A DNA stretch of 46,340 bases from Methylocucumis oryzae. GTDB taxonomy: Bacteria > Pseudomonadota > Gammaproteobacteria > Methylococcales > Methylomonadaceae. The notes under the pieces are model-generated. The model had not been told where the DNA came from. It did not search any database and saw only the letters and a program-made list of their open reading frames with translations. Below, piece by piece: positions 1-46,340 of the stretch. The stretch lies in NCBI RefSeq assembly GCF_000963695.1, contig NZ_LAJX01000007.1, forward strand, positions 3,756-50,095, written 5' to 3'. The translations under genes and the position numbers were made by a program. The stretch's first letter is position 1, and every line of letters begins with the position of its first letter.

Positions 1-105
1 CGCCGTAAATACGTCCCTGTAGGCTTGGCGGCAGCATCCCTGCTGCCGACACCTCAAGCCACAAGGACGTGGCGAATGCAGAAAACGCAGGGAGCAGTTT
101 TCTGC
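1..105. repeat. Palindromic intergenic repeat, copy A
   Basis: Bases 1-54 match bases 2774-2827 at 49 of 54 positions. The shared core contains the hairpin CGGCAGCA-N4-TGCTGCCG. A second hairpin follows here, with GCAGAAAAC at 78-86 pairing perfectly with GTTTTCTGC at 97-105. The element is truncated by the window edge, so its left boundary is unknown. It looks like a REP- or MITE-type chromosomal repeat. Confidence 0.7.
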
Positions 106-128
106 CACTCTAAACAACCTGTCCCGGC

Positions 129-392
129 TTGGTATTGTCCCGTTTTAAGTTGGTAGCCAAATACCATCGAAAGCTTCTGGTCGTTGCTACGCTCTTGGTT
201 ACGACCGTATCGTGGTATCTCACAGGACAAATTACCTTTGTTATCTGGGCATTTTTGAGTTTGTCCTTAACGTTAGAAAACGCGGCAAAAAGTTTGCTGT
301 CTTCATTACTTGCTATTTTGGTGGATAGACGCCAAACCCCATATAGAGCCTGCGCACATTACGTGCTGCGTTCCCCACGCCCGTGGGGATAA
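129..392 (+). CDS. Possible small membrane protein or gene remnant
   Basis: A TTG-started frame of 87 residues with two hydrophobic stretches (about residues 15-35 and 36-65), which would suit an inner-membrane protein. I recognise no family. The last residues are read through the CRISPR-like repeat at 368-396, where the frame stops, so the 3' end cannot be native if that repeat is real. There is no convincing ribosome binding site. It may be a decayed gene or chance coding; confidence is low. Confidence 0.25.
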   Translation: MVLSRFKLVAKYHRKLLVVATLLVTTVSWYLTGQITFVIWAFLSLSLTLENAAKSLLSSLLAILVDRRQTPYRACAHYVLRSPRPWG

Positions 393-396
393 ACCG
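368..396 (+). CRISPR. Solitary type I-E-like CRISPR repeat
   Basis: A 29-base unit with the architecture of the type I-E repeat: GCGTTCCCC start, a 7-bp dyad CCCCACG/CGTGGGG, and the conserved end GGGGATAAACCG. It has the same length as, and is nearly identical to, the Escherichia coli type I-E repeat (known from the family). No second copy is present within the usual 32-33 bases on either side or elsewhere in the window, and there are no cas genes. It could be an orphan remnant of a decayed array or a leader-proximal repeat without spacers. Confidence 0.65.
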
Positions 397-454
397 ATTA
401 ATAGAATACCAATCCGAGTTGAGGGTAGTTGGGTTAAGTGTGTTGCTCAATGTG

Positions 455-1600
455 TTAGGCTAACAATTCCAGCGCCCATTGTGCCATGTTGTGCGACGCG
501 CCGCCTTGTCCTAAGCGCTGTTTAACACCACTTAGCTCTTTGCGCATGTTGTCAGCATAAACGGTGTCGCTTAATAATTTTATGGCTTCTTGTGCGAGTG
601 CTAGCGCGTTGGCTTCATGTTGGATGAATTCACGGATAATGGCTTTGTTGGCTACGATATTCGGCAGGCCAATAAAAGGTGTTTTGACCAATAAGCGTCC
701 TAGTCCATAGGTTATAGGGGAAAGGCGATAAGCGATAAGCATGGGTATGCCTAATAAAGCTACTTCAAGCGTTGCGGTGCCTGAGGAGGTCATAACGGCG
801 TCGCAGCATTGCACGACGTCGTACATTTCATTTTTGACTATCTTAAGTGTGAGGTTAGGGTCTAAATAATGGCTTAACAATTCATCGCTAATGGAGTGTG
901 CTTGGGGTAAAACCAATTGCACATCAGGATGTTGTTTGATGATGAGCTCAGCGGCAGCGAGCATCACGGGTAATAAGCGTTTTATTTCGTTGGCTCGACT
1001 ACCAGGCAATAAGCCTAGCACAGGTTTGTTTGGGTCTAAGCCATAGCGTTGCATGGCGTGTTGTTTACTGTACATCGGTTTGACTTTATCGACCGACGGA
1101 TGACCGACATAGCGCACAGGCACGTTTTCAGCTTCATAGTAACAAGTTTCAAACGGGAAAATGACGGCCATAGCGGTTATAACTTTTGCGTATTGCTTAA
1201 CACGGCCGGGTCGCCAAGCCCACACTTGCGGGCTGACATAAAACAAGACTTTAATGCCTAAGCGTTTAGCATAGCTTGCGAGTTTAAAATTAAAATCTTT
1301 GTAATCGACACATACCAGTAAATCAGGTTTACGTGTTTGTAACAGGTTATGCATTAACTGCAACGCACGCCGAATTTCTGGGTAATGTTTAATGACTTCA
1401 ATAACGCCAATGACGGCTATAGATGTGGAATCATAGACAACATCGATACCTGCTGTGCGCATTGCTGCTGCGCCCATACCAAATGCGTTGATTTCAGGAT
1501 TGAGCGCGCGCATTTCTAAAAACATGTTAGCCGCATGTTTATCGCCGGACGCTTCGCCAGCGCTAAACATGATAACGGGTGGCTTGGCTTGATTAGCCAT
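455..1600 (-). CDS. lpxB: Lipid-A-disaccharide synthase LpxB
   Basis: LpxB (glycosyltransferase family 19) joins UDP-2,3-diacylglucosamine and lipid X into the lipid A disaccharide at the inner membrane. The protein has 381 residues, the normal length for the family. The N-terminal GEASGD motif (residues 15-20) is present, as are the LPGSR segment near residue 200 and the SGTATLE segment of the donor-binding half. The ATG at 1598-1600 lies inside the end of the upstream aminotransferase gene (8-base overlap), so the two are probably co-transcribed and translationally coupled. The reading frame is intact, unlike several neighbours. The presence of lipid A synthesis indicates a Gram-negative host. 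Confidence 0.95.
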   Translation of the reverse strand: MANQAKPPVIMFSAGEASGDKHAANMFLEMRALNPEINAFGMGAAAMRTAGIDVVYDSTSIAVIGVIEVIKHYPEIRRALQLMHNLLQTRKPDLLVCVDYKDFNFKLASYAKRLGIKVLFYVSPQVWAWRPGRVKQYAKVITAMAVIFPFETCYYEAENVPVRYVGHPSVDKVKPMYSKQHAMQRYGLDPNKPVLGLLPGSRANEIKRLLPVMLAAAELIIKQHPDVQLVLPQAHSISDELLSHYLDPNLTLKIVKNEMYDVVQCCDAVMTSSGTATLEVALLGIPMLIAYRLSPITYGLGRLLVKTPFIGLPNIVANKAIIREFIQHEANALALAQEAIKLLSDTVYADNMRKELSGVKQRLGQGGASHNMAQWALELLA

Positions 1601-2693
1601 GGCTTAAGGCGTTACGAATCACGCTCGCGATTTGTGTTATGTCGGCGTCACTTAAGAAAGGGCATATCGGTAACGAGAAGCATTGTGCCGCGACGGCTTC
1701 TGTATGGGCTAGTTGTACGCCTTGGCATTCTTGCGCGAACGCTTTTTGTTGGTGTAGTGGTACGGGATAATATACGGCGCAACCGATTTGCTCGGCTTGT
1801 AACGCTTTCATAATGTCATCGCGTTGTTCAGATAACAAGGTGTATTGATGGTAAACATGCTCGCCAATGTTGTCAGCATAAGGCGTTGTTAACGGTAAAT
1901 CGGCGAGCAATTCATTATAGCGTTGTGCGACTTGGCGACGCGCTTGGTTATAGTGCTGAATGCGTTTTAATTTAACTCTTAGCACAACGGCTTGCATATC
2001 ATCTAAGCGGCTGTTGTAGCCAATGACGTCGTGATAGTAGCGAATATCAGAGCCGTGATTACGCAATTGTTTGATTTTTGCCGCGACGGTATCCGAATCG
2101 GTGACGACCATGCCGCCATCGCCGAATGCGCCTAAATTTTTGCTGGGAAAAAAACTAAATGCGCCCGCTTGGCCGAATGTGCCAGTTTGTTTACCTTGAA
2201 TGCTGGCGCCAAACGACTGACACGCATCTTCAATTAATAGCAAGCCATGTTGCTCACAAATCTTTGTAATTGCAGGCATGTCGGCAGGTTGACCGAATAA
2301 ATGCACAGGCATTACGGCTTTTGTTTTAGGAGTGATAGCACTGACGATAGCTTCAGGTGAAATATTAAACGTCTTAGGGTCAATATCGACAAATACCGGC
2401 GTTGCTCCTACATATTTAATGGCTTCTGCGGTGGCAATAAACGTAAACGCTGTGGTAATGACTTCATCGCCTGGGCCTACGCCTAACGCTAATAACGCTA
2501 AATGTAAGGCATCTGTGCCTGATGCCACGCCAATTGCATGTTTAACGGACAAATACTGTTCGCATTCGCGCTCAAACGCTTGCCCATTCGGGCCTAATAT
2601 AAATGAACAATTGGCAAGTGTTTCAGCTAAGCCTTGCTCGATTTCATCTTTGATTTCGGCATATTGGGCTTTAAGGTTAACCATTGGAATCAT
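1593..2693 (-). CDS. DegT/DnrJ/EryC1 family PLP-dependent sugar aminotransferase
   Basis: This family transfers an amino group from glutamate to a keto nucleotide-sugar, usually for surface polysaccharide synthesis. The 366-residue protein has the fold-type I signatures: SGTDALHLA near residues 58-66, the PLP-binding Asp in LIEDACQS (D156), and the Schiff-base lysine in FFPSKNLGAFGDGG (K185). Full family length, intact. It precedes and overlaps lpxB, which suggests an envelope role. The exact sugar substrate (for example a 3-keto or 4-keto UDP-sugar) cannot be read from the sequence. Confidence 0.9.
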   Translation of the reverse strand: MIPMVNLKAQYAEIKDEIEQGLAETLANCSFILGPNGQAFERECEQYLSVKHAIGVASGTDALHLALLALGVGPGDEVITTAFTFIATAEAIKYVGATPVFVDIDPKTFNISPEAIVSAITPKTKAVMPVHLFGQPADMPAITKICEQHGLLLIEDACQSFGASIQGKQTGTFGQAGAFSFFPSKNLGAFGDGGMVVTDSDTVAAKIKQLRNHGSDIRYYHDVIGYNSRLDDMQAVVLRVKLKRIQHYNQARRQVAQRYNELLADLPLTTPYADNIGEHVYHQYTLLSEQRDDIMKALQAEQIGCAVYYPVPLHQQKAFAQECQGVQLAHTEAVAAQCFSLPICPFLSDADITQIASVIRNALSHG

Positions 2694-2740
2694 AAGCGTC
2701 GCGGTCTAAAAAGATAGTTAAGTTAAATACGGGTTACTAA

Positions 2741-2856
2741 CTTAAGACTGGACAGCTCATTCAGAACGCAGGACGCTGTATATACGTCCTTGTAGGCTTG
2801 GCGGCAGCACCCATGCTGCCGACACCTGCGTTCTAAATGCCCTGTCCAGTCTTAAG
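2741..2856. repeat. Nested palindromic element (MITE/REP-like), copy B
   Basis: Perfect 15-bp terminal inverted repeats (CTTAAGACTGGACAG at 2741-2755, its complement at 2842-2856) enclose a second 10-bp pair (AGAACGCAGG at 2763-2772, complement at 2825-2834). Inside is the 54-base core shared with copy A, with its CGGCAGCA/TGCTGCCG hairpin (2802-2809, 2814-2821). It is non-coding, 116 bases long, and lies upstream of the aminotransferase gene. The remaining gap to the tRNA (2857-3065) shows nothing I can name. Confidence 0.85.
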
Positions 2857-3065
2857 CGTGTAGCCTAATTACTGGAAAAACATAGCATAGCGACGCCAAT
2901 CCGTTACGCTAAGCTGTTTTAACAGAAGGTTGGTTTATGGAGTTTAGTAGTTTACTTAAACGCATTAACTTATCATGAGTTAATGGTTTTTAAGAGCGTT
3001 TTGCTAATAGCCGCGTTACCAAAAAATAACGCTAAGAGGAGGGTGTGGCTTAAGAAGCTAAAGAA

Positions 3066-3152
3066 TGGTGCCTTGGGCCGGAGTCGAACCGGCACGGATG
3101 TTACTCCGAGGGATTTTAAGTCCCTTGCGTCTACCAATTTCGCCACCAAGGC
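3066..3152 (-). tRNA. tRNA-Leu (anticodon TAA)
   Basis: Read on the minus strand, a complete 87-base type II tRNA starts GCCTTGG and ends CCAAGGC-A-CCA, with the CCA encoded. The anticodon arm GGGA-CTTAAAA-TCCC gives anticodon TAA. A long variable arm (CGGAGTAACATCCG) and a T arm with GGTTCGACTCC follow, as expected for tRNA-Leu. It lies alone between the palindromic element and mutS. Confidence 0.97.
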
Positions 3153-3251
3153 ATCTGTGCTTCAAGAATCTAAGCATTATAGGGAAATAAAAAAATTATG
3201 CCAGTTTTATTTTTAAAAATATTGATATTTTGTTTACAAAGCCGCTACTGT

Positions 3252-5836
3252 TTACAGCAGGCCTTTGAGTTTATAGAGAAATTCTAAGGCTTGCTTAGGG
3301 CTTAATTCATCTGGATTCGCATCGGATAACAGCAAGACTGCCGGATGACAATCATTAGAGGCAAACAAGTCTAATTGATTAACGCCGGTTTCTTTTTGCT
3401 GGTCTATGTAGGCTTGGGTCTCTAACTGTTGTAGCTTAAGTTTGGCTTTTTCTATCACAACTTTGGGGACGCCCGCTAAAGCGGCGACTTGTAAGCCATA
3501 ACTTTGGCTGGCGGGGCCTTCTTTAACGGCATGCATAAAAATAATCTTCTCCCTATGTTCCATCGCATCTAAATGCACATTGCGTATCGCCTTATAGTCG
3601 TCGGCTAGTGCGGTTAGCTCAAAATAATGCGTGGCGAATAGCGTATACGCCTTACAGACTTTCGCTAAATAATCGGCGCATGACCACGCTAATGACAAGC
3701 CATCAAACGTGCTAGTACCGCGTCCTACTTCATCCATTAATACTAAGCTATTTTCGGTAGCGTTATGCAAAATATTAGCGGTTTCAGACATTTTCCACCA
3801 TAAACGTGGAACGGCCGCTGGTTAAATCATCTGACGCACCGATGCGGGTAAAAATCTTATCCACAGGGCCTAAGGTTAATGATTTAGCAGGCACAAAACA
3901 GCCTATATGCGCAATTAGCACGATGAGTGCTGTTTGCCGCATATACGTGGATTTACCGCCCATATTCGGCCCGGTAATGATTAACATACGTCGTTTGGGT
4001 GACAGTTCTAAATCGTTAGCGACAAACGGTTGCTCTGATACCTGCTCGACGACTAAATGTCTGCCGGCTTGAATGTCAATTCCGGGATTAGCTGTTAGCT
4101 CAGGCTTAACGAGTTGCAAACGCTCGCTACGCTCAGCAAAATTAGTCAACACATCTAATTCAGCTAACGCTAGCGCACAGTGTTGTAATTCGGATAAAGA
4201 CTGACCTAAACGGTTTAGTAGTTCATCATACAATGCTTTTTCAAAGGCTAAGGCTTTTTCGCGTGCGCTTAATACCTTGTCTTCAAAACGCTTTTAGCTC
4301 GTCAGTAATATAGCGCTCCGCACCTTTTAAGGTTTGTTTGCGGTGATAATGAGCGGGAATTTTAGTGCTATGCTGATGGCTAATCTCGATATAGTAGCCA
4401 TGTACGCGGTTATAATTGACTTTCAGCGTATTAATGCCGGTAGCGGCTTTTTCTCTTGCCTCTAAATCGATTAAAAACTGATCGGCATGTTGGCTTAAAT
4501 AACGTAATTCGTCTAATTCAGCGCTATAACCTGGTGCAATAACGCCGCCGTCGCGAATTAAAACGGGTGGATTATCGATAATGGCTTGTTGTAATAACGC
4601 TACTAACTCAGGATATTCCCCGATTTGTTGCGCTAAACGGTCTAACTCAGGTAGCTCATGCACTGCTAAACAAGCTTGTAATTCGGGTAATACGGCTAAA
4701 GTCTGACGTAACACGACTAAATCGCGTGGTCTAGCTGACTTTAACGCAATACGCGAACTAATTCGCTCAATATCGCCAACATGCCTAAGCTGCGTTTGTA
4801 CTGACTGGAATAAGGCATCGGTTAATAAGGCGGTTATCACGGCATAGCGTTGATTTAATAAGGCTTGATCGCGTAACGGTCTGTGCAACCACCGGCGTAA
4901 ACACCGACTGCCCATCGCCGTTGCGGTCTTATCTAATACGCCTAATAAGGTGTACTGCATTAACCCCGATGGATGAAAGTCTAGCTCTAAATTACGCCGA
5001 CTCGCGGCGTCTAAAATTAACGCATCATGGCTATATTCCACGCGTAAGCCTTGAATATGGGGCAACGCGCTTTGCTGAGTGTCTTTAACATATTGCAATA
5101 ATACCCCGGCCGCAGTGACTGCTAAGGTTAGCGTATCACAACCAAAGCCTTTTAAATCAACGGTATTAAACTGTTGTAATACCCGTTGCCTCGCACTATC
5201 CGCGTCAAAATGCCACGGTGGCCTACGGCATAAACCGCTACGTTGTTTTAAGCTAGGTAATAACGTGACCTCCTCGTTAAACAGCAATTCAGCCGGATTT
5301 AACCGATTCAACTCACTGAGTAATTGGTCATCGGACGACACTTCAATGACTGTAAAGCGACCACTACCTAAATCCAAACTGGCGATGCCGTATTTCTGAC
5401 GTTCTGAGCAAACAGCGACTAATAAATTCTCTTTACGCTCTTCTAATAATGCTTCGTCGGTTACTGTCCCAGGCGTGACAATACGCACGACTTTACGCTC
5501 AACGGGGCCTTTGCTGGTATTGGGGTCGCCGATTTGCTCGCAAATGGCAATTGACATGCCGCACTTAAGCAAACGCGCTAAATAGGATTCGGCAGCATGA
5601 TAAGGAATTCCCGCCATTGCGATAGGTTCGCCTGCTGATTGCCCGCGCGCAGTCAAGGTAATATCCAGCAATTGTGCGGCTTTTACCGCGTCGTCATAAA
5701 ACAGCTCGTAAAAGTCACCCATACGGTAAAACAACAGCGTCTCAGGATAATCGGCTTTTATCCTAAGATATTGTTGCATCATTGGGGTGTGTTGGGTGGG
5801 AGATGTTTTTTTATCAGATTTGACAGAGGTATTCAT
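3252..5836 (-). CDS. mutS: DNA mismatch repair ATPase MutS, read in three pieces
   Basis: MutS recognises mismatches and small loops and recruits MutL. The N-terminal mismatch-binding domain, including the [11 protein letters not shown] segment, is present. So are the clamp and lever regions and the ATPase (GPNMGGKST Walker [17 protein letters not shown] Walker B, ATHYFEL). The frame breaks twice: at the AAAA run 4285-4288 (plus strand) after ITDELKAF, and at the TTTT run 3791-3794 after STFMVE. Deleting one base from each run gives a continuous 860-residue protein with the family's usual sequence across both joins. Sequence error is therefore more likely than decay. If real, the cell would lack mismatch repair. 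Confidence 0.93.
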
Positions 5837-5919
5837 GTAGCAGGGATGTTGTGTTCAGACGCTTGGGCAAATGTTGACCGTCAGCCTACACTATCTTAAT
5901 ACAACTATCCAGATGGCAG

Positions 5920-5938
5920 TTTTTTTTTGGGGGGGGGG
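5920..5938. repeat. T9-G10 double homopolymer
   Basis: Nine T followed by ten G, in the 267-base gap between the divergent mutS and J-domain genes. Run lengths of this size are unreliable in many sequencing chemistries. The gap otherwise holds the divergent promoters, which I cannot place with confidence. Confidence 0.8.
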
Positions 5939-6103
5939 TGAATATTCAACGCTCGCCCTGACTAGACGATGCGTCATTTATATAGTACGGTGTGACTACT
6001 TGGGCGCATGACTAGGTAACTTAGTTAGCGCGGTTGAATAACACAGCCCAGATGACGAGAAAACCTATCCATTACCTTTAAATCTTCTTTTGTTATCACT
6101 ATT

Positions 6104-7256
6104 ATGAGCAAACCATCTAAAAAAAAGCTAGCTATAAGCAAAGCGGCTAATGCTAAAACAGTGTTGTCTAAAGCACAGAAAAAATACAACACACTAAGCA
6201 AAAAAAGTCGAAACGCAAAAAAAACACCTGCAAGAATGGCAAGAGGCTATCCCTAAATTTAATCTCGCGTTTACCACTGAATACGAGCCGCTACAAAAAC
6301 AACATTGCGAAGCGCGTATGGGGTTTGCTCGTTTACTGGATAAGGCGTATCACAGTAAAGGGTTTAGCAAAACAGATAAGAAGAAGTTAAGCCATTTAAT
6401 CACTGAACTCACGGCTGATATTTTAGCGGTAAACGAAGATGCAGAAATAATGGCTTTACATGACCAATATAGCGATGTTGATTTCAACTCGATAAAACAA
6501 GATTCTGAAGCGATGGCGGGTGATTTGTTTAAGTCTATGTTTGAAAGTCATTTTGGCGTTGATTTAGGTGATGACTTTGACATAAGCAACCCGGATGAAG
6601 CTAAAAAAATCCTCGAAGAAACCATGTTAAATCTTCGGGCTGAACAAGACAAAATCGAGCAGCAGGAAGATGAGGCAAAGCCTGCTAAAAAGAAGACTGC
6701 GAAGCAATTAGCTAAAGAAGAGCAAGAGCGTGTAGCGGAAGAAAATATTAGTAAATCGATACGTGAAGTTTATCGTAAATTAACCTCTGAATGTCATCCT
6801 GACCGAGAGCCTGATGAAACCGAGCGCGCGCGTAAAACTGAGCTAATGCAACGTATTAACGCGGCTTATGCGAAAAAAGATTTGCTGGCGTTATTAGAGT
6901 TGCAATTAGAGTTAGCGCAAATTGACACGCACTACATTAACAATCTAGCGGAAGACCGGTTAAATTATATCAACCAGGTGTTAGAAGAGCAGTTAATGGA
7001 AATCGAGGATGAAATCCAAGTAATGAGCGCGCCGTTTAAAATGAAGCTAGACTTAGCTCCGTGGCAAACATTATCAAGCAAACAAATGTTACAAGCGTTT
7101 AAAGCCGATATTGCAGCGTTGAAGCGGGAAATAGTAGAGATTACTAATGAAACGTTAGAACTTCAGGATTTTGCCGAACTGAAAAGATTTCTTAAGTCCT
7201 ATGACATTCCTAAACCAGGGGAAGATGATTTTTATGACTTATTAATGGGGTTGTAG
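6104..7256 (+). CDS. J-domain-like co-chaperone protein (frameshifted near N terminus)
   Basis: After removing one A from the run of eight at 6217-6224 the gene reads as 383 residues from ATG 6104. As given, the frame stops after 50 residues and restarts downstream. The N terminus is lysine-rich. A central acidic/lysine-rich linker precedes a J-like segment around IREVYRKLTSECHPD, with the HPD tripeptide that stimulates Hsp70 ATPase. The following KTELMQRINAAY resembles helix III of J domains. The rest is helical and unassigned. It has no Gly/Phe or zinc-finger regions, so it is not DnaJ itself. An Hsp70 partner and clients are inferred only. Confidence 0.7.
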
Positions 7257-7279
7257 CGAATACTGTGGCTACCGCTTAA

Positions 7280-7308
7280 TTGACATTGCGCTAAAATAGC
7301 GCTACTTT
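7280..7308 (+). promoter_or_regulatory. Candidate sufS promoter with palindromic operator
   Basis: TTGACA (7280-7285) is a perfect -35 box, 17 bases before TACTTT (7303-7308). The spacer contains a 15-base palindrome, GCGCTA-AAA-TAGCGC (7288-7302). A dyad placed between the boxes is typical of a repressor site; an iron-sulfur or stress regulator would make sense here but is inferred. Confidence 0.5.
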
Positions 7309-7311
7309 AAA

Positions 7312-7342
7312 ATCCTAGTGTTTTACTAGGATATTTTGTTTT
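7312..7342 (+). terminator. Hairpin with T-rich tail before sufS
   Basis: ATCCTAGT (7312-7319) pairs with ACTAGGAT (7325-7332) around a 5-base loop, followed by ATTTTGTTTT. It could terminate the upstream J-domain gene or form a leader hairpin for sufS, depending on where transcription starts. Confidence 0.55.
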
Positions 7343-7349
7343 CATCCCT

Positions 7350-8582
7350 ATGAGTTCCATGATTGAGTTTCCTATAGCGGACATCCGCGCTGATTTTCCC
7401 ATTTTAGCGACACAGATACGCAATAAGCCATTGGTTTATTTAGATAATGCGGCTAGTTGTCAAAAACCTGATGCCGTGATTAATGCCATTAGTGATTTTT
7501 ATCGCCACGATTACGCCAATATTCATCGTGGCGTCCACACCTTAAGTGTGCGCGCAACCGATAAATTTGAAGCGGCGCGGGAGAAAGTCAAAACCTTTAT
7601 TAACGCGGCACAGGCTAAAGAAATTATTTTCGTGCGCGGAGCGACCGAAGCCATTAATTTAGTCGCGCATAGTTATGGTAAAGCCTTTGTTAAGCCAGGC
7701 GATGAGATTGTGATTACCGCCATGGAGCATCATTCCAATATCGTGCCGTGGCAAATGTTGTGTGAAAGCGTTGGGGCAGTATTGAAAGTCTTACCGATGA
7801 ATGTGTCTGGTGAGCTTATTATGGAGCATTTACCTGGTTTGTTGACTGAAAAAACCCGGTTAGTGGCTGTGGCTCACATGTCTAATGCGTTAGGGACGAT
7901 TAATCCGGTTAGTGCGATTATCGAAGCAGCACATGCGCGTAATATTCCGGTATTGTTAGACGGTGCACAAGCGATTCCGCACATGGCTGTTGATGTGCAA
8001 GCGTTAGATTGTGACTTTTATGTGTTTTCTGGGCATAAGCTGTATGGACCTTCTGGTGTAGGCGTCTTGTATGGCAAGCAAAAATGGTTAGACGCCATGC
8101 CGCCTTATCAAGGTGGGGGCGATATGATTCGTACCGTCACATTTGATAAAAGCACGTATGCAGGTTTACCGCATAAATTTGAAGCCGGTACGCCTAATAT
8201 TGCCGATGTGGTGGGTTTAGGCGCGGCGATTGATTATTTAGCCGGTATCGGCATGGAGGCTATCGCCGCCTATGAAGCCGAGTTATTGGCTTATGCGACT
8301 GAGCAAGCAAGTCAAATCAATGGCTTGACTTTGGTCGGTACTGCTCAGGAAAAAGGCGCTATTTTATCGTTTACGCTCGCTAAAATTCACCCACACGATA
8401 TAGGTACGATGTTAGATAGCTTAGGTATTGCGATTCGAGCCGGTCATCATTGCGCCATGCCGGTGATGGATTTTTACCAAGTGCCTGCTACCGCTAGAGC
8501 GTCATTTGCCATGTATAATACTCAGCAAGAAATCGACGTATTAATGGCTGGCATACGTGAGTTAATTAAGTTATTTGGTTGA
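7350..8582 (+). CDS. sufS: Cysteine desulfurase SufS
   Basis: SufS is a group II PLP cysteine desulfurase that takes sulfur from L-cysteine and passes it to SufU or SufE for Fe-S cluster assembly. The protein has 410 residues, the usual length. The PLP lysine lies in FSGHKLYGPSG (K230). The persulfide-carrying cysteine is in RAGHHCAMP (C368), the short-loop arrangement of SufS rather than IscS. It heads the cluster sufS, hicBA, sufU, rsmJ, Rieske gene. The sufBCD scaffold genes are not in this window. Confidence 0.95.
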   Translation: MSSMIEFPIADIRADFPILATQIRNKPLVYLDNAASCQKPDAVINAISDFYRHDYANIHRGVHTLSVRATDKFEAAREKVKTFINAAQAKEIIFVRGATEAINLVAHSYGKAFVKPGDEIVITAMEHHSNIVPWQMLCESVGAVLKVLPMNVSGELIMEHLPGLLTEKTRLVAVAHMSNALGTINPVSAIIEAAHARNIPVLLDGAQAIPHMAVDVQALDCDFYVFSGHKLYGPSGVGVLYGKQKWLDAMPPYQGGGDMIRTVTFDKSTYAGLPHKFEAGTPNIADVVGLGAAIDYLAGIGMEAIAAYEAELLAYATEQASQINGLTLVGTAQEKGAILSFTLAKIHPHDIGTMLDSLGIAIRAGHHCAMPVMDFYQVPATARASFAMYNTQQEIDVLMAGIRELIKLFG

Positions 8583-8608
8583 TGGCGAAAGCTGTTGGAG
8601 TGATTTTT

Positions 8609-8839
8609 ATGTTCTACACCATCAAAGCACATATTCATCAAGGCGAACAAACTGGGTTTGTGGCTGAATGTGTTGAATTGCCTATAGTAACTCAAGGACA
8701 AACGTTGGATGAAGTTACTGAGAATCTTCGTGAAGCGATTAGCTTGCATTTGGAAGGCGAAGATTTAGCTAAACTTGGTTTTGCTCCCAATCCGCCTATT
8801 GTCATCAATTACGAGATGGCTGCAGTATGCCAAAATTAA
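8609..8839 (+). CDS. hicB: HicB-family antitoxin
   Basis: A 76-residue protein of the short HicB type (an RNase H-like partial fold that masks HicA). Typical features are GFVAECVELPIVTQGQTLDE and the helical ENLREAI. The ATG at 8609 is chosen because it follows GGAG by 8 bases and starts at the family's conserved beta strand. It overlaps the downstream toxin gene by 13 bases, so antitoxin and toxin are coupled with antitoxin first. No DNA-binding domain is visible after the HicB fold. Confidence 0.85.
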   Translation: MFYTIKAHIHQGEQTGFVAECVELPIVTQGQTLDEVTENLREAISLHLEGEDLAKLGFAPNPPIVINYEMAAVCQN

Positions 8840-9069
8840 GGCGGCTAACTGCTAAACAAATCGTTGCAATGTTAACTGGATTTGGTTTTGTGGTGGCTTC
8901 TCAACGAGGTAGTCATATTAAAATGGTTCGTATTGTCCAAGATCAAAAGCAAATATTGACTATTCCAAATCACAACGAACTAGATACAGGAACCTGTAAA
9001 GCAGTGATGCGGCAAGTAAGTCGGTACATTAGTGTGGCAGAACTGTATCCATATTTTTATTCTGAATAA
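8827..9069 (+). CDS. hicA: HicA-family mRNA interferase toxin
   Basis: An 80-residue protein with the double-stranded-RNA-binding-like HicA fold. The start is MPKLRRLTAKQIVAML, followed by the catalytic-region motif QRGSHIKM (H30) and the later TIPNHNELDTGT segment. HicA toxins cleave mRNA and are neutralised by HicB. The pair is inserted between sufS and sufU, which normally sit together, so expression may be tied to the iron-sulfur operon or the pair may be a recent insertion. Intact. Confidence 0.85.
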   Translation: MPKLRRLTAKQIVAMLTGFGFVVASQRGSHIKMVRIVQDQKQILTIPNHNELDTGTCKAVMRQVSRYISVAELYPYFYSE

Positions 9070-9086
9070 TAGTCTAAGGTCTCCCC

Positions 9087-9539
9087 ATGTTTGAAGACTT
9101 ACGCGACCTTTATCAAGAGGTCATATTCGATCATAACCGTAATCCACGTAATTTCCGTGTGATTGAATCTGCTGATCGCAAAGTGGAGGGGTTTAATCCC
9201 TTATGTGGCGACCGGTTAACTTTATATTTAAAGCTGAATGGCGATACCATTACCGACGCCAGCTTTCAAGGTTCGGGGTGTGCAATTTCCACCGCATCGG
9301 TGTCATTAATGACTGAAATTATCAAAGGTAAAACTGAAGCTGAAGCATCTGCCTTGTTTACAACCTTTCATGACATGACGACGGGCAAAAGCGAAGACAT
9401 TCAGCTAGAAGCCGTTGGCAAACTAGCGGTGTTAGCGGGTGTACGCGACTATCCTGCAAGGGTTAAGTGCGCGACATTGGCTTGGCATACGCTAGATGCC
9501 GCGCTAAAAAATCAAGGTGATTCGGTATCAACTGAATAA
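9087..9539 (+). CDS. sufU: Iron-sulfur assembly sulfurtransferase SufU
   Basis: SufU accepts sulfur from SufS and delivers it for cluster assembly. The 150-residue protein has the zinc/sulfur ligands in NPLCGD (C40, D42), GSGCAIS (C65) and RVKCATLAW (C128). The SufU-specific insertion between the second and third cysteines distinguishes it from IscU. It has a 17-base gap after hicA, and its stop codon overlaps the next start (TAATG at 9537-9541). The SufS-SufU pairing seen here is commoner in Gram-positive bacteria but also occurs in some gammaproteobacteria. Confidence 0.93.
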   Translation: MFEDLRDLYQEVIFDHNRNPRNFRVIESADRKVEGFNPLCGDRLTLYLKLNGDTITDASFQGSGCAISTASVSLMTEIIKGKTEAEASALFTTFHDMTTGKSEDIQLEAVGKLAVLAGVRDYPARVKCATLAWHTLDAALKNQGDSVSTE

Positions 9540-10306
9540 TGTTAGACGCCTATTCGGGAAAGCTTGCGGTTTTATGCTTAAACCCTGAGTCGTTAACTGC
9601 TCACCAGGTCTTGGCCGAGCGTTTAAACTTACCATTAAGAGCGAGTCTGCCCGCATTAGAGCCTTATTTTTTAACGTGGCGTGACGGATGTCTAAAACTC
9701 ATCGATCATGAACTCGTTAAGCAAGGTGGTTTATACGTCGATGTTATGCCTAGGCCGGGTGAGCAACGCTCATGGCCAGCGCCTAAAGATGGCTTGTTTG
9801 CTCAAGCGTTAGGCCGAAAAACCCAAACTGTGGTTGATGCAACGACGGGGTGGGGGCAGGACAGTTTGCACATGTTTCGTATGGGTTTAGATGTCTGGTG
9901 TTTTGAGCGCTCACCTCTAATGGCTGAGCTATTATCAGACGGTTGGCGGCGCTTGGCTGAGCTTGATTGGTTTATTCGTCTAGGTTTAACTGCGCCTATG
10001 CTAATCGCTAAAAGCGCGATTTTAGGTTTAACTGAACTCAATTTTACGCCTGAATGTGTTTATTTAGACCCTATGTTTCCAGCAAAACGCAAAAAATCGG
10101 CATTAGCGCGAAAAAACATGCGTGTTTTGCACGAACTATTAGGTTCTGATGATGATAAACACGAGTTGTTTGAGGTTGCCTGGCAAACCGCAAGTAAACG
10201 TGTTGTGGTTAAATTACCCGATTATGCCGAGCCAATAAGCGGTACGCCTAACCAGCGTTTGCAAGGTAAGCTATTACGTTATGATGTTTATTTAAAAAAT
10301 GGGTGA
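9539..10306 (+). CDS. rsmJ: 16S rRNA (guanine-1516-N2)-methyltransferase RsmJ
   Basis: RsmJ methylates G1516 of 16S rRNA using S-adenosylmethionine. At 255 residues it matches the family length. The SAM-binding segment VVDATTGWGQDS (around residue 98) is present, as is the catalytic-region motif YLDPMFPAKRKKSALARK, diagnostic for RsmJ (LDPM-P--KKSA). The start overlaps the sufU stop and the end overlaps the Rieske gene region, so it travels in the same transcript. A functional link to Fe-S assembly is not evident. Confidence 0.9.
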   Translation: MLDAYSGKLAVLCLNPESLTAHQVLAERLNLPLRASLPALEPYFLTWRDGCLKLIDHELVKQGGLYVDVMPRPGEQRSWPAPKDGLFAQALGRKTQTVVDATTGWGQDSLHMFRMGLDVWCFERSPLMAELLSDGWRRLAELDWFIRLGLTAPMLIAKSAILGLTELNFTPECVYLDPMFPAKRKKSALARKNMRVLHELLGSDDDKHELFEVAWQTASKRVVVKLPDYAEPISGTPNQRLQGKLLRYDVYLKNG

Positions 10307-10310
10307 GACC

Positions 10311-10647
10311 ATGTCTGAATGGCAAACAATAGGTAAGGACACGATGCTAGCTGAAGGCGAGCGTATGGTTGTCGAGCTGGATGGCACTGATGTTGTTGTT
10401 TTTAAGTTACACGGCAGTTTTTATGCCTTAGAAGACGTGTGTACTCATGACGGTGCTGAAATAGCGAGTGGTATGTTAGAAGGTTGTGACATTATTTGCC
10501 CGCGTCATGGGGCTAGATTTTGCATTAAAAACTGGCGCGGTGAAATCAGCGCCTGCTTATGAAGTCATTACTACGTTTCCTGTACAAATTGTCAATGGTG
10601 AGCTGCAAATCAAAGATACGCGTTTGAGATTAGGGTTTAGGTATTAA
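10311..10647 (+). CDS. Rieske [2Fe-2S] ferredoxin-like protein, frameshifted
   Basis: A small Rieske protein of the kind often found at the end of suf operons. The cluster ligands are VCTHDGAE (C44, H46) and CPRHGARF (C63, H66). As written the frame ends at 10562. Removing one A from the run 10527-10531 gives the expected continuation CIKTGAVKSAPAYEV and a complete 111-residue protein ending at 10647. ATG 10311 is preferred over 10299 because GGGTGA precedes it. It overlaps the convergent regulator gene tail to tail by 11 bases. Role inferred: electron transfer in Fe-S assembly or repair. Confidence 0.85.
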
Positions 10648-11434
10648 ACATACCAATTTTATAACTGGGTTTTACTGCGATTAATAACGTCATTTGGCTA
10701 AAGCGTAGTAAGCCTTGAGTATGATTAAACAGGCGTTCACCGCCTTCGCGATGTAGCACGCTTTGTTGCTGCCAAGCTTGATTAAACGCTAAGCTGAGTT
10801 CAGATAACTCGTTGATTAGCGCTTGTAGCTGCGTATCTTGCGGAGCTTGACTAAAATCAGCGCGAAATTCTGCCACTAATCGTTGCGCGCGCTCAGGCCA
10901 ATCGGCTAATAAGGTTTTGGCTTTGGGGTTTAGGAAAACGTATTTAAGTAGATTACGCTCGTAGCTATCGGCGTCTAGCCAGCCATCAAACAGCAACGCT
11001 GCGGGTTTATTCCAAGCTTGGGCGGTCCAATATTGATCGAGTAAATACGCTGGGCCGGAAAATTGTCCTGGTAGTAGACTCATTTCTTGTGTTAATTCTA
11101 TTGCTGGTTCTAAGCTGTCAATAGGGTCGCATTTGTTTGCTAAATTAAACAATGATGCGCGTTCAGCAGGTGTAAGTTTTAGGCTGTCTGCTAAGCGCGA
11201 TAAGGCATTGACTGATAAAGCGACATCGCGGCCTTGTTCTACCCATGTTAACCACGTCACGCTAACGGCTGCGGCTTGCGCTAATTCTTCGCGCCGCCAA
11301 CCGGGTGTACGTCTGCGGCCTAGGCTATGTGTAGGTGCAGGCAAGCGTTCGCGATGCGCCCTGATAAATTGACCTAAAAGGTGTCGGCGTTCTGTGCTTG
11401 TCATAGTGAATTTTATACTAGGATAACTCTTCAT
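10637..11434 (-). CDS. XRE-family regulator with MmyB-like ligand-binding domain
   Basis: An N-terminal helix-turn-helix (about residues 25-85, including RRTPGWRREELAQAAAVSVTWLTWVEQGR) is followed by an MmyB-like sensor domain, with LDQYWTAQAWNKPAALLF and NLLKYVFLNP as recognisable segments. These regulators often bind fatty acids and control the adjacent divergent gene. That gene here is the methyltransferase at 11495. Start: the frame opens at 11434, but the ATG at 11404 (MTSTERRHLLGQ) matches the usual family start. The C terminus is a few residues shorter than usual. Target genes are inferred. Confidence 0.85.
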   Translation of the reverse strand: MKSYPSIKFTMTSTERRHLLGQFIRAHRERLPAPTHSLGRRRTPGWRREELAQAAAVSVTWLTWVEQGRDVALSVNALSRLADSLKLTPAERASLFNLANKCDPIDSLEPAIELTQEMSLLPGQFSGPAYLLDQYWTAQAWNKPAALLFDGWLDADSYERNLLKYVFLNPKAKTLLADWPERAQRLVAEFRADFSQAPQDTQLQALINELSELSLAFNQAWQQQSVLHREGGERLFNHTQGLLRFSQMTLLIAVKPSYKIGMFNT

Positions 11435-11494
11435 CTTGTACCAGTTACGTTTCAGATAAACAATAGCCGCGTTACTTAATTAATGGAGGTTACG

Positions 11495-12261
11495 ATGAAT
11501 ACTGAGCAACATGCTCAAAAAGTAGTAAAGCAATTTGGCTCTAAAGCTCACGGTTATTTAACCAGTTCTGTCCATGCGCAAGGTGAAGATTTAGCAGCGC
11601 TAGTTGAGATTGTTGGCTTGAGTCATGAGGCAAGGGTATTAGATTTGGGGTGTGGTGCGGGTCATGTCGCATTTAATTTGGCGCCTTTAGTGAGCGAGGT
11701 CGTAGCTTACGATTTATCGGAAGACATGTTGGCCGTGGTAGCGCAAGAGGCTAAGCGCCGTGATTTGCCGAATATTAAGACTCAAATCGGTGCAGTGGAA
11801 TGTTTGCCTTATGCTGATGAATCGTTCGATTGGGTGGTCACGCGGCTTAGTGCGCATCATTGGTTAAAACGTCGCGGGTGGTTTGTCAGAAATCAATAGG
11901 GTGTTAAAGCCAAACGGTTTTGCTGTAATTATCGATTTATTAAGCCCTGGTGTGTTTTTGCTTGATACGTGGTTGCAAACGATTGAGTTATTGCGTGATA
12001 CATCGCATGTGCGTAATTTGTCGTTGGCGGAGTGGCATGCGTTGATTGCGGTGGCCGGGCTTAAAGTGTTTCGGGTAAACACTTTTAGACGACGTTTTGG
12101 AATTTGCATCTTGGGTAGGGCGAATGCAGGCGCCAGAGCATTATGTTATGGCGATTCGTTCATTACAGCAGTGTGCAAGTACTGAAGTCGCGAAGTATTT
12201 TGCTTTTGAGGCTGATGGTAGTTTTACTAGCGATACGGTGTTAATCGTCGCAAGTAAATGA
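11495..12261 (+). CDS. Class I SAM-dependent methyltransferase (YafE/UbiE-like), two frameshifts
   Basis: A Rossmann methyltransferase with motif I VLDLGCGAGHVAF (about residues 49-61) and downstream acidic motif VVAYDLSEDML. The ATG at 11495 follows GGAGG by 5 bases. The frame breaks at AAAA 11866-11869 and again at TTTT 12095-12098. Removing one base from each yields a 254-residue protein with continuous sequence (HHWLNVAGGLSEINRVLKP, then RRLEFASWVGRMQAPEHY) ending at 12261. Substrate unknown. It is divergent from the MmyB-like regulator, which may control it. Confidence 0.8.
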
Positions 12262-12286
12262 CGGTGTGGCGGTTATTGATAGGCAT

Positions 12287-12308
12287 AAAAAACCGCTCGT
12301 AAGCGGTT
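12287..12308 (-). terminator. Rho-independent terminator (minus strand)
   Basis: AACCGCT (12291-12297) and AGCGGTT (12302-12308) form a 7-bp stem with a CGTA loop. On the minus strand a TTTTTT tract follows directly. It sits just past the tRNA-Cys 3' end and presumably terminated the original tRNA transcript. Confidence 0.8.
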
Positions 12309-12326
12309 GAATATATTAGCCTAGTT

Positions 12327-12374
12327 TGGAGGCTGCGATCGGAATCGAACCGATATAGACGGCTTTGCAGGCTG
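12327..12374 (-). other. Prophage attachment site: 3' half of tRNA-Cys
   Basis: On the minus strand this reads as the anticodon loop CTGCAAA (anticodon GCA), the 3' anticodon stem GCCGT, a T arm (TCGGTTCGATTCCGA), the acceptor strand CGCAGCC and the end TCCA of tRNA-Cys. The 5' half is missing: no matching GGCTGCG acceptor strand or D arm lies to the right, where AT-rich phage DNA begins. Site-specific integration into tRNA 3' ends leaves exactly this structure. The intact tRNA-Cys and the integrase gene should lie beyond the right edge of the window. Confidence 0.85.
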
Positions 12375-12464
12375 TTGTAATTGGTTATAAATCAATATAT
12401 TAAAAATTTAACCACTCATTTAACCATTCGACAAGCAACAGCGTTGGTTAACAGCATTGCATTT

Positions 12465-12629
12465 TTATTTAACAGCAAAAAACCATTGCTGAAAAGATGT
12501 TAAATCATCTTTATCTATCAACAATTTAAATTTATTGCCATTACCATTAGATAAAAACAGTTCACAACTATACCGCTCTCTATTGAATCCTATTGTTTCT
12601 ATTTTTAATTCATCAACAATGTCTGTCAT
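12465..12629 (-). CDS. Small phage protein, 54 residues
   Basis: Not recognised. Starts MTDIVDELKIETIGFN and ends SFQQWFFAVK. The ATG at 12629 is preceded by AAGGTGGGG, a strong ribosome binding site, 10 bases after the stop of the gene upstream. It is the last gene of the leftward operon, about 90 bases from the attachment site. Soluble by composition. Confidence 0.6.
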   Translation of the reverse strand: MTDIVDELKIETIGFNRERYSCELFLSNGNGNKFKLLIDKDDLTSFQQWFFAVK

Positions 12630-12638
12630 AACCCCACC

Positions 12639-12779
12639 TTAACCTGACTTTTGACAATGACAAACTTTATTAGCGTCGATAGCTTCAATATTTTTTTCTA
12701 AATATTTATAAAAACAAGTACCTAACATTGGAGCTAAAAACACCGTTATAAGAACTAATAATTCAAGTTTTGAAAGCAT
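12639..12779 (-). CDS. Small single-span membrane protein, 46 residues
   Basis: Not recognised. Residues 5-27 (LELLVLITVFLAPMLGTCF) form one membrane segment, followed by a charged tail ending KVCHCQKSG with a CxC pair. It fits tightly between the genes at 12784 and 12465 in the same direction. Too short for family assignment; the operon position supports it being real. Confidence 0.55.
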   Translation of the reverse strand: MLSKLELLVLITVFLAPMLGTCFYKYLEKNIEAIDANKVCHCQKSG

Positions 12780-12783
12780 AAAA

Positions 12784-13182
12784 TTAAACACCATTATCTT
12801 TAACTTGCGTAAACGACAACAACGCTTTTGCGTGTAAAGCGGCTGATTCTGAATTTAAATGGCAAAGGCCAAGATTAAGTCGGTTTATATCCATTTTGTA
12901 GCCGAGCCATAACGCGCGCTTATATAAACTTGAATCTAATAATTCAAGATAAAAATATTCTTCCCCGTCTTTTAATGGCGTCCTAACCGGCTCTGGCACT
13001 TCAAATCCGTTAATATTGATGGTTTTTGGTTTGCGGCGGTATTTGCATGTTAGGTTAAACAACAAAGGATTTGTAGCATCAACCCACTGACCACAATCTA
13101 GCCATTGCCAACGCTCCCAAGGCTTATAAGTCTCTTTCCAATCATCAGCATATTGTTGAATTAAATCTGCATGTATATTCAT
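12784..13182 (-). CDS. Phage hypothetical protein, 132 residues
   Basis: I cannot name a function. The N-terminal half has an aromatic-rich stretch (WKETYKPWERWQWLDCGQW) then YRRKPKTI, a pattern that recurs in small proteins from the early left arms of temperate phages. No membrane segment or metal site is apparent. The start overlaps the stop of the preceding gene by 4 bases (ATGA type), so translation is coupled. Confidence 0.65.
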   Translation of the reverse strand: MNIHADLIQQYADDWKETYKPWERWQWLDCGQWVDATNPLLFNLTCKYRRKPKTININGFEVPEPVRTPLKDGEEYFYLELLDSSLYKRALWLGYKMDINRLNLGLCHLNSESAALHAKALLSFTQVKDNGV

Positions 13183-13601
13183 TTTATTTCTCGGTATTTA
13201 TTATCAAATGAATTAAAAAACTCACATTTAAAGAAAGTTTCGATAGACAAATTAACAGGCACTATGTTTTTTTGAGCTATCTCTATTCCAAATTCAGTTA
13301 GCTGTGCTACGCAGAAATCACTGCTAGGCTCATTAACTTCTAACAAAAACATCTTTCTTAACTCTCCATCCCCTTTTATGTCATATTTGATAAAGGCTTT
13401 CATAGAGTAGCTAGATACGATTGGTAGGTCTTCTGGTATCTGTTTGTAAAAATGGTATGGTGTTGTTATATAATCGAATCCTTTTCTAACAAACTGACCA
13501 TAGTTTGACGCTATTAACTTACGATTGTTTCTGTGTCCGTCGGATACCCAGTCAATTGATAATTGATGCATTAATTGACTAATATTTGTAATCATGTTCA
13601 T
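13179..13601 (-). CDS. Phage hypothetical protein, 140 residues
   Basis: Not recognised. The ATG at 13601 (MNMITNISQLM) is preferred over the upstream alternative at 13619, because it gives a 4-base overlap with the preceding gene's stop at 13598. Mixed alpha/beta composition, no membrane segment, and several aromatic residues (FDYITTPYHFYKQIPEDLP). Part of the overlapping leftward operon; probably an accessory early gene. Confidence 0.6.
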   Translation of the reverse strand: MNMITNISQLMHQLSIDWVSDGHRNNRKLIASNYGQFVRKGFDYITTPYHFYKQIPEDLPIVSSYSMKAFIKYDIKGDGELRKMFLLEVNEPSSDFCVAQLTEFGIEIAQKNIVPVNLSIETFFKCEFFNSFDNKYREIK

Positions 13602-13939
13602 TTCACACCATACAACCACTGCTTAATTCTTTCCAATTCAGCTACATCTATTTTATCTAACCGACGCTCATCTTTTGCCAAATTAGAAAAATCATCACGC
13701 AATTGCTTTGCAATATCTTTTTTTGCCTGAATATCAAGATAATGATATTCACTTAAATAACACGCGCCGCAAAAGCCTTTTTGTTTATCAACAGCATCCA
13801 GGGTATTTATCTCAACCCTAAATGCTTGTCCTTGAATTTCAAGCCATTTACGTGCTACTTTGCTGATAATCACATATTTTCCGGTGCGACTCATTGCGCC
13901 GACATAAAAGAGCTTTTGACCTACTGTAAAATTAGTCAT
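13598..13939 (-). CDS. Beta-barrel-domain phage protein, 113 residues
   Basis: The N-terminal half (MTNFTVGQKLFYVG, then KYVIISKVARKWLEI and FRVEINTLD) fits the small beta-barrel domain found in many phage early proteins, named for an SH3-like barrel and of unknown function. The C-terminal half is helical and charged. ATG 13939 is chosen since the barrel motif starts there. It overlaps the neighbouring genes on both sides. Confidence 0.65.
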   Translation of the reverse strand: MTNFTVGQKLFYVGAMSRTGKYVIISKVARKWLEIQGQAFRVEINTLDAVDKQKGFCGACYLSEYHYLDIQAKKDIAKQLRDDFSNLAKDERRLDKIDVAELERIKQWLYGVK

Positions 13940-14180
13940 TTTCTTTCCCGCACTCAAAGCATTGATTAGGTTTTCTTGATTTATGCTCAGCTTTTATTTT
14001 TAAAAAATCATCAAATGTAAACTGCTCGACATTTTCAATTGCCTGTCTAGCATGTTTCAGCCATTCGGCTTTAGCACGGTCAAACGGGTCTTGTTCGTTC
14101 CCTAGCGCTTCTTCATGCGGACGAGGTAAGTAATAAGACATAACTCTATTTTTCGACCTTATTGCTGAATATATATCCAT
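13932..14180 (-). CDS. Duplicated 82-residue phage protein, copy 1
   Basis: Near-identical to the product at 15470-15718, with long identical stretches such as PRPHEEALGNEQDPF and EQFTFDDFLKIKAEHK. The C terminus has a CFECG pair of cysteines that might bind zinc with another chain. Function unknown. The DNA is also highly similar between copies, which points to a recent duplication about 1.5 kb apart within the operon. Confidence 0.7.
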   Translation of the reverse strand: MDIYSAIRSKNRVMSYYLPRPHEEALGNEQDPFDRAKAEWLKHARQAIENVEQFTFDDFLKIKAEHKSRKPNQCFECGKEND

Positions 14181-14189
14181 AGTTATTTT

Positions 14190-14381
14190 CTAGTCCGCAC
14201 TCACTACATTTAATTTCCTTCTATACTTAGTTTCAAGATTCTTGGCGCACTCGTTAGCTAAATTTAGGGTTTCAAATACTGTTGCGTTTTCCTTGATAGT
14301 TGTGCGTCCTGGGTCGCCGTCAATACTCAAATCAACCCAGCATTTTTGTACCGATTTTTCAAATTCAATTAGGTAGTTCAT
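14190..14381 (-). CDS. Small phage protein, 63 residues
   Basis: Not recognised. The ATG at 14381 (MNYLIEFEKSVQKCW) is preferred; the longer frame from 14417 lies mostly inside the upstream gene. The central TVFETLNLANECAKNLETKYRRK resembles the short helix-rich early proteins of temperate phages. It overlaps the preceding gene by 17 bases. Confidence 0.55.
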   Translation of the reverse strand: MNYLIEFEKSVQKCWVDLSIDGDPGRTTIKENATVFETLNLANECAKNLETKYRRKLNVVSAD

Positions 14382-14646
14382 GTAACGCCTCAATATAGCA
14401 ACACCCAGCATCACCAAACGCTGGGAAATAACCGGTCATATCGTTAACTTCAAGCCGCACATCGACGCATGATGCGCACGTCTTAAACGTTGAAAATTGA
14501 CCCTCCCACACGCCGGCCACATACTGGTAGCGCTCGCCGATTTTAATAACATCTTGGCATTCGCAGCATTTGTGTTCTTTAATGGCTTTGCGCCAAACCT
14601 CACGATAAAGGGTGGGCTGTATAGCATCATCATCGCAATAGCACAT
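14365..14646 (-). CDS. Small cysteine-rich (zinc-ribbon-like) phage protein
   Basis: 93 residues with two CxxC pairs, KCCECQDVIKIGERY near residue 27 and FKTCASCVDVRLEV near residue 57. They sit around a beta-hairpin motif (YQYVAGVWEGQFSTF) that recurs in phage proteins of unknown function. A single zinc site is plausible from the spacing. Soluble. It lies between two unknown genes in the leftward operon. Confidence 0.65.
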   Translation of the reverse strand: MCYCDDDAIQPTLYREVWRKAIKEHKCCECQDVIKIGERYQYVAGVWEGQFSTFKTCASCVDVRLEVNDMTGYFPAFGDAGCCYIEALHELPN

Positions 14647-14648
14647 AT

Positions 14649-15462
14649 TTATACCGGTTTTTTACGCCACAAAATTGGATTTGAAGGATACAAATCACCC
14701 GCGCTGTATATCATGTAGTAGCCAGTAGGCCATTCACCATCGTAGTGACAAGAATGTATCCCAGTTGAACCAGCTTCAATTGCGTCAAAAATAGAGCCGT
14801 CTTTGGGACAATAACAAGCTTCGCTAAAACCTAAATCTTTTAACCGTTGAAATGCCGCGAACATGACTGTTAAGGCGTCTCGTTCGGTTGGTATTGCTTT
14901 TGCTATTGCCGATTTATTTGCTTCAGCAACAGCTAATATGTTTTCTATATCGAATTTTTCGGCATTAATAGGGGGGCTTTGCTTAACAAACTCTTCATGT
15001 TTTTTAATTTCAGCATCAAAAAAACGCTTGTGCGCCACCAATTGCCTTTGCTTCTTCAATGTCTGGTAAAAGTCCTGGTCCGGCTAACGTATTTTTAATC
15101 CACCGCATACCTGTATTAACGTCTTCTAATTTGTCAGCAACAACAGCCGCTCGCATCGCTATCACATATTGCTCTAAAATATCGCTAAACATCCTTGCGC
15201 GACGCTCTGATTTTTCAGCATTGATGAACGAGTCTTGTTTTACTTCGGCTATTGCTTTTACATGCTCATTAGCAATGAGCTGGCACTGAGATTTTGCTTC
15301 ATCAATGCTTTCATATATCTCATTATTAATTAACTTGTTGTTTTTAAAAATTCGGTAATAACCCCGATGGGAAAAATATTCAATATTGAATCCGTAAATA
15401 ACATCCCAAAAATAATTGCTTGAATTATCTTGCCATTGAATTGGCTTTGCTTGTATTTCCAT
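14649..15462 (-). CDS. Phage hypothetical protein, 270 residues, frameshifted
   Basis: As given, the first frame ends at 15016 and a second frame continues to 14649. Removing one base from the A7 run 15018-15024 (plus strand) joins them through AQAFFDAEIKKHEEF. The N-terminal part (AKPIQWQDNSSNYFWDV) is a short aromatic segment. The middle is a helical coil, and the C-terminal part (IHSCHYDGEWPTGYYMIY) is rich in aromatics. No named domain recognised. Probably one intact early phage gene. Confidence 0.65.
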
Positions 15463-15469
15463 CTAATAC

Positions 15470-15718
15470 CTACCTATATTTTTGCCCGCATTCAAAGCAT
15501 TCATCTGGTTTTCTCGCTTTATGCTCAGCTTTTATTTTTAAAAAATCGTCAAATGTAAACTGCTCGACGTCTTCAATTGCTTGTCTAGCATGTTTTAACC
15601 ATTCGGTTTTGGCACGTTCAAACGGGTCTTGTTCGTTCCCTAGCGCTTCCTCATGTGGTCTAGGCATGTAATACGACATAATCCTGTTTCTTGCTCGTAT
15701 TGCTGCGTATCTATCCAT
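15470..15718 (-). CDS. Duplicated 82-residue phage protein, copy 2
   Basis: Paralogue of the gene at 13932-14180, differing at only about a dozen residues. It keeps the MSYY(M/L)PRPHEEAL core, the EQFTFDDFLKIKAEH helix and the C-terminal CFECG. Keeping two full-length copies suggests dosage or diverged roles, but nothing in the sequence indicates what. It lies directly after the DUF5131 gene. Confidence 0.7.
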   Translation of the reverse strand: MDRYAAIRARNRIMSYYMPRPHEEALGNEQDPFERAKTEWLKHARQAIEDVEQFTFDDFLKIKAEHKARKPDECFECGQKYR

Positions 15719-15726
15719 TTTATTTT

Positions 15727-16623
15727 CTATGATTTAACTATTGGAAACTGCGCCCACTCTTCACCATCAAGAATATTGCCGGTTTTCTTTTTCCCTATTT
15801 TGTACATCACACAGTCACCAAGAGGGATGTAATGGCGCTTGCCAATAGTACAATCAGGACAAGCTTCTTGGTTTATTGGTATCCATTCACCCCATTGTTT
15901 GAAGAAAAACGGAATACCTTTTTCTATGCATTGGTCTCTAATAGACCTGACCCATTTAAGAGGCATTGGCCTAGCGTTATTTCCACTTTCGCCACCAACA
16001 ATTACCCAATCAATGCCATCAAACATATTTAAATTGATTGGGCCAAGCATCGGCTCGATGCTTAAAAAACGTATTTTTGCTGGAATACTCAGTAATTTCG
16101 GAATATCTCTATCAGCTTCTTTTTGGTTGCAGATAGTTATGCCAAGCCATGCATTGTGATAACCATCGCGCCAATTATCTGGCAGCATCCGTTTAGCATT
16201 ACCTATCCGCTTAGTCAGTAATAACCAATCTAAGCTGTAGCAGTCTTCAATAACGGCAAATAATTCTTGTCGCCATTCGTCTTGAGCTTTGTTATCAAAA
16301 ACATCCGCTAGGCTCGCGCAAAAAACACGCTCGCGATGTGGCGGAATAAATCCACGCGCAATCAGCTCTTCATCTGTTAAATCATGCGCGTACTTAAACA
16401 TTTCCCATGCGTTATTGTTTCTATTTAAGAAGTCATGCCATTTGTACGGCTGCCTCCAATAGTTATCTGATGTTTTTTTACGCTCTCCTTGCCATAATCC
16501 GCTTTGCCCAGTACGCTTCGCCCAAGATTCTGCATAGCAGTTATCACAAGCTGGGCTTACTTTTGTGCATCCTAGCCACGGATTAAAAGTATGGTCACAC
16601 CATTGTATTTTTGAGTTTTTCAT
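15727..16623 (-). CDS. DUF5131 (phage Gp37/Gp68) family protein
   Basis: 298 residues from ATG 16623 (MKNSKIQWCDHTFNPWLGC). The family signature is clear: a cysteine cluster CTKVSPACDNCYAE near the N terminus, CASLADVFD, LLLTKRIGN, and FLSIEPMLGPINL followed by VIVGGESG. The three-cysteine arrangement resembles radical-SAM enzymes, and the family has been proposed to be related to them, but the reaction is unknown. Common in temperate phage early regions. It overlaps the preceding gene by 4 bases. Confidence 0.9.
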   Translation of the reverse strand: MKNSKIQWCDHTFNPWLGCTKVSPACDNCYAESWAKRTGQSGLWQGERKKTSDNYWRQPYKWHDFLNRNNNAWEMFKYAHDLTDEELIARGFIPPHRERVFCASLADVFDNKAQDEWRQELFAVIEDCYSLDWLLLTKRIGNAKRMLPDNWRDGYHNAWLGITICNQKEADRDIPKLLSIPAKIRFLSIEPMLGPINLNMFDGIDWVIVGGESGNNARPMPLKWVRSIRDQCIEKGIPFFFKQWGEWIPINQEACPDCTIGKRHYIPLGDCVMYKIGKKKTGNILDGEEWAQFPIVKS

Positions 16624-16946
16624 AAAAATATCTGCGTTTCTAAGCATCTACTCCGCAACTCATGGTAATATTTTTTAAATAATTGCAAGGATTCGTCGGA
16701 TGAAAACGACAGAAAATAACCGTCTTGATAAATTTTTAGCTCATCTTCAACCCATTTGTTACTATCCCATCTTAAAGTTAATGTCCGATAACCTTCGGAT
16801 GTTTTAACTAATCCTTGATTTACTTTATTAATAAATACAAATCCAATTGCTGTTGCGTCATGAATATAATTTAAGCTCAAAGGTTTAATTTGACTAAAAA
16901 TAGACTTAGTTAATTTTTTCTTTGTTGTGACTAATTCGATTTCCAT
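16620..16946 (-). CDS. Phage hypothetical protein, 108 residues
   Basis: Not recognised. Basic N terminus (TTKKKLTKSIFSQIKPL), then beta-rich middle (GYRTLTLRWDSNKWVED) and helical end. It is adjacent to the ASCH-like gene without a gap (16946/16947) and overlaps the DUF5131 gene start. No membrane segment. Confidence 0.55.
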   Translation of the reverse strand: MEIELVTTKKKLTKSIFSQIKPLSLNYIHDATAIGFVFINKVNQGLVKTSEGYRTLTLRWDSNKWVEDELKIYQDGYFLSFSSDESLQLFKKYYHELRSRCLETQIFL

Positions 16947-17566
16947 TTAAATCACCTTAAATTCAATAACCCAAACAAGAGGATTTGCAGTCCATGAGTG
17001 TTCTCCTTTGTTGAGCTTATCCCATAGTTCGGCATAACTAGCGATATAACTTCCAATGGTTTCGACACAGCTATTAGCGTCCATTCTCCCTGTTTCAACT
17101 TCAATGCACTCAACTCCCTCAGCTTCAGCATCTTGTTCGCTAATATCATGCAATCGTTCAACTCGAACATCGGTAATTTCTAGCAATATCCTGCTTGCCC
17201 ATCGGGGCATAAAAATCGATGGTTTCCATTGCATTCCTGGCTGTAACTCTACATTGTCGACTCTGTATACTGCTTTAATACTTGTTCCTCCTAATCCGTC
17301 TCGTAGCCATTTTTTCCCAAAGTTTTCCTTAACCCAAAGCCTGTCCGCCTAATTTTTCCGTAAGGGCATTCTTGTCTAACACCTATAGGATAGATTCCAT
17401 CACTCCACCACACAGCAGGTGGCATGATTTTATAGTTACAATAAGTTAAATCAGGATGATTTTTAGGCGGTTTAACAATCCGCCTTGTTTGAGTTTTTGT
17501 GCCGTTTAACAACGCGTTAACCATGGATGCACTAAAAAGTATGGGTCGTTCTTTAACTGTTAACAT
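16947..17566 (-). CDS. ASCH-like phage morphogenetic-protein family, frameshifted
   Basis: The N-terminal piece has VKERPILFSASMVNALLNG and KTQTRRIVKP; the C-terminal piece has QWKPSIFMPRWASRILLEI and DVRVERLHDISEQDA. Together these define the phage family often labelled morphogenetic protein, an ASCH-like RNA-binding fold with unproven role. The frame breaks near 17345-17357. Removing one base from the T5 run 17353-17357 and one from the adjacent CC (17345-17346) restores CPYGKLGDRLWVKENFGKKW, the expected motif, and a 205-residue protein. It is encoded among early, not late, genes. Confidence 0.75.
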
Positions 17567-17822
17567 GATTAATTTCCAAAACCCAACCCTTATTTTTAAC
17601 CTCAGCTATTACGCCGACAACCGGCCTATTTCCATCATGCTGGCCTGGAGATAGCAAATCACGGCTGAAAATTGTTTTGCTGTCTCTGTTTCTTATAAGC
17701 GACATTCTTCCGTGTGATTTTTCCCAATGACAAATATCTCCTTGTTTTGCACTTGGGCAGTTTTTCATTACTGGGTAAGTGTTCCGTATTACTATCAAAT
17801 GCTTTTCTTTAAACATCGACAT
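17553..17822 (-). CDS. Phage hypothetical protein, 89 residues
   Basis: Not recognised. Begins MSMFKEKHLIVIRNTYPV and contains GDICHWEKSHGRMSLIRNRD and a C-terminal GVIAEVKNKGWVLEI strand. ATG 17822 overlaps the upstream gene's end by 14 bases and follows a G-rich stretch; the frame is also open from 17840. Single compact domain by composition. Confidence 0.55.
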   Translation of the reverse strand: MSMFKEKHLIVIRNTYPVMKNCPSAKQGDICHWEKSHGRMSLIRNRDSKTIFSRDLLSPGQHDGNRPVVGVIAEVKNKGWVLEINHVNS

Positions 17823-18108
17823 AATTAACCCCGTCCTCAAATTTTGGCGGCTTCCATTTTTTGTTTAGCGTTCTGTTTACCTGAACCCTGAACAATCCTT
17901 CTTTGTGCCTATACATGCTCATTCTCACCGTGTCGGGTAATATTTGTGGTGGCGGTATAACATCAGCATCATAGTAATATCGCTTACGATAAGCGTCGCA
18001 CCTGTGCCTGCAAACACCTTTAACCTCAACCTCAAGTAATTCGGTTACTTCTTGCGACCATCCTTGACCCACCCTCCTTGAAGTTGGTATTTGTGCGATT
18101 ATTTTCAT
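17809..18108 (-). CDS. Phage hypothetical protein, 99 residues
   Basis: Not recognised. Mixed composition with a strand-rich N terminus (MKIIAQIPTSRRVGQGW), a CRHRCDAYRKRYYYDADV segment with a CxxxC pair, and a basic C-terminal half. The start overlaps the stop of the membrane protein gene by 4 bases, indicating coupled translation. Confidence 0.55.
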   Translation of the reverse strand: MKIIAQIPTSRRVGQGWSQEVTELLEVEVKGVCRHRCDAYRKRYYYDADVIPPPQILPDTVRMSMYRHKEGLFRVQVNRTLNKKWKPPKFEDGVNYVDV

Positions 18109-18314
18109 AAATTAATAACCATTGAGATTGGACTATTGCTAAACGCCCAATAAAGCGTTAACAAACCAAGCACTGCAAATCCTATTGCAAAAAAGGCTTC
18201 ATACTTAGTTATCCGCCCACTAAAACCGTAACAAAAAATCGCACCACCAACAGCAATAAGCAAAAACCAAATCCCTATAATTACTGTTGCGGCAAACCCA
18301 ATAACAGACATCAT
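18105..18314 (-). CDS. Small two-span membrane protein, 69 residues
   Basis: Two hydrophobic helices (about residues 4-30 and 41-60) separated by a short polar loop, consistent with an inner-membrane hairpin. Early phage membrane proteins of this size include exclusion factors, but nothing specific is visible. The ATG overlaps the corrected stop of the Xis-like gene (ATGA at 18311-18314), which supports both gene models. Confidence 0.6.
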   Translation of the reverse strand: MMSVIGFAATVIIGIWFLLIAVGGAIFCYGFSGRITKYEAFFAIGFAVLGLLTLYWAFSNSPISMVINL

Positions 18315-18599
18315 TGTGTTGCTCCATAAGCAGCAATATCAATTCTTGCCCCGCGCGGTCTGCCTCTGCCGCGTTTTTTCAGTCTGTTGTTGGGTTAATT
18401 CTGGCTGCATCGACTTTCTAATGTTTTGTTCCGCAGATGCTTTTGTTGCCATAAACGTGATTAATTGGCTTTTAACAAAACGCCAATCGTCACCTATTTT
18501 AGTTGCCGGAATTTCTCCGGCATTTGCTAATTTCAACAATGCAGCCGGTTTTAAATGCAAAAAATCAGCAGCTATCGCCGTGGTCATGATTTCATCCAT
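18311..18599 (-). CDS. Excisionase-like helix-turn-helix protein, frameshifted C terminus
   Basis: The N-terminal MTTAIAADFLHLKPAALLKL and GEIPATKIGDDWRFVKSQL form a MerR/Xis-type winged helix (HTH_17), as in excisionases and phage regulators. As given, the frame ends at 18339. Removing one base from T6 18374-18379 gives TEKRGRGRPRGARIDIAAYG, an AT-hook-like GRGRPRG tail, and 95 residues. The new stop then overlaps the next ATG exactly. It could direct prophage excision or regulate the operon; the missing integrase is outside the window. Confidence 0.7.
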
Positions 18600-19480
18600 C
18601 TGACAACCCTCCAAACGCGCTTATCAAATCTTTCAACAACGCGGTTATTTCACCATGCATAATCATAAAATCGGCTTCAAACTTGGTGGTTAAATCGTCG
18701 TCATCCTGGTTATCATCTTGCGTTTCAAAGAACTCAAGGCGTTTAAGTGTTAAATCTGCATTTAAAACGAAAGAAACACGGTCATTCCAGGTTAAGCTTA
18801 GTTTTGTGACCGACATGCCGGTTTCGATATGAGCGCCTATTTCATCGCTCGTTAAATCGAGGTGCTTGCATTTAACTACTGACTTTTCGTCATTATCAAT
18901 TTCAAGCTGGCATTCATCATTTGCTTCAAATGATTCTGGAATGGAAGAAAACGTTTTAAGCCAATTTGTCATGACCGCATCAGGTCTATGGTTTGTATTT
19001 ATTGGCACAACAGACAGCGTTCCAAGCGTTTTGCGCAACAGTGTTAAAAACGCTTCGGCTTTTTTAGCTGACGCTGTGTTGATTACAACAAAACCATTCA
19101 GATTATCGATATAGCCTAAAATGCGTTCTTCGACGACAGGCGCATCTGCCAGCATACCAAACGTAATATCTTCTTTAAGTTCACGCTGTTCTTTTTTAGA
19201 AATTGATTTGCCTTTAGCTTTGATTTTTTTGATTTCTTCGGCTAACTTTTTTGTTAACCGCCGATGCAGGCAATACGCGCTTTTCGATGCGCATACAAAG
19301 CATTTCTTGGCCTTCATTGAGCATCACTGTTAAATTATCGCCTGTCGCTGTTTCGACCGGCTCTACCCAACCTACTTGCTCTGATTGATGTGGGCCAATG
19401 GGGTTGGCTGCGTATTCGCTTAAGCAAATGTCTTCTTGCGTGGGTTCTATTAAGACAAAAGGGGAAATGTTTTTGAACAT
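18592..19480 (-). CDS. rdgC: Recombination-associated protein RdgC, frameshifted
   Basis: RdgC forms a ring on DNA and limits RecA loading. The N-terminal piece has the family pattern FKNISPFVL, EQVGWVEPVE, LCMRIEKRVLPASAVN; the C-terminal piece has LKEDITFGMLA, VVINTASAKKAEAFL, CKHLDLTSDEIGAHIETG and VTKLSLTWNDRVSFVL. One extra base in T6 19247-19252 separates them. Correcting it gives VNKKLAEEIKKIKAK and 295 residues, close to the family's usual length of about 300. A phage-borne RdgC next to RecT and an exonuclease may steer recombination away from host RecA. Confidence 0.9.
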
Positions 19481-19770
19481 TATTTAATACTCCTAATTAA
19501 ATCGTCGTATTTAATGCGATTATTAGATTCTTCCACGTTAACTAGCTCAAAATCGTAATCAGATTCAATCAATCCAAGTGGATTTCCTGGGTGAGTGCAT
19601 ATATAGCACGGCGGGTTAATGTGACAACTACATGAGGAATCTTGATTTAAAAAATCAAGATAATCAGATTCAGCGTCTTCTGTCAGAACTTTAACTAATA
19701 TCTGATTTTCTTTTTTTCTAGGATTAAAAAGATTAAAAAGCAATTTTAATATCGTTAACATCTTAGCCAC
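19480..19770 (-). CDS. Small cysteine-rich phage protein
   Basis: 96 residues. The N terminus is basic and amphipathic (LLFNLFNPRKKENQ). A cysteine-rich segment, SCSCHINPPCYICTHPGNP, could bind a metal and is a pattern I associate with proteins beside phage recombination genes. No function known. The stop overlaps the rdgC start by one base, and the start overlaps the end of recT. Confidence 0.6.
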   Translation of the reverse strand: MAKMLTILKLLFNLFNPRKKENQILVKVLTEDAESDYLDFLNQDSSCSCHINPPCYICTHPGNPLGLIESDYDFELVNVEESNNRIKYDDLIRSIK

Positions 19771-20927
19771 CTAATCTAGCGCGGGCATCATCAATATAGG
19801 CAACATATTTATCATACTCATCAATGTCTAGCTGTGTTAAAACAGCATTTAAACTGTCAATCGACGTTGCCGCGTTGATTTCGTCGATGATTGGGTTGTT
19901 GGTTGAATTAATTTTGTTATTAGTTTTTTCTTGCTGTGTTATTGGCGCTGTAGCTTGTGGATTGCTCTCGCCTGGCTCCGTTAGTTCTAGCTTTTTCCGC
20001 GTCCACTCGGCTGACGCGTGTTTTTTATCCTTACCGGTTAATTTATTAAGTTTCGGGTAATAATGCAGTAAGGTCTTCGACTGTTTCGGCTGCATCGATG
20101 CTGGAAATTAAATCGCTTTCTTCATTTACAGTAATATCGATGACCATGCCTTCGTCGGCGGTTTTAATGTAATCTACTTTTATTCCATCTTCAGTTTTAT
20201 CGTCAGCGGCTAATATCATTGCAACTCTGCTATCACCTATAGGTAACACCTTAGCTATTTTTTTTATCGCTTTTGCTTGCGCCATTTCGACATACCAGTT
20301 TGCCCATATTCCAATTGGCAACCCTTTACTCAAGCGCTCCTTATCATCGGGTTTTGTATATTGATTATCTTTTTGGTTAGGTGAAAATAACCTAAGTTTT
20401 TCAATTACTTTTTTACTAACAAAAGTCGAATACTCGTCTTTTGTGACTACATTACGCGATACAACATAAATCCCGCGTAAGTTATGAAAAACCCAATCCC
20501 TATCACCTTCGTCACGACTATCAAAATTAGCATTAAGCGCGACTTTATTGTCCCAACCATCAAACGACATACTAAATTCATCGCATAGATAAACCGGAAA
20601 AGCTTTTACTTGCCAGCCTGCGCGATAAAGCAGTTGTATAAAACCTTTGTAACCTATTTGTAGTTGTGCGCTATCACCATAAGCCACTAAATAAGCGTGA
20701 CCTATATTTTTATCGACATTCAAGTCTGCCATTGCAATACCGACCAATGCTTGCACAATCGAATCCGGGCGGCATCGGTTAAGCGAAGAGTCTGACGCTA
20801 TCACTAACGATGCGGCTAAAAACCGCTTAGCTTTTTGTTCGTCACCAAGCAGTGAATTTATTTGTTTTTGTGCATTTAATAAAAACGGTTTAATTTGATT
20901 TTGACGTGCAATTAATGCGTTACTCAT
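19763..20927 (-). CDS. recT: RecT-family single-strand annealing protein, frameshifted C terminus
   Basis: RecT anneals complementary single strands produced by its partner exonuclease. The core is present: RFLAASLVIASDS, SIVQALVGIAMADLNVD, LQIGYKGFIQLLYRAGW and the C-terminal WYVEMAQAKAIKKIAKVLP. The frame stops at 20046 after LLPET. Removing one base from TTT 20051-20053 continues it as LLPELNKLTGKDKKHASAEW to 19763, giving 387 residues with a longer polar tail than typical RecT (about 270-300). The tail may be a linker or an interaction module. The start overlaps the exonuclease stop. Confidence 0.87.
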
Positions 20928-21825
20928 ATTTATTACCTATAGTTGTTATTTCTGTGTTGTCTGAACCGGATTGCAAATAAAATCGTCTATTGTCTAAAAG
21001 GTCTTGTACCTCTAATTCGGCCTGCTCAATCCAGGCTGGGTCAATCTTGATTACGCGCACCATGTTAGGTGGCGTAGAGCTGACAAATATTAAATAGCTA
21101 TCACGTACATCTTTACCAAGTTCGCGTCTTACGGCATTGCGTAGCGCAGCGCTCCAGTGATAGCGGTACTTGATGATGTGGCTACGAATAGTCGCGTTGC
21201 TGAACTCTTTTTGACCTAAAGCTATGGTTTTAAGGTCGTAGTCGTCACCAACATCTTCTAAATCAATATCCAACCTACATTTAAGAATTAAACCTTCAAC
21301 CTTAGCAAACAATGACCGCTCTTTAATGCCTTGGTTGATGATGTCTCCGCAAATAGCGGTAACATTGGTCGCCATGCGTTCAGCTTTTTTGAATTCTTCA
21401 GCATCAATAATCGCTTTTTGCCGATGTTCTTGTTTAAAAATTGATTCAGCATTGGCAACGCTCATGCCGGTTTTTGCTTTGCCTTCAAAGCGTGGCATAA
21501 CGACATATCGATTAAACACATCATGCGGTTCTAGCACCATTGTGTGTACCAGAGAGCCAAGTTGCAGGCTTGGCGATGACATGGCAAATAGGTGTTTATT
21601 GTCTAAATGCTTATTGCTCTCAGCCAATAAAGGCAAATTAGAGCCGCTAATGCCTGGCAACGCGTGGTACACCTCATTTGGTATATCAACACCTTTTGCA
21701 CCGGCCTCTAAGCATTCTTCAATGCTTAGAAGGCCACGCGTGATTAGCGATTCTGGTGGGATTAACTCTTCTGGCTCTTCAGTTAATTCCCCGAATCCGA
21801 AAGGGTCAGTGTTATCTATCCACAC
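20920..21825 (-). CDS. RecE-like exonuclease (PD-(D/E)XK nuclease)
   Basis: 301 residues, corresponding to the C-terminal nuclease domain of exonuclease VIII. Markers are GISGSNLP, the LGSLVHTMVLEP helix, FAKVEGLILKCRLDIDL and DDYDLKTIALG, which carry the D-x(n)-(D/E)-x-K metal-binding site, and a late YHWSAAL motif. It degrades 5' ends at double-strand breaks to make substrate for RecT, encoded immediately downstream with an 8-base overlap. Intact frame. Confidence 0.9.
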   Translation of the reverse strand: MWIDNTDPFGFGELTEEPEELIPPESLITRGLLSIEECLEAGAKGVDIPNEVYHALPGISGSNLPLLAESNKHLDNKHLFAMSSPSLQLGSLVHTMVLEPHDVFNRYVVMPRFEGKAKTGMSVANAESIFKQEHRQKAIIDAEEFKKAERMATNVTAICGDIINQGIKERSLFAKVEGLILKCRLDIDLEDVGDDYDLKTIALGQKEFSNATIRSHIIKYRYHWSAALRNAVRRELGKDVRDSYLIFVSSTPPNMVRVIKIDPAWIEQAELEVQDLLDNRRFYLQSGSDNTEITTIGNKYE

Positions 21826-21839
21826 GGAACACCTCCAGC

Positions 21840-23004
21840 TTATCCAGCGTTTGATAGAAACTTTTTTTCGTTTTCATCAAGCAAACCGGATTGCTCGGCT
21901 TTTGCGAAAATACCTTTTAGGCGTCGTTCAAAAAAACCTAAAAGTTGTTGGTCTGTAAAATGATTCGGATGATTTGCTTTAAATGTAGCTGTTAACGCCA
22001 CCTCGCCAACTTGCAACTTTTGTTGCGGTGCGGCTACCGGTTGTGTTTTAACCAGCTCTGTTCGGTTTTCAGGCAGGTCAACAGGTTGTTGTTCAACTTT
22101 AGCTTGCTGTGCCGCTTTTTTAGAGGCTATTTCATCGGCTTTCTCGCGCCTTTTTTAATTCCGCCTCGACTAGCTCAATTAATTTAGCCATAAACACCTG
22201 TTCATCAGCTAAAAACGCATCGCCCAGGTATTCTTTTGTGATTGGAGGGTTAATACCCTCCTTGAAACACTCGTTATTGATTATTAAAACGCGCTTATCG
22301 ATTAGCGATTGAATGCGCACGGCGTCATATAATCGAGTGTTAAGCGCTTCCTGCGCTCTCTTTGTTAACTTTCCGCTAGGAGTTATGCTGCTTAGCAACA
22401 CCAGAGCTGAAATATCCATTTTTCTTAAATCAGCCGTTATTTTGCTTTCATCGTAAAGTTTGGTTAGCTCTTCGATTAAAAGCGTTCTAACGGTGGCTAA
22501 ACGCTCTTTTTTGCGTTCATCAAAAATAGCCAACATCGATTTTCTAGCTTCACCAAGCAATTTTATTCTTTTGGTAGCATCGTTTTTCCAAGCCGATACT
22601 TCAGCAGTTTCTGCGTCAAAAACTTGTTTAACAAAGCCAAGCAGCGCTTTTTCGGATTTGTTAATCTTTGTCCCAAGCTCGATTATTTGTTTTTCGCCTT
22701 CGTCGGATTCTTCCGGCACTAAGCCAGACACTTTTGCGACAAATTCATCAACTTTCGCTAAGTACGACGGATTTGTTCTAAAATCGCTGGGTAACGACTC
22801 AGGAAAAACACCATCAATAACAACCAACTGTTTTGGCTGTTCTTCAATTAACTTAACGATGATATTGCCTTTTTTGACAACACCAAGGTTTCTAAACGCC
22901 TCTGATTCAAAAGCCACGCGTTTGGCTTTGGCTTCACTTTCTGCGCTTACAACTGTTATAAAGTCATCGCCTTTTGCTGTTGGTATGGTTACTTGAAATT
23001 GCAT
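21840..23004 (-). CDS. DUF1351 family phage protein, frameshifted
   Basis: The family is found beside phage exonuclease/annealing genes and is mostly coiled-coil. Typical segments are KQLVVIDGVFPESLPSDFRT, IIELGTKINKSEKALLGFVK and AWKNDATKRIKLLGEARKS. The frame closes at 22132. One base removed from T6 22151-22156 continues it through AELKRREKADEIASKKA into a proline/glutamine linker and a charged C-terminal helix, ending at 21840 (387 residues). This also closes an otherwise unexplained 300-base gap. Role inferred: support of RecE/RecT recombination. Confidence 0.8.
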
Positions 23005-23011
23005 GACAACC

Positions 23012-23170
23012 TCACAGGTAGGTCAGTGATAATGCAATCATGGTAATTATTGCCACGATAAAGCATTTAATTTGAATTGTTGGTTTAGCGGCTCGTTTAT
23101 AAGCATGTTGCCATGCTAGTAAATCAAGCTCAGATAACATGTCTGGTGCTAAATTAGCTTGTGGTTTCAT
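23012..23170 (-). CDS. Small tail-anchored membrane protein, 52 residues
   Basis: A polar N-terminal part (MKPQANLAPDMLSELD) then one C-terminal membrane helix (IKCFIVAIITMIALSLTYL). ATG 23170 follows GAGGAC at a good distance; the frame extends upstream to 23200 but lacks a better start. Second gene of the leftward operon. Function unknown. Confidence 0.55.
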   Translation of the reverse strand: MKPQANLAPDMLSELDLLAWQHAYKRAAKPTIQIKCFIVAIITMIALSLTYL

Positions 23171-23172
23171 AA

Positions 23173-23352
23173 TTAAGTCCTCTTTGTCCAATACGCCCAA
23201 TCAAATGGCTGGGCTGTTTTTTGTTGTATTGGGCCGCAAAACCGTTCTATTTTCATATCAGATTCGCGGCGGTATATTTCAACGCCGTGCTGCCTGATGG
23301 CAATCGTGGCGTTGGGTAGTTTTTTGGCGAGTAATTCGCCTAATTCGGTCAT
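23173..23352 (-). CDS. Small phage protein, 59 residues, first gene of the left operon
   Basis: Begins MTELGELLAKKLPNATIAI, with a GVEIYRRESDMKIERF middle, and ends AYWTKRT. Soluble, not recognised. ATG 23352 is chosen for its upstream GGTGA. It is the first gene after the long structured leader of the leftward promoter, where lambdoid phages often keep short regulators; this is only positional. Confidence 0.55.
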   Translation of the reverse strand: MTELGELLAKKLPNATIAIRQHGVEIYRRESDMKIERFCGPIQQKTAQPFDWAYWTKRT

Positions 23353-23383
23353 TACAATCACCTACTTTCATTATTTATCTCAC

Positions 23384-23453
23384 CCTTAACATTCCCCGGT
23401 TAAGGTCGGGTTTTGAAACAAAACTTACCAAAAAGACCCCGGCGAACCGGGGT
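23384..23453 (-). promoter_or_regulatory. Two hairpins in the leftward operon leader
   Basis: On the transcribed (minus) strand, the first hairpin has stem ACCCCGG/CCGGGGT and a UUCG loop (23436-23453), followed by CTTTTT, so it resembles a terminator. The second (CCTTAAC 23384-23390 with GTTAAGG 23399-23405) follows it. Both lie between the promoter at 23491-23519 and the first gene. This looks like an attenuator or antitermination (nut/put-like) leader; no N-like protein was found. Confidence 0.55.
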
Positions 23454-23490
23454 GAAGCGAGGTAAACAGACTTGCGCTCTGTTGGCAAGA

Positions 23491-23519
23491 ATAATAGATA
23501 CATAACGTATCTATGTCAA
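23491..23519 (-). promoter_or_regulatory. Leftward early promoter with repressor operator
   Basis: On the minus strand a perfect -35 TTGACA (23514-23519) is separated by 17 bases from -10 TATTAT (23491-23496). The spacer is almost entirely the palindrome TAGATAC-N5-GTATCTA (23495-23513). The half-sites match those at the repressor and cro promoters, so this is almost certainly the prophage repressor's left operator. A degenerate second site, AATAC-N5-GTTAT, lies at 23528-23542. Confidence 0.85.
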
Positions 23520-23636
23520 ACAAAATAAATACAAAACGTTATCTTTATTTTCCGTATTATCTTTTTTATAAATAAAAACAAATGCTTAAATTTTTTTAAA
23601 ATCGATAAAAATTACTTTTATCAAAATTTTAGGCAT

Positions 23637-23664
23637 AAAAAAAACCGCCGTGAGGCGGTTTTTT
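23637..23664. terminator. Bidirectional terminator
   Basis: AAAACCGCC (23641-23649) and GGCGGTTTT (23654-23662) form a 9-bp stem with a GTGA loop. There are T or A tracts on both sides, so it can act in both directions. It ends the lysogenic operon coming from the right. The AT-rich stretch 23543-23636 shows nothing else. Confidence 0.85.
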
Positions 23665-23685
23665 AAAGGTTGTTTAATTTATAGG

Positions 23686-24060
23686 TTAAACAAAATTGAC
23701 TTGATTCGGCGTCGATTTTTTTGTGCTAATTAGTTGTTGAACTGATGCTTTAATTGATGAACTAGTTTGTTCGCTCAATCTACGACGAATTGCAGTAGCA
23801 ATAACTCGTGATATATGACCAGAGTTCTGGCTAAAGCTAATTTTTATCCTATTTGAGAACCACTCAAGACCGTTTTCCTCAACAAGCACAGCAAACAATT
23901 CATCTGCATAAGATTCCGAAATAGAAATAACATTAGTTAAATCTATATTAACAATGTTATTAGCCGCTTCTTGTTGTACTTGATACCTAAGATTGCGAGC
24001 GCTAAATCTTGATGCTAAATCGGTTCCGTCTGGTTTAATTATTAAGTGCGTCTTATTCAT
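23686..24060 (-). CDS. STAS-like domain protein (DUF4325)
   Basis: 124 residues from ATG 24060, chosen because GAGG lies 7 bases upstream; the frame opens at 24066. The core NIVNIDLTNVISISESYADELFAVLVEENG, shown here in the family's order of strand, helix start and S-x-x-ADEL motif, matches the STAS-like DUF4325 family. The fold resembles anti-anti-sigma factors. It overlaps the GHKL ATPase gene, and the two families are commonly adjacent. By analogy with anti-sigma/anti-anti-sigma pairs the ATPase may phosphorylate or bind it; this is inference. Last gene of the lysogenic operon. Confidence 0.75.
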   Translation of the reverse strand: MNKTHLIIKPDGTDLASRFSARNLRYQVQQEAANNIVNIDLTNVISISESYADELFAVLVEENGLEWFSNRIKISFSQNSGHISRVIATAIRRRLSEQTSSSIKASVQQLISTKKSTPNQVNFV

Positions 24061-25027
24061 AATCATACCTCATTAGCTCTTCAATAGATGAAATAGCTTC
24101 ATCTGGGGTGTTGTTATTTTTATATTGTGTAGCTTGTTGCGTATTAAACCTGCACGCTAAGGCTACACCTTTCCAATGTGGACTATCGGAATAAAAGTGT
24201 TGACCATCTCTAATATGCAAAGTGCAATTACCACTTGCAAGCCAAAGAAAGCCATTGTAATTGTTTACTAGCTTTACTAATTTTGCAAGACCTAATCCCA
24301 AATGATGATTTTCACTTACTTTGGGTTTACCTATTTTATTAGGCATCGGACTACCAATAGTATCTGGCGGTAAAGATTGTTTCCAATCATCATTAGTACA
24401 TTTTTTGGTTGAGTTGCCTTCGATAATACACCACTCAATAGCTTCTTTATCAGTGTTAATATGCTTTCCGATGCTACTACTTTGCAACTCTTTAAGAAAT
24501 CCTAATCCGCAGTCGGCGAGTGCAAATTCAAAAAAATAAGAGCAAGAACTTTTATCTTGCCATTTTTGAGCCATAGAGAAGCCCGTGCTTTTACCGTGCG
24601 ACCACACATTGTCATGTAAATCTCCAACTACATTGCACAAGTCATGCATAAACTCAGGCAAATTGCAGTTAGTAAATATATGACGAATACAATTGTTTAT
24701 AGTATTAGTCGCTTTATCAGTATCATCAACGCTATTTAATAAAACCAACTGGCTATAATTTGCTCCAGAATTAATTCTAGGGTAAGGATAGTTATCACAG
24801 TTGCTTAATACCTTTTCCAAACAGATTGCTTGTGAGTATGAGCAATGACTTGGGTTTTCAAAGATTAATTTATCAAATGTGATGTTTTTATGTTTTGCAT
24901 ACGCTGCTAATGTTGCCCAATATCCAGGGACAATAAAGCCATCAGAAATTGTTGGTTTTACAGGTTGATTAATAATCAATTCATCAAATAAAAATTCGTT
25001 TAATCCTTTAATCTTCGATATTGTCAT
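24053..25027 (-). CDS. GHKL (histidine-kinase-like) ATPase
   Basis: 324 residues with an N-terminal helical region (1-120) of unknown fold and a C-terminal Bergerat-type ATP site. The N-box-like region is GDLHDNVWSH (D136, N140, H144), the G1 box is LADCGLGF (D172-G176), and the G2 box is HHLGLGLAKL (244-247). No phosphoacceptor histidine domain or membrane segment, so it is not a classical sensor kinase. The partner is the STAS-like protein encoded just downstream with a short overlap. It is transcribed with the phage repressor, so it should be made in the lysogen. Confidence 0.78.
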   Translation of the reverse strand: MTISKIKGLNEFLFDELIINQPVKPTISDGFIVPGYWATLAAYAKHKNITFDKLIFENPSHCSYSQAICLEKVLSNCDNYPYPRINSGANYSQLVLLNSVDDTDKATNTINNCIRHIFTNCNLPEFMHDLCNVVGDLHDNVWSHGKSTGFSMAQKWQDKSSCSYFFEFALADCGLGFLKELQSSSIGKHINTDKEAIEWCIIEGNSTKKCTNDDWKQSLPPDTIGSPMPNKIGKPKVSENHHLGLGLAKLVKLVNNYNGFLWLASGNCTLHIRDGQHFYSDSPHWKGVALACRFNTQQATQYKNNNTPDEAISSIEELMRYDYE

Positions 25028-25034
25028 GGAATTA

Positions 25035-25913
25035 CTAAGCAGCTTCTTTTTGAATAATTAACTCAGCCAGCTCTTTAGCTGATGGTCGTTTAACTACGCT
25101 TAAATTAATCGTGTGAGCGATTTCGGTCAGGTTATTAAAATGATTTTCGGCTTCACTGGTGGTGTCGTTATCCAATGCAACTAACAATTCAAATTCCTGG
25201 TCGCTACTAATAACCTCTGATTCTCTTGTTTTTTTTAATACTTCTAATTCAAGCAATTTAGCTTGTGCGCCTTTAAACGCCGCTTTAATTTGCTTCACAT
25301 TAAAATTGGCTAAATTGGCGTTATATTTTTCACCCAGGTAATCGATAGTGATAATACCTTTGTTTACAGCAACCTGTTGTTGCCAGCGCCCGTTAAATTT
25401 TGGGTTAATGGCTATAGTCAGTTCTTTGATTTGCTTAATCAGATTAATCGTATGTTTATCATCATCTTCATCAACCGTTATGCCATTGATTTCTTGCAAA
25501 GGCTTATCGACCAGTTCGCCGCTATACAAACTAGAAAATTGAGTTAGCGCTTGGAATAACACCCCTTCCATACCCGCATTTGACCGGGTTGACTGCACAT
25601 CACCCAAATAAACGCCATTTAACGGCGGCTGCCATTGCTCAACACTATGCCCATTATTTAAATAGTTGTTTGCATCATCGATTAGCGTCATAATTAAGTT
25701 GTTAATGCGGTCAGCGTGAATGCTGTACATACATTGAAGCTTGGCGTCGGATAATGTTTTTATGACACAGCTTGTTCCAGATGACTCTTGAGCTAAGATA
25801 GCAATCGTTAAGCGTTCGCCGGAGCCGACAATTGGCTCAAAATAGACAGGCCTTAATTTTGCCGAATAGTCCGGCATCGGCGGAGCAAGTGACGTTATGG
25901 CATCAAAAATCAT
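25035..25913 (-). CDS. DUF3037-like partner of the HipA-like kinase
   Basis: 292 residues. The N-terminal third (YSAKLRPVYFEPIVGSGERL, then TIAILAQESSG) follows the pattern of DUF3037, a family usually encoded next to short HipA-like kinases. The remainder is mostly helical with no named domain. The start overlaps the kinase stop (ATGA), so the two products are made together. Family assignment is by motif pattern only and needs a profile search. Role unknown; it could be the kinase's regulator or substrate. Confidence 0.5.
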   Translation of the reverse strand: MIFDAITSLAPPMPDYSAKLRPVYFEPIVGSGERLTIAILAQESSGTSCVIKTLSDAKLQCMYSIHADRINNLIMTLIDDANNYLNNGHSVEQWQPPLNGVYLGDVQSTRSNAGMEGVLFQALTQFSSLYSGELVDKPLQEINGITVDEDDDKHTINLIKQIKELTIAINPKFNGRWQQQVAVNKGIITIDYLGEKYNANLANFNVKQIKAAFKGAQAKLLELEVLKKTRESEVISSDQEFELLVALDNDTTSEAENHFNNLTEIAHTINLSVVKRPSAKELAELIIQKEAA

Positions 25914-26659
25914 AATAGCGACTGTTGTGAGGTAGATATTTTTTGTTGAGTGATAGGCAATAGATAATGCACTCTTTTCCTTAAAAATTCTACTATGTCG
26001 GCTAGCAATTGTGATTCGGTTTTGTTATTAACATCGATAATTCGCTTAGCAATGGCCGTAGGCAATTCGCTATCAAAACTTTGCAAAGTCATGTGCAGTT
26101 GTTGCTTTAATCGCTGCCGACCAAGGTCGTCTTCTTTTTTTATTGTCGCAAGCCTGATATTTAGCAATACATTACGGATAGGGGCGTCGGGGGCAAAAGG
26201 CAGTCGCATAGCGCGATTATGGTCGATTAAATAGAACTGGTTTCCCCCGTCATAAAGGATATTACCCGCGTTTCTATCATCGTTAGCAATCCATTCGTCG
26301 AATTGAATTGCTTTTTGAATCTCAGACCAATTAGCTATTTTATGTATCAGTTGGGTATAGGCTTGTGGGTTAGCTGTTGATAGCCGCCTGGTTAAATCCG
26401 GGTATTTCATGTCAACCGAGGCAAACCAAACATCATTGTTTTCATCAACCGCCGCAATTGGCTCAGGGATGGGTAAGCCTAATTCTATACCTAGCAATGA
26501 GGCCATTACCTCAACCCAAAATTCTAATTCATTAAGTTTTTTGGCATAGGCGGTTAATTCATACCGGTAATCATTTAGCGCTACTTTTACAATTTGAGCG
26601 CCGTATTTACCGTTTTCAGCGGGCTTAATCGTGTTAACTATTCTTCCGATTCTTATCAT
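25910..26659 (-). CDS. HipA-like serine/threonine kinase (short form)
   Basis: 249 residues, much shorter than HipA (about 440) and lacking its N-terminal subdomain. The catalytic core is clear: a likely ATP-binding lysine in GAQIVKVAL (K25), the catalytic loop FDEWIANDDRNAGNILY (aspartate and asparagines at 126-133), and the metal-binding segment YLIDHNRAM (D146). The ATG at 26659 lies inside the end of the repressor gene and follows AAGG. HipA kinases act as growth-arresting toxins by phosphorylating tRNA-charging enzymes; short forms with DUF3037 have no established target. Transcribed with the prophage repressor. Confidence 0.82.
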   Translation of the reverse strand: MIRIGRIVNTIKPAENGKYGAQIVKVALNDYRYELTAYAKKLNELEFWVEVMASLLGIELGLPIPEPIAAVDENNDVWFASVDMKYPDLTRRLSTANPQAYTQLIHKIANWSEIQKAIQFDEWIANDDRNAGNILYDGGNQFYLIDHNRAMRLPFAPDAPIRNVLLNIRLATIKKEDDLGRQRLKQQLHMTLQSFDSELPTAIAKRIIDVNNKTESQLLADIVEFLRKRVHYLLPITQQKISTSQQSLL

Positions 26660-27095
26660 TAATCAGCCTTTTTGTAATTGTTTCTAACAATTCAATATCG
26701 TCTTGACTTAATGCTTCGTCAATTAAGCCTTGCTCTAAGATTTTTAAAAGTGTTTTTGCTGTGTTTGGCGACGCCATAGGTAATAAACCAGGAATATCCA
26801 CAAGGTTTACTGTGTTGCTTATTTCTTTATGAGTAACCTCACTATCAATAGCATCGCTATCACTAAGATAGGCAGCATTTGATTCTCTAATCGTTGTTCC
26901 ACCTAAAAGCAATTCATCTAACGAGCAATTTAATTTTCTAGCTAATGCTATCAATTGCTCAGCATCCGGTTGACGCCTACCAGCCAAATAATGTCCAACA
27001 GCTCCCCTGGTTGTAACACCAAGAGGTTTTGCTAATTCTTCCTGAGTAATTCCACGCTCTTCCATTAAGCGTTTTGCATGTTCGTACCATTTCAT
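26634..27095 (-). CDS. Prophage repressor (cI-like, XRE family)
   Basis: 153 residues from ATG 27095 (MKWYEHAKRLMEERG). The N-terminal helix-turn-helix is ITQEELAKPLGV, then GAVGHYLAGRRQPDAEQL (about residues 15-65). The C-terminal half lacks a LexA/CI peptidase signature (no Ser-Lys dyad region), so RecA-stimulated self-cleavage is unlikely. The gene overlaps its own promoter-operator at 27102-27124 and is divergent from cro. No Shine-Dalgarno is visible on this strand. Induction may depend on the Bro-N antirepressor at 33798. Confidence 0.85.
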   Translation of the reverse strand: MKWYEHAKRLMEERGITQEELAKPLGVTTRGAVGHYLAGRRQPDAEQLIALARKLNCSLDELLLGGTTIRESNAAYLSDSDAIDSEVTHKEISNTVNLVDIPGLLPMASPNTAKTLLKILEQGLIDEALSQDDIELLETITKRLINDKNRKNS

Positions 27096-27101
27096 AAGGA
27101 T

Positions 27102-27124
27102 ATGATACAAAAAGTATCATTATA
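27102..27124 (-). promoter_or_regulatory. Repressor promoter and operator
   Basis: A perfect -10 TATAAT (minus strand, 27119-27124) overlaps the palindrome ATGATAC-N5-GTATCAT (27102-27120), which also covers the expected start point about 10-17 bases before the repressor ATG. A protein bound here would block its own transcription, so autoregulation is likely. The -35 region (around 27142-27147) is weak. Confidence 0.75.
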
Positions 27125-27150
27125 TGCAACGACACATTTTGTAATAAAAT

Positions 27151-27179
27151 TTGACTTTCTTGTATACGCTATGTATCTT
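27151..27179 (+). promoter_or_regulatory. Rightward early (cro) promoter with operator
   Basis: TTGACT (27151-27156), 17 bases, then TATCTT (27174-27179). An operator-like site TATAC-N5-GTATC (27163-27177) spans the end of the spacer and the -10. It differs from the other two operators at one half-site base. The implied start point is at or near the cro ATG, so the message may be leaderless. Confidence 0.7.
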
Positions 27180-27185
27180 TTAACC

Positions 27186-27407
27186 ATGAAAAACATTACA
27201 ACCCTCAAAGCGCTGATTAATTCAATCGATGCGCCGTCTAAAAAGGCGGCTAGAAAAATTATTGCTGAAAAAATAGGGCTTAAAGAACCGACGATTAAAT
27301 CTTTGGCTAACGGTACTAGACGAATAACAGCCGAAAACGCCACTCATTTATCAAAGGCTTTTCCCATTAAGCGGTCTTCTTTGAGACCTGATTTATTTGA
27401 TGATTAA
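27186..27407 (+). CDS. Cro/YdaS-like regulator
   Basis: 73 residues with a helix-turn-helix (SKKAARKIIAEKIGLKEPTIKSLANGTRRITAENATHL), the layout of YdaS/Cro-type DNA-binding proteins. First gene of the rightward early operon, divergent from the repressor, with the shared operators between. It is expected to repress the lysogenic promoter during lytic growth. A terminator follows 22 bases after its stop. Confidence 0.8.
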   Translation: MKNITTLKALINSIDAPSKKAARKIIAEKIGLKEPTIKSLANGTRRITAENATHLSKAFPIKRSSLRPDLFDD

Positions 27408-27429
27408 GTTTAACTCCTGTGTTGAGCCT

Positions 27430-27453
27430 GCCCGCGTTGCAGCGGGCTTTTTT
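27430..27453 (+). terminator. Rho-independent terminator after cro
   Basis: GCCCGC (27430-27435) and GCGGGC (27442-27447) with a 6-base loop, then TTTTTT. Strong. Genes to the right therefore need read-through, antitermination or their own promoters. Confidence 0.9.
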
Positions 27454-27460
27454 AAATTAT

Positions 27461-27536
27461 TGCGGGGTGGAGCAGTTGGCAGCTCGTGAGTCTCATAAGC
27501 TCAAGGTCGCAGGTTCAAGTCCTGTCCCCGCTACCA
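27461..27536 (+). tRNA. Prophage initiator-type tRNA-Met (anticodon CAT)
   Basis: A complete 76-base cloverleaf with encoded CCA. Acceptor GCGGGG/CCCCGC, D stem GAGC/GCTC, anticodon arm TGAGT-CTCATAA-GCTCA, T arm GCAGG-TTCAAGT-CCTGT. Positions 1 and 72 are T and T (unpaired) and pair 11-24 is A-T; both are hallmarks of initiator tRNA, and the body resembles tRNA-fMet rather than elongator Met or Ile2. The three G-C pairs normally found in the initiator anticodon stem are absent. It lies directly after the cro terminator. Confidence 0.93.
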
Positions 27537-27607
27537 AAACTTTAAACCCTATCCCAGTGGGTGAATGTCTGGGACGGCTAAAAGCCTGGTATTTTTTAAA
27601 TCCATGC

Positions 27608-27774
27608 GCTAAGCGCTTGTTGTGAGTGCTTAGCAGATGGCAATCAGCCGGTGTCCTCACACACCGAAAACCAATGTGAGAAGTCGACTTGAGCGCGTCG
27701 GCGGCGGTTTTAGCTCATGAGTTGAAAATTTGAATGCAACGCTGGGTTGATTGCCGTCCCCACTATCTTGATAG
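27608..27774 (+). ncRNA. Candidate structured RNA downstream of the tRNA
   Basis: The 269-base gap 27537-27805 is non-coding but densely paired. A 9-bp stem-loop with one G-T pair runs from 27608-27616 to 27626-27634. Bases 27639-27649 pair with 27745-27755 (11 bp), closing a domain. Inside it CGGTGT/ACACCG (27649-27654, 27661-27666) forms a hairpin whose loop CTCAC (27656-27660) can pair with GTGAG (27676-27680) as a pseudoknot. AAGTCGACTT (27681-27690) is a palindrome. ACTAT-CTTG-ATAGT follows near 27761. No known RNA family recognised. Confidence 0.5.
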
Positions 27775-27805
27775 TTAAGTCTAGGATAAAACGGAGCTGA
27801 TTAAA

Positions 27806-28384
27806 ATGCTGCGAGAAAAAACGCAAAAACAAGGTTATTCAATCACGCAAGTGATTGATAAACATTTGTTATCGCTATTGCATGACACATCAGTGTCATT
27901 AGCGGTATTTGTTTCAAACGTGCGTGAGCATTACGAAGCTACGCATTTGTTGCATTCTCGTTCCATTGAATGGAGTCAGGTTGCCGACCCAGTTATTCGC
28001 ATGACGCGCGACGCGGAAAAATTTAAACGTTGGTTAGAGCAAGATGGTAGCAAACAACTACCGATTGATTTGTATGATTCGATTGTTGCTGCATTTCCGG
28101 CTGAACGTAAGTTTTCACTGCAAATTGAGTTGATAGCAAGATTAGACTTAGTGCCTGTTCAAATGCCCACGTCCAGCGTGGACGAACTTGCATCATTCGG
28201 CAACATCGCCAAGAAAACCGGGCAGACGATGATTGTGGTCGCCAAGCTTTATGAGGATGGCGTCATCGATAAAAACGATATGGCAACAGCACCGGAGGCT
28301 TTATCGACAATTGATGAGGCTATTGCAGCGCTTTTGGCGATGAAAAACACCATAAACGTTAATGTTTATGGGGAAAAGGCTTAA
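27806..28384 (+). CDS. Phage early protein in CII position, 192 residues
   Basis: Not recognised with certainty. Mostly helical; begins MLREKTQKQGYSITQVIDKH, middle LVPVQMPTSSVDELASFGNIAKKTGQ split here only by description, and ends with an alanine-rich helix and NVNVYGEKA. Its position after cro and before replication genes matches CII/CP76-type regulators, but I see no clear helix-turn-helix. CGGAG lies about 10 bases before the ATG. Long structured non-coding stretches flank it on both sides. Confidence 0.6.
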   Translation: MLREKTQKQGYSITQVIDKHLLSLLHDTSVSLAVFVSNVREHYEATHLLHSRSIEWSQVADPVIRMTRDAEKFKRWLEQDGSKQLPIDLYDSIVAAFPAERKFSLQIELIARLDLVPVQMPTSSVDELASFGNIAKKTGQTMIVVAKLYEDGVIDKNDMATAPEALSTIDEAIAALLAMKNTINVNVYGEKA

Positions 28385-28512
28385 CTAAAACTAGAAAATA
28401 ATTAAAGCAAGAACATGGAGAAAGACGCGCCTTGAATCCACGTCATTCAAATAATAGGTGAGCGCCGTTCGTGTTGCTAGTACCGGCACGATGACAGCTT
28501 GGAAAGACAAGC

Positions 28513-28587
28513 GCTATCACGGATGTTGTAGTTCTCAGATGTACACTGAGCAACGCCCGCGCGGGTACTACAGCATCACGTGATAGC
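28513..28587 (+). ncRNA. Candidate structured RNA element 1 (long stem with two inner hairpins)
   Basis: GCTATCACG (28513-28521) pairs with CGTGATAGC (28579-28587). The stem continues through GATG/CATC and TTGTAGT/ACTACAG with a single bulge, about 20 bp in total. The apical part holds CTCAG/CTGAG (28534-28538, 28546-28550) and CCC-GCGC-GGG (28556-28565), making a branched junction. The region codes for nothing. The stem word GCTATCACG recurs at 28631. Confidence 0.6.
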
Positions 28588-28630
28588 TACTATAGGGCAA
28601 TCATCGTTTCCCGGTATCGAACAAACCGGT

Positions 28631-28730
28631 GCTATCACGCATGGTAACTGACTGGCAAATCTAGTTTATTTGTTTTTTAACAATGGCAACTAGCTCTTGT
28701 AAACCCTCACCAGTTACCATCCTTGATAGT
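28631..28730 (+). ncRNA. Candidate structured RNA element 2
   Basis: ATGGTAACTG (28641-28650) pairs perfectly with CAGTTACCAT (28711-28720). Below a 3x3 internal loop, CTATCA (28632-28637) pairs with TGATAG (28724-28729), and within the loop CTAGTT (28661-28666) pairs with AACTAG (28688-28693). TTGATAGTG (28723-28731) has an alternative perfect partner CACTATCAA at 28815-28823, so two folds may compete. The rest of the gap to 28913 has only a GGCTG/CAGCC hairpin. Confidence 0.55.
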
Positions 28731-28913
28731 GAAAGACTAGCAGCATGATAACGGTTTGATAAGGATGCTCGACGCATAGTCCTTGCTTGTAAGTTGCAAA
28801 TTACTGGATGGAGCCACTATCAACAAATACAGGCCGAAAAAAGGCTGTTCCTAAGCCAGCCGGGTAAGTGCTAGCAATATTATCAATTAACGCTAATTAA
28901 AGAGGTCATCAAT

Positions 28914-29162
28914 ATGGCAATTTCAAATACTAAATTTATCATTATTGCACTTTTCGCGATGTTCCCGTTTTTGTTTAGTCAGTTGGCGCAGGCTTTACCC
29001 GCACCACCTAAGCCGCATGTCAACAATATAAAGTATCCAATCGCGAAGGTGGTCGCGCGTAAGGTGCGTTCAGGTCACGGCTATTACGAGTCATTCAGCT
29101 CGATTGATGAAGTATCTGAATATCAGCTAATTGGTAGTTTAAGTTTTTATTTTTATACCTAA
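28914..29162 (+). CDS. Small secreted or periplasmic phage protein, 82 residues
   Basis: A textbook signal peptide: MAISNTKF, hydrophobic core IIIALFAMFPFLFSQL, then AQA as a likely signal peptidase I site near residue 27. The mature part is about 55 residues, proline-rich at its start (LPAPPKPHVNN) and aromatic at its end. AAGAGGT precedes the ATG. No family recognised. An exported protein in the early right operon is unusual; superinfection exclusion or envelope modification is a possible role but inferred. Confidence 0.65.
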   Translation: MAISNTKFIIIALFAMFPFLFSQLAQALPAPPKPHVNNIKYPIAKVVARKVRSGHGYYESFSSIDEVSEYQLIGSLSFYFYT

Positions 29163-29222
29163 GCCGCTCAGGTGAAGTGAGCGGCAACAAAAATAAGCAT
29201 TGGTTACAGTGCTTATTTTTGT
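29163..29222 (+). terminator. Two successive strong hairpins after the secreted protein
   Basis: GCCGCTCA/TGAGCGGC (29163-29170, 29178-29185), then ACAAAAATAAGCA (29187-29199) pairing perfectly over 13 bp with 29210-29222. The second has A- and T-rich flanks and may terminate both ways. The gap continues to 29493 with a tRNA T-arm-like GGTTCGATTCC and an AT-rich hairpin GGAAAAA/TTTTTCC (29374-29392); no gene seen. Confidence 0.7.
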
Positions 29223-29493
29223 GGCTGACACAGGGTTCGATTCCTTAACCGGTTGGTGGTCGGGTGTAAAAAAGCCGCTTTATGCAGAACTAACTGCGTT
29301 GTTAAAGGCGTTGGAAGCTGGCACTACGACAAGGAGCCGCCAAATTCAGTAACTGGCAAAAAACCATTCCTACGGAAAAAATAAATTTTTCCATAGGAAA
29401 TATTGCGGATAGGTTCGCTACCGACAAGCATTTTTCCAGAGTGTTTCCGCTTTGTTTTTTCTGGAAAGTTATTTTGTTCACTGGAAAGCAAAA

Positions 29494-29676
29494 ATGAATG
29501 AAATTTTGGATAGAAAAACCGCAATAAAAACAGGTAAAACGCATTATTACACTGGAATACCTTGTAAAAGAGGGCATTTATCTTTGCGTTATACGAATAC
29601 TAGCAATCGTGTTGAATGTTTAAAAGAAAAGGTTTATGCGGAAAGACTACGAATAAAGGCGGTTAAAAATGGCTGA
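29494..29676 (+). CDS. Small CxxGH-type phage protein, 60 residues
   Basis: Contains HYYTGIPCKRGHLSLRYTN and a later VECLKEK, the pattern of a small family of phage and HNH-associated proteins (usually TGKPCKHGH then CVEC). Here the second CxxC is reduced to one cysteine. Metal binding is possible but the site may be incomplete. ATG 29494 follows GGAAAG. It overlaps the DUF1376 gene by 8 bases. Confidence 0.6.
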   Translation: MNEILDRKTAIKTGKTHYYTGIPCKRGHLSLRYTNTSNRVECLKEKVYAERLRIKAVKNG

Positions 29677-30760
29677 ATTACCAGCGCCTTTAGTGCCTTA
29701 TGAAGTTGATTTGCGCGACTTTTATTTTATGCCTTTGGATGTGTGCCGGTTAAGGGATAGCAGAATTGCTTATGCTGCATCGGGTGAAGGTTTTCGTTCG
29801 GCAGTTTTACTGTGGTGCGCGTGTTGGCATCAGATACCAGCAGCAAGCTTGCCGGATGATGATGTTGAATTAGCGCATTTAGCTGGATTTGGTCGTGTTG
29901 TTTCAGAGTGGTTGCGATTTAAAGAAGAGGCAATGCACGGCTTTATTAAATGTTCTGACGGGCGTATTTACCATCCTTATATTGCTACCCAAGCCATTAA
30001 CTCATGGCGTGAGAAACAAATGCATAGGTGGTCAAAAGAATGCGACCGATTGCGTAAGGAAAATAGGAATAGAAAAGAAAAAGGGCTTGAGTTGCTTAGC
30101 TTGCCGGAAAAGCCATTTTTTCCAACGGAAAAAAAACATATTCCACCGGAATCAATAAATGAAGACTCCGGATTTCTTGCGGAAAATGCTCTTAAGGGAC
30201 AGGGAGAGGGACAGGGACAGGGAGAATCTATTATGTTGTGTTGTAACGCGCGCGAGGAAAAACCCGAACTTGTCAGCGTGGTATCGTCTCGCATACCTGA
30301 CACGCCGGAAAGCCCAATGCAGTTTGTTGAATATTTTCACAACACACTAGGATTTTCGTTTCATGAAGCGCAAACGGTCAAGACAATACCCATGTTCAAG
30401 TCATGGGTTGATAGCGGGGTGACTTTGGGCATGATAGAGCTGGCATCACAAGCAGTAGCCGCTAGCTTGACGTCAAAAGGCCAGTCTCGGCCTTCAAGCC
30501 CGATGTATTACAAAAATTTTGTAACGGAAATTATTGCTCAAACCCAACAGGCACAAAAAAGCCTTGGCGACCGGACAAGTCAAAACCAAGGCTTAATCGA
30601 AAAAAATCGGGGAAATTATGACACAAAAACACGGGTTAACGCCAGTAGCGGAGTTGGTAAAAAATCTTTGTGCGAACGGGCAGACGATGCAGTTAGACGC
30701 GTCGAGGAGCGAGTTGCACGAGAGCAAGCAGAAAGCACAACCGCAATTGAAACTATCTGA
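29669..30760 (+). CDS. DUF1376 replication-associated protein (O-like position)
   Basis: 363 residues. The DUF1376 domain fills the N-terminal 110 residues: LPAPLVPYEVDLRDFYFMPL, then RLRDS, VLLWCACWHQIPAASLPDDD, LAGFGR and CSDGRIYHPYIATQAINSW. A basic helix and then a repeat-coded GQGEGQGQGES linker follow, and the C-terminal half is variable. Such proteins take the place of the origin-binding initiator in lambdoid phages; the origin-like sequence lies within this gene (30104-30225). It overlaps the next gene by 143 bases. Confidence 0.85.
   Translation: MAELPAPLVPYEVDLRDFYFMPLDVCRLRDSRIAYAASGEGFRSAVLLWCACWHQIPAASLPDDDVELAHLAGFGRVVSEWLRFKEEAMHGFIKCSDGRIYHPYIATQAINSWREKQMHRWSKECDRLRKENRNRKEKGLELLSLPEKPFFPTEKKHIPPESINEDSGFLAENALKGQGEGQGQGESIMLCCNAREEKPELVSVVSSRIPDTPESPMQFVEYFHNTLGFSFHEAQTVKTIPMFKSWVDSGVTLGMIELASQAVAASLTSKGQSRPSSPMYYKNFVTEIIAQTQQAQKSLGDRTSQNQGLIEKNRGNYDTKTRVNASSGVGKKSLCERADDAVRRVEERVAREQAESTTAIETI
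30104..30225 (+). other. Candidate phage replication origin with G-quadruplex motif
   Basis: Within the DUF1376 gene, six GGAA(AA)/TTCC boxes in alternating orientation lie between 30106 and 30186. Five tandem hexamers (GGGACA or GGGAGA) follow at 30196-30225. The latter is a perfect G-quadruplex pattern, five G3 runs separated by 3 bases. In lambdoid phages the origin iterons lie inside the initiator gene, so the position fits. Confidence 0.55.
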
Positions 30761-31286
30761 CACAGCTATAGCAAGATTATGGCGCAGAATGACGGCGCTG
30801 TATGGACACAAATGGCAGTCAGTTTATGGCGATGTGAGTGATGAAAAAGGGGCGTTAACCGATACGGCAAAAATATGGGTGACGGAATTGGTTGGAGTTA
30901 ATTATCAACAAATCGTAACCGGGATTAGTCGTCTTGGTAATTATTATCCTGATTGGCCGCCTACGGTTTTTAAGTTCAAAGAATTATGTTTGGCAGGTGA
31001 AAACGAAGGCATACCCAGTGTTGAGCAAGTTATCAGGATTTTAACGACATTAACTCAACCATCGACCGGGCTTAGTATTGCGGACAGGTTTAAACACCCA
31101 TTGGTGTTAGCGGTTTCTAAGCAAATCGATATGTTTGCACTGCGTACAGCAAAACAAGTAGACGCTGTGAAGATGGTCAAACCAATTTACCAGCAATTAC
31201 TTATGTCAGGATGGCAGGATTTTAGTGATATTGACTTTTTTAGGGATGAGGTAAGGCAATTGCTAGGTTGGCTGATAAAAACATAG
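30618..31286 (+). CDS. Phage replication protein (P-like position)
   Basis: 222 residues from ATG 30618, preceded by CGGGGAAATT. It overlaps DUF1376 by 143 bases; both frames look coding there, though a later start (for example the methionine of MTALYGHKW) cannot be excluded. The core LWRRMTALYGHKWQSVYGD, then TDTAKIWVTELVGV and YYPDWPPTVFKFKELC, is a pattern I associate with lambda P-type helicase loaders. Function inferred from position and motif. Confidence 0.65.
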   Translation: MTQKHGLTPVAELVKNLCANGQTMQLDASRSELHESKQKAQPQLKLSDTAIARLWRRMTALYGHKWQSVYGDVSDEKGALTDTAKIWVTELVGVNYQQIVTGISRLGNYYPDWPPTVFKFKELCLAGENEGIPSVEQVIRILTTLTQPSTGLSIADRFKHPLVLAVSKQIDMFALRTAKQVDAVKMVKPIYQQLLMSGWQDFSDIDFFRDEVRQLLGWLIKT

Positions 31287-31338
31287 CAAAGCGGTTTTTA
31301 AGCGAAATTAAAGCAGCCGTAAAGACTACAGGTGAGCC

Positions 31339-31840
31339 ATGAAATTAATCACAATCGCCCAATTCCAAAAAAAACACAAATTAAGCAGGTATTGGTTTTT
31401 TCATTTTAAAGGCGAAAAACCAATACCTGATAAAATGGAAAAGCGTTGTGTACGCAATGTCGCCTTATACGATGAGGCGGCGTTAGAAAAGCTTTTGCCG
31501 AATAAGAGTGATGATGAAGAGTTGGTAACGATTACCAAAATATGCTCAACAAAAAGGCATATCGGAACAATTACTGTATTCGTATCAAAAAAGCCACGAG
31601 ATTGACCCGGATAACTATTCTTTCCCCAAGCCACAAAAAACTGAAACAAAACAAGTTGGCGGAAAGAATGTGGCAATTAATTATTACAACCGAGTTGATT
31701 TAGACAGGCTGTGCCGGGTTAGAGATATTAAAAAAACTGGGGTAGATAATTTTCAAGTTATTGATTTCTTAAAAAGGCCAATGCCAGAAACGATTAAATG
31801 GCAAAAAGAACGCTCGCTAGACCGTGCAGAAACAAAATAA
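31339..31840 (+). CDS. Phage hypothetical protein, 166 residues, frameshifted
   Basis: The first frame stops at 31605. Removing one A from 31537-31540 joins it to the following frame through VTITKYAQQKGISEQLLYSY and gives 166 residues ending DRAETK. The N terminus (MKLITIAQFQKKHKLSRYWF) looks like a small DNA-binding helix arrangement. No named family. Without the correction about 200 bases here would be unexplained. Confidence 0.6.
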
Positions 31841-32042
31841 TACAACAGCACTAGAGCGCGACAAATTGTTTTTGTGCCAAAACGGCGGACGCAAACATTT
31901 GGGTAATTTAGAGCAGTTTAGTGATGTGGTGTCCAGATTTACGCATGATGGTCTTAACGAATTTGATGCGCAAGTAGAGGCTAAGAAAGTGATGGATAGT
32001 GAGTTGATTAAAAAAACCAATGGCAACAGCATTCCTCGTTAA
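31824..32042 (+). CDS. Small phage protein, 72 residues, GTG start
   Basis: Begins with GTG (MQKQNNTTALERDKLFLCQN), overlapping the previous corrected gene by 17 bases and the DUF1367 gene by 23. Helical, charged, soluble. Not recognised. The tight overlaps suit an early phage operon, but the GTG start is uncertain. Confidence 0.5.
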   Translation: MQKQNNTTALERDKLFLCQNGGRKHLGNLEQFSDVVSRFTHDGLNEFDAQVEAKKVMDSELIKKTNGNSIPR

Positions 32043-32484
32043 AGCGCACGGTAGCGGCTATTTAATGCCGGATGATGAATCCTCGATTGAGGTAATTGAA
32101 AAAATTAAAGCCGGTAGCGTTGTGAAAGCGGAGATTACGCAGCCGAGAAATTGGAAGTTTCATAAAAAATTCTTTGCTTTGGTTAATGTTGCTTTTGAAG
32201 CCTGGGATATGCCGGGCGTCGAGTACAAAGGGATGCAGGTAAATAAGAACCGTGACCGGTTTAGGAAGGATTTAATCATCTTAGCGGGTTATGGTCATCC
32301 AGTGGTTAATTTGCGCGGTGAGGTGCGGTATGAGGCGAAATCGATTAGCTTTGGCAGTATGGATGAGTTGGAATTTGAAGAGCTGTACTCGCGCGTGGTT
32401 GATGTGGTGTTAGCTAAGGTTTTGATGCATTACTCGCGTAGTGATTTAGATGAGCAAGTTAATAGGGTTTTGAGTTTTGTATGA
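32020..32484 (+). CDS. DUF1367 family phage protein
   Basis: 154 residues. The family pattern is seen in PRNWKFHKKFFALVNVAFEAW, VNKNRDRFRKDLIILAGY and the C-terminal VLAKVLMHY. These proteins are found in the nin-like regions of lambdoid phages and are near NinB-type recombination genes; the biochemical role is unknown. The stop overlaps the methyltransferase start by 4 bases. Confidence 0.8.
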   Translation: MATAFLVKAHGSGYLMPDDESSIEVIEKIKAGSVVKAEITQPRNWKFHKKFFALVNVAFEAWDMPGVEYKGMQVNKNRDRFRKDLIILAGYGHPVVNLRGEVRYEAKSISFGSMDELEFEELYSRVVDVVLAKVLMHYSRSDLDEQVNRVLSFV

Positions 32485-33583
32485 GGTATCTAAGTCTATT
32501 TAGCGGAATTGAAGCGGCTACTGTGGCTTGGAAAAATTTAGGTTTTACACCTGTTGCTTTCTCAGAAATAGCGCCTTACCCGTGCGCTGTGTTGCAACAT
32601 CATTACCCTAGCGTTCCTAATTTTGGCGATGTAACAAAAATTACCGAATCCGATATTAAGAAATTAGGCGCTATTGATTTAGTTGTATTTGGCAGCCCAT
32701 GCACTGATTTATCAGTAGCAGGCAAACGTAAAGGCTTTATTGATGAAAACGGAAAAGTTACTCGAAGTGGATTATTTGACCATGCCATTAATATCATCGG
32801 ATGGGCTAGAAAGCATTGTGGCACCAGGTTCGCTTTATGGGAAAAACGTGCCAGGCGCATTTTCCTCAAACAAAGGCCGAGATTTTGCAGCAGTGGTTGA
32901 AAAAAATGGCAGGACTCAGAAACCTTAGCCAACCCAAAAACGGCTGGGGAACTGAAGGCTGTGCGGTTGGCGACAATGGAATGCTCGAATGGGCTGTATT
33001 GGACGCGCAATGGTTCGGAGTTCCGCAGCGGCGCAAGCGTGTCTTTGCTGTCGTCGATTTTGGAAACTGGGCAAGTAGACCACCAATACTACTTGAGCGT
33101 AGAAGCTTGCGAGGGAATTTTAAATCGAGCGTCGAAAAGACGCCAAGTATTACCAAGCGAGTTTCAACAGATTTTGAAAAATTATATGCAGTTCAGGGAC
33201 ATATTATTAGGCATAACCCAAAAAACGGTGGCGATGGGTTAGGCATACGCGATGATGTTTATCCCACATTAACCACTCATATTAAACACGCCGTTGCTTT
33301 TAGAGCATGTGGGCAAGACGGATTTACTCCAAGTTATATATCACCACCAATTTTAGCATCTGACGGCGGCGGTGCTGGTGTTCCGGCTGTTATGCATAAC
33401 TCAGTCGTTCGATACTTAACTGTAACCGAATGCGCCAGGTTAATGGGTTTTTCAGATGATTATTTGACGGTTGAATTTAATGGTAAGCAGCCATCAAAAC
33501 GTCAGCAATATATGGCGCTAGGAAATAGCATGGCAGTTCCTGTTATGAAGTATGTCGGGGAAAGAATCAAGGAGATTATTTAA
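32481..33583 (+). CDS. C5-cytosine DNA methyltransferase (Dcm family), two frameshifts
   Basis: Motif I SLFSGIEAATVAW, the catalytic Cys in FGSPCTDLSVAG (C74), ENVPG motif VI, and C-terminal VRYLTVTECARLMGF and YMALGNSMAVPV (motifs IX-X) are all present. Two homopolymer errors break the frame, A5 at 32842-32846 (within ALWENVPGAF) and A7 at 32900-32906. Removing one base from each gives 366 residues. No restriction enzyme is nearby, so it is an orphan methylase, probably protecting phage DNA. Target sequence not predictable here. Confidence 0.88.
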
Positions 33584-33801
33584 TGGCGAACATAACATTC
33601 ACGCCTTACGAAATTGAGTGCCTTCAAGCTGGGATAGCTATCGACAATAAATTGGTTGAAGAGTTAAAAAAAGATAAGGCGCGTCTGGATTGGCTGGCTG
33701 ATAGAGATAACAACATTGGTAATGTAACGTTGCCCACCACTTGCGTTGCAAATAATTTAACAGATTTGAGAATGGCTATTGATGAGGCTATGAAACTATG
33801 A
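33583..33801 (+). CDS. Small phage protein, 72 residues
   Basis: Helical N-terminal half with EELKKDKARLDWLADRDNNIG, a pattern common in small proteins of temperate phages, and a C-terminal DLRMAIDEAM helix. Function unknown. It overlaps the methyltransferase stop by one base and the antirepressor start by 4 bases. Confidence 0.6.
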   Translation: MANITFTPYEIECLQAGIAIDNKLVEELKKDKARLDWLADRDNNIGNVTLPTTCVANNLTDLRMAIDEAMKL

Positions 33802-34610
33802 ATAACGCATTACAAATATTTAATTTCAATTCGCATGATGTGCGGGTGATTACCGATACTACGGGTGAGGTTTGGTTTATTGCAAAAGATGCGGCGGAAG
33901 TGTTGGGATATGGTAATACCAAACAAGCCGTTATAGACCATTGCAAAAAAGCTAAGTCATTGAAAGATATAGGGGTCGTGTTTCGCGACCCCGAACAAAA
34001 TCAACAACTTACATTAGATATGCAAACTAAGCTAATACCGGAATCAGATGTATATCGCCTAGTCATTAGGTCAAAACTAGAATCGGCAGAGGCATTCCAA
34101 GATTGGTTGGTTGAACAAGTGCTGCCTAGTATCCGCAAAACTGGGAGCTATTCAATGACTGGCTTCAATGTCCCTAAAACTTTTGCTGAAGCCTTACGCC
34201 TAGCCGCCGATGCGCAGGAAAAACTTGAAGCGGCACAAGCAATTGTTGAAAAACAACAAAAAACTATTTCTGTTAAAGACGACCTGATTCGCGCTAGCAA
34301 CGAGGCCAGCATCAAAGCTGGTGAAATACTGATTCGCGAGTTTGTTAAATCGGTAGACATTATAAATCTAGGCGAAAAGCAGTTTTATCAATGGATGCGT
34401 GAGCAGAACATCATCATGGAAAGCCGCGAGCCTTATAGCGAATACGTTAAAGCCGGTTATTTCACCTGGAAGCCAACTGAAATTAAACATGGCGGGGAAT
34501 ACAGATATACGTTACGAGTAACGCCACGCGGTAAGGTTTGGTTAGCTGCAAAGTATATGGCGTACATAGATACTAGGCTTTCAGCAGAGCTATTTTCTCT
34601 TGTTGCTTAA
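33798..34610 (+). CDS. Bro-N/KilAC phage antirepressor
   Basis: 270 residues. A Bro-N domain fills about residues 5-115 (VWFIAKDAAEVLGYGNTKQA, LIPESDVYRLVIRSKLESAE, VLPSIRKTGSY). A coiled linker and a KilAC (ANT) C-terminal domain follow (EKQFYQWMREQNIIM, FTWKPTEI, LRVTPRGKVWLAAKY). Antirepressors bind and inactivate phage repressors. Since the repressor at 26634 seems to lack self-cleavage, this is the natural candidate for the induction switch; inferred. Confidence 0.9.
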   Translation: MNNALQIFNFNSHDVRVITDTTGEVWFIAKDAAEVLGYGNTKQAVIDHCKKAKSLKDIGVVFRDPEQNQQLTLDMQTKLIPESDVYRLVIRSKLESAEAFQDWLVEQVLPSIRKTGSYSMTGFNVPKTFAEALRLAADAQEKLEAAQAIVEKQQKTISVKDDLIRASNEASIKAGEILIREFVKSVDIINLGEKQFYQWMREQNIIMESREPYSEYVKAGYFTWKPTEIKHGGEYRYTLRVTPRGKVWLAAKYMAYIDTRLSAELFSLVA

Positions 34611-34643
34611 TTTTTTAATTCCATCGAATAGTGGGGAATTAGG

Positions 34644-34928
34644 GTGAGTAAATTACGCCAATCGGCCAAAGGCCAGCCCTGCATGATTAGAATTCCAGGC
34701 GTGTGCAATCGAAACAATGAAACCACGGTTTTAGCACATTTGAACGGCGGTGGTGTTGGCGCTAAAAAACATGATTTGTTTGCGGCGTTTGCTTGTAGCG
34801 CTTGTCACGACGAGATAGATAGGCGAACTCGTGTTATCGATGTTGAAACAGCAGAATTATTGCATCGTCAGGGCGTTGAGCGGACGCAGTTATTTTGGCT
34901 TAATAGTGGATTTATTAAGGTTGATTAA
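34644..34928 (+). CDS. DUF1364 family (HNH-like) phage protein
   Basis: 94 residues from GTG 34644. The pattern KLRQSAKGQPCMIRIPGVC, LAHLNGGGVGAKKHD and ACSACHDEIDRRT matches DUF1364, a small nuclease-like family with cysteine/histidine metal ligands found in lambdoid nin regions (compare NinG/HNH). Likely role in recombination-intermediate processing, inferred. The stop overlaps the next ATG (TAATG). Confidence 0.8.
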   Translation: MSKLRQSAKGQPCMIRIPGVCNRNNETTVLAHLNGGGVGAKKHDLFAAFACSACHDEIDRRTRVIDVETAELLHRQGVERTQLFWLNSGFIKVD

Positions 34929-35408
34929 TGGCGAAAAAACAGAAAAGTGTTGAATGGTATACGCCGGCTTGGATTTTTGAGCAATTAAGCCTTGAGTTTG
35001 ATTTAGACCCAGCTAGTCCTGTCGATTTTGAAACACCGGTACCGGCCAGAAAAAAATATACCGTTAATGATGATGGATTAAATCAACAATGGTTCGGGCG
35101 TGTTTGGTTAAATCCGCCTTTTGGGCCTGATACAAAATTGTGGCTGCATAAAATGATTAGTCATGGTCACGGTATTGCCTTGGTATTTAGTCGCACTGAC
35201 GCATCTTGGTGTCAACAAGCGATGAAAACAGCGACGGCGATGCTGTTTGTAGCAGGTAGGATGGAGTTTATTGCGGGTGCTGAAAACAAGCATAAGCGTA
35301 GTCGGGCGGGTGCTGGTACCGTAATATTTGCTTTTGGGAATGATTGTGCCGATGCGCTAGAAAAGTTAAAAGAAAAAAGGTGTTTATATGCGGAGAAAAG
35401 TCGATTAA
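34928..35408 (+). CDS. Phage DNA N6-adenine methyltransferase (Dam), likely separate from downstream VRR-NUC
   Basis: The PF05869-type phage Dam: VEWYTPAWIFEQLSLEFDLD at the N terminus, catalytic NPPF in VWLNPPFGPDTKLWL, and RMEFIAG. As written it runs on into a VRR-NUC domain. Removing one A from A6 35373-35378 instead ends it EKGVYMRRKVD at a TAA that overlaps the ATG of the nuclease gene (TAATG at 35406-35410). The fit strongly suggests two genes and a 159-residue methylase. GATC methylation is the usual family activity. Confidence 0.85.
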
Positions 35409-35743
35409 TGCCAAAGCAATCAGAGCATGACGAACAAAAGCTATTTTTTACCTGGGTTCGATTGCAGTATCCATCGATACCCGTGTTTGCTATCCCAAAT
35501 GGTGGGCATCGCCATGTGATTACTGCAAAAAAATTGAAGGCGGAAGGTGTCCTTGCCGGCGTTCCTGATATTTTTGTAGCCGATGGTAATCCTGGGTTAT
35601 TTATCGAAATGAAAGCTAAAAAAGGCCAAGTGTCTGAGCATCAAAAATCGATGATTGAATGGCTAAATAAAATGGGTTATCAGGTTAAAGTTTGTTTTGG
35701 ATTTGATGAAGCTAGGGCGTGTGTTGTTGAGTATTTGAAATGA
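35408..35743 (+). CDS. VRR-NUC domain nuclease
   Basis: 111 residues starting MPKQSEHDEQKLFFTW. The VRR-NUC core is complete: FAIPNGGHRH, GVLAGVPDIFVADG and LFIEMKAKKGQVSEHQ, carrying the PD-(D/E)XK-type D-E-K residues. Stand-alone phage VRR-NUC proteins cleave branched DNA (Holliday-junction-like activity). It appears fused to the Dam gene only because of a probable one-base error upstream. The stop overlaps the next start (ATGA). Confidence 0.85.
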   Translation: MPKQSEHDEQKLFFTWVRLQYPSIPVFAIPNGGHRHVITAKKLKAEGVLAGVPDIFVADGNPGLFIEMKAKKGQVSEHQKSMIEWLNKMGYQVKVCFGFDEARACVVEYLK

Positions 35744-35880
35744 CTAGATATTTAAGACCAGGTAAGCCGCATATTTTTAAATATAAGGATAGTTGGGTAT
35801 GCGCTTGTAATTATTATTTTCAGTACGGTAGAACACCGGTTGACGCGTATGAAACGTACATTAAATTTTCGAGTAAATAA
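35740..35880 (+). CDS. Small phage protein, 46 residues
   Basis: ATG 35740 overlaps the nuclease stop (ATGA), and its TAA overlaps the next ATG, so it fills the gap exactly. Sequence MTRYLRPGKPHIFKYKDSWV, then CACNYYFQYGRTPVDAYETY. The pattern of a short beta-hairpin then amphipathic helix recurs in small phage proteins. Function unknown. Confidence 0.6.
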   Translation: MTRYLRPGKPHIFKYKDSWVCACNYYFQYGRTPVDAYETYIKFSSK

Positions 35881-36269
35881 TGAATAAATTAGAAGATTTT
35901 GAAAATCCAAACAATTGGACTAGACCGTACAATCATAAAGGTGATTTGCTAGCAGAACATTGTTTGTATAAACCAAAACTAAAAGCCAATACTGAGTTTA
36001 GGGATTTATTATCAATGAGTTGGATAGATGCAAAAAAAGAAACACCTAAAATTTTAAATTCTGTAAATCACTCAGATAATGTATGGGGTTGGGATGGTCA
36101 TAATATTATGGTTGTCGCATATTTCATTGACGAAGATGGCGGACATTGGGCGAACGCTTACGGTAATGTATGGGGTGATGCTGAATTTGATGATGACTAT
36201 GATATTAAAGCCTGGCAGCCAATAGAAATACCGTTGCCGCCTAATAATAATTCACTTTTTGGTAAGTAA
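35880..36269 (+). CDS. DUF551-like phage protein
   Basis: 129 residues. The first 45 are unassigned; then MSWIDAKKETPKI, VVAYFIDEDG, HWANAYGNVWGD and AWQPIEIPLPP follow the DUF551 pattern (W-x-D/S-x-x-x-x-P ... W-x-P-x-P-x-P). Function of the family is unknown. It is in a tail-to-head overlapping chain with its neighbours. Confidence 0.7.
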   Translation: MNKLEDFENPNNWTRPYNHKGDLLAEHCLYKPKLKANTEFRDLLSMSWIDAKKETPKILNSVNHSDNVWGWDGHNIMVVAYFIDEDGGHWANAYGNVWGDAEFDDDYDIKAWQPIEIPLPPNNNSLFGK

Positions 36270-36272
36270 ATA

Positions 36273-36716
36273 ATGCTTAATAAAGTCACATTAATAGGCA
36301 ACGTAGGACAAGACCCTGATGTGCGTTATATGCCGGATGGTAGCGCAGTCGCAACACTGTCCATTGCCACATCACGCCGATGGAAAGATAAAAGTACCGG
36401 AGAAAGAAAAGAATCGACCGAATGGCATCGTGTAGTTATTTTCCGCGAGCTAGCCAAGATTGTTAGCGATTACGTCAAAAAAGGTCAGCAAATATACATT
36501 GAAGGCAGCCTTAGAACGCGTAAGTGGCAAGGCTCAGACGGACAAGACCGTTATACAACGGAGATTATTGCTAATGTAATGCACATGCTTGGTCGTAAAG
36601 AAGGTGGAAGTAATACGCCGCCACACCCAGCAACCGATAATAAACCTGAAAATAATTCGTCAATGCCGCCAATGCATAACGATTATGAAGGTTTTGATGA
36701 CGATATACCGTTTTAG
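36273..36716 (+). CDS. ssb: Single-stranded DNA-binding protein
   Basis: 147 residues with the OB fold ([61 protein letters not shown]), a flexible proline/asparagine linker, and the acidic tail DDDIPF that recruits partner enzymes. Phage-encoded SSB acts in replication and RecE/RecT-type annealing. Last gene before a 420-base gap. Confidence 0.95.
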
Positions 36717-36725
36717 AGGCTACTT

Positions 36726-36830
36726 CCCTACCTGAATGGGGGAAGATTCAGGGCGGTGTTGAGAACTCGATACGCGAAGCAGTTAAATGTTTAAATCCCT
36801 ACCTAGGCGGGCGAATTCTTAGGGTGCAAG
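36726..36830 (+). repeat. Paired hairpin repeats downstream of ssb
   Basis: CCCTACCT occurs at 36726-36733 and 36797-36804, each starting a G-rich hairpin unit that ends in AGGG. The first is CCTGAAT/ATTCAGG (36731-36737, 36746-36752); the second closes CCCTA/TAGGG (36797-36801, 36820-36824). They precede a 40-residue ORF and could be late regulatory sites. Function unknown. Confidence 0.5.
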
Positions 36831-36874
36831 CTGCAATGCAGTAATTTATTAAGAAATAACGTTAGGAACTTATT

Positions 36875-36997
36875 ATGCATGATTGGTTATGCAAATTAAT
36901 TATGTGGCCTGTTGTTATTGTGGGGATTATTTTTGTAATAATGCCTATGCTCTTGTTGGATAAGGTAAAATTTAAACCTTTGAAAAAAGTTAACTAA
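36875..36997 (+). CDS. Small single-span membrane protein, 40 residues
   Basis: MHDWLCKLIM, then a hydrophobic WPVVIVGIIFVIMPMLLL helix and a basic tail KVKFKPLKKVN. Positive-inside topology would put the tail in the cytoplasm. It lies alone in the gap between ssb and the XRE regulator. The remaining sequence to 37135 has an AGGTA/TACCT dyad near 37054 but no gene. Confidence 0.5.
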   Translation: MHDWLCKLIMWPVVIVGIIFVIMPMLLLDKVKFKPLKKVN

Positions 36998-37135
36998 AAA
37001 TATAAATCGAGTTACGGATAACGACTATCTCATTGCAGGAAAACCACGATTTAGGTACGCGGGTATACCTAGTTGTGACTATCAATTGTTTGTGCAGCAA
37101 TTGCCAGTATGTTTTCTGACAAAGGTAAGTGAAGA

Positions 37136-37759
37136 ATGAGAAGACAGCGAAAAAACGCTAAGTATGTAAGACGCGAATTAGCGGTAATTGTTGGTGACCG
37201 CCTTAAGTTTTCGCGTGAAAAAAACGGTATCAGTCAGGAAAAAGCCGCCGCAACCCTGGGGTATCGTAACTCTAGCCAACTATCTAAAATTGAAAAGGCG
37301 GTAGATAGCCGGTTGCCGCCTATTGAGAAGTTAATCGAAATGGCTACGCTGTATGAGGTGTCGATTGATTTTGTTCTTGGGCAAACTGATGACTGGGATA
37401 TTGATGAGAAAGAGGTTAATCGGCGTGGCGTCACTGTTGCTTGTAAGGATGAGTTACGCGACATAATTGAGCAATATGCCGGGCATACATCGAATGTAGA
37501 AACCATGCTTGAAGGTTTCGGTGAGCATTTGCGCGAAAGTGTTGAAATTAACAATGAGGCAGTCGTAGCTCTTGAACGGTTTATTGAGCTTAATACCAAG
37601 TTTCAAGACATGAAGGGCGGTGCAAAGTTAGTTAGGTGCATAACTGACGCAAGACAAGTCATGACGGATTTATCCAATCGATTGGATAGGTTAAAAATCA
37701 AAAAAGCAAAACCCAAAAATATTAATCAAGTAACTATTTTTCAGGTGTTAGATGGCTAG
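37136..37759 (+). CDS. XRE-family phage regulator
   Basis: 207 residues. Basic N terminus, then a helix-turn-helix with VGDRLKFSREKNGISQEKAA and SSQLSKIEKAVDSRLPPIEK, followed by a region ending VSIDFVLGQTDDW, typical of XRE proteins. The C-terminal half is a long helix without ligand-domain signatures. It stands just before the terminase genes and overlaps terS by 8 bases, so it may control late gene expression; inferred. Confidence 0.75.
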   Translation: MRRQRKNAKYVRRELAVIVGDRLKFSREKNGISQEKAAATLGYRNSSQLSKIEKAVDSRLPPIEKLIEMATLYEVSIDFVLGQTDDWDIDEKEVNRRGVTVACKDELRDIIEQYAGHTSNVETMLEGFGEHLRESVEINNEAVVALERFIELNTKFQDMKGGAKLVRCITDARQVMTDLSNRLDRLKIKKAKPKNINQVTIFQVLDG

Positions 37760-38706
37760 GTTAACAAAAGACGATTGGCTTGCCTTGCAAAAAAAGTGGG
37801 AAGAAAGCGATAAGTCGGGTTTTGATTGGTTAGTCCAAGATGCAGGCGGAATATCAAGACAAGCGATAAGTAAGTACGCAAGACAGCATGGTTGGTGCAA
37901 AAAAAGCGAGCAACCAAAAGTTGCCCAACAGCCGGTTGCGCAACCAGAAGTAATGCCAAAACAACAAGCCAATTCAGTTAAAAAACAAAAGCATAAAAAA
38001 AGTTGCGCAACCAATTATTGAAAGTTGCGCAACCAAGATTGACGAAGTTGCGCAACCTAAACCGCCACCAAAATATCAAGGGCATAATGGAAGTGATTAC
38101 GGCATTGGTTTCGATGACAGAGGTAGGCGAATAAGAATTTCCGCAGCGGCGATAAATGCAATTTCTGTTCCTGGCAGACCGGCGAGTTATCATCCTGATT
38201 TAAACATCCTTGCGTACCGGCTGGCGTTGGTAGGCATGGACAATGAAGAGATTGCAGGGGCGCTTGGGTTAAATGTTGCTACCCTGACCGGCGAATGGTT
38301 TAGGGATTACCCAGATTTTCACACCGCAATTAAAGAAGGCCGCATACATGCTGATGCTAATATCGGTTCAGCGCTGTATGACCGGGCGATGGGCTATTTT
38401 GCGCCGGAAATTAAAGTGTTTGTGATTGACGGGAATGTTGTTGAACACGAGGTGATGAAGCATTACCCGCCTGATTACAAAGCATTGCAGTTCTGGCTAA
38501 CAAACCGGCAGGCAGAGCGATGGAAAAACAAAGTCGAAGTCGAGAAAAAACAAGAATGCCCTGTTATCCCACAAGAGGAATTGGATGCGATTTACGCGCG
38601 TAACCTTGAGAAGCAGAAAGAGGCAATGGCCAAGGTTATGGGCAGGGCGGCTAGGCTTGGTATTGCGAATTATGTGGATAGTACGGCGGTGGAGATAGAT
38701 GATTAA
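37752..38706 (+). CDS. terS: Terminase small subunit, frameshifted
   Basis: TerS binds the phage packaging site and loads TerL. The N-terminal domain has WLALQKKWEESDKSGFDWL, then DAGGISRQAISKYARQHGW, a helix-turn-helix. After a VAQP-rich linker the C-terminal part (VPGRPASYHPDLNILAYRL and GALGLNVATLTGEWFRDYP) is a second helix-turn-helix-like region typical of terminase small subunits. The frame breaks in A7 37995-38001; removing one A gives 317 residues. The linker DNA carries iterated palindromes (37920-38056). Confidence 0.82.
37920..38056 (+). repeat. Iterated palindromes GTTGCGCAAC inside terS
   Basis: Four perfect copies of the self-complementary decamer GTTGCGCAAC (37935-37944, 38002-38011, 38024-38033, 38047-38056) and one near copy GTTGCCCAAC (37920-37929). 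They encode the VAQP-type repeats of the linker. The last three have regular spacing of 22-23 bases, about two helical turns, as expected for a side-by-side protein array. A packaging (pac) site is a good guess. Confidence 0.6.
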
Positions 38707-38920
38707 ATTTAATAATGGCGATATTGTTGCAGTAATTGCGCCTAGATTTACGTGTCAAGATAGAAATGGCGACGACGTAGAGCGAGCAATGGTTTGGAAC
38801 AAAACCAAAAAAGGCTATGAAATAATCCCTGATACACATGGTTTTAGAATTGACGATAGTTATGTGCCAGACGCTAAAGACTTGGTTTATTGCCAAGAGT
38901 CGTATTTATTTGTCCCATAA
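38699..38920 (+). CDS. Small phage protein, 73 residues
   Basis: Overlaps the end of terS by 8 bases. A beta-rich N terminus (KFNNGDIVAVIAPRFTC) and later GYEIIPDTHGFRIDDSYV suggest an SH3-like small barrel. Not recognised. A reading frame of 32 residues follows at 38927. Confidence 0.55.
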   Translation: MIKFNNGDIVAVIAPRFTCQDRNGDDVERAMVWNKTKKGYEIIPDTHGFRIDDSYVPDAKDLVYCQESYLFVP

Positions 38921-38926
38921 AAATAT

Positions 38927-39025
38927 ATGACGTTGATACAAAAATTAGGCTTTGCGAGTTACGCGGATTATTGGGTGAGTCGGAATAAGACTGCACACAA
39001 TAAACTAGGCCATAAACATAGCTAG
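38927..39025 (+). CDS. Possible 32-residue peptide
   Basis: MTLIQKLGFASYADYWVSRN and a short basic end. It sits in the 206-base gap between the gene at 38699 and terL, without a clear ribosome binding site. May be chance. Confidence 0.25.
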   Translation: MTLIQKLGFASYADYWVSRNKTAHNKLGHKHS

Positions 39026-39084
39026 CTTGATAGTCTATTTCGGTTAAAACCACTAGGAAACTAGCCCCCCAACACCCACTAGCC

Positions 39085-39126
39085 CCGTGTTTAATAATGC
39101 AAGTTCAACTGCTTGCATAAACACGG
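39085..39126 (+). promoter_or_regulatory. Hairpin abutting the terL start codon
   Basis: CCGTGTTT (39085-39092) pairs with AAACACGG (39119-39126). After an AATA bulge, ATGCAAG (39097-39103) pairs with CTTGCAT (39112-39118), 15 bp in total. The stem ends one base before the terL ATG and no Shine-Dalgarno is visible, so the hairpin may control terL translation or be a cos/packaging feature. Upstream, ACTAGCCCC is directly repeated. Confidence 0.6.
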
Positions 39127-40647
39127 ATGGCAAAAAACAAGCTAATCATCGAAGACCCACGTTATTTACCGTTTGTTGAAAAGTTTTCAGCAGACCCGGT
39201 AAGGTTTGCGCTTGAGGTTCAAGGGATATTCATATCCGACCAGCAAGAAATCCTAATGACCAGTGTAGCGCAATCGCGCTCTCGCACGTCAGTAGCATCG
39301 GGTCATTCGACGGGTAAAACCACGTCGATAGGCAACCTTGTGTATTGGCACATGATATGTCATGTTAATTCGGTTACGTTTTTAACTGCCAACGATATGG
39401 ACCAACTTAAAGCAACACTATGGAAAGAAATAGCCATTGCTCACGAACGAATCAAACGCGGGCCGCATGGTTGGATAGCTGAACACGTTGAAATTCTTGC
39501 AGATGGCACAATGCGTGTTATTGGCTTTGAAAAAATGTGGTTTGTTGAATCTAAAACCGCTAATGAGCAAACTGCGAATAAAATGGCCGGGCGTCACGCG
39601 GAATGGTTGTTCATTGTTGGGGATGAAGCGGCGACTATTCCTGATTCAGTTATCAGCACGCTAAACGGCGCGTTATCTGAGCAACATAACCGGTTTTTAT
39701 TAACCTCTCAGCCTATTAAAAATGCTGGTTTCTTTTGGCGCACCCATAACGAAATATCAACGCTGCAAGGCGGAGAATGGAACGCGCTAACGTTTAACTC
39801 GCTTGATTCACCATTTATGTCCGACGATTCTTTTAAGGAGTTATGGGACACATACGACGACGATGAGCGACGCGTAAGGTTATTAGGACTATTCCCCGAA
39901 GACTCTAGCGGTCACATGATGAACCTTAAGGTTGCTAATGCTATGTATCGTCGTGGGCGAATTATTAAAGACGATGAGGCTTGGGGTTGGGGCGTATCAA
40001 GCGATATTGCATCTGGCGAAGGTCTACGGGATAAATCGGCAACTGTCATTGGTCGTGTGATTGGTTATGGTGACCACGGGCCAGAAGCGAGGCGAGTTGA
40101 AATTGTGCATATCCCGTATTTCACCAACAAAATAAGGTCAAATGTTTTTGCGAATAACATCGCGGACGAAAGTGCAGAGTTAAGTAATGCTACTTGCATT
40201 ACTGATAGTGGTGGCTTAGGTATCAATGTTTGCCAGTCGTTAGAGGATATGGACAAAATCGTGTTGCGGGTTAATTGGGGTAGCCCATGCTGGCAGAAAG
40301 GAAACAAAGAGCGTTATCTAAATTTACGTGCGCAAGCTATGCATCAAGCGGCACGGGCGGCTAAAGAAGGTCGATTATCGATATTAACGCTAGACCATAA
40401 ACGCGCGTTAACCAGTCAAGCCTCAAGAATCCCTAAAGCGTGGACAGGAAACCGTCGTATTGTAGTCCCCCCAAAAGGCGCAAAAGAATGGCAAGGTTTA
40501 GGCTCACCCGACCTATGGGACGCCATTTGCTTTTTTTTCCTTGAGAATTTTCAGTATATCCCCGCCGAAAAAAGCTCTTCAAAAGAAATTAAAAACAGCG
40601 CTGAAACCGTAGCCGATGAGGTTGCCGAGCTGTTTGCAGACTTATAG
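39127..40647 (+). CDS. terL: Terminase large subunit
   Basis: 506 residues, motor and nuclease of DNA packaging. A Walker A-like ASGHSTGKT (58-66), Walker B with catalytic glutamate LFIVGDEAATIPD, and a coupling motif LLTSQPIKNAGFF are present. The C-terminal RNase H-like nuclease has its first aspartate in SSDIASGEG, and the later CITDSGGLG and SPDLWDAICFFF segments. Complete and in frame. No portal gene follows in the usual place. Confidence 0.92.
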   Translation: MAKNKLIIEDPRYLPFVEKFSADPVRFALEVQGIFISDQQEILMTSVAQSRSRTSVASGHSTGKTTSIGNLVYWHMICHVNSVTFLTANDMDQLKATLWKEIAIAHERIKRGPHGWIAEHVEILADGTMRVIGFEKMWFVESKTANEQTANKMAGRHAEWLFIVGDEAATIPDSVISTLNGALSEQHNRFLLTSQPIKNAGFFWRTHNEISTLQGGEWNALTFNSLDSPFMSDDSFKELWDTYDDDERRVRLLGLFPEDSSGHMMNLKVANAMYRRGRIIKDDEAWGWGVSSDIASGEGLRDKSATVIGRVIGYGDHGPEARRVEIVHIPYFTNKIRSNVFANNIADESAELSNATCITDSGGLGINVCQSLEDMDKIVLRVNWGSPCWQKGNKERYLNLRAQAMHQAARAAKEGRLSILTLDHKRALTSQASRIPKAWTGNRRIVVPPKGAKEWQGLGSPDLWDAICFFFLENFQYIPAEKSSSKEIKNSAETVADEVAELFADL

Positions 40648-40687
40648 GAAAAGCCTACAAACACCCTAAAAATTACCCACATAATCG

Positions 40688-40718
40688 TATCCAATTTAGT
40701 TTTTACAGGTATTGGATA
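40688..40718 (+). promoter_or_regulatory. Inverted repeat overlapping the start of the protease-like gene
   Basis: TATCCAAT (40688-40695) pairs with ATTGGATA (40711-40718); the last base is the A of the ATG. A hairpin here would mask the start site and the preceding ACAGGT. This is the second structured late-gene leader. Confidence 0.5.
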
Positions 40719-41569
40719 TGCCAAAACTGTTACCAAAAATTACCTACTCACTTGCCGACCGTGGGCGTACTGTGACCGGTGTTCCGAGAGACAAAATTAA
40801 TATCAAGGCAATTGTCGATGATATGAATAGTCAAACGTGTCAAGAAAAGGTCGCTAGCCGAGATATGCATGGCTATTTAGGCCATTGGCCGCGCGTTCGG
40901 TTTAACTCGTTGTTGCCGATTACCGGTGGTTTAGCCGATGGCAAAGTGCATTATTTACAACCAGCGTTAGTAACAACGTATTTAAAAGCCTTTCCAGATG
41001 GCACAGTCGAACATCAATCTGAGCTGTTAGATACCGACCCAGGCATTGCTGCTCAGAAAATGTGGGACAGCAAAGTCGGCGGGTTTTCGTCAGCAATCGA
41101 CTTTAAAGCCAATCGGTTTTATGGGTTTGATTATGTTCCAGACCCTAATTTCATCAAAAATTCCTACCGTGGAGTGATGATGTTAGATTCTGCTTCATCA
41201 ATGACCGAAGACGAATTAGATTTTGAGATTAGCAACGAAATTGCTCAAGGATTGATGCAAGTCATTAATCAACGCGATTTTTTATTAGACCAAGCGAATG
41301 CCGCGTTAAATAACGCGATAGCGGAGAACGAAGAGCTGTTATCCATCCTGGCTACGCGAGGTATGCAACAAAATTCGTATCATTTTGACGATGGTGGCGG
41401 CAATCAGCAACCCATATCGGTTGCATTAGATTCTACGCAGCGAGTGCTAGAGATGATTGACTCGTTTAGGCTGCAAGAATTACCCGTTATTAGAACGCCA
41501 TTGGACAAAGAGCAGCAACAAGTCGAAGAAGAGTATCAATCAATCGTAAAAGTATGGGGAGGCCGGTAG
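40718..41569 (+). CDS. Prohead protease/scaffold-like protein
   Basis: 283 residues from ATG 40718. The N-terminal domain has a histidine-containing GYLGHWPRVRFN and VGGFSSAIDF, a Ser motif resembling the GGFS of prohead serine proteases, with FPDGTVEHQSELL between. The C-terminal third (ISNEIAQGLMQVINQRDFLL, LLSILATRG) is coiled and acidic, as in protease-scaffold fusions. Assignment is by motif and gene position after terL; a structural search would settle it. Confidence 0.5.
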   Translation: MPKLLPKITYSLADRGRTVTGVPRDKINIKAIVDDMNSQTCQEKVASRDMHGYLGHWPRVRFNSLLPITGGLADGKVHYLQPALVTTYLKAFPDGTVEHQSELLDTDPGIAAQKMWDSKVGGFSSAIDFKANRFYGFDYVPDPNFIKNSYRGVMMLDSASSMTEDELDFEISNEIAQGLMQVINQRDFLLDQANAALNNAIAENEELLSILATRGMQQNSYHFDDGGGNQQPISVALDSTQRVLEMIDSFRLQELPVIRTPLDKEQQQVEEEYQSIVKVWGGR

Positions 41570-42300
41570 TGCTAGACCCTATCAAAGTCGCTGTTGGCGA
41601 GTATATGGGCCGGTTTTACGCTGAAATAACGCCTAATACCAAAGTGTTAATTGAATATGTCGGGCGTGGATTGCCTAAAAGTATTCAGTGGTGTCCATCA
41701 CGCATGATTGACTCGACTGAAGAAATGATTGAAGCCTGGCAACGAAACGATACCGATTCAGCCCCAACACAGCCGTATAAGTCGCCGGTTATCCTGGTCG
41801 CAATGGCGCGAGATTACACACCAACCGGCAGAGACTTTACCCGACAAGTCGCAAACGCCGAAGATTTTATTTATCCAGATGATGAGAAAGAGCGAATTTT
41901 CAAAGTTAAAACAGTTTCGGGCGATGTCAGGGTGCAAGTTGTCATCCTATCGCAAGAAGAACCCAGCGCGAAATCACTCGCGGCGCAATTTACGTTATTT
42001 GTTGACGGTGTTAACAATCGACGAATGCCCGCAAGGTTTAAAAACTTACTCGGTAACGATGAAAATTGGCCGGTTGTCCTTAGCACACCAGAGGTTTCAT
42101 TTTTTGCCGCGCGTGGGCAATCAAAAAATAACTGTGTCCTATTGTCGGACTTAACATTTAAATTTACCGCGCCGTTGTATTTTGCGCCGAAAGTCGAAGA
42201 TGAAAATAATGACAACCAAGGCGTACCAGGCACAACAGACCCGTCAGGCTATTTAGCTGTTGATTATTCTGTAGAACACCCAGGTGAGGCTAAGCCGTGA
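41569..42300 (+). CDS. Phage structural protein of unknown role, 243 residues
   Basis: GTG 41569 is chosen over ATG 41554: it overlaps the previous stop (TAGTG) and has GGGGAGG 6 bases upstream. The sequence is beta-rich (FYAEITPNTKVLIEYVGRG, VVLSTPEVSFF, YFAPKVEDE). No family recognised. Positionally a head-decoration, neck or tail-completion protein is possible. The stop overlaps the next start by 4 bases. Confidence 0.5.
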   Translation: MLDPIKVAVGEYMGRFYAEITPNTKVLIEYVGRGLPKSIQWCPSRMIDSTEEMIEAWQRNDTDSAPTQPYKSPVILVAMARDYTPTGRDFTRQVANAEDFIYPDDEKERIFKVKTVSGDVRVQVVILSQEEPSAKSLAAQFTLFVDGVNNRRMPARFKNLLGNDENWPVVLSTPEVSFFAARGQSKNNCVLLSDLTFKFTAPLYFAPKVEDENNDNQGVPGTTDPSGYLAVDYSVEHPGEAKP

Positions 42301-42804
42301 GTATCATTAAGATTCAAACAACGATAGCCGGGTATAGCGGGAAACCATGTAGTTTGTTTTCCGGTTACGATTTGGAGAAAAGAATCTTACAAATTCATGC
42401 TGAAACAGAGTTTTCAGCCGCTCGTAAAGAGGGTTGTGTCGTCATCACTAGCGATAAAGCATTAGAACGAGATGTTTTATTTGCTGAGGCTAATTTTCAA
42501 GAGGCGATCCGGTTGTACTTTGATATGGAAGCCGGTATTGCAAGCGACGGCGTGAGTAAGCGTTTAAATTTCTCAGAAAAAACCGCAAGGGCAAGACCTA
42601 ATTCAGTGTTAGAGAAGGGCGATATAAACGAAACAGGGCAAAAGTACATTGTCAACCAAGGGATTAGTAACCTTCAGGTGGCGGCGATTGCGACGTGTTG
42701 GTATTGTCATTCTAAAGCCGAATTAATCAATCAAGTGGTCGCTGAAGCACAAGAATTTAACGACCTGTGGCGAGCTAGTCAGGGCGCTATTTTTTACGTT
42801 TTAA
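42297..42804 (+). CDS. Phage hypothetical protein, probably ending before the Gp49 gene
   Basis: As given, this frame runs into the Gp49-like protein. Removing one T from T6 42790-42795 ends it AIFTF at a TAA (42802-42804), 18 bases before the Gp49 ATG, giving 168 residues. Helical, with KEGCVVITSDKALERDVLFA and ALATCWYCHSKAELI-like segments (AIATCWYCHS in the actual sequence). Not recognised. Confidence 0.55.
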
Positions 42805-42821
42805 GACTTAAAGGTAAAAAA

Positions 42822-43205
42822 ATGAATAAACAGGAAATTGAGCAGGAAATACAAGACAAAGGACTAACAGCACCAAGAGTTACTATTAGTGATATTGAAG
42901 CAAATATTGCGCGTGAAGAATATTTCACGGCTTTTGAGGGCATGTTGGGCAGAGAAGCTTGTGACCCTTGTGGAGCGACAGTTTGTCGCTCATTAAATCC
43001 AAAAGACAAAAGCCCTTTTGAGCTTCTTACGTTTTGCGTCATTCTTCTTAAAAATGGCTATACAGTGACAGGGGAGTCGGCGTTTGTTAGTTCAGAAAAT
43101 TTTGATGCAGAATTAGGTAGAAAAATAGCCAGACAAAATGCTGTAAATAAAATATGGCCGTTAATGGAATACGCCTTGCATGAAAAATTGCATAAGGAAA
43201 GTTAA
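42822..43205 (+). CDS. Gp49-like (phage N4 Gp49 / Sf6 gene 66) family protein
   Basis: 127 residues from ATG 42822 with TAAAGGT upstream. The family signature is strong: KGLTAPRVTISDIEANIARE, ELLTFCVILLKNGYTVTGES, then ENFDAELGRKIARQNAVNKI and WPLMEYAL. The N-terminal middle has a C-x-x-C-G-A segment (ACDPCGATVC). Function unknown. The apparent N-terminal fusion is best explained by a base error at 42790-42795. Confidence 0.85.
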   Translation: MNKQEIEQEIQDKGLTAPRVTISDIEANIAREEYFTAFEGMLGREACDPCGATVCRSLNPKDKSPFELLTFCVILLKNGYTVTGESAFVSSENFDAELGRKIARQNAVNKIWPLMEYALHEKLHKES

Positions 43206-43511
43206 ATGTCATTAGACCCGAAAAGCACTTATTACGACGCCGGTGGCATTGAAACCATCGATATTATTAAGGCCAAACTAACGCCAGAGCAATTTAAAGG
43301 TTATTTATTAGGTAATTCTCTTAAGTATTCGTGCCGGATGATGCACAAAACGCCCGATAACCCGGTGCGCGATGCGGAAAAAGCAGCTATGTACGCAAGT
43401 ATTTTGAAAGAAGAATTTAAAGACGCCGAACATAAGCTTAATTGGAGCGATGCATTTAATGCTGTCTCGTCAAAAATGGCTGAAGCGTTGTTATCGTTAT
43501 TAAACAAATGA
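43206..43511 (+). CDS. DUF3310 family phage protein
   Basis: 101 residues. YYDAGGIETIDIIKAKLTPE, GYLLGNSLKYSCRMMHK and DAEKAAMYASILKEEF follow the DUF3310 pattern (family sometimes called SaV, a nucleotide-kinase-like label; activity unproven). It is out of its usual early-region setting, here between head-module genes. The ATG immediately follows the previous stop and the TGA overlaps the next ATG. Confidence 0.8.
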   Translation: MSLDPKSTYYDAGGIETIDIIKAKLTPEQFKGYLLGNSLKYSCRMMHKTPDNPVRDAEKAAMYASILKEEFKDAEHKLNWSDAFNAVSSKMAEALLSLLNK

Positions 43512-43842
43512 TTGATACCAACACTATTGCCGCCGCTAAATTCTATGGCTTAATTCGTGAGTTTGTTGCCACGATTCAGCTTGGGATACCCGCGCAATTT
43601 ATTACGACGTTAAACCCGATGAAGTGCGCGATTTAACACTGGTATCTAAGCGTGTGTACGGCAATCGTGATGAATCGTTAGCGGTAATGGCGTCGGCTGG
43701 GTTAAATCACATCGACCAAGAGTTAAAGCAAGGTCGCATGGTTTTGCCGAATAGCACCACGCTTTACCAACTAAAGCGGCAATCAGGCTTTGAATCGGTT
43801 GCTGAGCTACGCGAAAACTTTAAGCCGGTTTGGGCGGAATAA
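43508..43842 (+). CDS. Phage hypothetical protein, 111 residues, frameshifted
   Basis: ATG 43508 overlaps the DUF3310 stop. The frame breaks near GGG 43583-43585. Adding one G (GGGG) restores a continuous protein: FVATIQLGDTRAIYYDVKP, then DLTLVSKRVYGNRDESLAVM, and an end FKPVWAE whose stop overlaps the next ATG. This is the only site in the window that needs an added base. Possibly a LysM-like or tail-assembly protein; no family named. Confidence 0.55.
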
Positions 43843-44970
43843 TGGCGGATACCGACTGGTTAGGTCGATTAACTGGTGCAGCGGATGAAGCTAAACAGCG
43901 CTTTAAAAGCGATGCAGAGCAACGCAGACAAGCCGCAAAAGAGCCGCGTAGCATCATCCTTAATCAAAAGGATGTTCTAACCGGTAACTGGGATGCGAGT
44001 AAGGTTTTATTTACGACAATTGGCGGTGTTTTAAGGCCAATAACGCTAGAAGATTTAAGAACCTTCAAATACAACATAGGCGTTGTTAAAAGCCAATTTA
44101 AAAAAGGCATAACTGCTAAACAAGTGATTGACTTGTCATGGCACGATGATAGAAAACGCGCATCGGAAGAAATTAAGCAAGCAGTACCACTTAGCTTTTC
44201 CAACGGGATTGTTAAATTTATAACCAATGCGGGGGGTACAACCCCAGGTGTTACGCGTCACCATGTGGTTGTTGAGTTTTTGGGTTATAGCGTGGAAGCG
44301 GCAAGTGGTAATACCACCGCAAAACAATCGGCCAATAGGCTTAAGAATGGTCGGCTTAAGTTTGATTGCGATTGCGGGCGTCATCGGTATTGGTTTCGTT
44401 ATATCGCTACGATTGGTGGTTATAACGCTGGTAGAAAAGAAACCGGCTACCCGAAAATAAGAAACCCGAAACTAGGCGGTATTGCCTGCAAACACGTTTT
44501 GCGGGTAATGGCTGAAATAGACAACGGGCCTATGATTTTATCGTTTTTAACTAAAGCGATGGAAAAAGCCAAGGCTAGTGATGAAGCCAATGCAGCCGCA
44601 CGGTTTAATCAAAAAGACGCTGAAAACCTGGCGAAAGGCCAAGCGAAAAGAGCCGATTCAACGATTAAAACATCTGACCAAAAAAAAGCGCGACGAAGCC
44701 GACGCCAAGACACAACGCCAACAAGAACGCGCCGAACGACAAAAGCAAAAAATCAAAGAAAAGGTAAAGGCCGCGCCTAAGCCTAAAAAGGCGAAAGCAA
44801 AATCAAAGCAATACACGGGTGATGAGCAAGCTATTATCAATAATCTAAGAAACTCAATGGCACAATTTTGGCATTACGCCAACACAAAAGCAAATCAACG
44901 ACGCGTTAAAAAATTATCGCAGCTCTCGCGCTTAGGAAAGCGACAAAAACCACCCCATTTTGAAACATAA
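43842..44970 (+). CDS. SWIM-type zinc-binding phage protein, frameshifted C terminus
   Basis: ATG 43842 overlaps the previous stop (TAATG). A SWIM-like zinc motif is visible: LKFDCDCGRHRYWFRYIATI, then GGIACKHVLRVM (CxC ... CxH), preceded by VVVEFLGYSV. The N-terminal part has IILNQKDVLTGNWDASKVLF. The frame shifts in A8 44680-44687; removing one A restores a lysine/glutamine-rich coil (KKRDEADAKTQRQQERAERQ) and a C-terminal SMAQFWHYAN segment, 375 residues in total. Function unknown; position suggests a virion or assembly role. Confidence 0.6.
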
Positions 44971-45005
44971 AGTAGTTGCCGTGCTTAATTCATGCATCGG
45001 CAGCC

Positions 45006-45485
45006 ATGTTAAATAATGTTCCAGACGCTATCAATCGGATAAAACGCAATGTCGTTATCAATCATCCGAACACCTATAACTGTCACATCGTAAGAAAAAT
45101 CATTAACCGGGCCGATGAGCCTGAAGTTGGCGGATTGCCCACACTGGGCGGTTTAGGCATGATTAGTGCCGATGATGAGCAAGATGTTGATTGGGACTTT
45201 ATTGATAATGGCTATGCCTTACCTGCTGAACCGTTTGGCGCACCGTCACAAATGATGGACAGGCAAGACGCTAACAATCCATCACTAGAAGAATTCCGCT
45301 TTTTAATCGAACCCGAAGACGCCGACATAGAACTTAAAAAAAACGATGTTATTTATCTAATTATTAGCGAAGTCGTACTTATCGCGTTTGAGATTGTCAC
45401 GGTAGAAACCTTAACCAACATCGCGCCTTTTAACATCCGCTACGTTTGCAATAAACGCCCTGATTTATTCCTAGATTTTGATTAA
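45006..45485 (+). CDS. Phage hypothetical protein, 159 residues
   Basis: ATG 45006 (MLNNVPDAINRIKRNVVINH) is preferred over the TTG at 44976. Central acidic region (SADDEQDVDWDFIDNGYALP) and beta-rich C-terminal half (DADIELKKNDVIYLIISEVV, NIRYVCNKRPDLF). Could be a head-tail connector component by position only. Not recognised. Followed by a terminator-like hairpin and the capsid-like gene. Confidence 0.5.
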   Translation: MLNNVPDAINRIKRNVVINHPNTYNCHIVRKIINRADEPEVGGLPTLGGLGMISADDEQDVDWDFIDNGYALPAEPFGAPSQMMDRQDANNPSLEEFRFLIEPEDADIELKKNDVIYLIISEVVLIAFEIVTVETLTNIAPFNIRYVCNKRPDLFLDFD

Positions 45486-45494
45486 CAAATTAGG

Positions 45495-45585
45495 AAAAAC
45501 GCCAAAAATAGCCGTTTTTGCGGTCAAATAATACTGCCTACTCCGGTTTTTAGCCGGTCTCTCAAAAACTTAACTAGAGTAGGCA
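45495..45585 (+). promoter_or_regulatory. Structured leader of the capsid-like gene
   Basis: AAAAACG (45495-45501) pairs with CGTTTTT (45513-45519), a terminator-like hairpin without a long T tail. Next TGCCTACTC (45535-45543) pairs perfectly with GAGTAGGCA (45577-45585), enclosing CCGG-N7-CCGG. The right arm ends 7 bases before the ATG, so folding could control access to the ribosome binding region. Confidence 0.6.
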
Positions 45586-45592
45586 AGAAAAT

Positions 45593-46340
45593 ATGACTGC
45601 ACTTGCAAAAAAAAGCGCAATTGGTAAAGAAAACCAGGGCGCAGGGGCTTTTTTAGAAGCCGCTCGTGATAACTTTAAGAACGGTTCGCGGATGCAGTTA
45701 GATTCTGCGAATGACGAAACCCATTCACAGAAATTTATGCTTGACTCAGCAAGCGTGGGCGCGTTTATGGCGGAAATGCAAAGCCGTAGCTCAGCGTTGC
45801 CAGTTCCTGAAGAAATGGTAGTTCTTCATGACGAGATAGGGTCTAAACACTTTACATCAGTTATCAAAGCCATATTTGATAGCGCATCAAAATATGAAAG
45901 CAATCACGGGCAAGCTCTCCCCGATGACTTGTTATTGTGCGCAATGAAAAAAGCGTACTCAACTACTCAACGTGCTAATCAGCAATTCGGTCTTGCGTCA
46001 TGGGGATTTGATTCTGCGTCAAGCTTAGCGAGCGACCCAATAGCGCTACAAACTAATAGAGCGGTTGTCTCTATTATGTCTACTATTATGGCTGCAATCC
46101 CGTTCGCTAATTACATTCCTTTTGATTTAGGTAGCAACGAAGGTAAATTGGCTATTGTCTCTCACCAAGCCGGAGTAAAAAATGGCCGGTATGCGTTAAA
46201 TGAAAATATTGACGGCGTTAATTCTGGAAGCGCTTATTTAAGCGCTGTCAGAACACATAAAGCCACGCGCGGTATTGTATCCGGTTCAGCAGTGCCATAT
46301 ACCGGTAAAATCACTAAAGTGATGACCGACGATGAAACTT
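45593..46340 (+). CDS. Major capsid-like protein, 3' end outside the window
   Basis: At least 249 residues, open at the right edge. It begins MTALAKKSAIGKENQGAGAF; later SVGAFMAEMQSRSSALPVPEEM, a helical middle and YIPFDLGSNEGKLAIVSHQA. An abundant-protein style structured leader, position after the protease-like and unknown head genes, and lack of enzyme motifs suggest a capsid protein. I see no sequence signature that proves HK97-type fold, so this is inference. Confidence 0.5.
   Translation, partial: MTALAKKSAIGKENQGAGAFLEAARDNFKNGSRMQLDSANDETHSQKFMLDSASVGAFMAEMQSRSSALPVPEEMVVLHDEIGSKHFTSVIKAIFDSASKYESNHGQALPDDLLLCAMKKAYSTTQRANQQFGLASWGFDSASSLASDPIALQTNRAVVSIMSTIMAAIPFANYIPFDLGSNEGKLAIVSHQAGVKNGRYALNENIDGVNSGSAYLSAVRTHKATRGIVSGSAVPYTGKITKVMTDDET

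Follow-up and report, generated by a model that had tools for sequence, protein, structure and literature searches.

A likely superinfection-exclusion operon of two separately acquired modules in the immunity region of a Methylocucumis oryzae prophage

Introduction

In phage 933W, the gene for the kinase Stk is located behind cI. Stk is described as a prophage kinase that is expressed in the lysogen and aborts superinfection (PMC8008677), and both rexAB and BstA are described as lying behind cI within the immunity region and as acting against phages (PMC8585504). Pairs of HipA and DUF3037 proteins also defend; in the experiments described, the kinase is required and deletion of DUF3037 is toxic (PMC12548924), and a kinase mutant of such a pair is reported to lose defense (PMC13092281). 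VapK and VapS are an ssDNA-activated kinase and its STAS substrate (EMBO J 2026), and VapKSC gives about 2 logs of protection against one phage (PMC13373217).

The window analyzed here is a stretch of 46,340 nucleotides from Methylocucumis oryzae (contig NZ_LAJX01000007.1, positions 3,756 to 50,095). It carries a prophage in which five ORFs on the minus strand (27095-23686) code, in this order, for a repressor, a kinase, its partner, a GHKL kinase, and a STAS protein. The unit probably serves in lysogenic conversion (superinfection exclusion), as an operon that occupies the rex slot and in which two separately acquired anti-phage modules, one HipAD-like and one VapK/VapS-like, are transcribed with the repressor.

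Organization of the operon

The features of the region are as follows:

23491-23519, minus strand: sigma-70-like promoter facing the leftward genes (11/12 matches), covered by the left predicted operator
23497-23511, no strand assigned: left predicted operator, GATAC-N5-GTATC, inside the spacer of the leftward TTGACA-17-TATTAT promoter-like site
23637-23664, minus strand: intrinsic terminator closing the operon
23686-24066, minus strand: STAS protein (DUF4325, 2.3e-7; alignment) without a full DNA-binding domain
24053-25027, minus strand: GHKL kinase, VapK-like (phrog_3364, 1.7e-44)
25035-25913, minus strand: partner, predicted antitoxin with a DUF3037-like N terminus (phrog_21150, 2.9e-34)
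25910-26659, minus strand: HipA_2-family protein kinase, predicted toxin (Pfam HipA_2, 1e-11; PDC-M66A, 1.4e-6)
26634-27095, minus strand: CI-like phage repressor with an HTH_3 head (7.7e-14; ATG at 27095) and without an S24 peptidase domain
26637-26795, minus strand: conserved C-terminal tail of the repressor, accompanying the kinase/partner module (alignment; tail profile matches abut the kinase)
27104-27118, no strand assigned: predicted operator at the repressor start, GATAC-N5-GTATC, perfect
27163-27177, no strand assigned: second predicted operator, before the cro-like gene, GATAC-N5-GTATC with one mismatch
27186-27407, plus strand: divergent cro-like HTH gene (YdaS_toxin, 5.4e-5, below cut-off; HTH_3, 6.6e-5; both matches obtained on the longer reading 27081-27407)

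The HTH_3 match of the repressor and the HipA_2 and DUF4325 matches are all above the Pfam cut-offs. As originally predicted, the five ORFs are tightly packed with the repressor first: they overlap by 26 nt (repressor/kinase), 4 nt (kinase/partner), and 14 nt (GHKL/STAS) and leave a gap of 7 nt between the partner and the GHKL gene. The terminator predicted after them forms a stable fold (-14.9 kcal/mol; z, -4.25) that is equaled by 0 of 200 shuffled sequences. No internal promoter is conspicuous (promoter-like sites number 12, whereas shuffles of 22500-28500 predict 17.2), in keeping with the earlier view that the operon uses the promoter region of the repressor. The unit sits between the left and right predicted operators and runs in the same direction as the repressor, a position shared with lambda rexAB by placement and not by homology.

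A scan of 19 loci retrieved an operator pair in eight (the window, L069, L081, L179, L183, L185, L080, and L083) and none in the other 11, including L077, which has no downstream sequence; in the control, 5 of 3,000 random pairs of places had a perfect half-site in common. Judged by the repeated motif, the pairs are convincing in the window, L069, L081, L179, and L183, the last four of which have a layout between operators comparable to that of the window unit; the pair in L080 does not exceed what shuffles give (0.11).

A HipAD-like kinase and its partner

The kinase has the predicted motifs NDDRNAGN and LIDH, and the HipA_2 match agrees with its original assignment as HipA-like. Columns K40, D128, N133, and D146 are invariant in 17/17 kinases, and comparison with the kinases that precede DUF3037 genes gave 98.3% in hhalign (E, 1.6e-14). 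The PADLOC matches are weak (26 bits), and the name PDC-M65 had no occurrence in the literature searched.

The description of the partner as DUF3037-like stands at the level of motifs and through an intermediate. Pfam gave no DUF3037 match for it at an E value of ≤1, and direct homology, at an hhalign probability of 0.2% (E, 0.38), is not significant. The intermediate, L198, matches the partner family (hhalign, 86.8%; E, 4.3e-6) and reaches Pfam DUF3037 at an E value of 0.031 (14.9 bits, below the cut-off of 22.6). In the structural model, residues 155 to 292 have a moderate match to ERCC1 (Z, 10.4), which suggests that the C terminus folds like a PD-(D/E)XK domain.

Of 27 viral loci, the window copy included, 25 have the partner next to the kinase, and the other two are cut by contig ends. 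Among the 25 kinase loci listed (P24 counted together with its contig copy, and near-copies L084, L085, L087 to L089, and L091 left out), 16 have a phage repressor as one of the nearest ORFs upstream, and none was seen there by eye in nine (L002, L008, L009, L070, L071, L072, L076, L082, and L092), some of which lie among tail genes. On this sequence evidence, the kinase/partner pair is best read as distantly related to the HipAD/DS-6/PDC-M66 toxin-antitoxin defense systems.

A repressor tail that travels with the kinase

The window repressor has no Pfam Peptidase_S24 match at an E value of ≤1, and the same domain is absent from all 10 short repressors tested that directly precede the kinase (that of the window and nine others). 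Eight of these 10 have in common a C-terminal tail of about 50 residues, and, in the loci examined, every match of the tail profile is an ORF abutting the kinase. Strong matches beyond these eight are L090 and L198, both before such kinases; L198 is a genome locus that was found blind by the tail profile, with the kinase downstream. The profile also scored a nonrepressor ORF of L199 (E, 5.4e-7 against the ORFs of that locus only; 8.6e-4 in a separate search), which we take to be an RNA methyltransferase; there is no kinase profile match beside it, and the match is taken as chance. A tblastn search with the tail found no match in phage records and missed P24 too, which makes it uninformative for a query of 46 residues. 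In one head-swap pair (n = 1), the heads stand at 30%, against 87% for the tails, 93% for the kinases, and 90% for the partners. Because Mantel tests of tail against kinase were not significant, either in ten loci (rho, 0.27; p, 0.09) or without L081 (rho, 0.17; p, 0.24), the linkage rests on exclusivity and this one pair.

Given that the tail travels with the kinase module, the repressor may be part of the toxin module. It is conceivable, but doubtful, that it is a true subunit in a HipB-like role, its tail docking on the kinase or partner, so that repressor loss would free the kinase and the repressor would be under guard by its own prophage; equally doubtful are the triggers that this would entail, namely, loss of the repressor to the antirepressor of an incoming phage, to curing, or to damage signaled via GHKL/STAS. 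In the relative Retron-Sda1, deletion of the HTH gene is described as leaving defense unaffected (PMC12548924), which speaks against a required HTH subunit there. If the subunit reading is true, a single circuit would serve both lysogeny control and abortive infection; binding of the tail to the kinase would join the lysogeny switch to a toxin of abortive infection and might account in part for the way in which prophages whose repressors are uncleavable sense attack. These findings hint at a group of phage repressors that lack the LexA-type peptidase and carry a tail that travels with a toxin kinase.

A GHKL/STAS pair without VapC

The GHKL boxes DCGLG and GLGL are present as predicted; the assignment as a GHKL ATPase was recovered by PHROG, weakly by PADLOC, and by fold, and not by Pfam, which gave no match. 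The model resembles SpoIIAB (Z, 13.1; rmsd, 2.9; 134 residues), and the GHKL protein matches a six-member VapK-like set at 99.6% in hhalign (E, 8.7e-25). One of the six members (L135) was placed in the set by its VapS-like and PIN neighbors; its STAS gene, which has the PIN gene beside it, matches solved VapS (9z7o) at 2.2e-13. Columns N140, D172, G174, G176, and G244 to L247 are invariant in 19/19 GHKL proteins. The GHKL profile found no match in a PDB sequence search at an E value of ≤1, and tblastn in phages found none at ≤1, or at 1e-5 with L066 as the query. In the N-terminal domain, the site of ssDNA contact in CapK and VapK, alignment to the VapK-like set is unreliable, leaving unsecured the equivalence of position 31 (F or Y in 15/19, H in 2) to the contacting aromatic residues W68 of CapK and F54 of VapK.

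The DUF4325 match agrees with the predicted STAS-like nature of the last product, and its serines 50 and 52 are invariant in 20/20. It has 126 aa, with a CtsR HTH model match at residues 85 to 126 that is below cut-off (E, 0.046), whereas CapS has 184 aa with a winged helix at residues 112 to 184; the window protein thus lacks room for a full winged helix. Alone, it matched nothing in the PDB at an E value of ≤10, and its family profile reaches VapS only at 0.28. There is no PIN toxin match among the five products at an E value of ≤1, and the terminator follows the STAS gene with no other gene between.

STAS adjoins GHKL in 19 of 20 genome loci, the remaining one being cut by a contig end, and in 47/47 non-self viral loci, many of them near-copies. 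Of 24 distinct viral groups, nine have the pair next to a portal-like gene (Phage_portal confirmed in 2/2 tested), and this site in P2-like phages is apparently a known defense hotspot, that described for P2 (PMC9122126). The pair is best read, on sequence grounds, as related to VapK/VapS, without VapC and without the winged helix of CapS. The original likening to anti-sigma switches gives way to this relationship; the GHKL fold is shared with SpoIIAB/RsbW, and no product of the five matched a sigma factor.

In a Francisella prophage table, CI is followed by a protein of 293 aa and by a DUF4325 protein. Separately, DrmA profile matches of GHKL and STAS relatives suggested a DISARM link, which we do not use as proof: DrmA model positions 41 to 395 match a fused GHKL-STAS protein (L127), and profiles found no GHKL/STAS genes in seven of eight DrmA-core loci (L126 and L128 to L133; that of G172 left out).

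In an induction switch, GHKL/STAS, the kinase, or both would control the repressor, replacing RecA-driven cleavage. The missing S24 domain of the window repressor and its nine counterparts would fit this, as would the CapK/CapS precedent, in which DNA damage acts via repressor phosphorylation. We regard it as unlikely, however: elsewhere, the repressors before GHKL/STAS carry S24 in 5/5 tested (L060, L065, L066, L181, and L183), and, by eye, L060 alone among 20 genome-scan GHKL pairs directly follows a repressor.

Two modules more likely than one system

The five genes had been predicted to form one set that might recur beside phage repressors. Recurrence there was found for each pair alone and not for both jointly: in our surveys, the two pairs occur together only in copies of the window prophage, and each half is also found behind other phage repressors. 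Within the flanks examined, the pairs were nowhere seen together: not in the 22 non-self GHKL loci, not in 47 further non-self viral GHKL loci (three of them already among the previous ones), and not in the 26 non-self kinase loci. On this distribution, with the pairs recurring apart, we rejected a single five-gene system. The statement that no named system has this composition holds for the composite and not for its parts, which are HipAD/DS-6/PDC-M66-like and VapK/VapS-like. In the tree (69 loci searched, 66 with a piece of at least 230 residues, and 41 kept after near-copies were dropped), the automatic label count, with unlabelled rows left out, gives one change for the repressor-linked group; our reading of several entries derives from the unlabelled rows that lie between them, and the tree carries a long-branch warning.

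The co-occurrence counts weigh against an integrated system in which GHKL/STAS controls the HipA-like kinase in the way that VapK/VapS controls VapC and ssDNA frees the kinase via STAS. Its merits are the tight packing, with only the 7-nt gap between the pairs, and the example of VapKSC, where a toxin is governed by one GHKL/STAS pair, and we hold it to be quite improbable. The GC contents (0.41/0.40 for kinase/partner against 0.35/0.35 for GHKL/STAS) also speak for separate modules, but only weakly, since values from 0.38 to 0.48 occur in other prophage genes there. Passive addiction, in which kinase/partner merely stabilizes the prophage and GHKL/STAS is decaying cargo, fits the toxin-antitoxin-like layout and the GHKL relatives split into separate ORFs in some genomes (L059, L061, and L063), but is likewise quite improbable given the intact catalytic columns of the window, the site beside the portal gene in P2-like phages, and the published defense by relatives of both pairs.

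The predicted role in superinfection exclusion or defense is favored by the slot, that of known superinfection-exclusion genes, and by the defensive relatives of both pairs. In such an exclusion operon, the two anti-phage modules would be cotranscribed with the repressor in a lambda-like immunity region. The HipA_2 kinase would be a growth-arresting, HipAD-like toxin, held by the cotranslated DUF3037-like partner and released by infection, and the repressor-borne tail suggests a part for the repressor in holding or sensing it. In the second module, ssDNA from phage replication or damage would activate the GHKL kinase, as in VapK, which would phosphorylate STAS on a conserved serine and change its binding; the effector would be encoded elsewhere than next to GHKL/STAS. 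The operon would extend two systems described in 2025-2026 into the temperate-phage immunity region and add a subfamily that resembles VapK/VapS, lacks VapC, and occurs in two types of phage defense slot.

Comparison with known systems

With HipAD, DS-6, and PADLOC PDC-M66, the first module shares a kinase of the HipA_2 family whose catalytic residues are intact and, in an overlapping gene after it, the partner. It differs in that the partner lacks a Pfam DUF3037 match and has the PD-(D/E)XK-like C-terminal fold suggested by the model and in that its HTH gene is a phage repressor with a module-specific tail, in a prophage immunity region; the Retron-Sda1 operon also includes an HTH gene. The second module shares with VapKSC a GHKL kinase of the VapK kind and a STAS partner with a conserved serine and differs in the absence of VapC, in belonging to a distinct subfamily, and in the weak match of the STAS profile to VapS. 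With CapK and CapS, it shares the kinase of the GHKL type and the STAS substrate; an immune operon next to it, driven by a promoter of its own, is not seen. As with lambda rexAB, BstA, and 933W Stk, genes directed against phages would here follow the cI-like repressor gene within the immunity region; the proteins are unrelated, and the unit stacks two modules.

Operon architecture

Base-level reading confirmed the predicted set of five closely packed minus-strand genes, headed by the repressor (ATG at 27095) and ending with the STAS gene (stop at 23686). Neighbouring genes overlap by 26 nt at the first junction, 4 nt at the second and 14 nt at the fourth; the third junction is a 7-nt gap, and a stable terminator marks the operon's end. 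Pfam finds HTH_3 but no S24 (LexA-type) peptidase in the repressor, HipA_2 in the kinase and DUF4325 in the STAS protein. For the partner and for the GHKL product nothing rose above the Pfam cut-off; both belong to clear PHROG families.

A check attached to the original prediction asks whether the kinase/DUF3037 and ATPase/STAS pairs recur together: in all surveys, within the flanks fetched, only copies of the window prophage held both pairs in one locus. The GC content is 0.41/0.40 for kinase/partner, 0.35/0.35 for GHKL/STAS and 0.38 for the repressor. Given these values and the lack of joint occurrence elsewhere, we read the operon as two acquisitions stacked behind one repressor. Both pairs most likely act against incoming phages.

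The kinase and its partner

Profile comparison groups the kinase with kinases preceding DUF3037 genes (98.3%, E 1.6e-14), and its K40, D128, N133 and D146 are invariant (17/17). According to PMC12548924, HipA/DUF3037 pairs are stand-alone defense systems in which deletion of the kinase abolishes defense, that of DUF3037 is toxic and that of the HTH gene has no effect; the pair is alternatively named DS-6/HipAD (PMC13092281). When viral sequences were scanned with the kinase alignment, the partner adjoined the kinase in 25 of 27 loci (the window among them); in the other two the sequence ends inside the kinase. Alteromonas phage P24 and Acinetobacter phage qsb1 share this order. The family to which the partner belongs is rare (4/369 genomes of the class, counting the window's own).

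The partner may be a DUF3037 protein, the link running through an intermediate. Direct profile comparison with DUF3037 proteins detected no relationship; the third gene of L198, a locus reached via the repressor tail, matches the partner family (86.8%, E 4.3e-6) and DUF3037 weakly, below the cut-off. The C-terminal domain of the partner model (pLDDT 86, pTM 0.50) shows moderate similarity to ERCC1 (Z 10.4, rmsd 2.5, 107 residues) and to CdiA-CT (Z 10.0). Invariant positions in the family are so few (M1, E26, P27, S31, E33, L223) that the family shows no obvious conserved nuclease site, and we infer that this domain is a binding fold.

Repressors upstream of the kinases

Fifteen repressors located upstream of kinases were compared with Pfam. 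Peptidase_S24 is absent from all ten short ones (window, L001/L078 as one entry, L006, L068, L069, L073, L075, L079, L081 and L093), which lie -28 to +24 nt from the kinase; those of L073 and L081, with zero Pfam matches, are called repressors from position and alignment alone. It is likewise absent from the L090 and L198 repressors. The five longer repressors (230-262 aa; L074, L077, L080, L083, L086) carry it, with intervening genes before the kinase in L074, L077 and L086. Since nothing intervenes in L080 and L083 (about 72 and 17 nt), a rule that repressors directly before kinases lack S24 is not absolute. In L074, a CsrA-family gene (5677-5913; 2.2e-10) separates the kinase/partner pair from the S24-bearing prophage repressor.

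A C-terminal tail, A[ST]P[RN][ST]..L..I... (window 26637..26795, minus strand), is common to 8 of the 10 short repressors, with a loose version in L006 and L069. Among ORFs of the surveyed loci, themselves chosen for these families, its profile matched 16, every one -28 to +9 nt from a kinase. The window and its copies account for seven of these and P24 with its contig copy for two; a further one, L090, was absent from the profile-building set. A search of 340 genomes of the class gave matches in 8: the window's own, L198 from another family (6.7e-17) and six weak ones (8.6e-4 to 9.6e-3), of which the one inspected, L199, is a non-repressor ORF with no kinase. Immediately after the tail-bearing gene, L198 has a divergent kinase (8.8e-11 with the kinase family profile; no HipA_2 match in Pfam) and the DUF3037-like gene. 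Between L078 and L081, identities are 46/53 in the tail, 231/248 in the kinase and 259/287 in the partner but only 21/71 in the head, which places the breakpoint inside the repressor gene. We infer that the tail is functionally part of the kinase module. Counting against such a link, the Retron-Sda1 HTH gene is dispensable for defense (PMC12548924); a Mantel test of tail against kinase over ten loci was not significant.

Distribution of the GHKL/STAS pair

The genome-contig scan gave 20 GHKL loci, with STAS adjacent in 19 and one cut off; two viral scans, both of which recovered the window, gave 3 and 48 loci, all with STAS. The 47 non-self loci of the larger scan form 24 groups by near-identity and repeat L065 (L180), L066 (L185) and apparently L060 (L179). 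A convergent portal-like gene comes next in 9/24 groups, with Phage_portal confirmed in L142 and L168 and a gpP-like terminase in L168. The interval between gpA and gpQ is described as an antiviral hotspot (PMC9122126), with which these nine groups were compared at the portal-like side.

An S24 repressor precedes the pair in L060/L179, L065/L180, L066/L185, L183 and L181. The window groups with six chromosomal loci in a supported clade (95/95), and the other repressor-linked pairs fall in two further supported clades (95/93 with L056; 100/99 with L178). This separation suggests that the pair probably entered the repressor slot more than once, in a tree whose deep forks are unsettled and branches long; the tree tool's own count of labels, in which unlabelled rows are disregarded, would also allow a single entry.

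In bacterial genomes, L059 (of which L012 looks like a copy), L061 and L063 have the GHKL gene split into separate ORFs and the STAS gene open. A Leptospira plasmid carries a GHKL/DUF4325 pair (L138, 5923-7195; 34% identity to the window GHKL protein).

Family placement of GHKL and STAS

The suggested likeness to anti-sigma switches holds for the fold, SpoIIAB being nearest (Z 13.1) to the GHKL model (pLDDT 83.9, pTM 0.80), whereas by sequence the family groups with a VapK-like set (E 8.7e-25). STAS Ser50 and Ser52 are invariant (20/20), and by hand alignment we take Ser52 to be the SpoIIAA phosphoserine position. L135 anchors the VapK-like set: its STAS gene matches solved VapS (2.2e-13) and is followed by a PIN protein gene, a gene set like VapKSC of PMC13373217. 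That source describes ssDNA-activated CapK phosphorylating a CapS serine and proposes the same for VapK. The window STAS protein alone had no PDB match, and for its family the match to VapS is no better than E 0.28. As the window pair has neither the VapC of VapKSC nor the full winged helix of CapS, we assign it to the VapK/CapK-type superfamily, outside both named systems.

L127 has a fused GHKL-STAS protein (11395-12564) in a defense island with a DpdE/DrmD-like helicase, a DrmMI-like methylase and PDC-M07A/B. The PADLOC DrmA model PDLC02567 matches this fusion over model positions 41-395 and hence may mislabel GHKL-STAS proteins as DrmA. A different GHKL and STAS family (L010, L014, L018, L019, L020, L026) is followed by a third gene whose product, judged by eye, resembles a small protein of membrane or coiled-coil type; apart from one weak DrmA match, L010 and L018 gave nothing in PADLOC.

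Position in the immunity region

Putative operators of the GATAC-N5-GTATC type
27104-27118, perfect, just before the repressor
27163-27177, one mismatch, before the divergent cro-like gene
23497-23511, perfect, past the operon terminator, in the spacer of TTGACA-17-TATTAT

TTGACA-17-TATTAT is the top-ranking promoter-like site in the region scanned. Shuffled sequence gave 0.56 such palindromes per window, with three reached in 1/100 shuffles, and of 3000 pairs of positions drawn at random from the window's inner part, 5 shared a perfect half-site. A tRNA-Met gene (27461-27536, plus strand) lies directly behind the cro-like gene, within the prophage. Comparable paired operators surround modules in L069, L081, L179 and L183; 11 of 19 loci scanned had no pair. 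The matching palindromes at both ends put the five genes between putative left and right operators, a position corresponding to that of rexAB in lambda and of bstA in BTP1 (PMC8585504).
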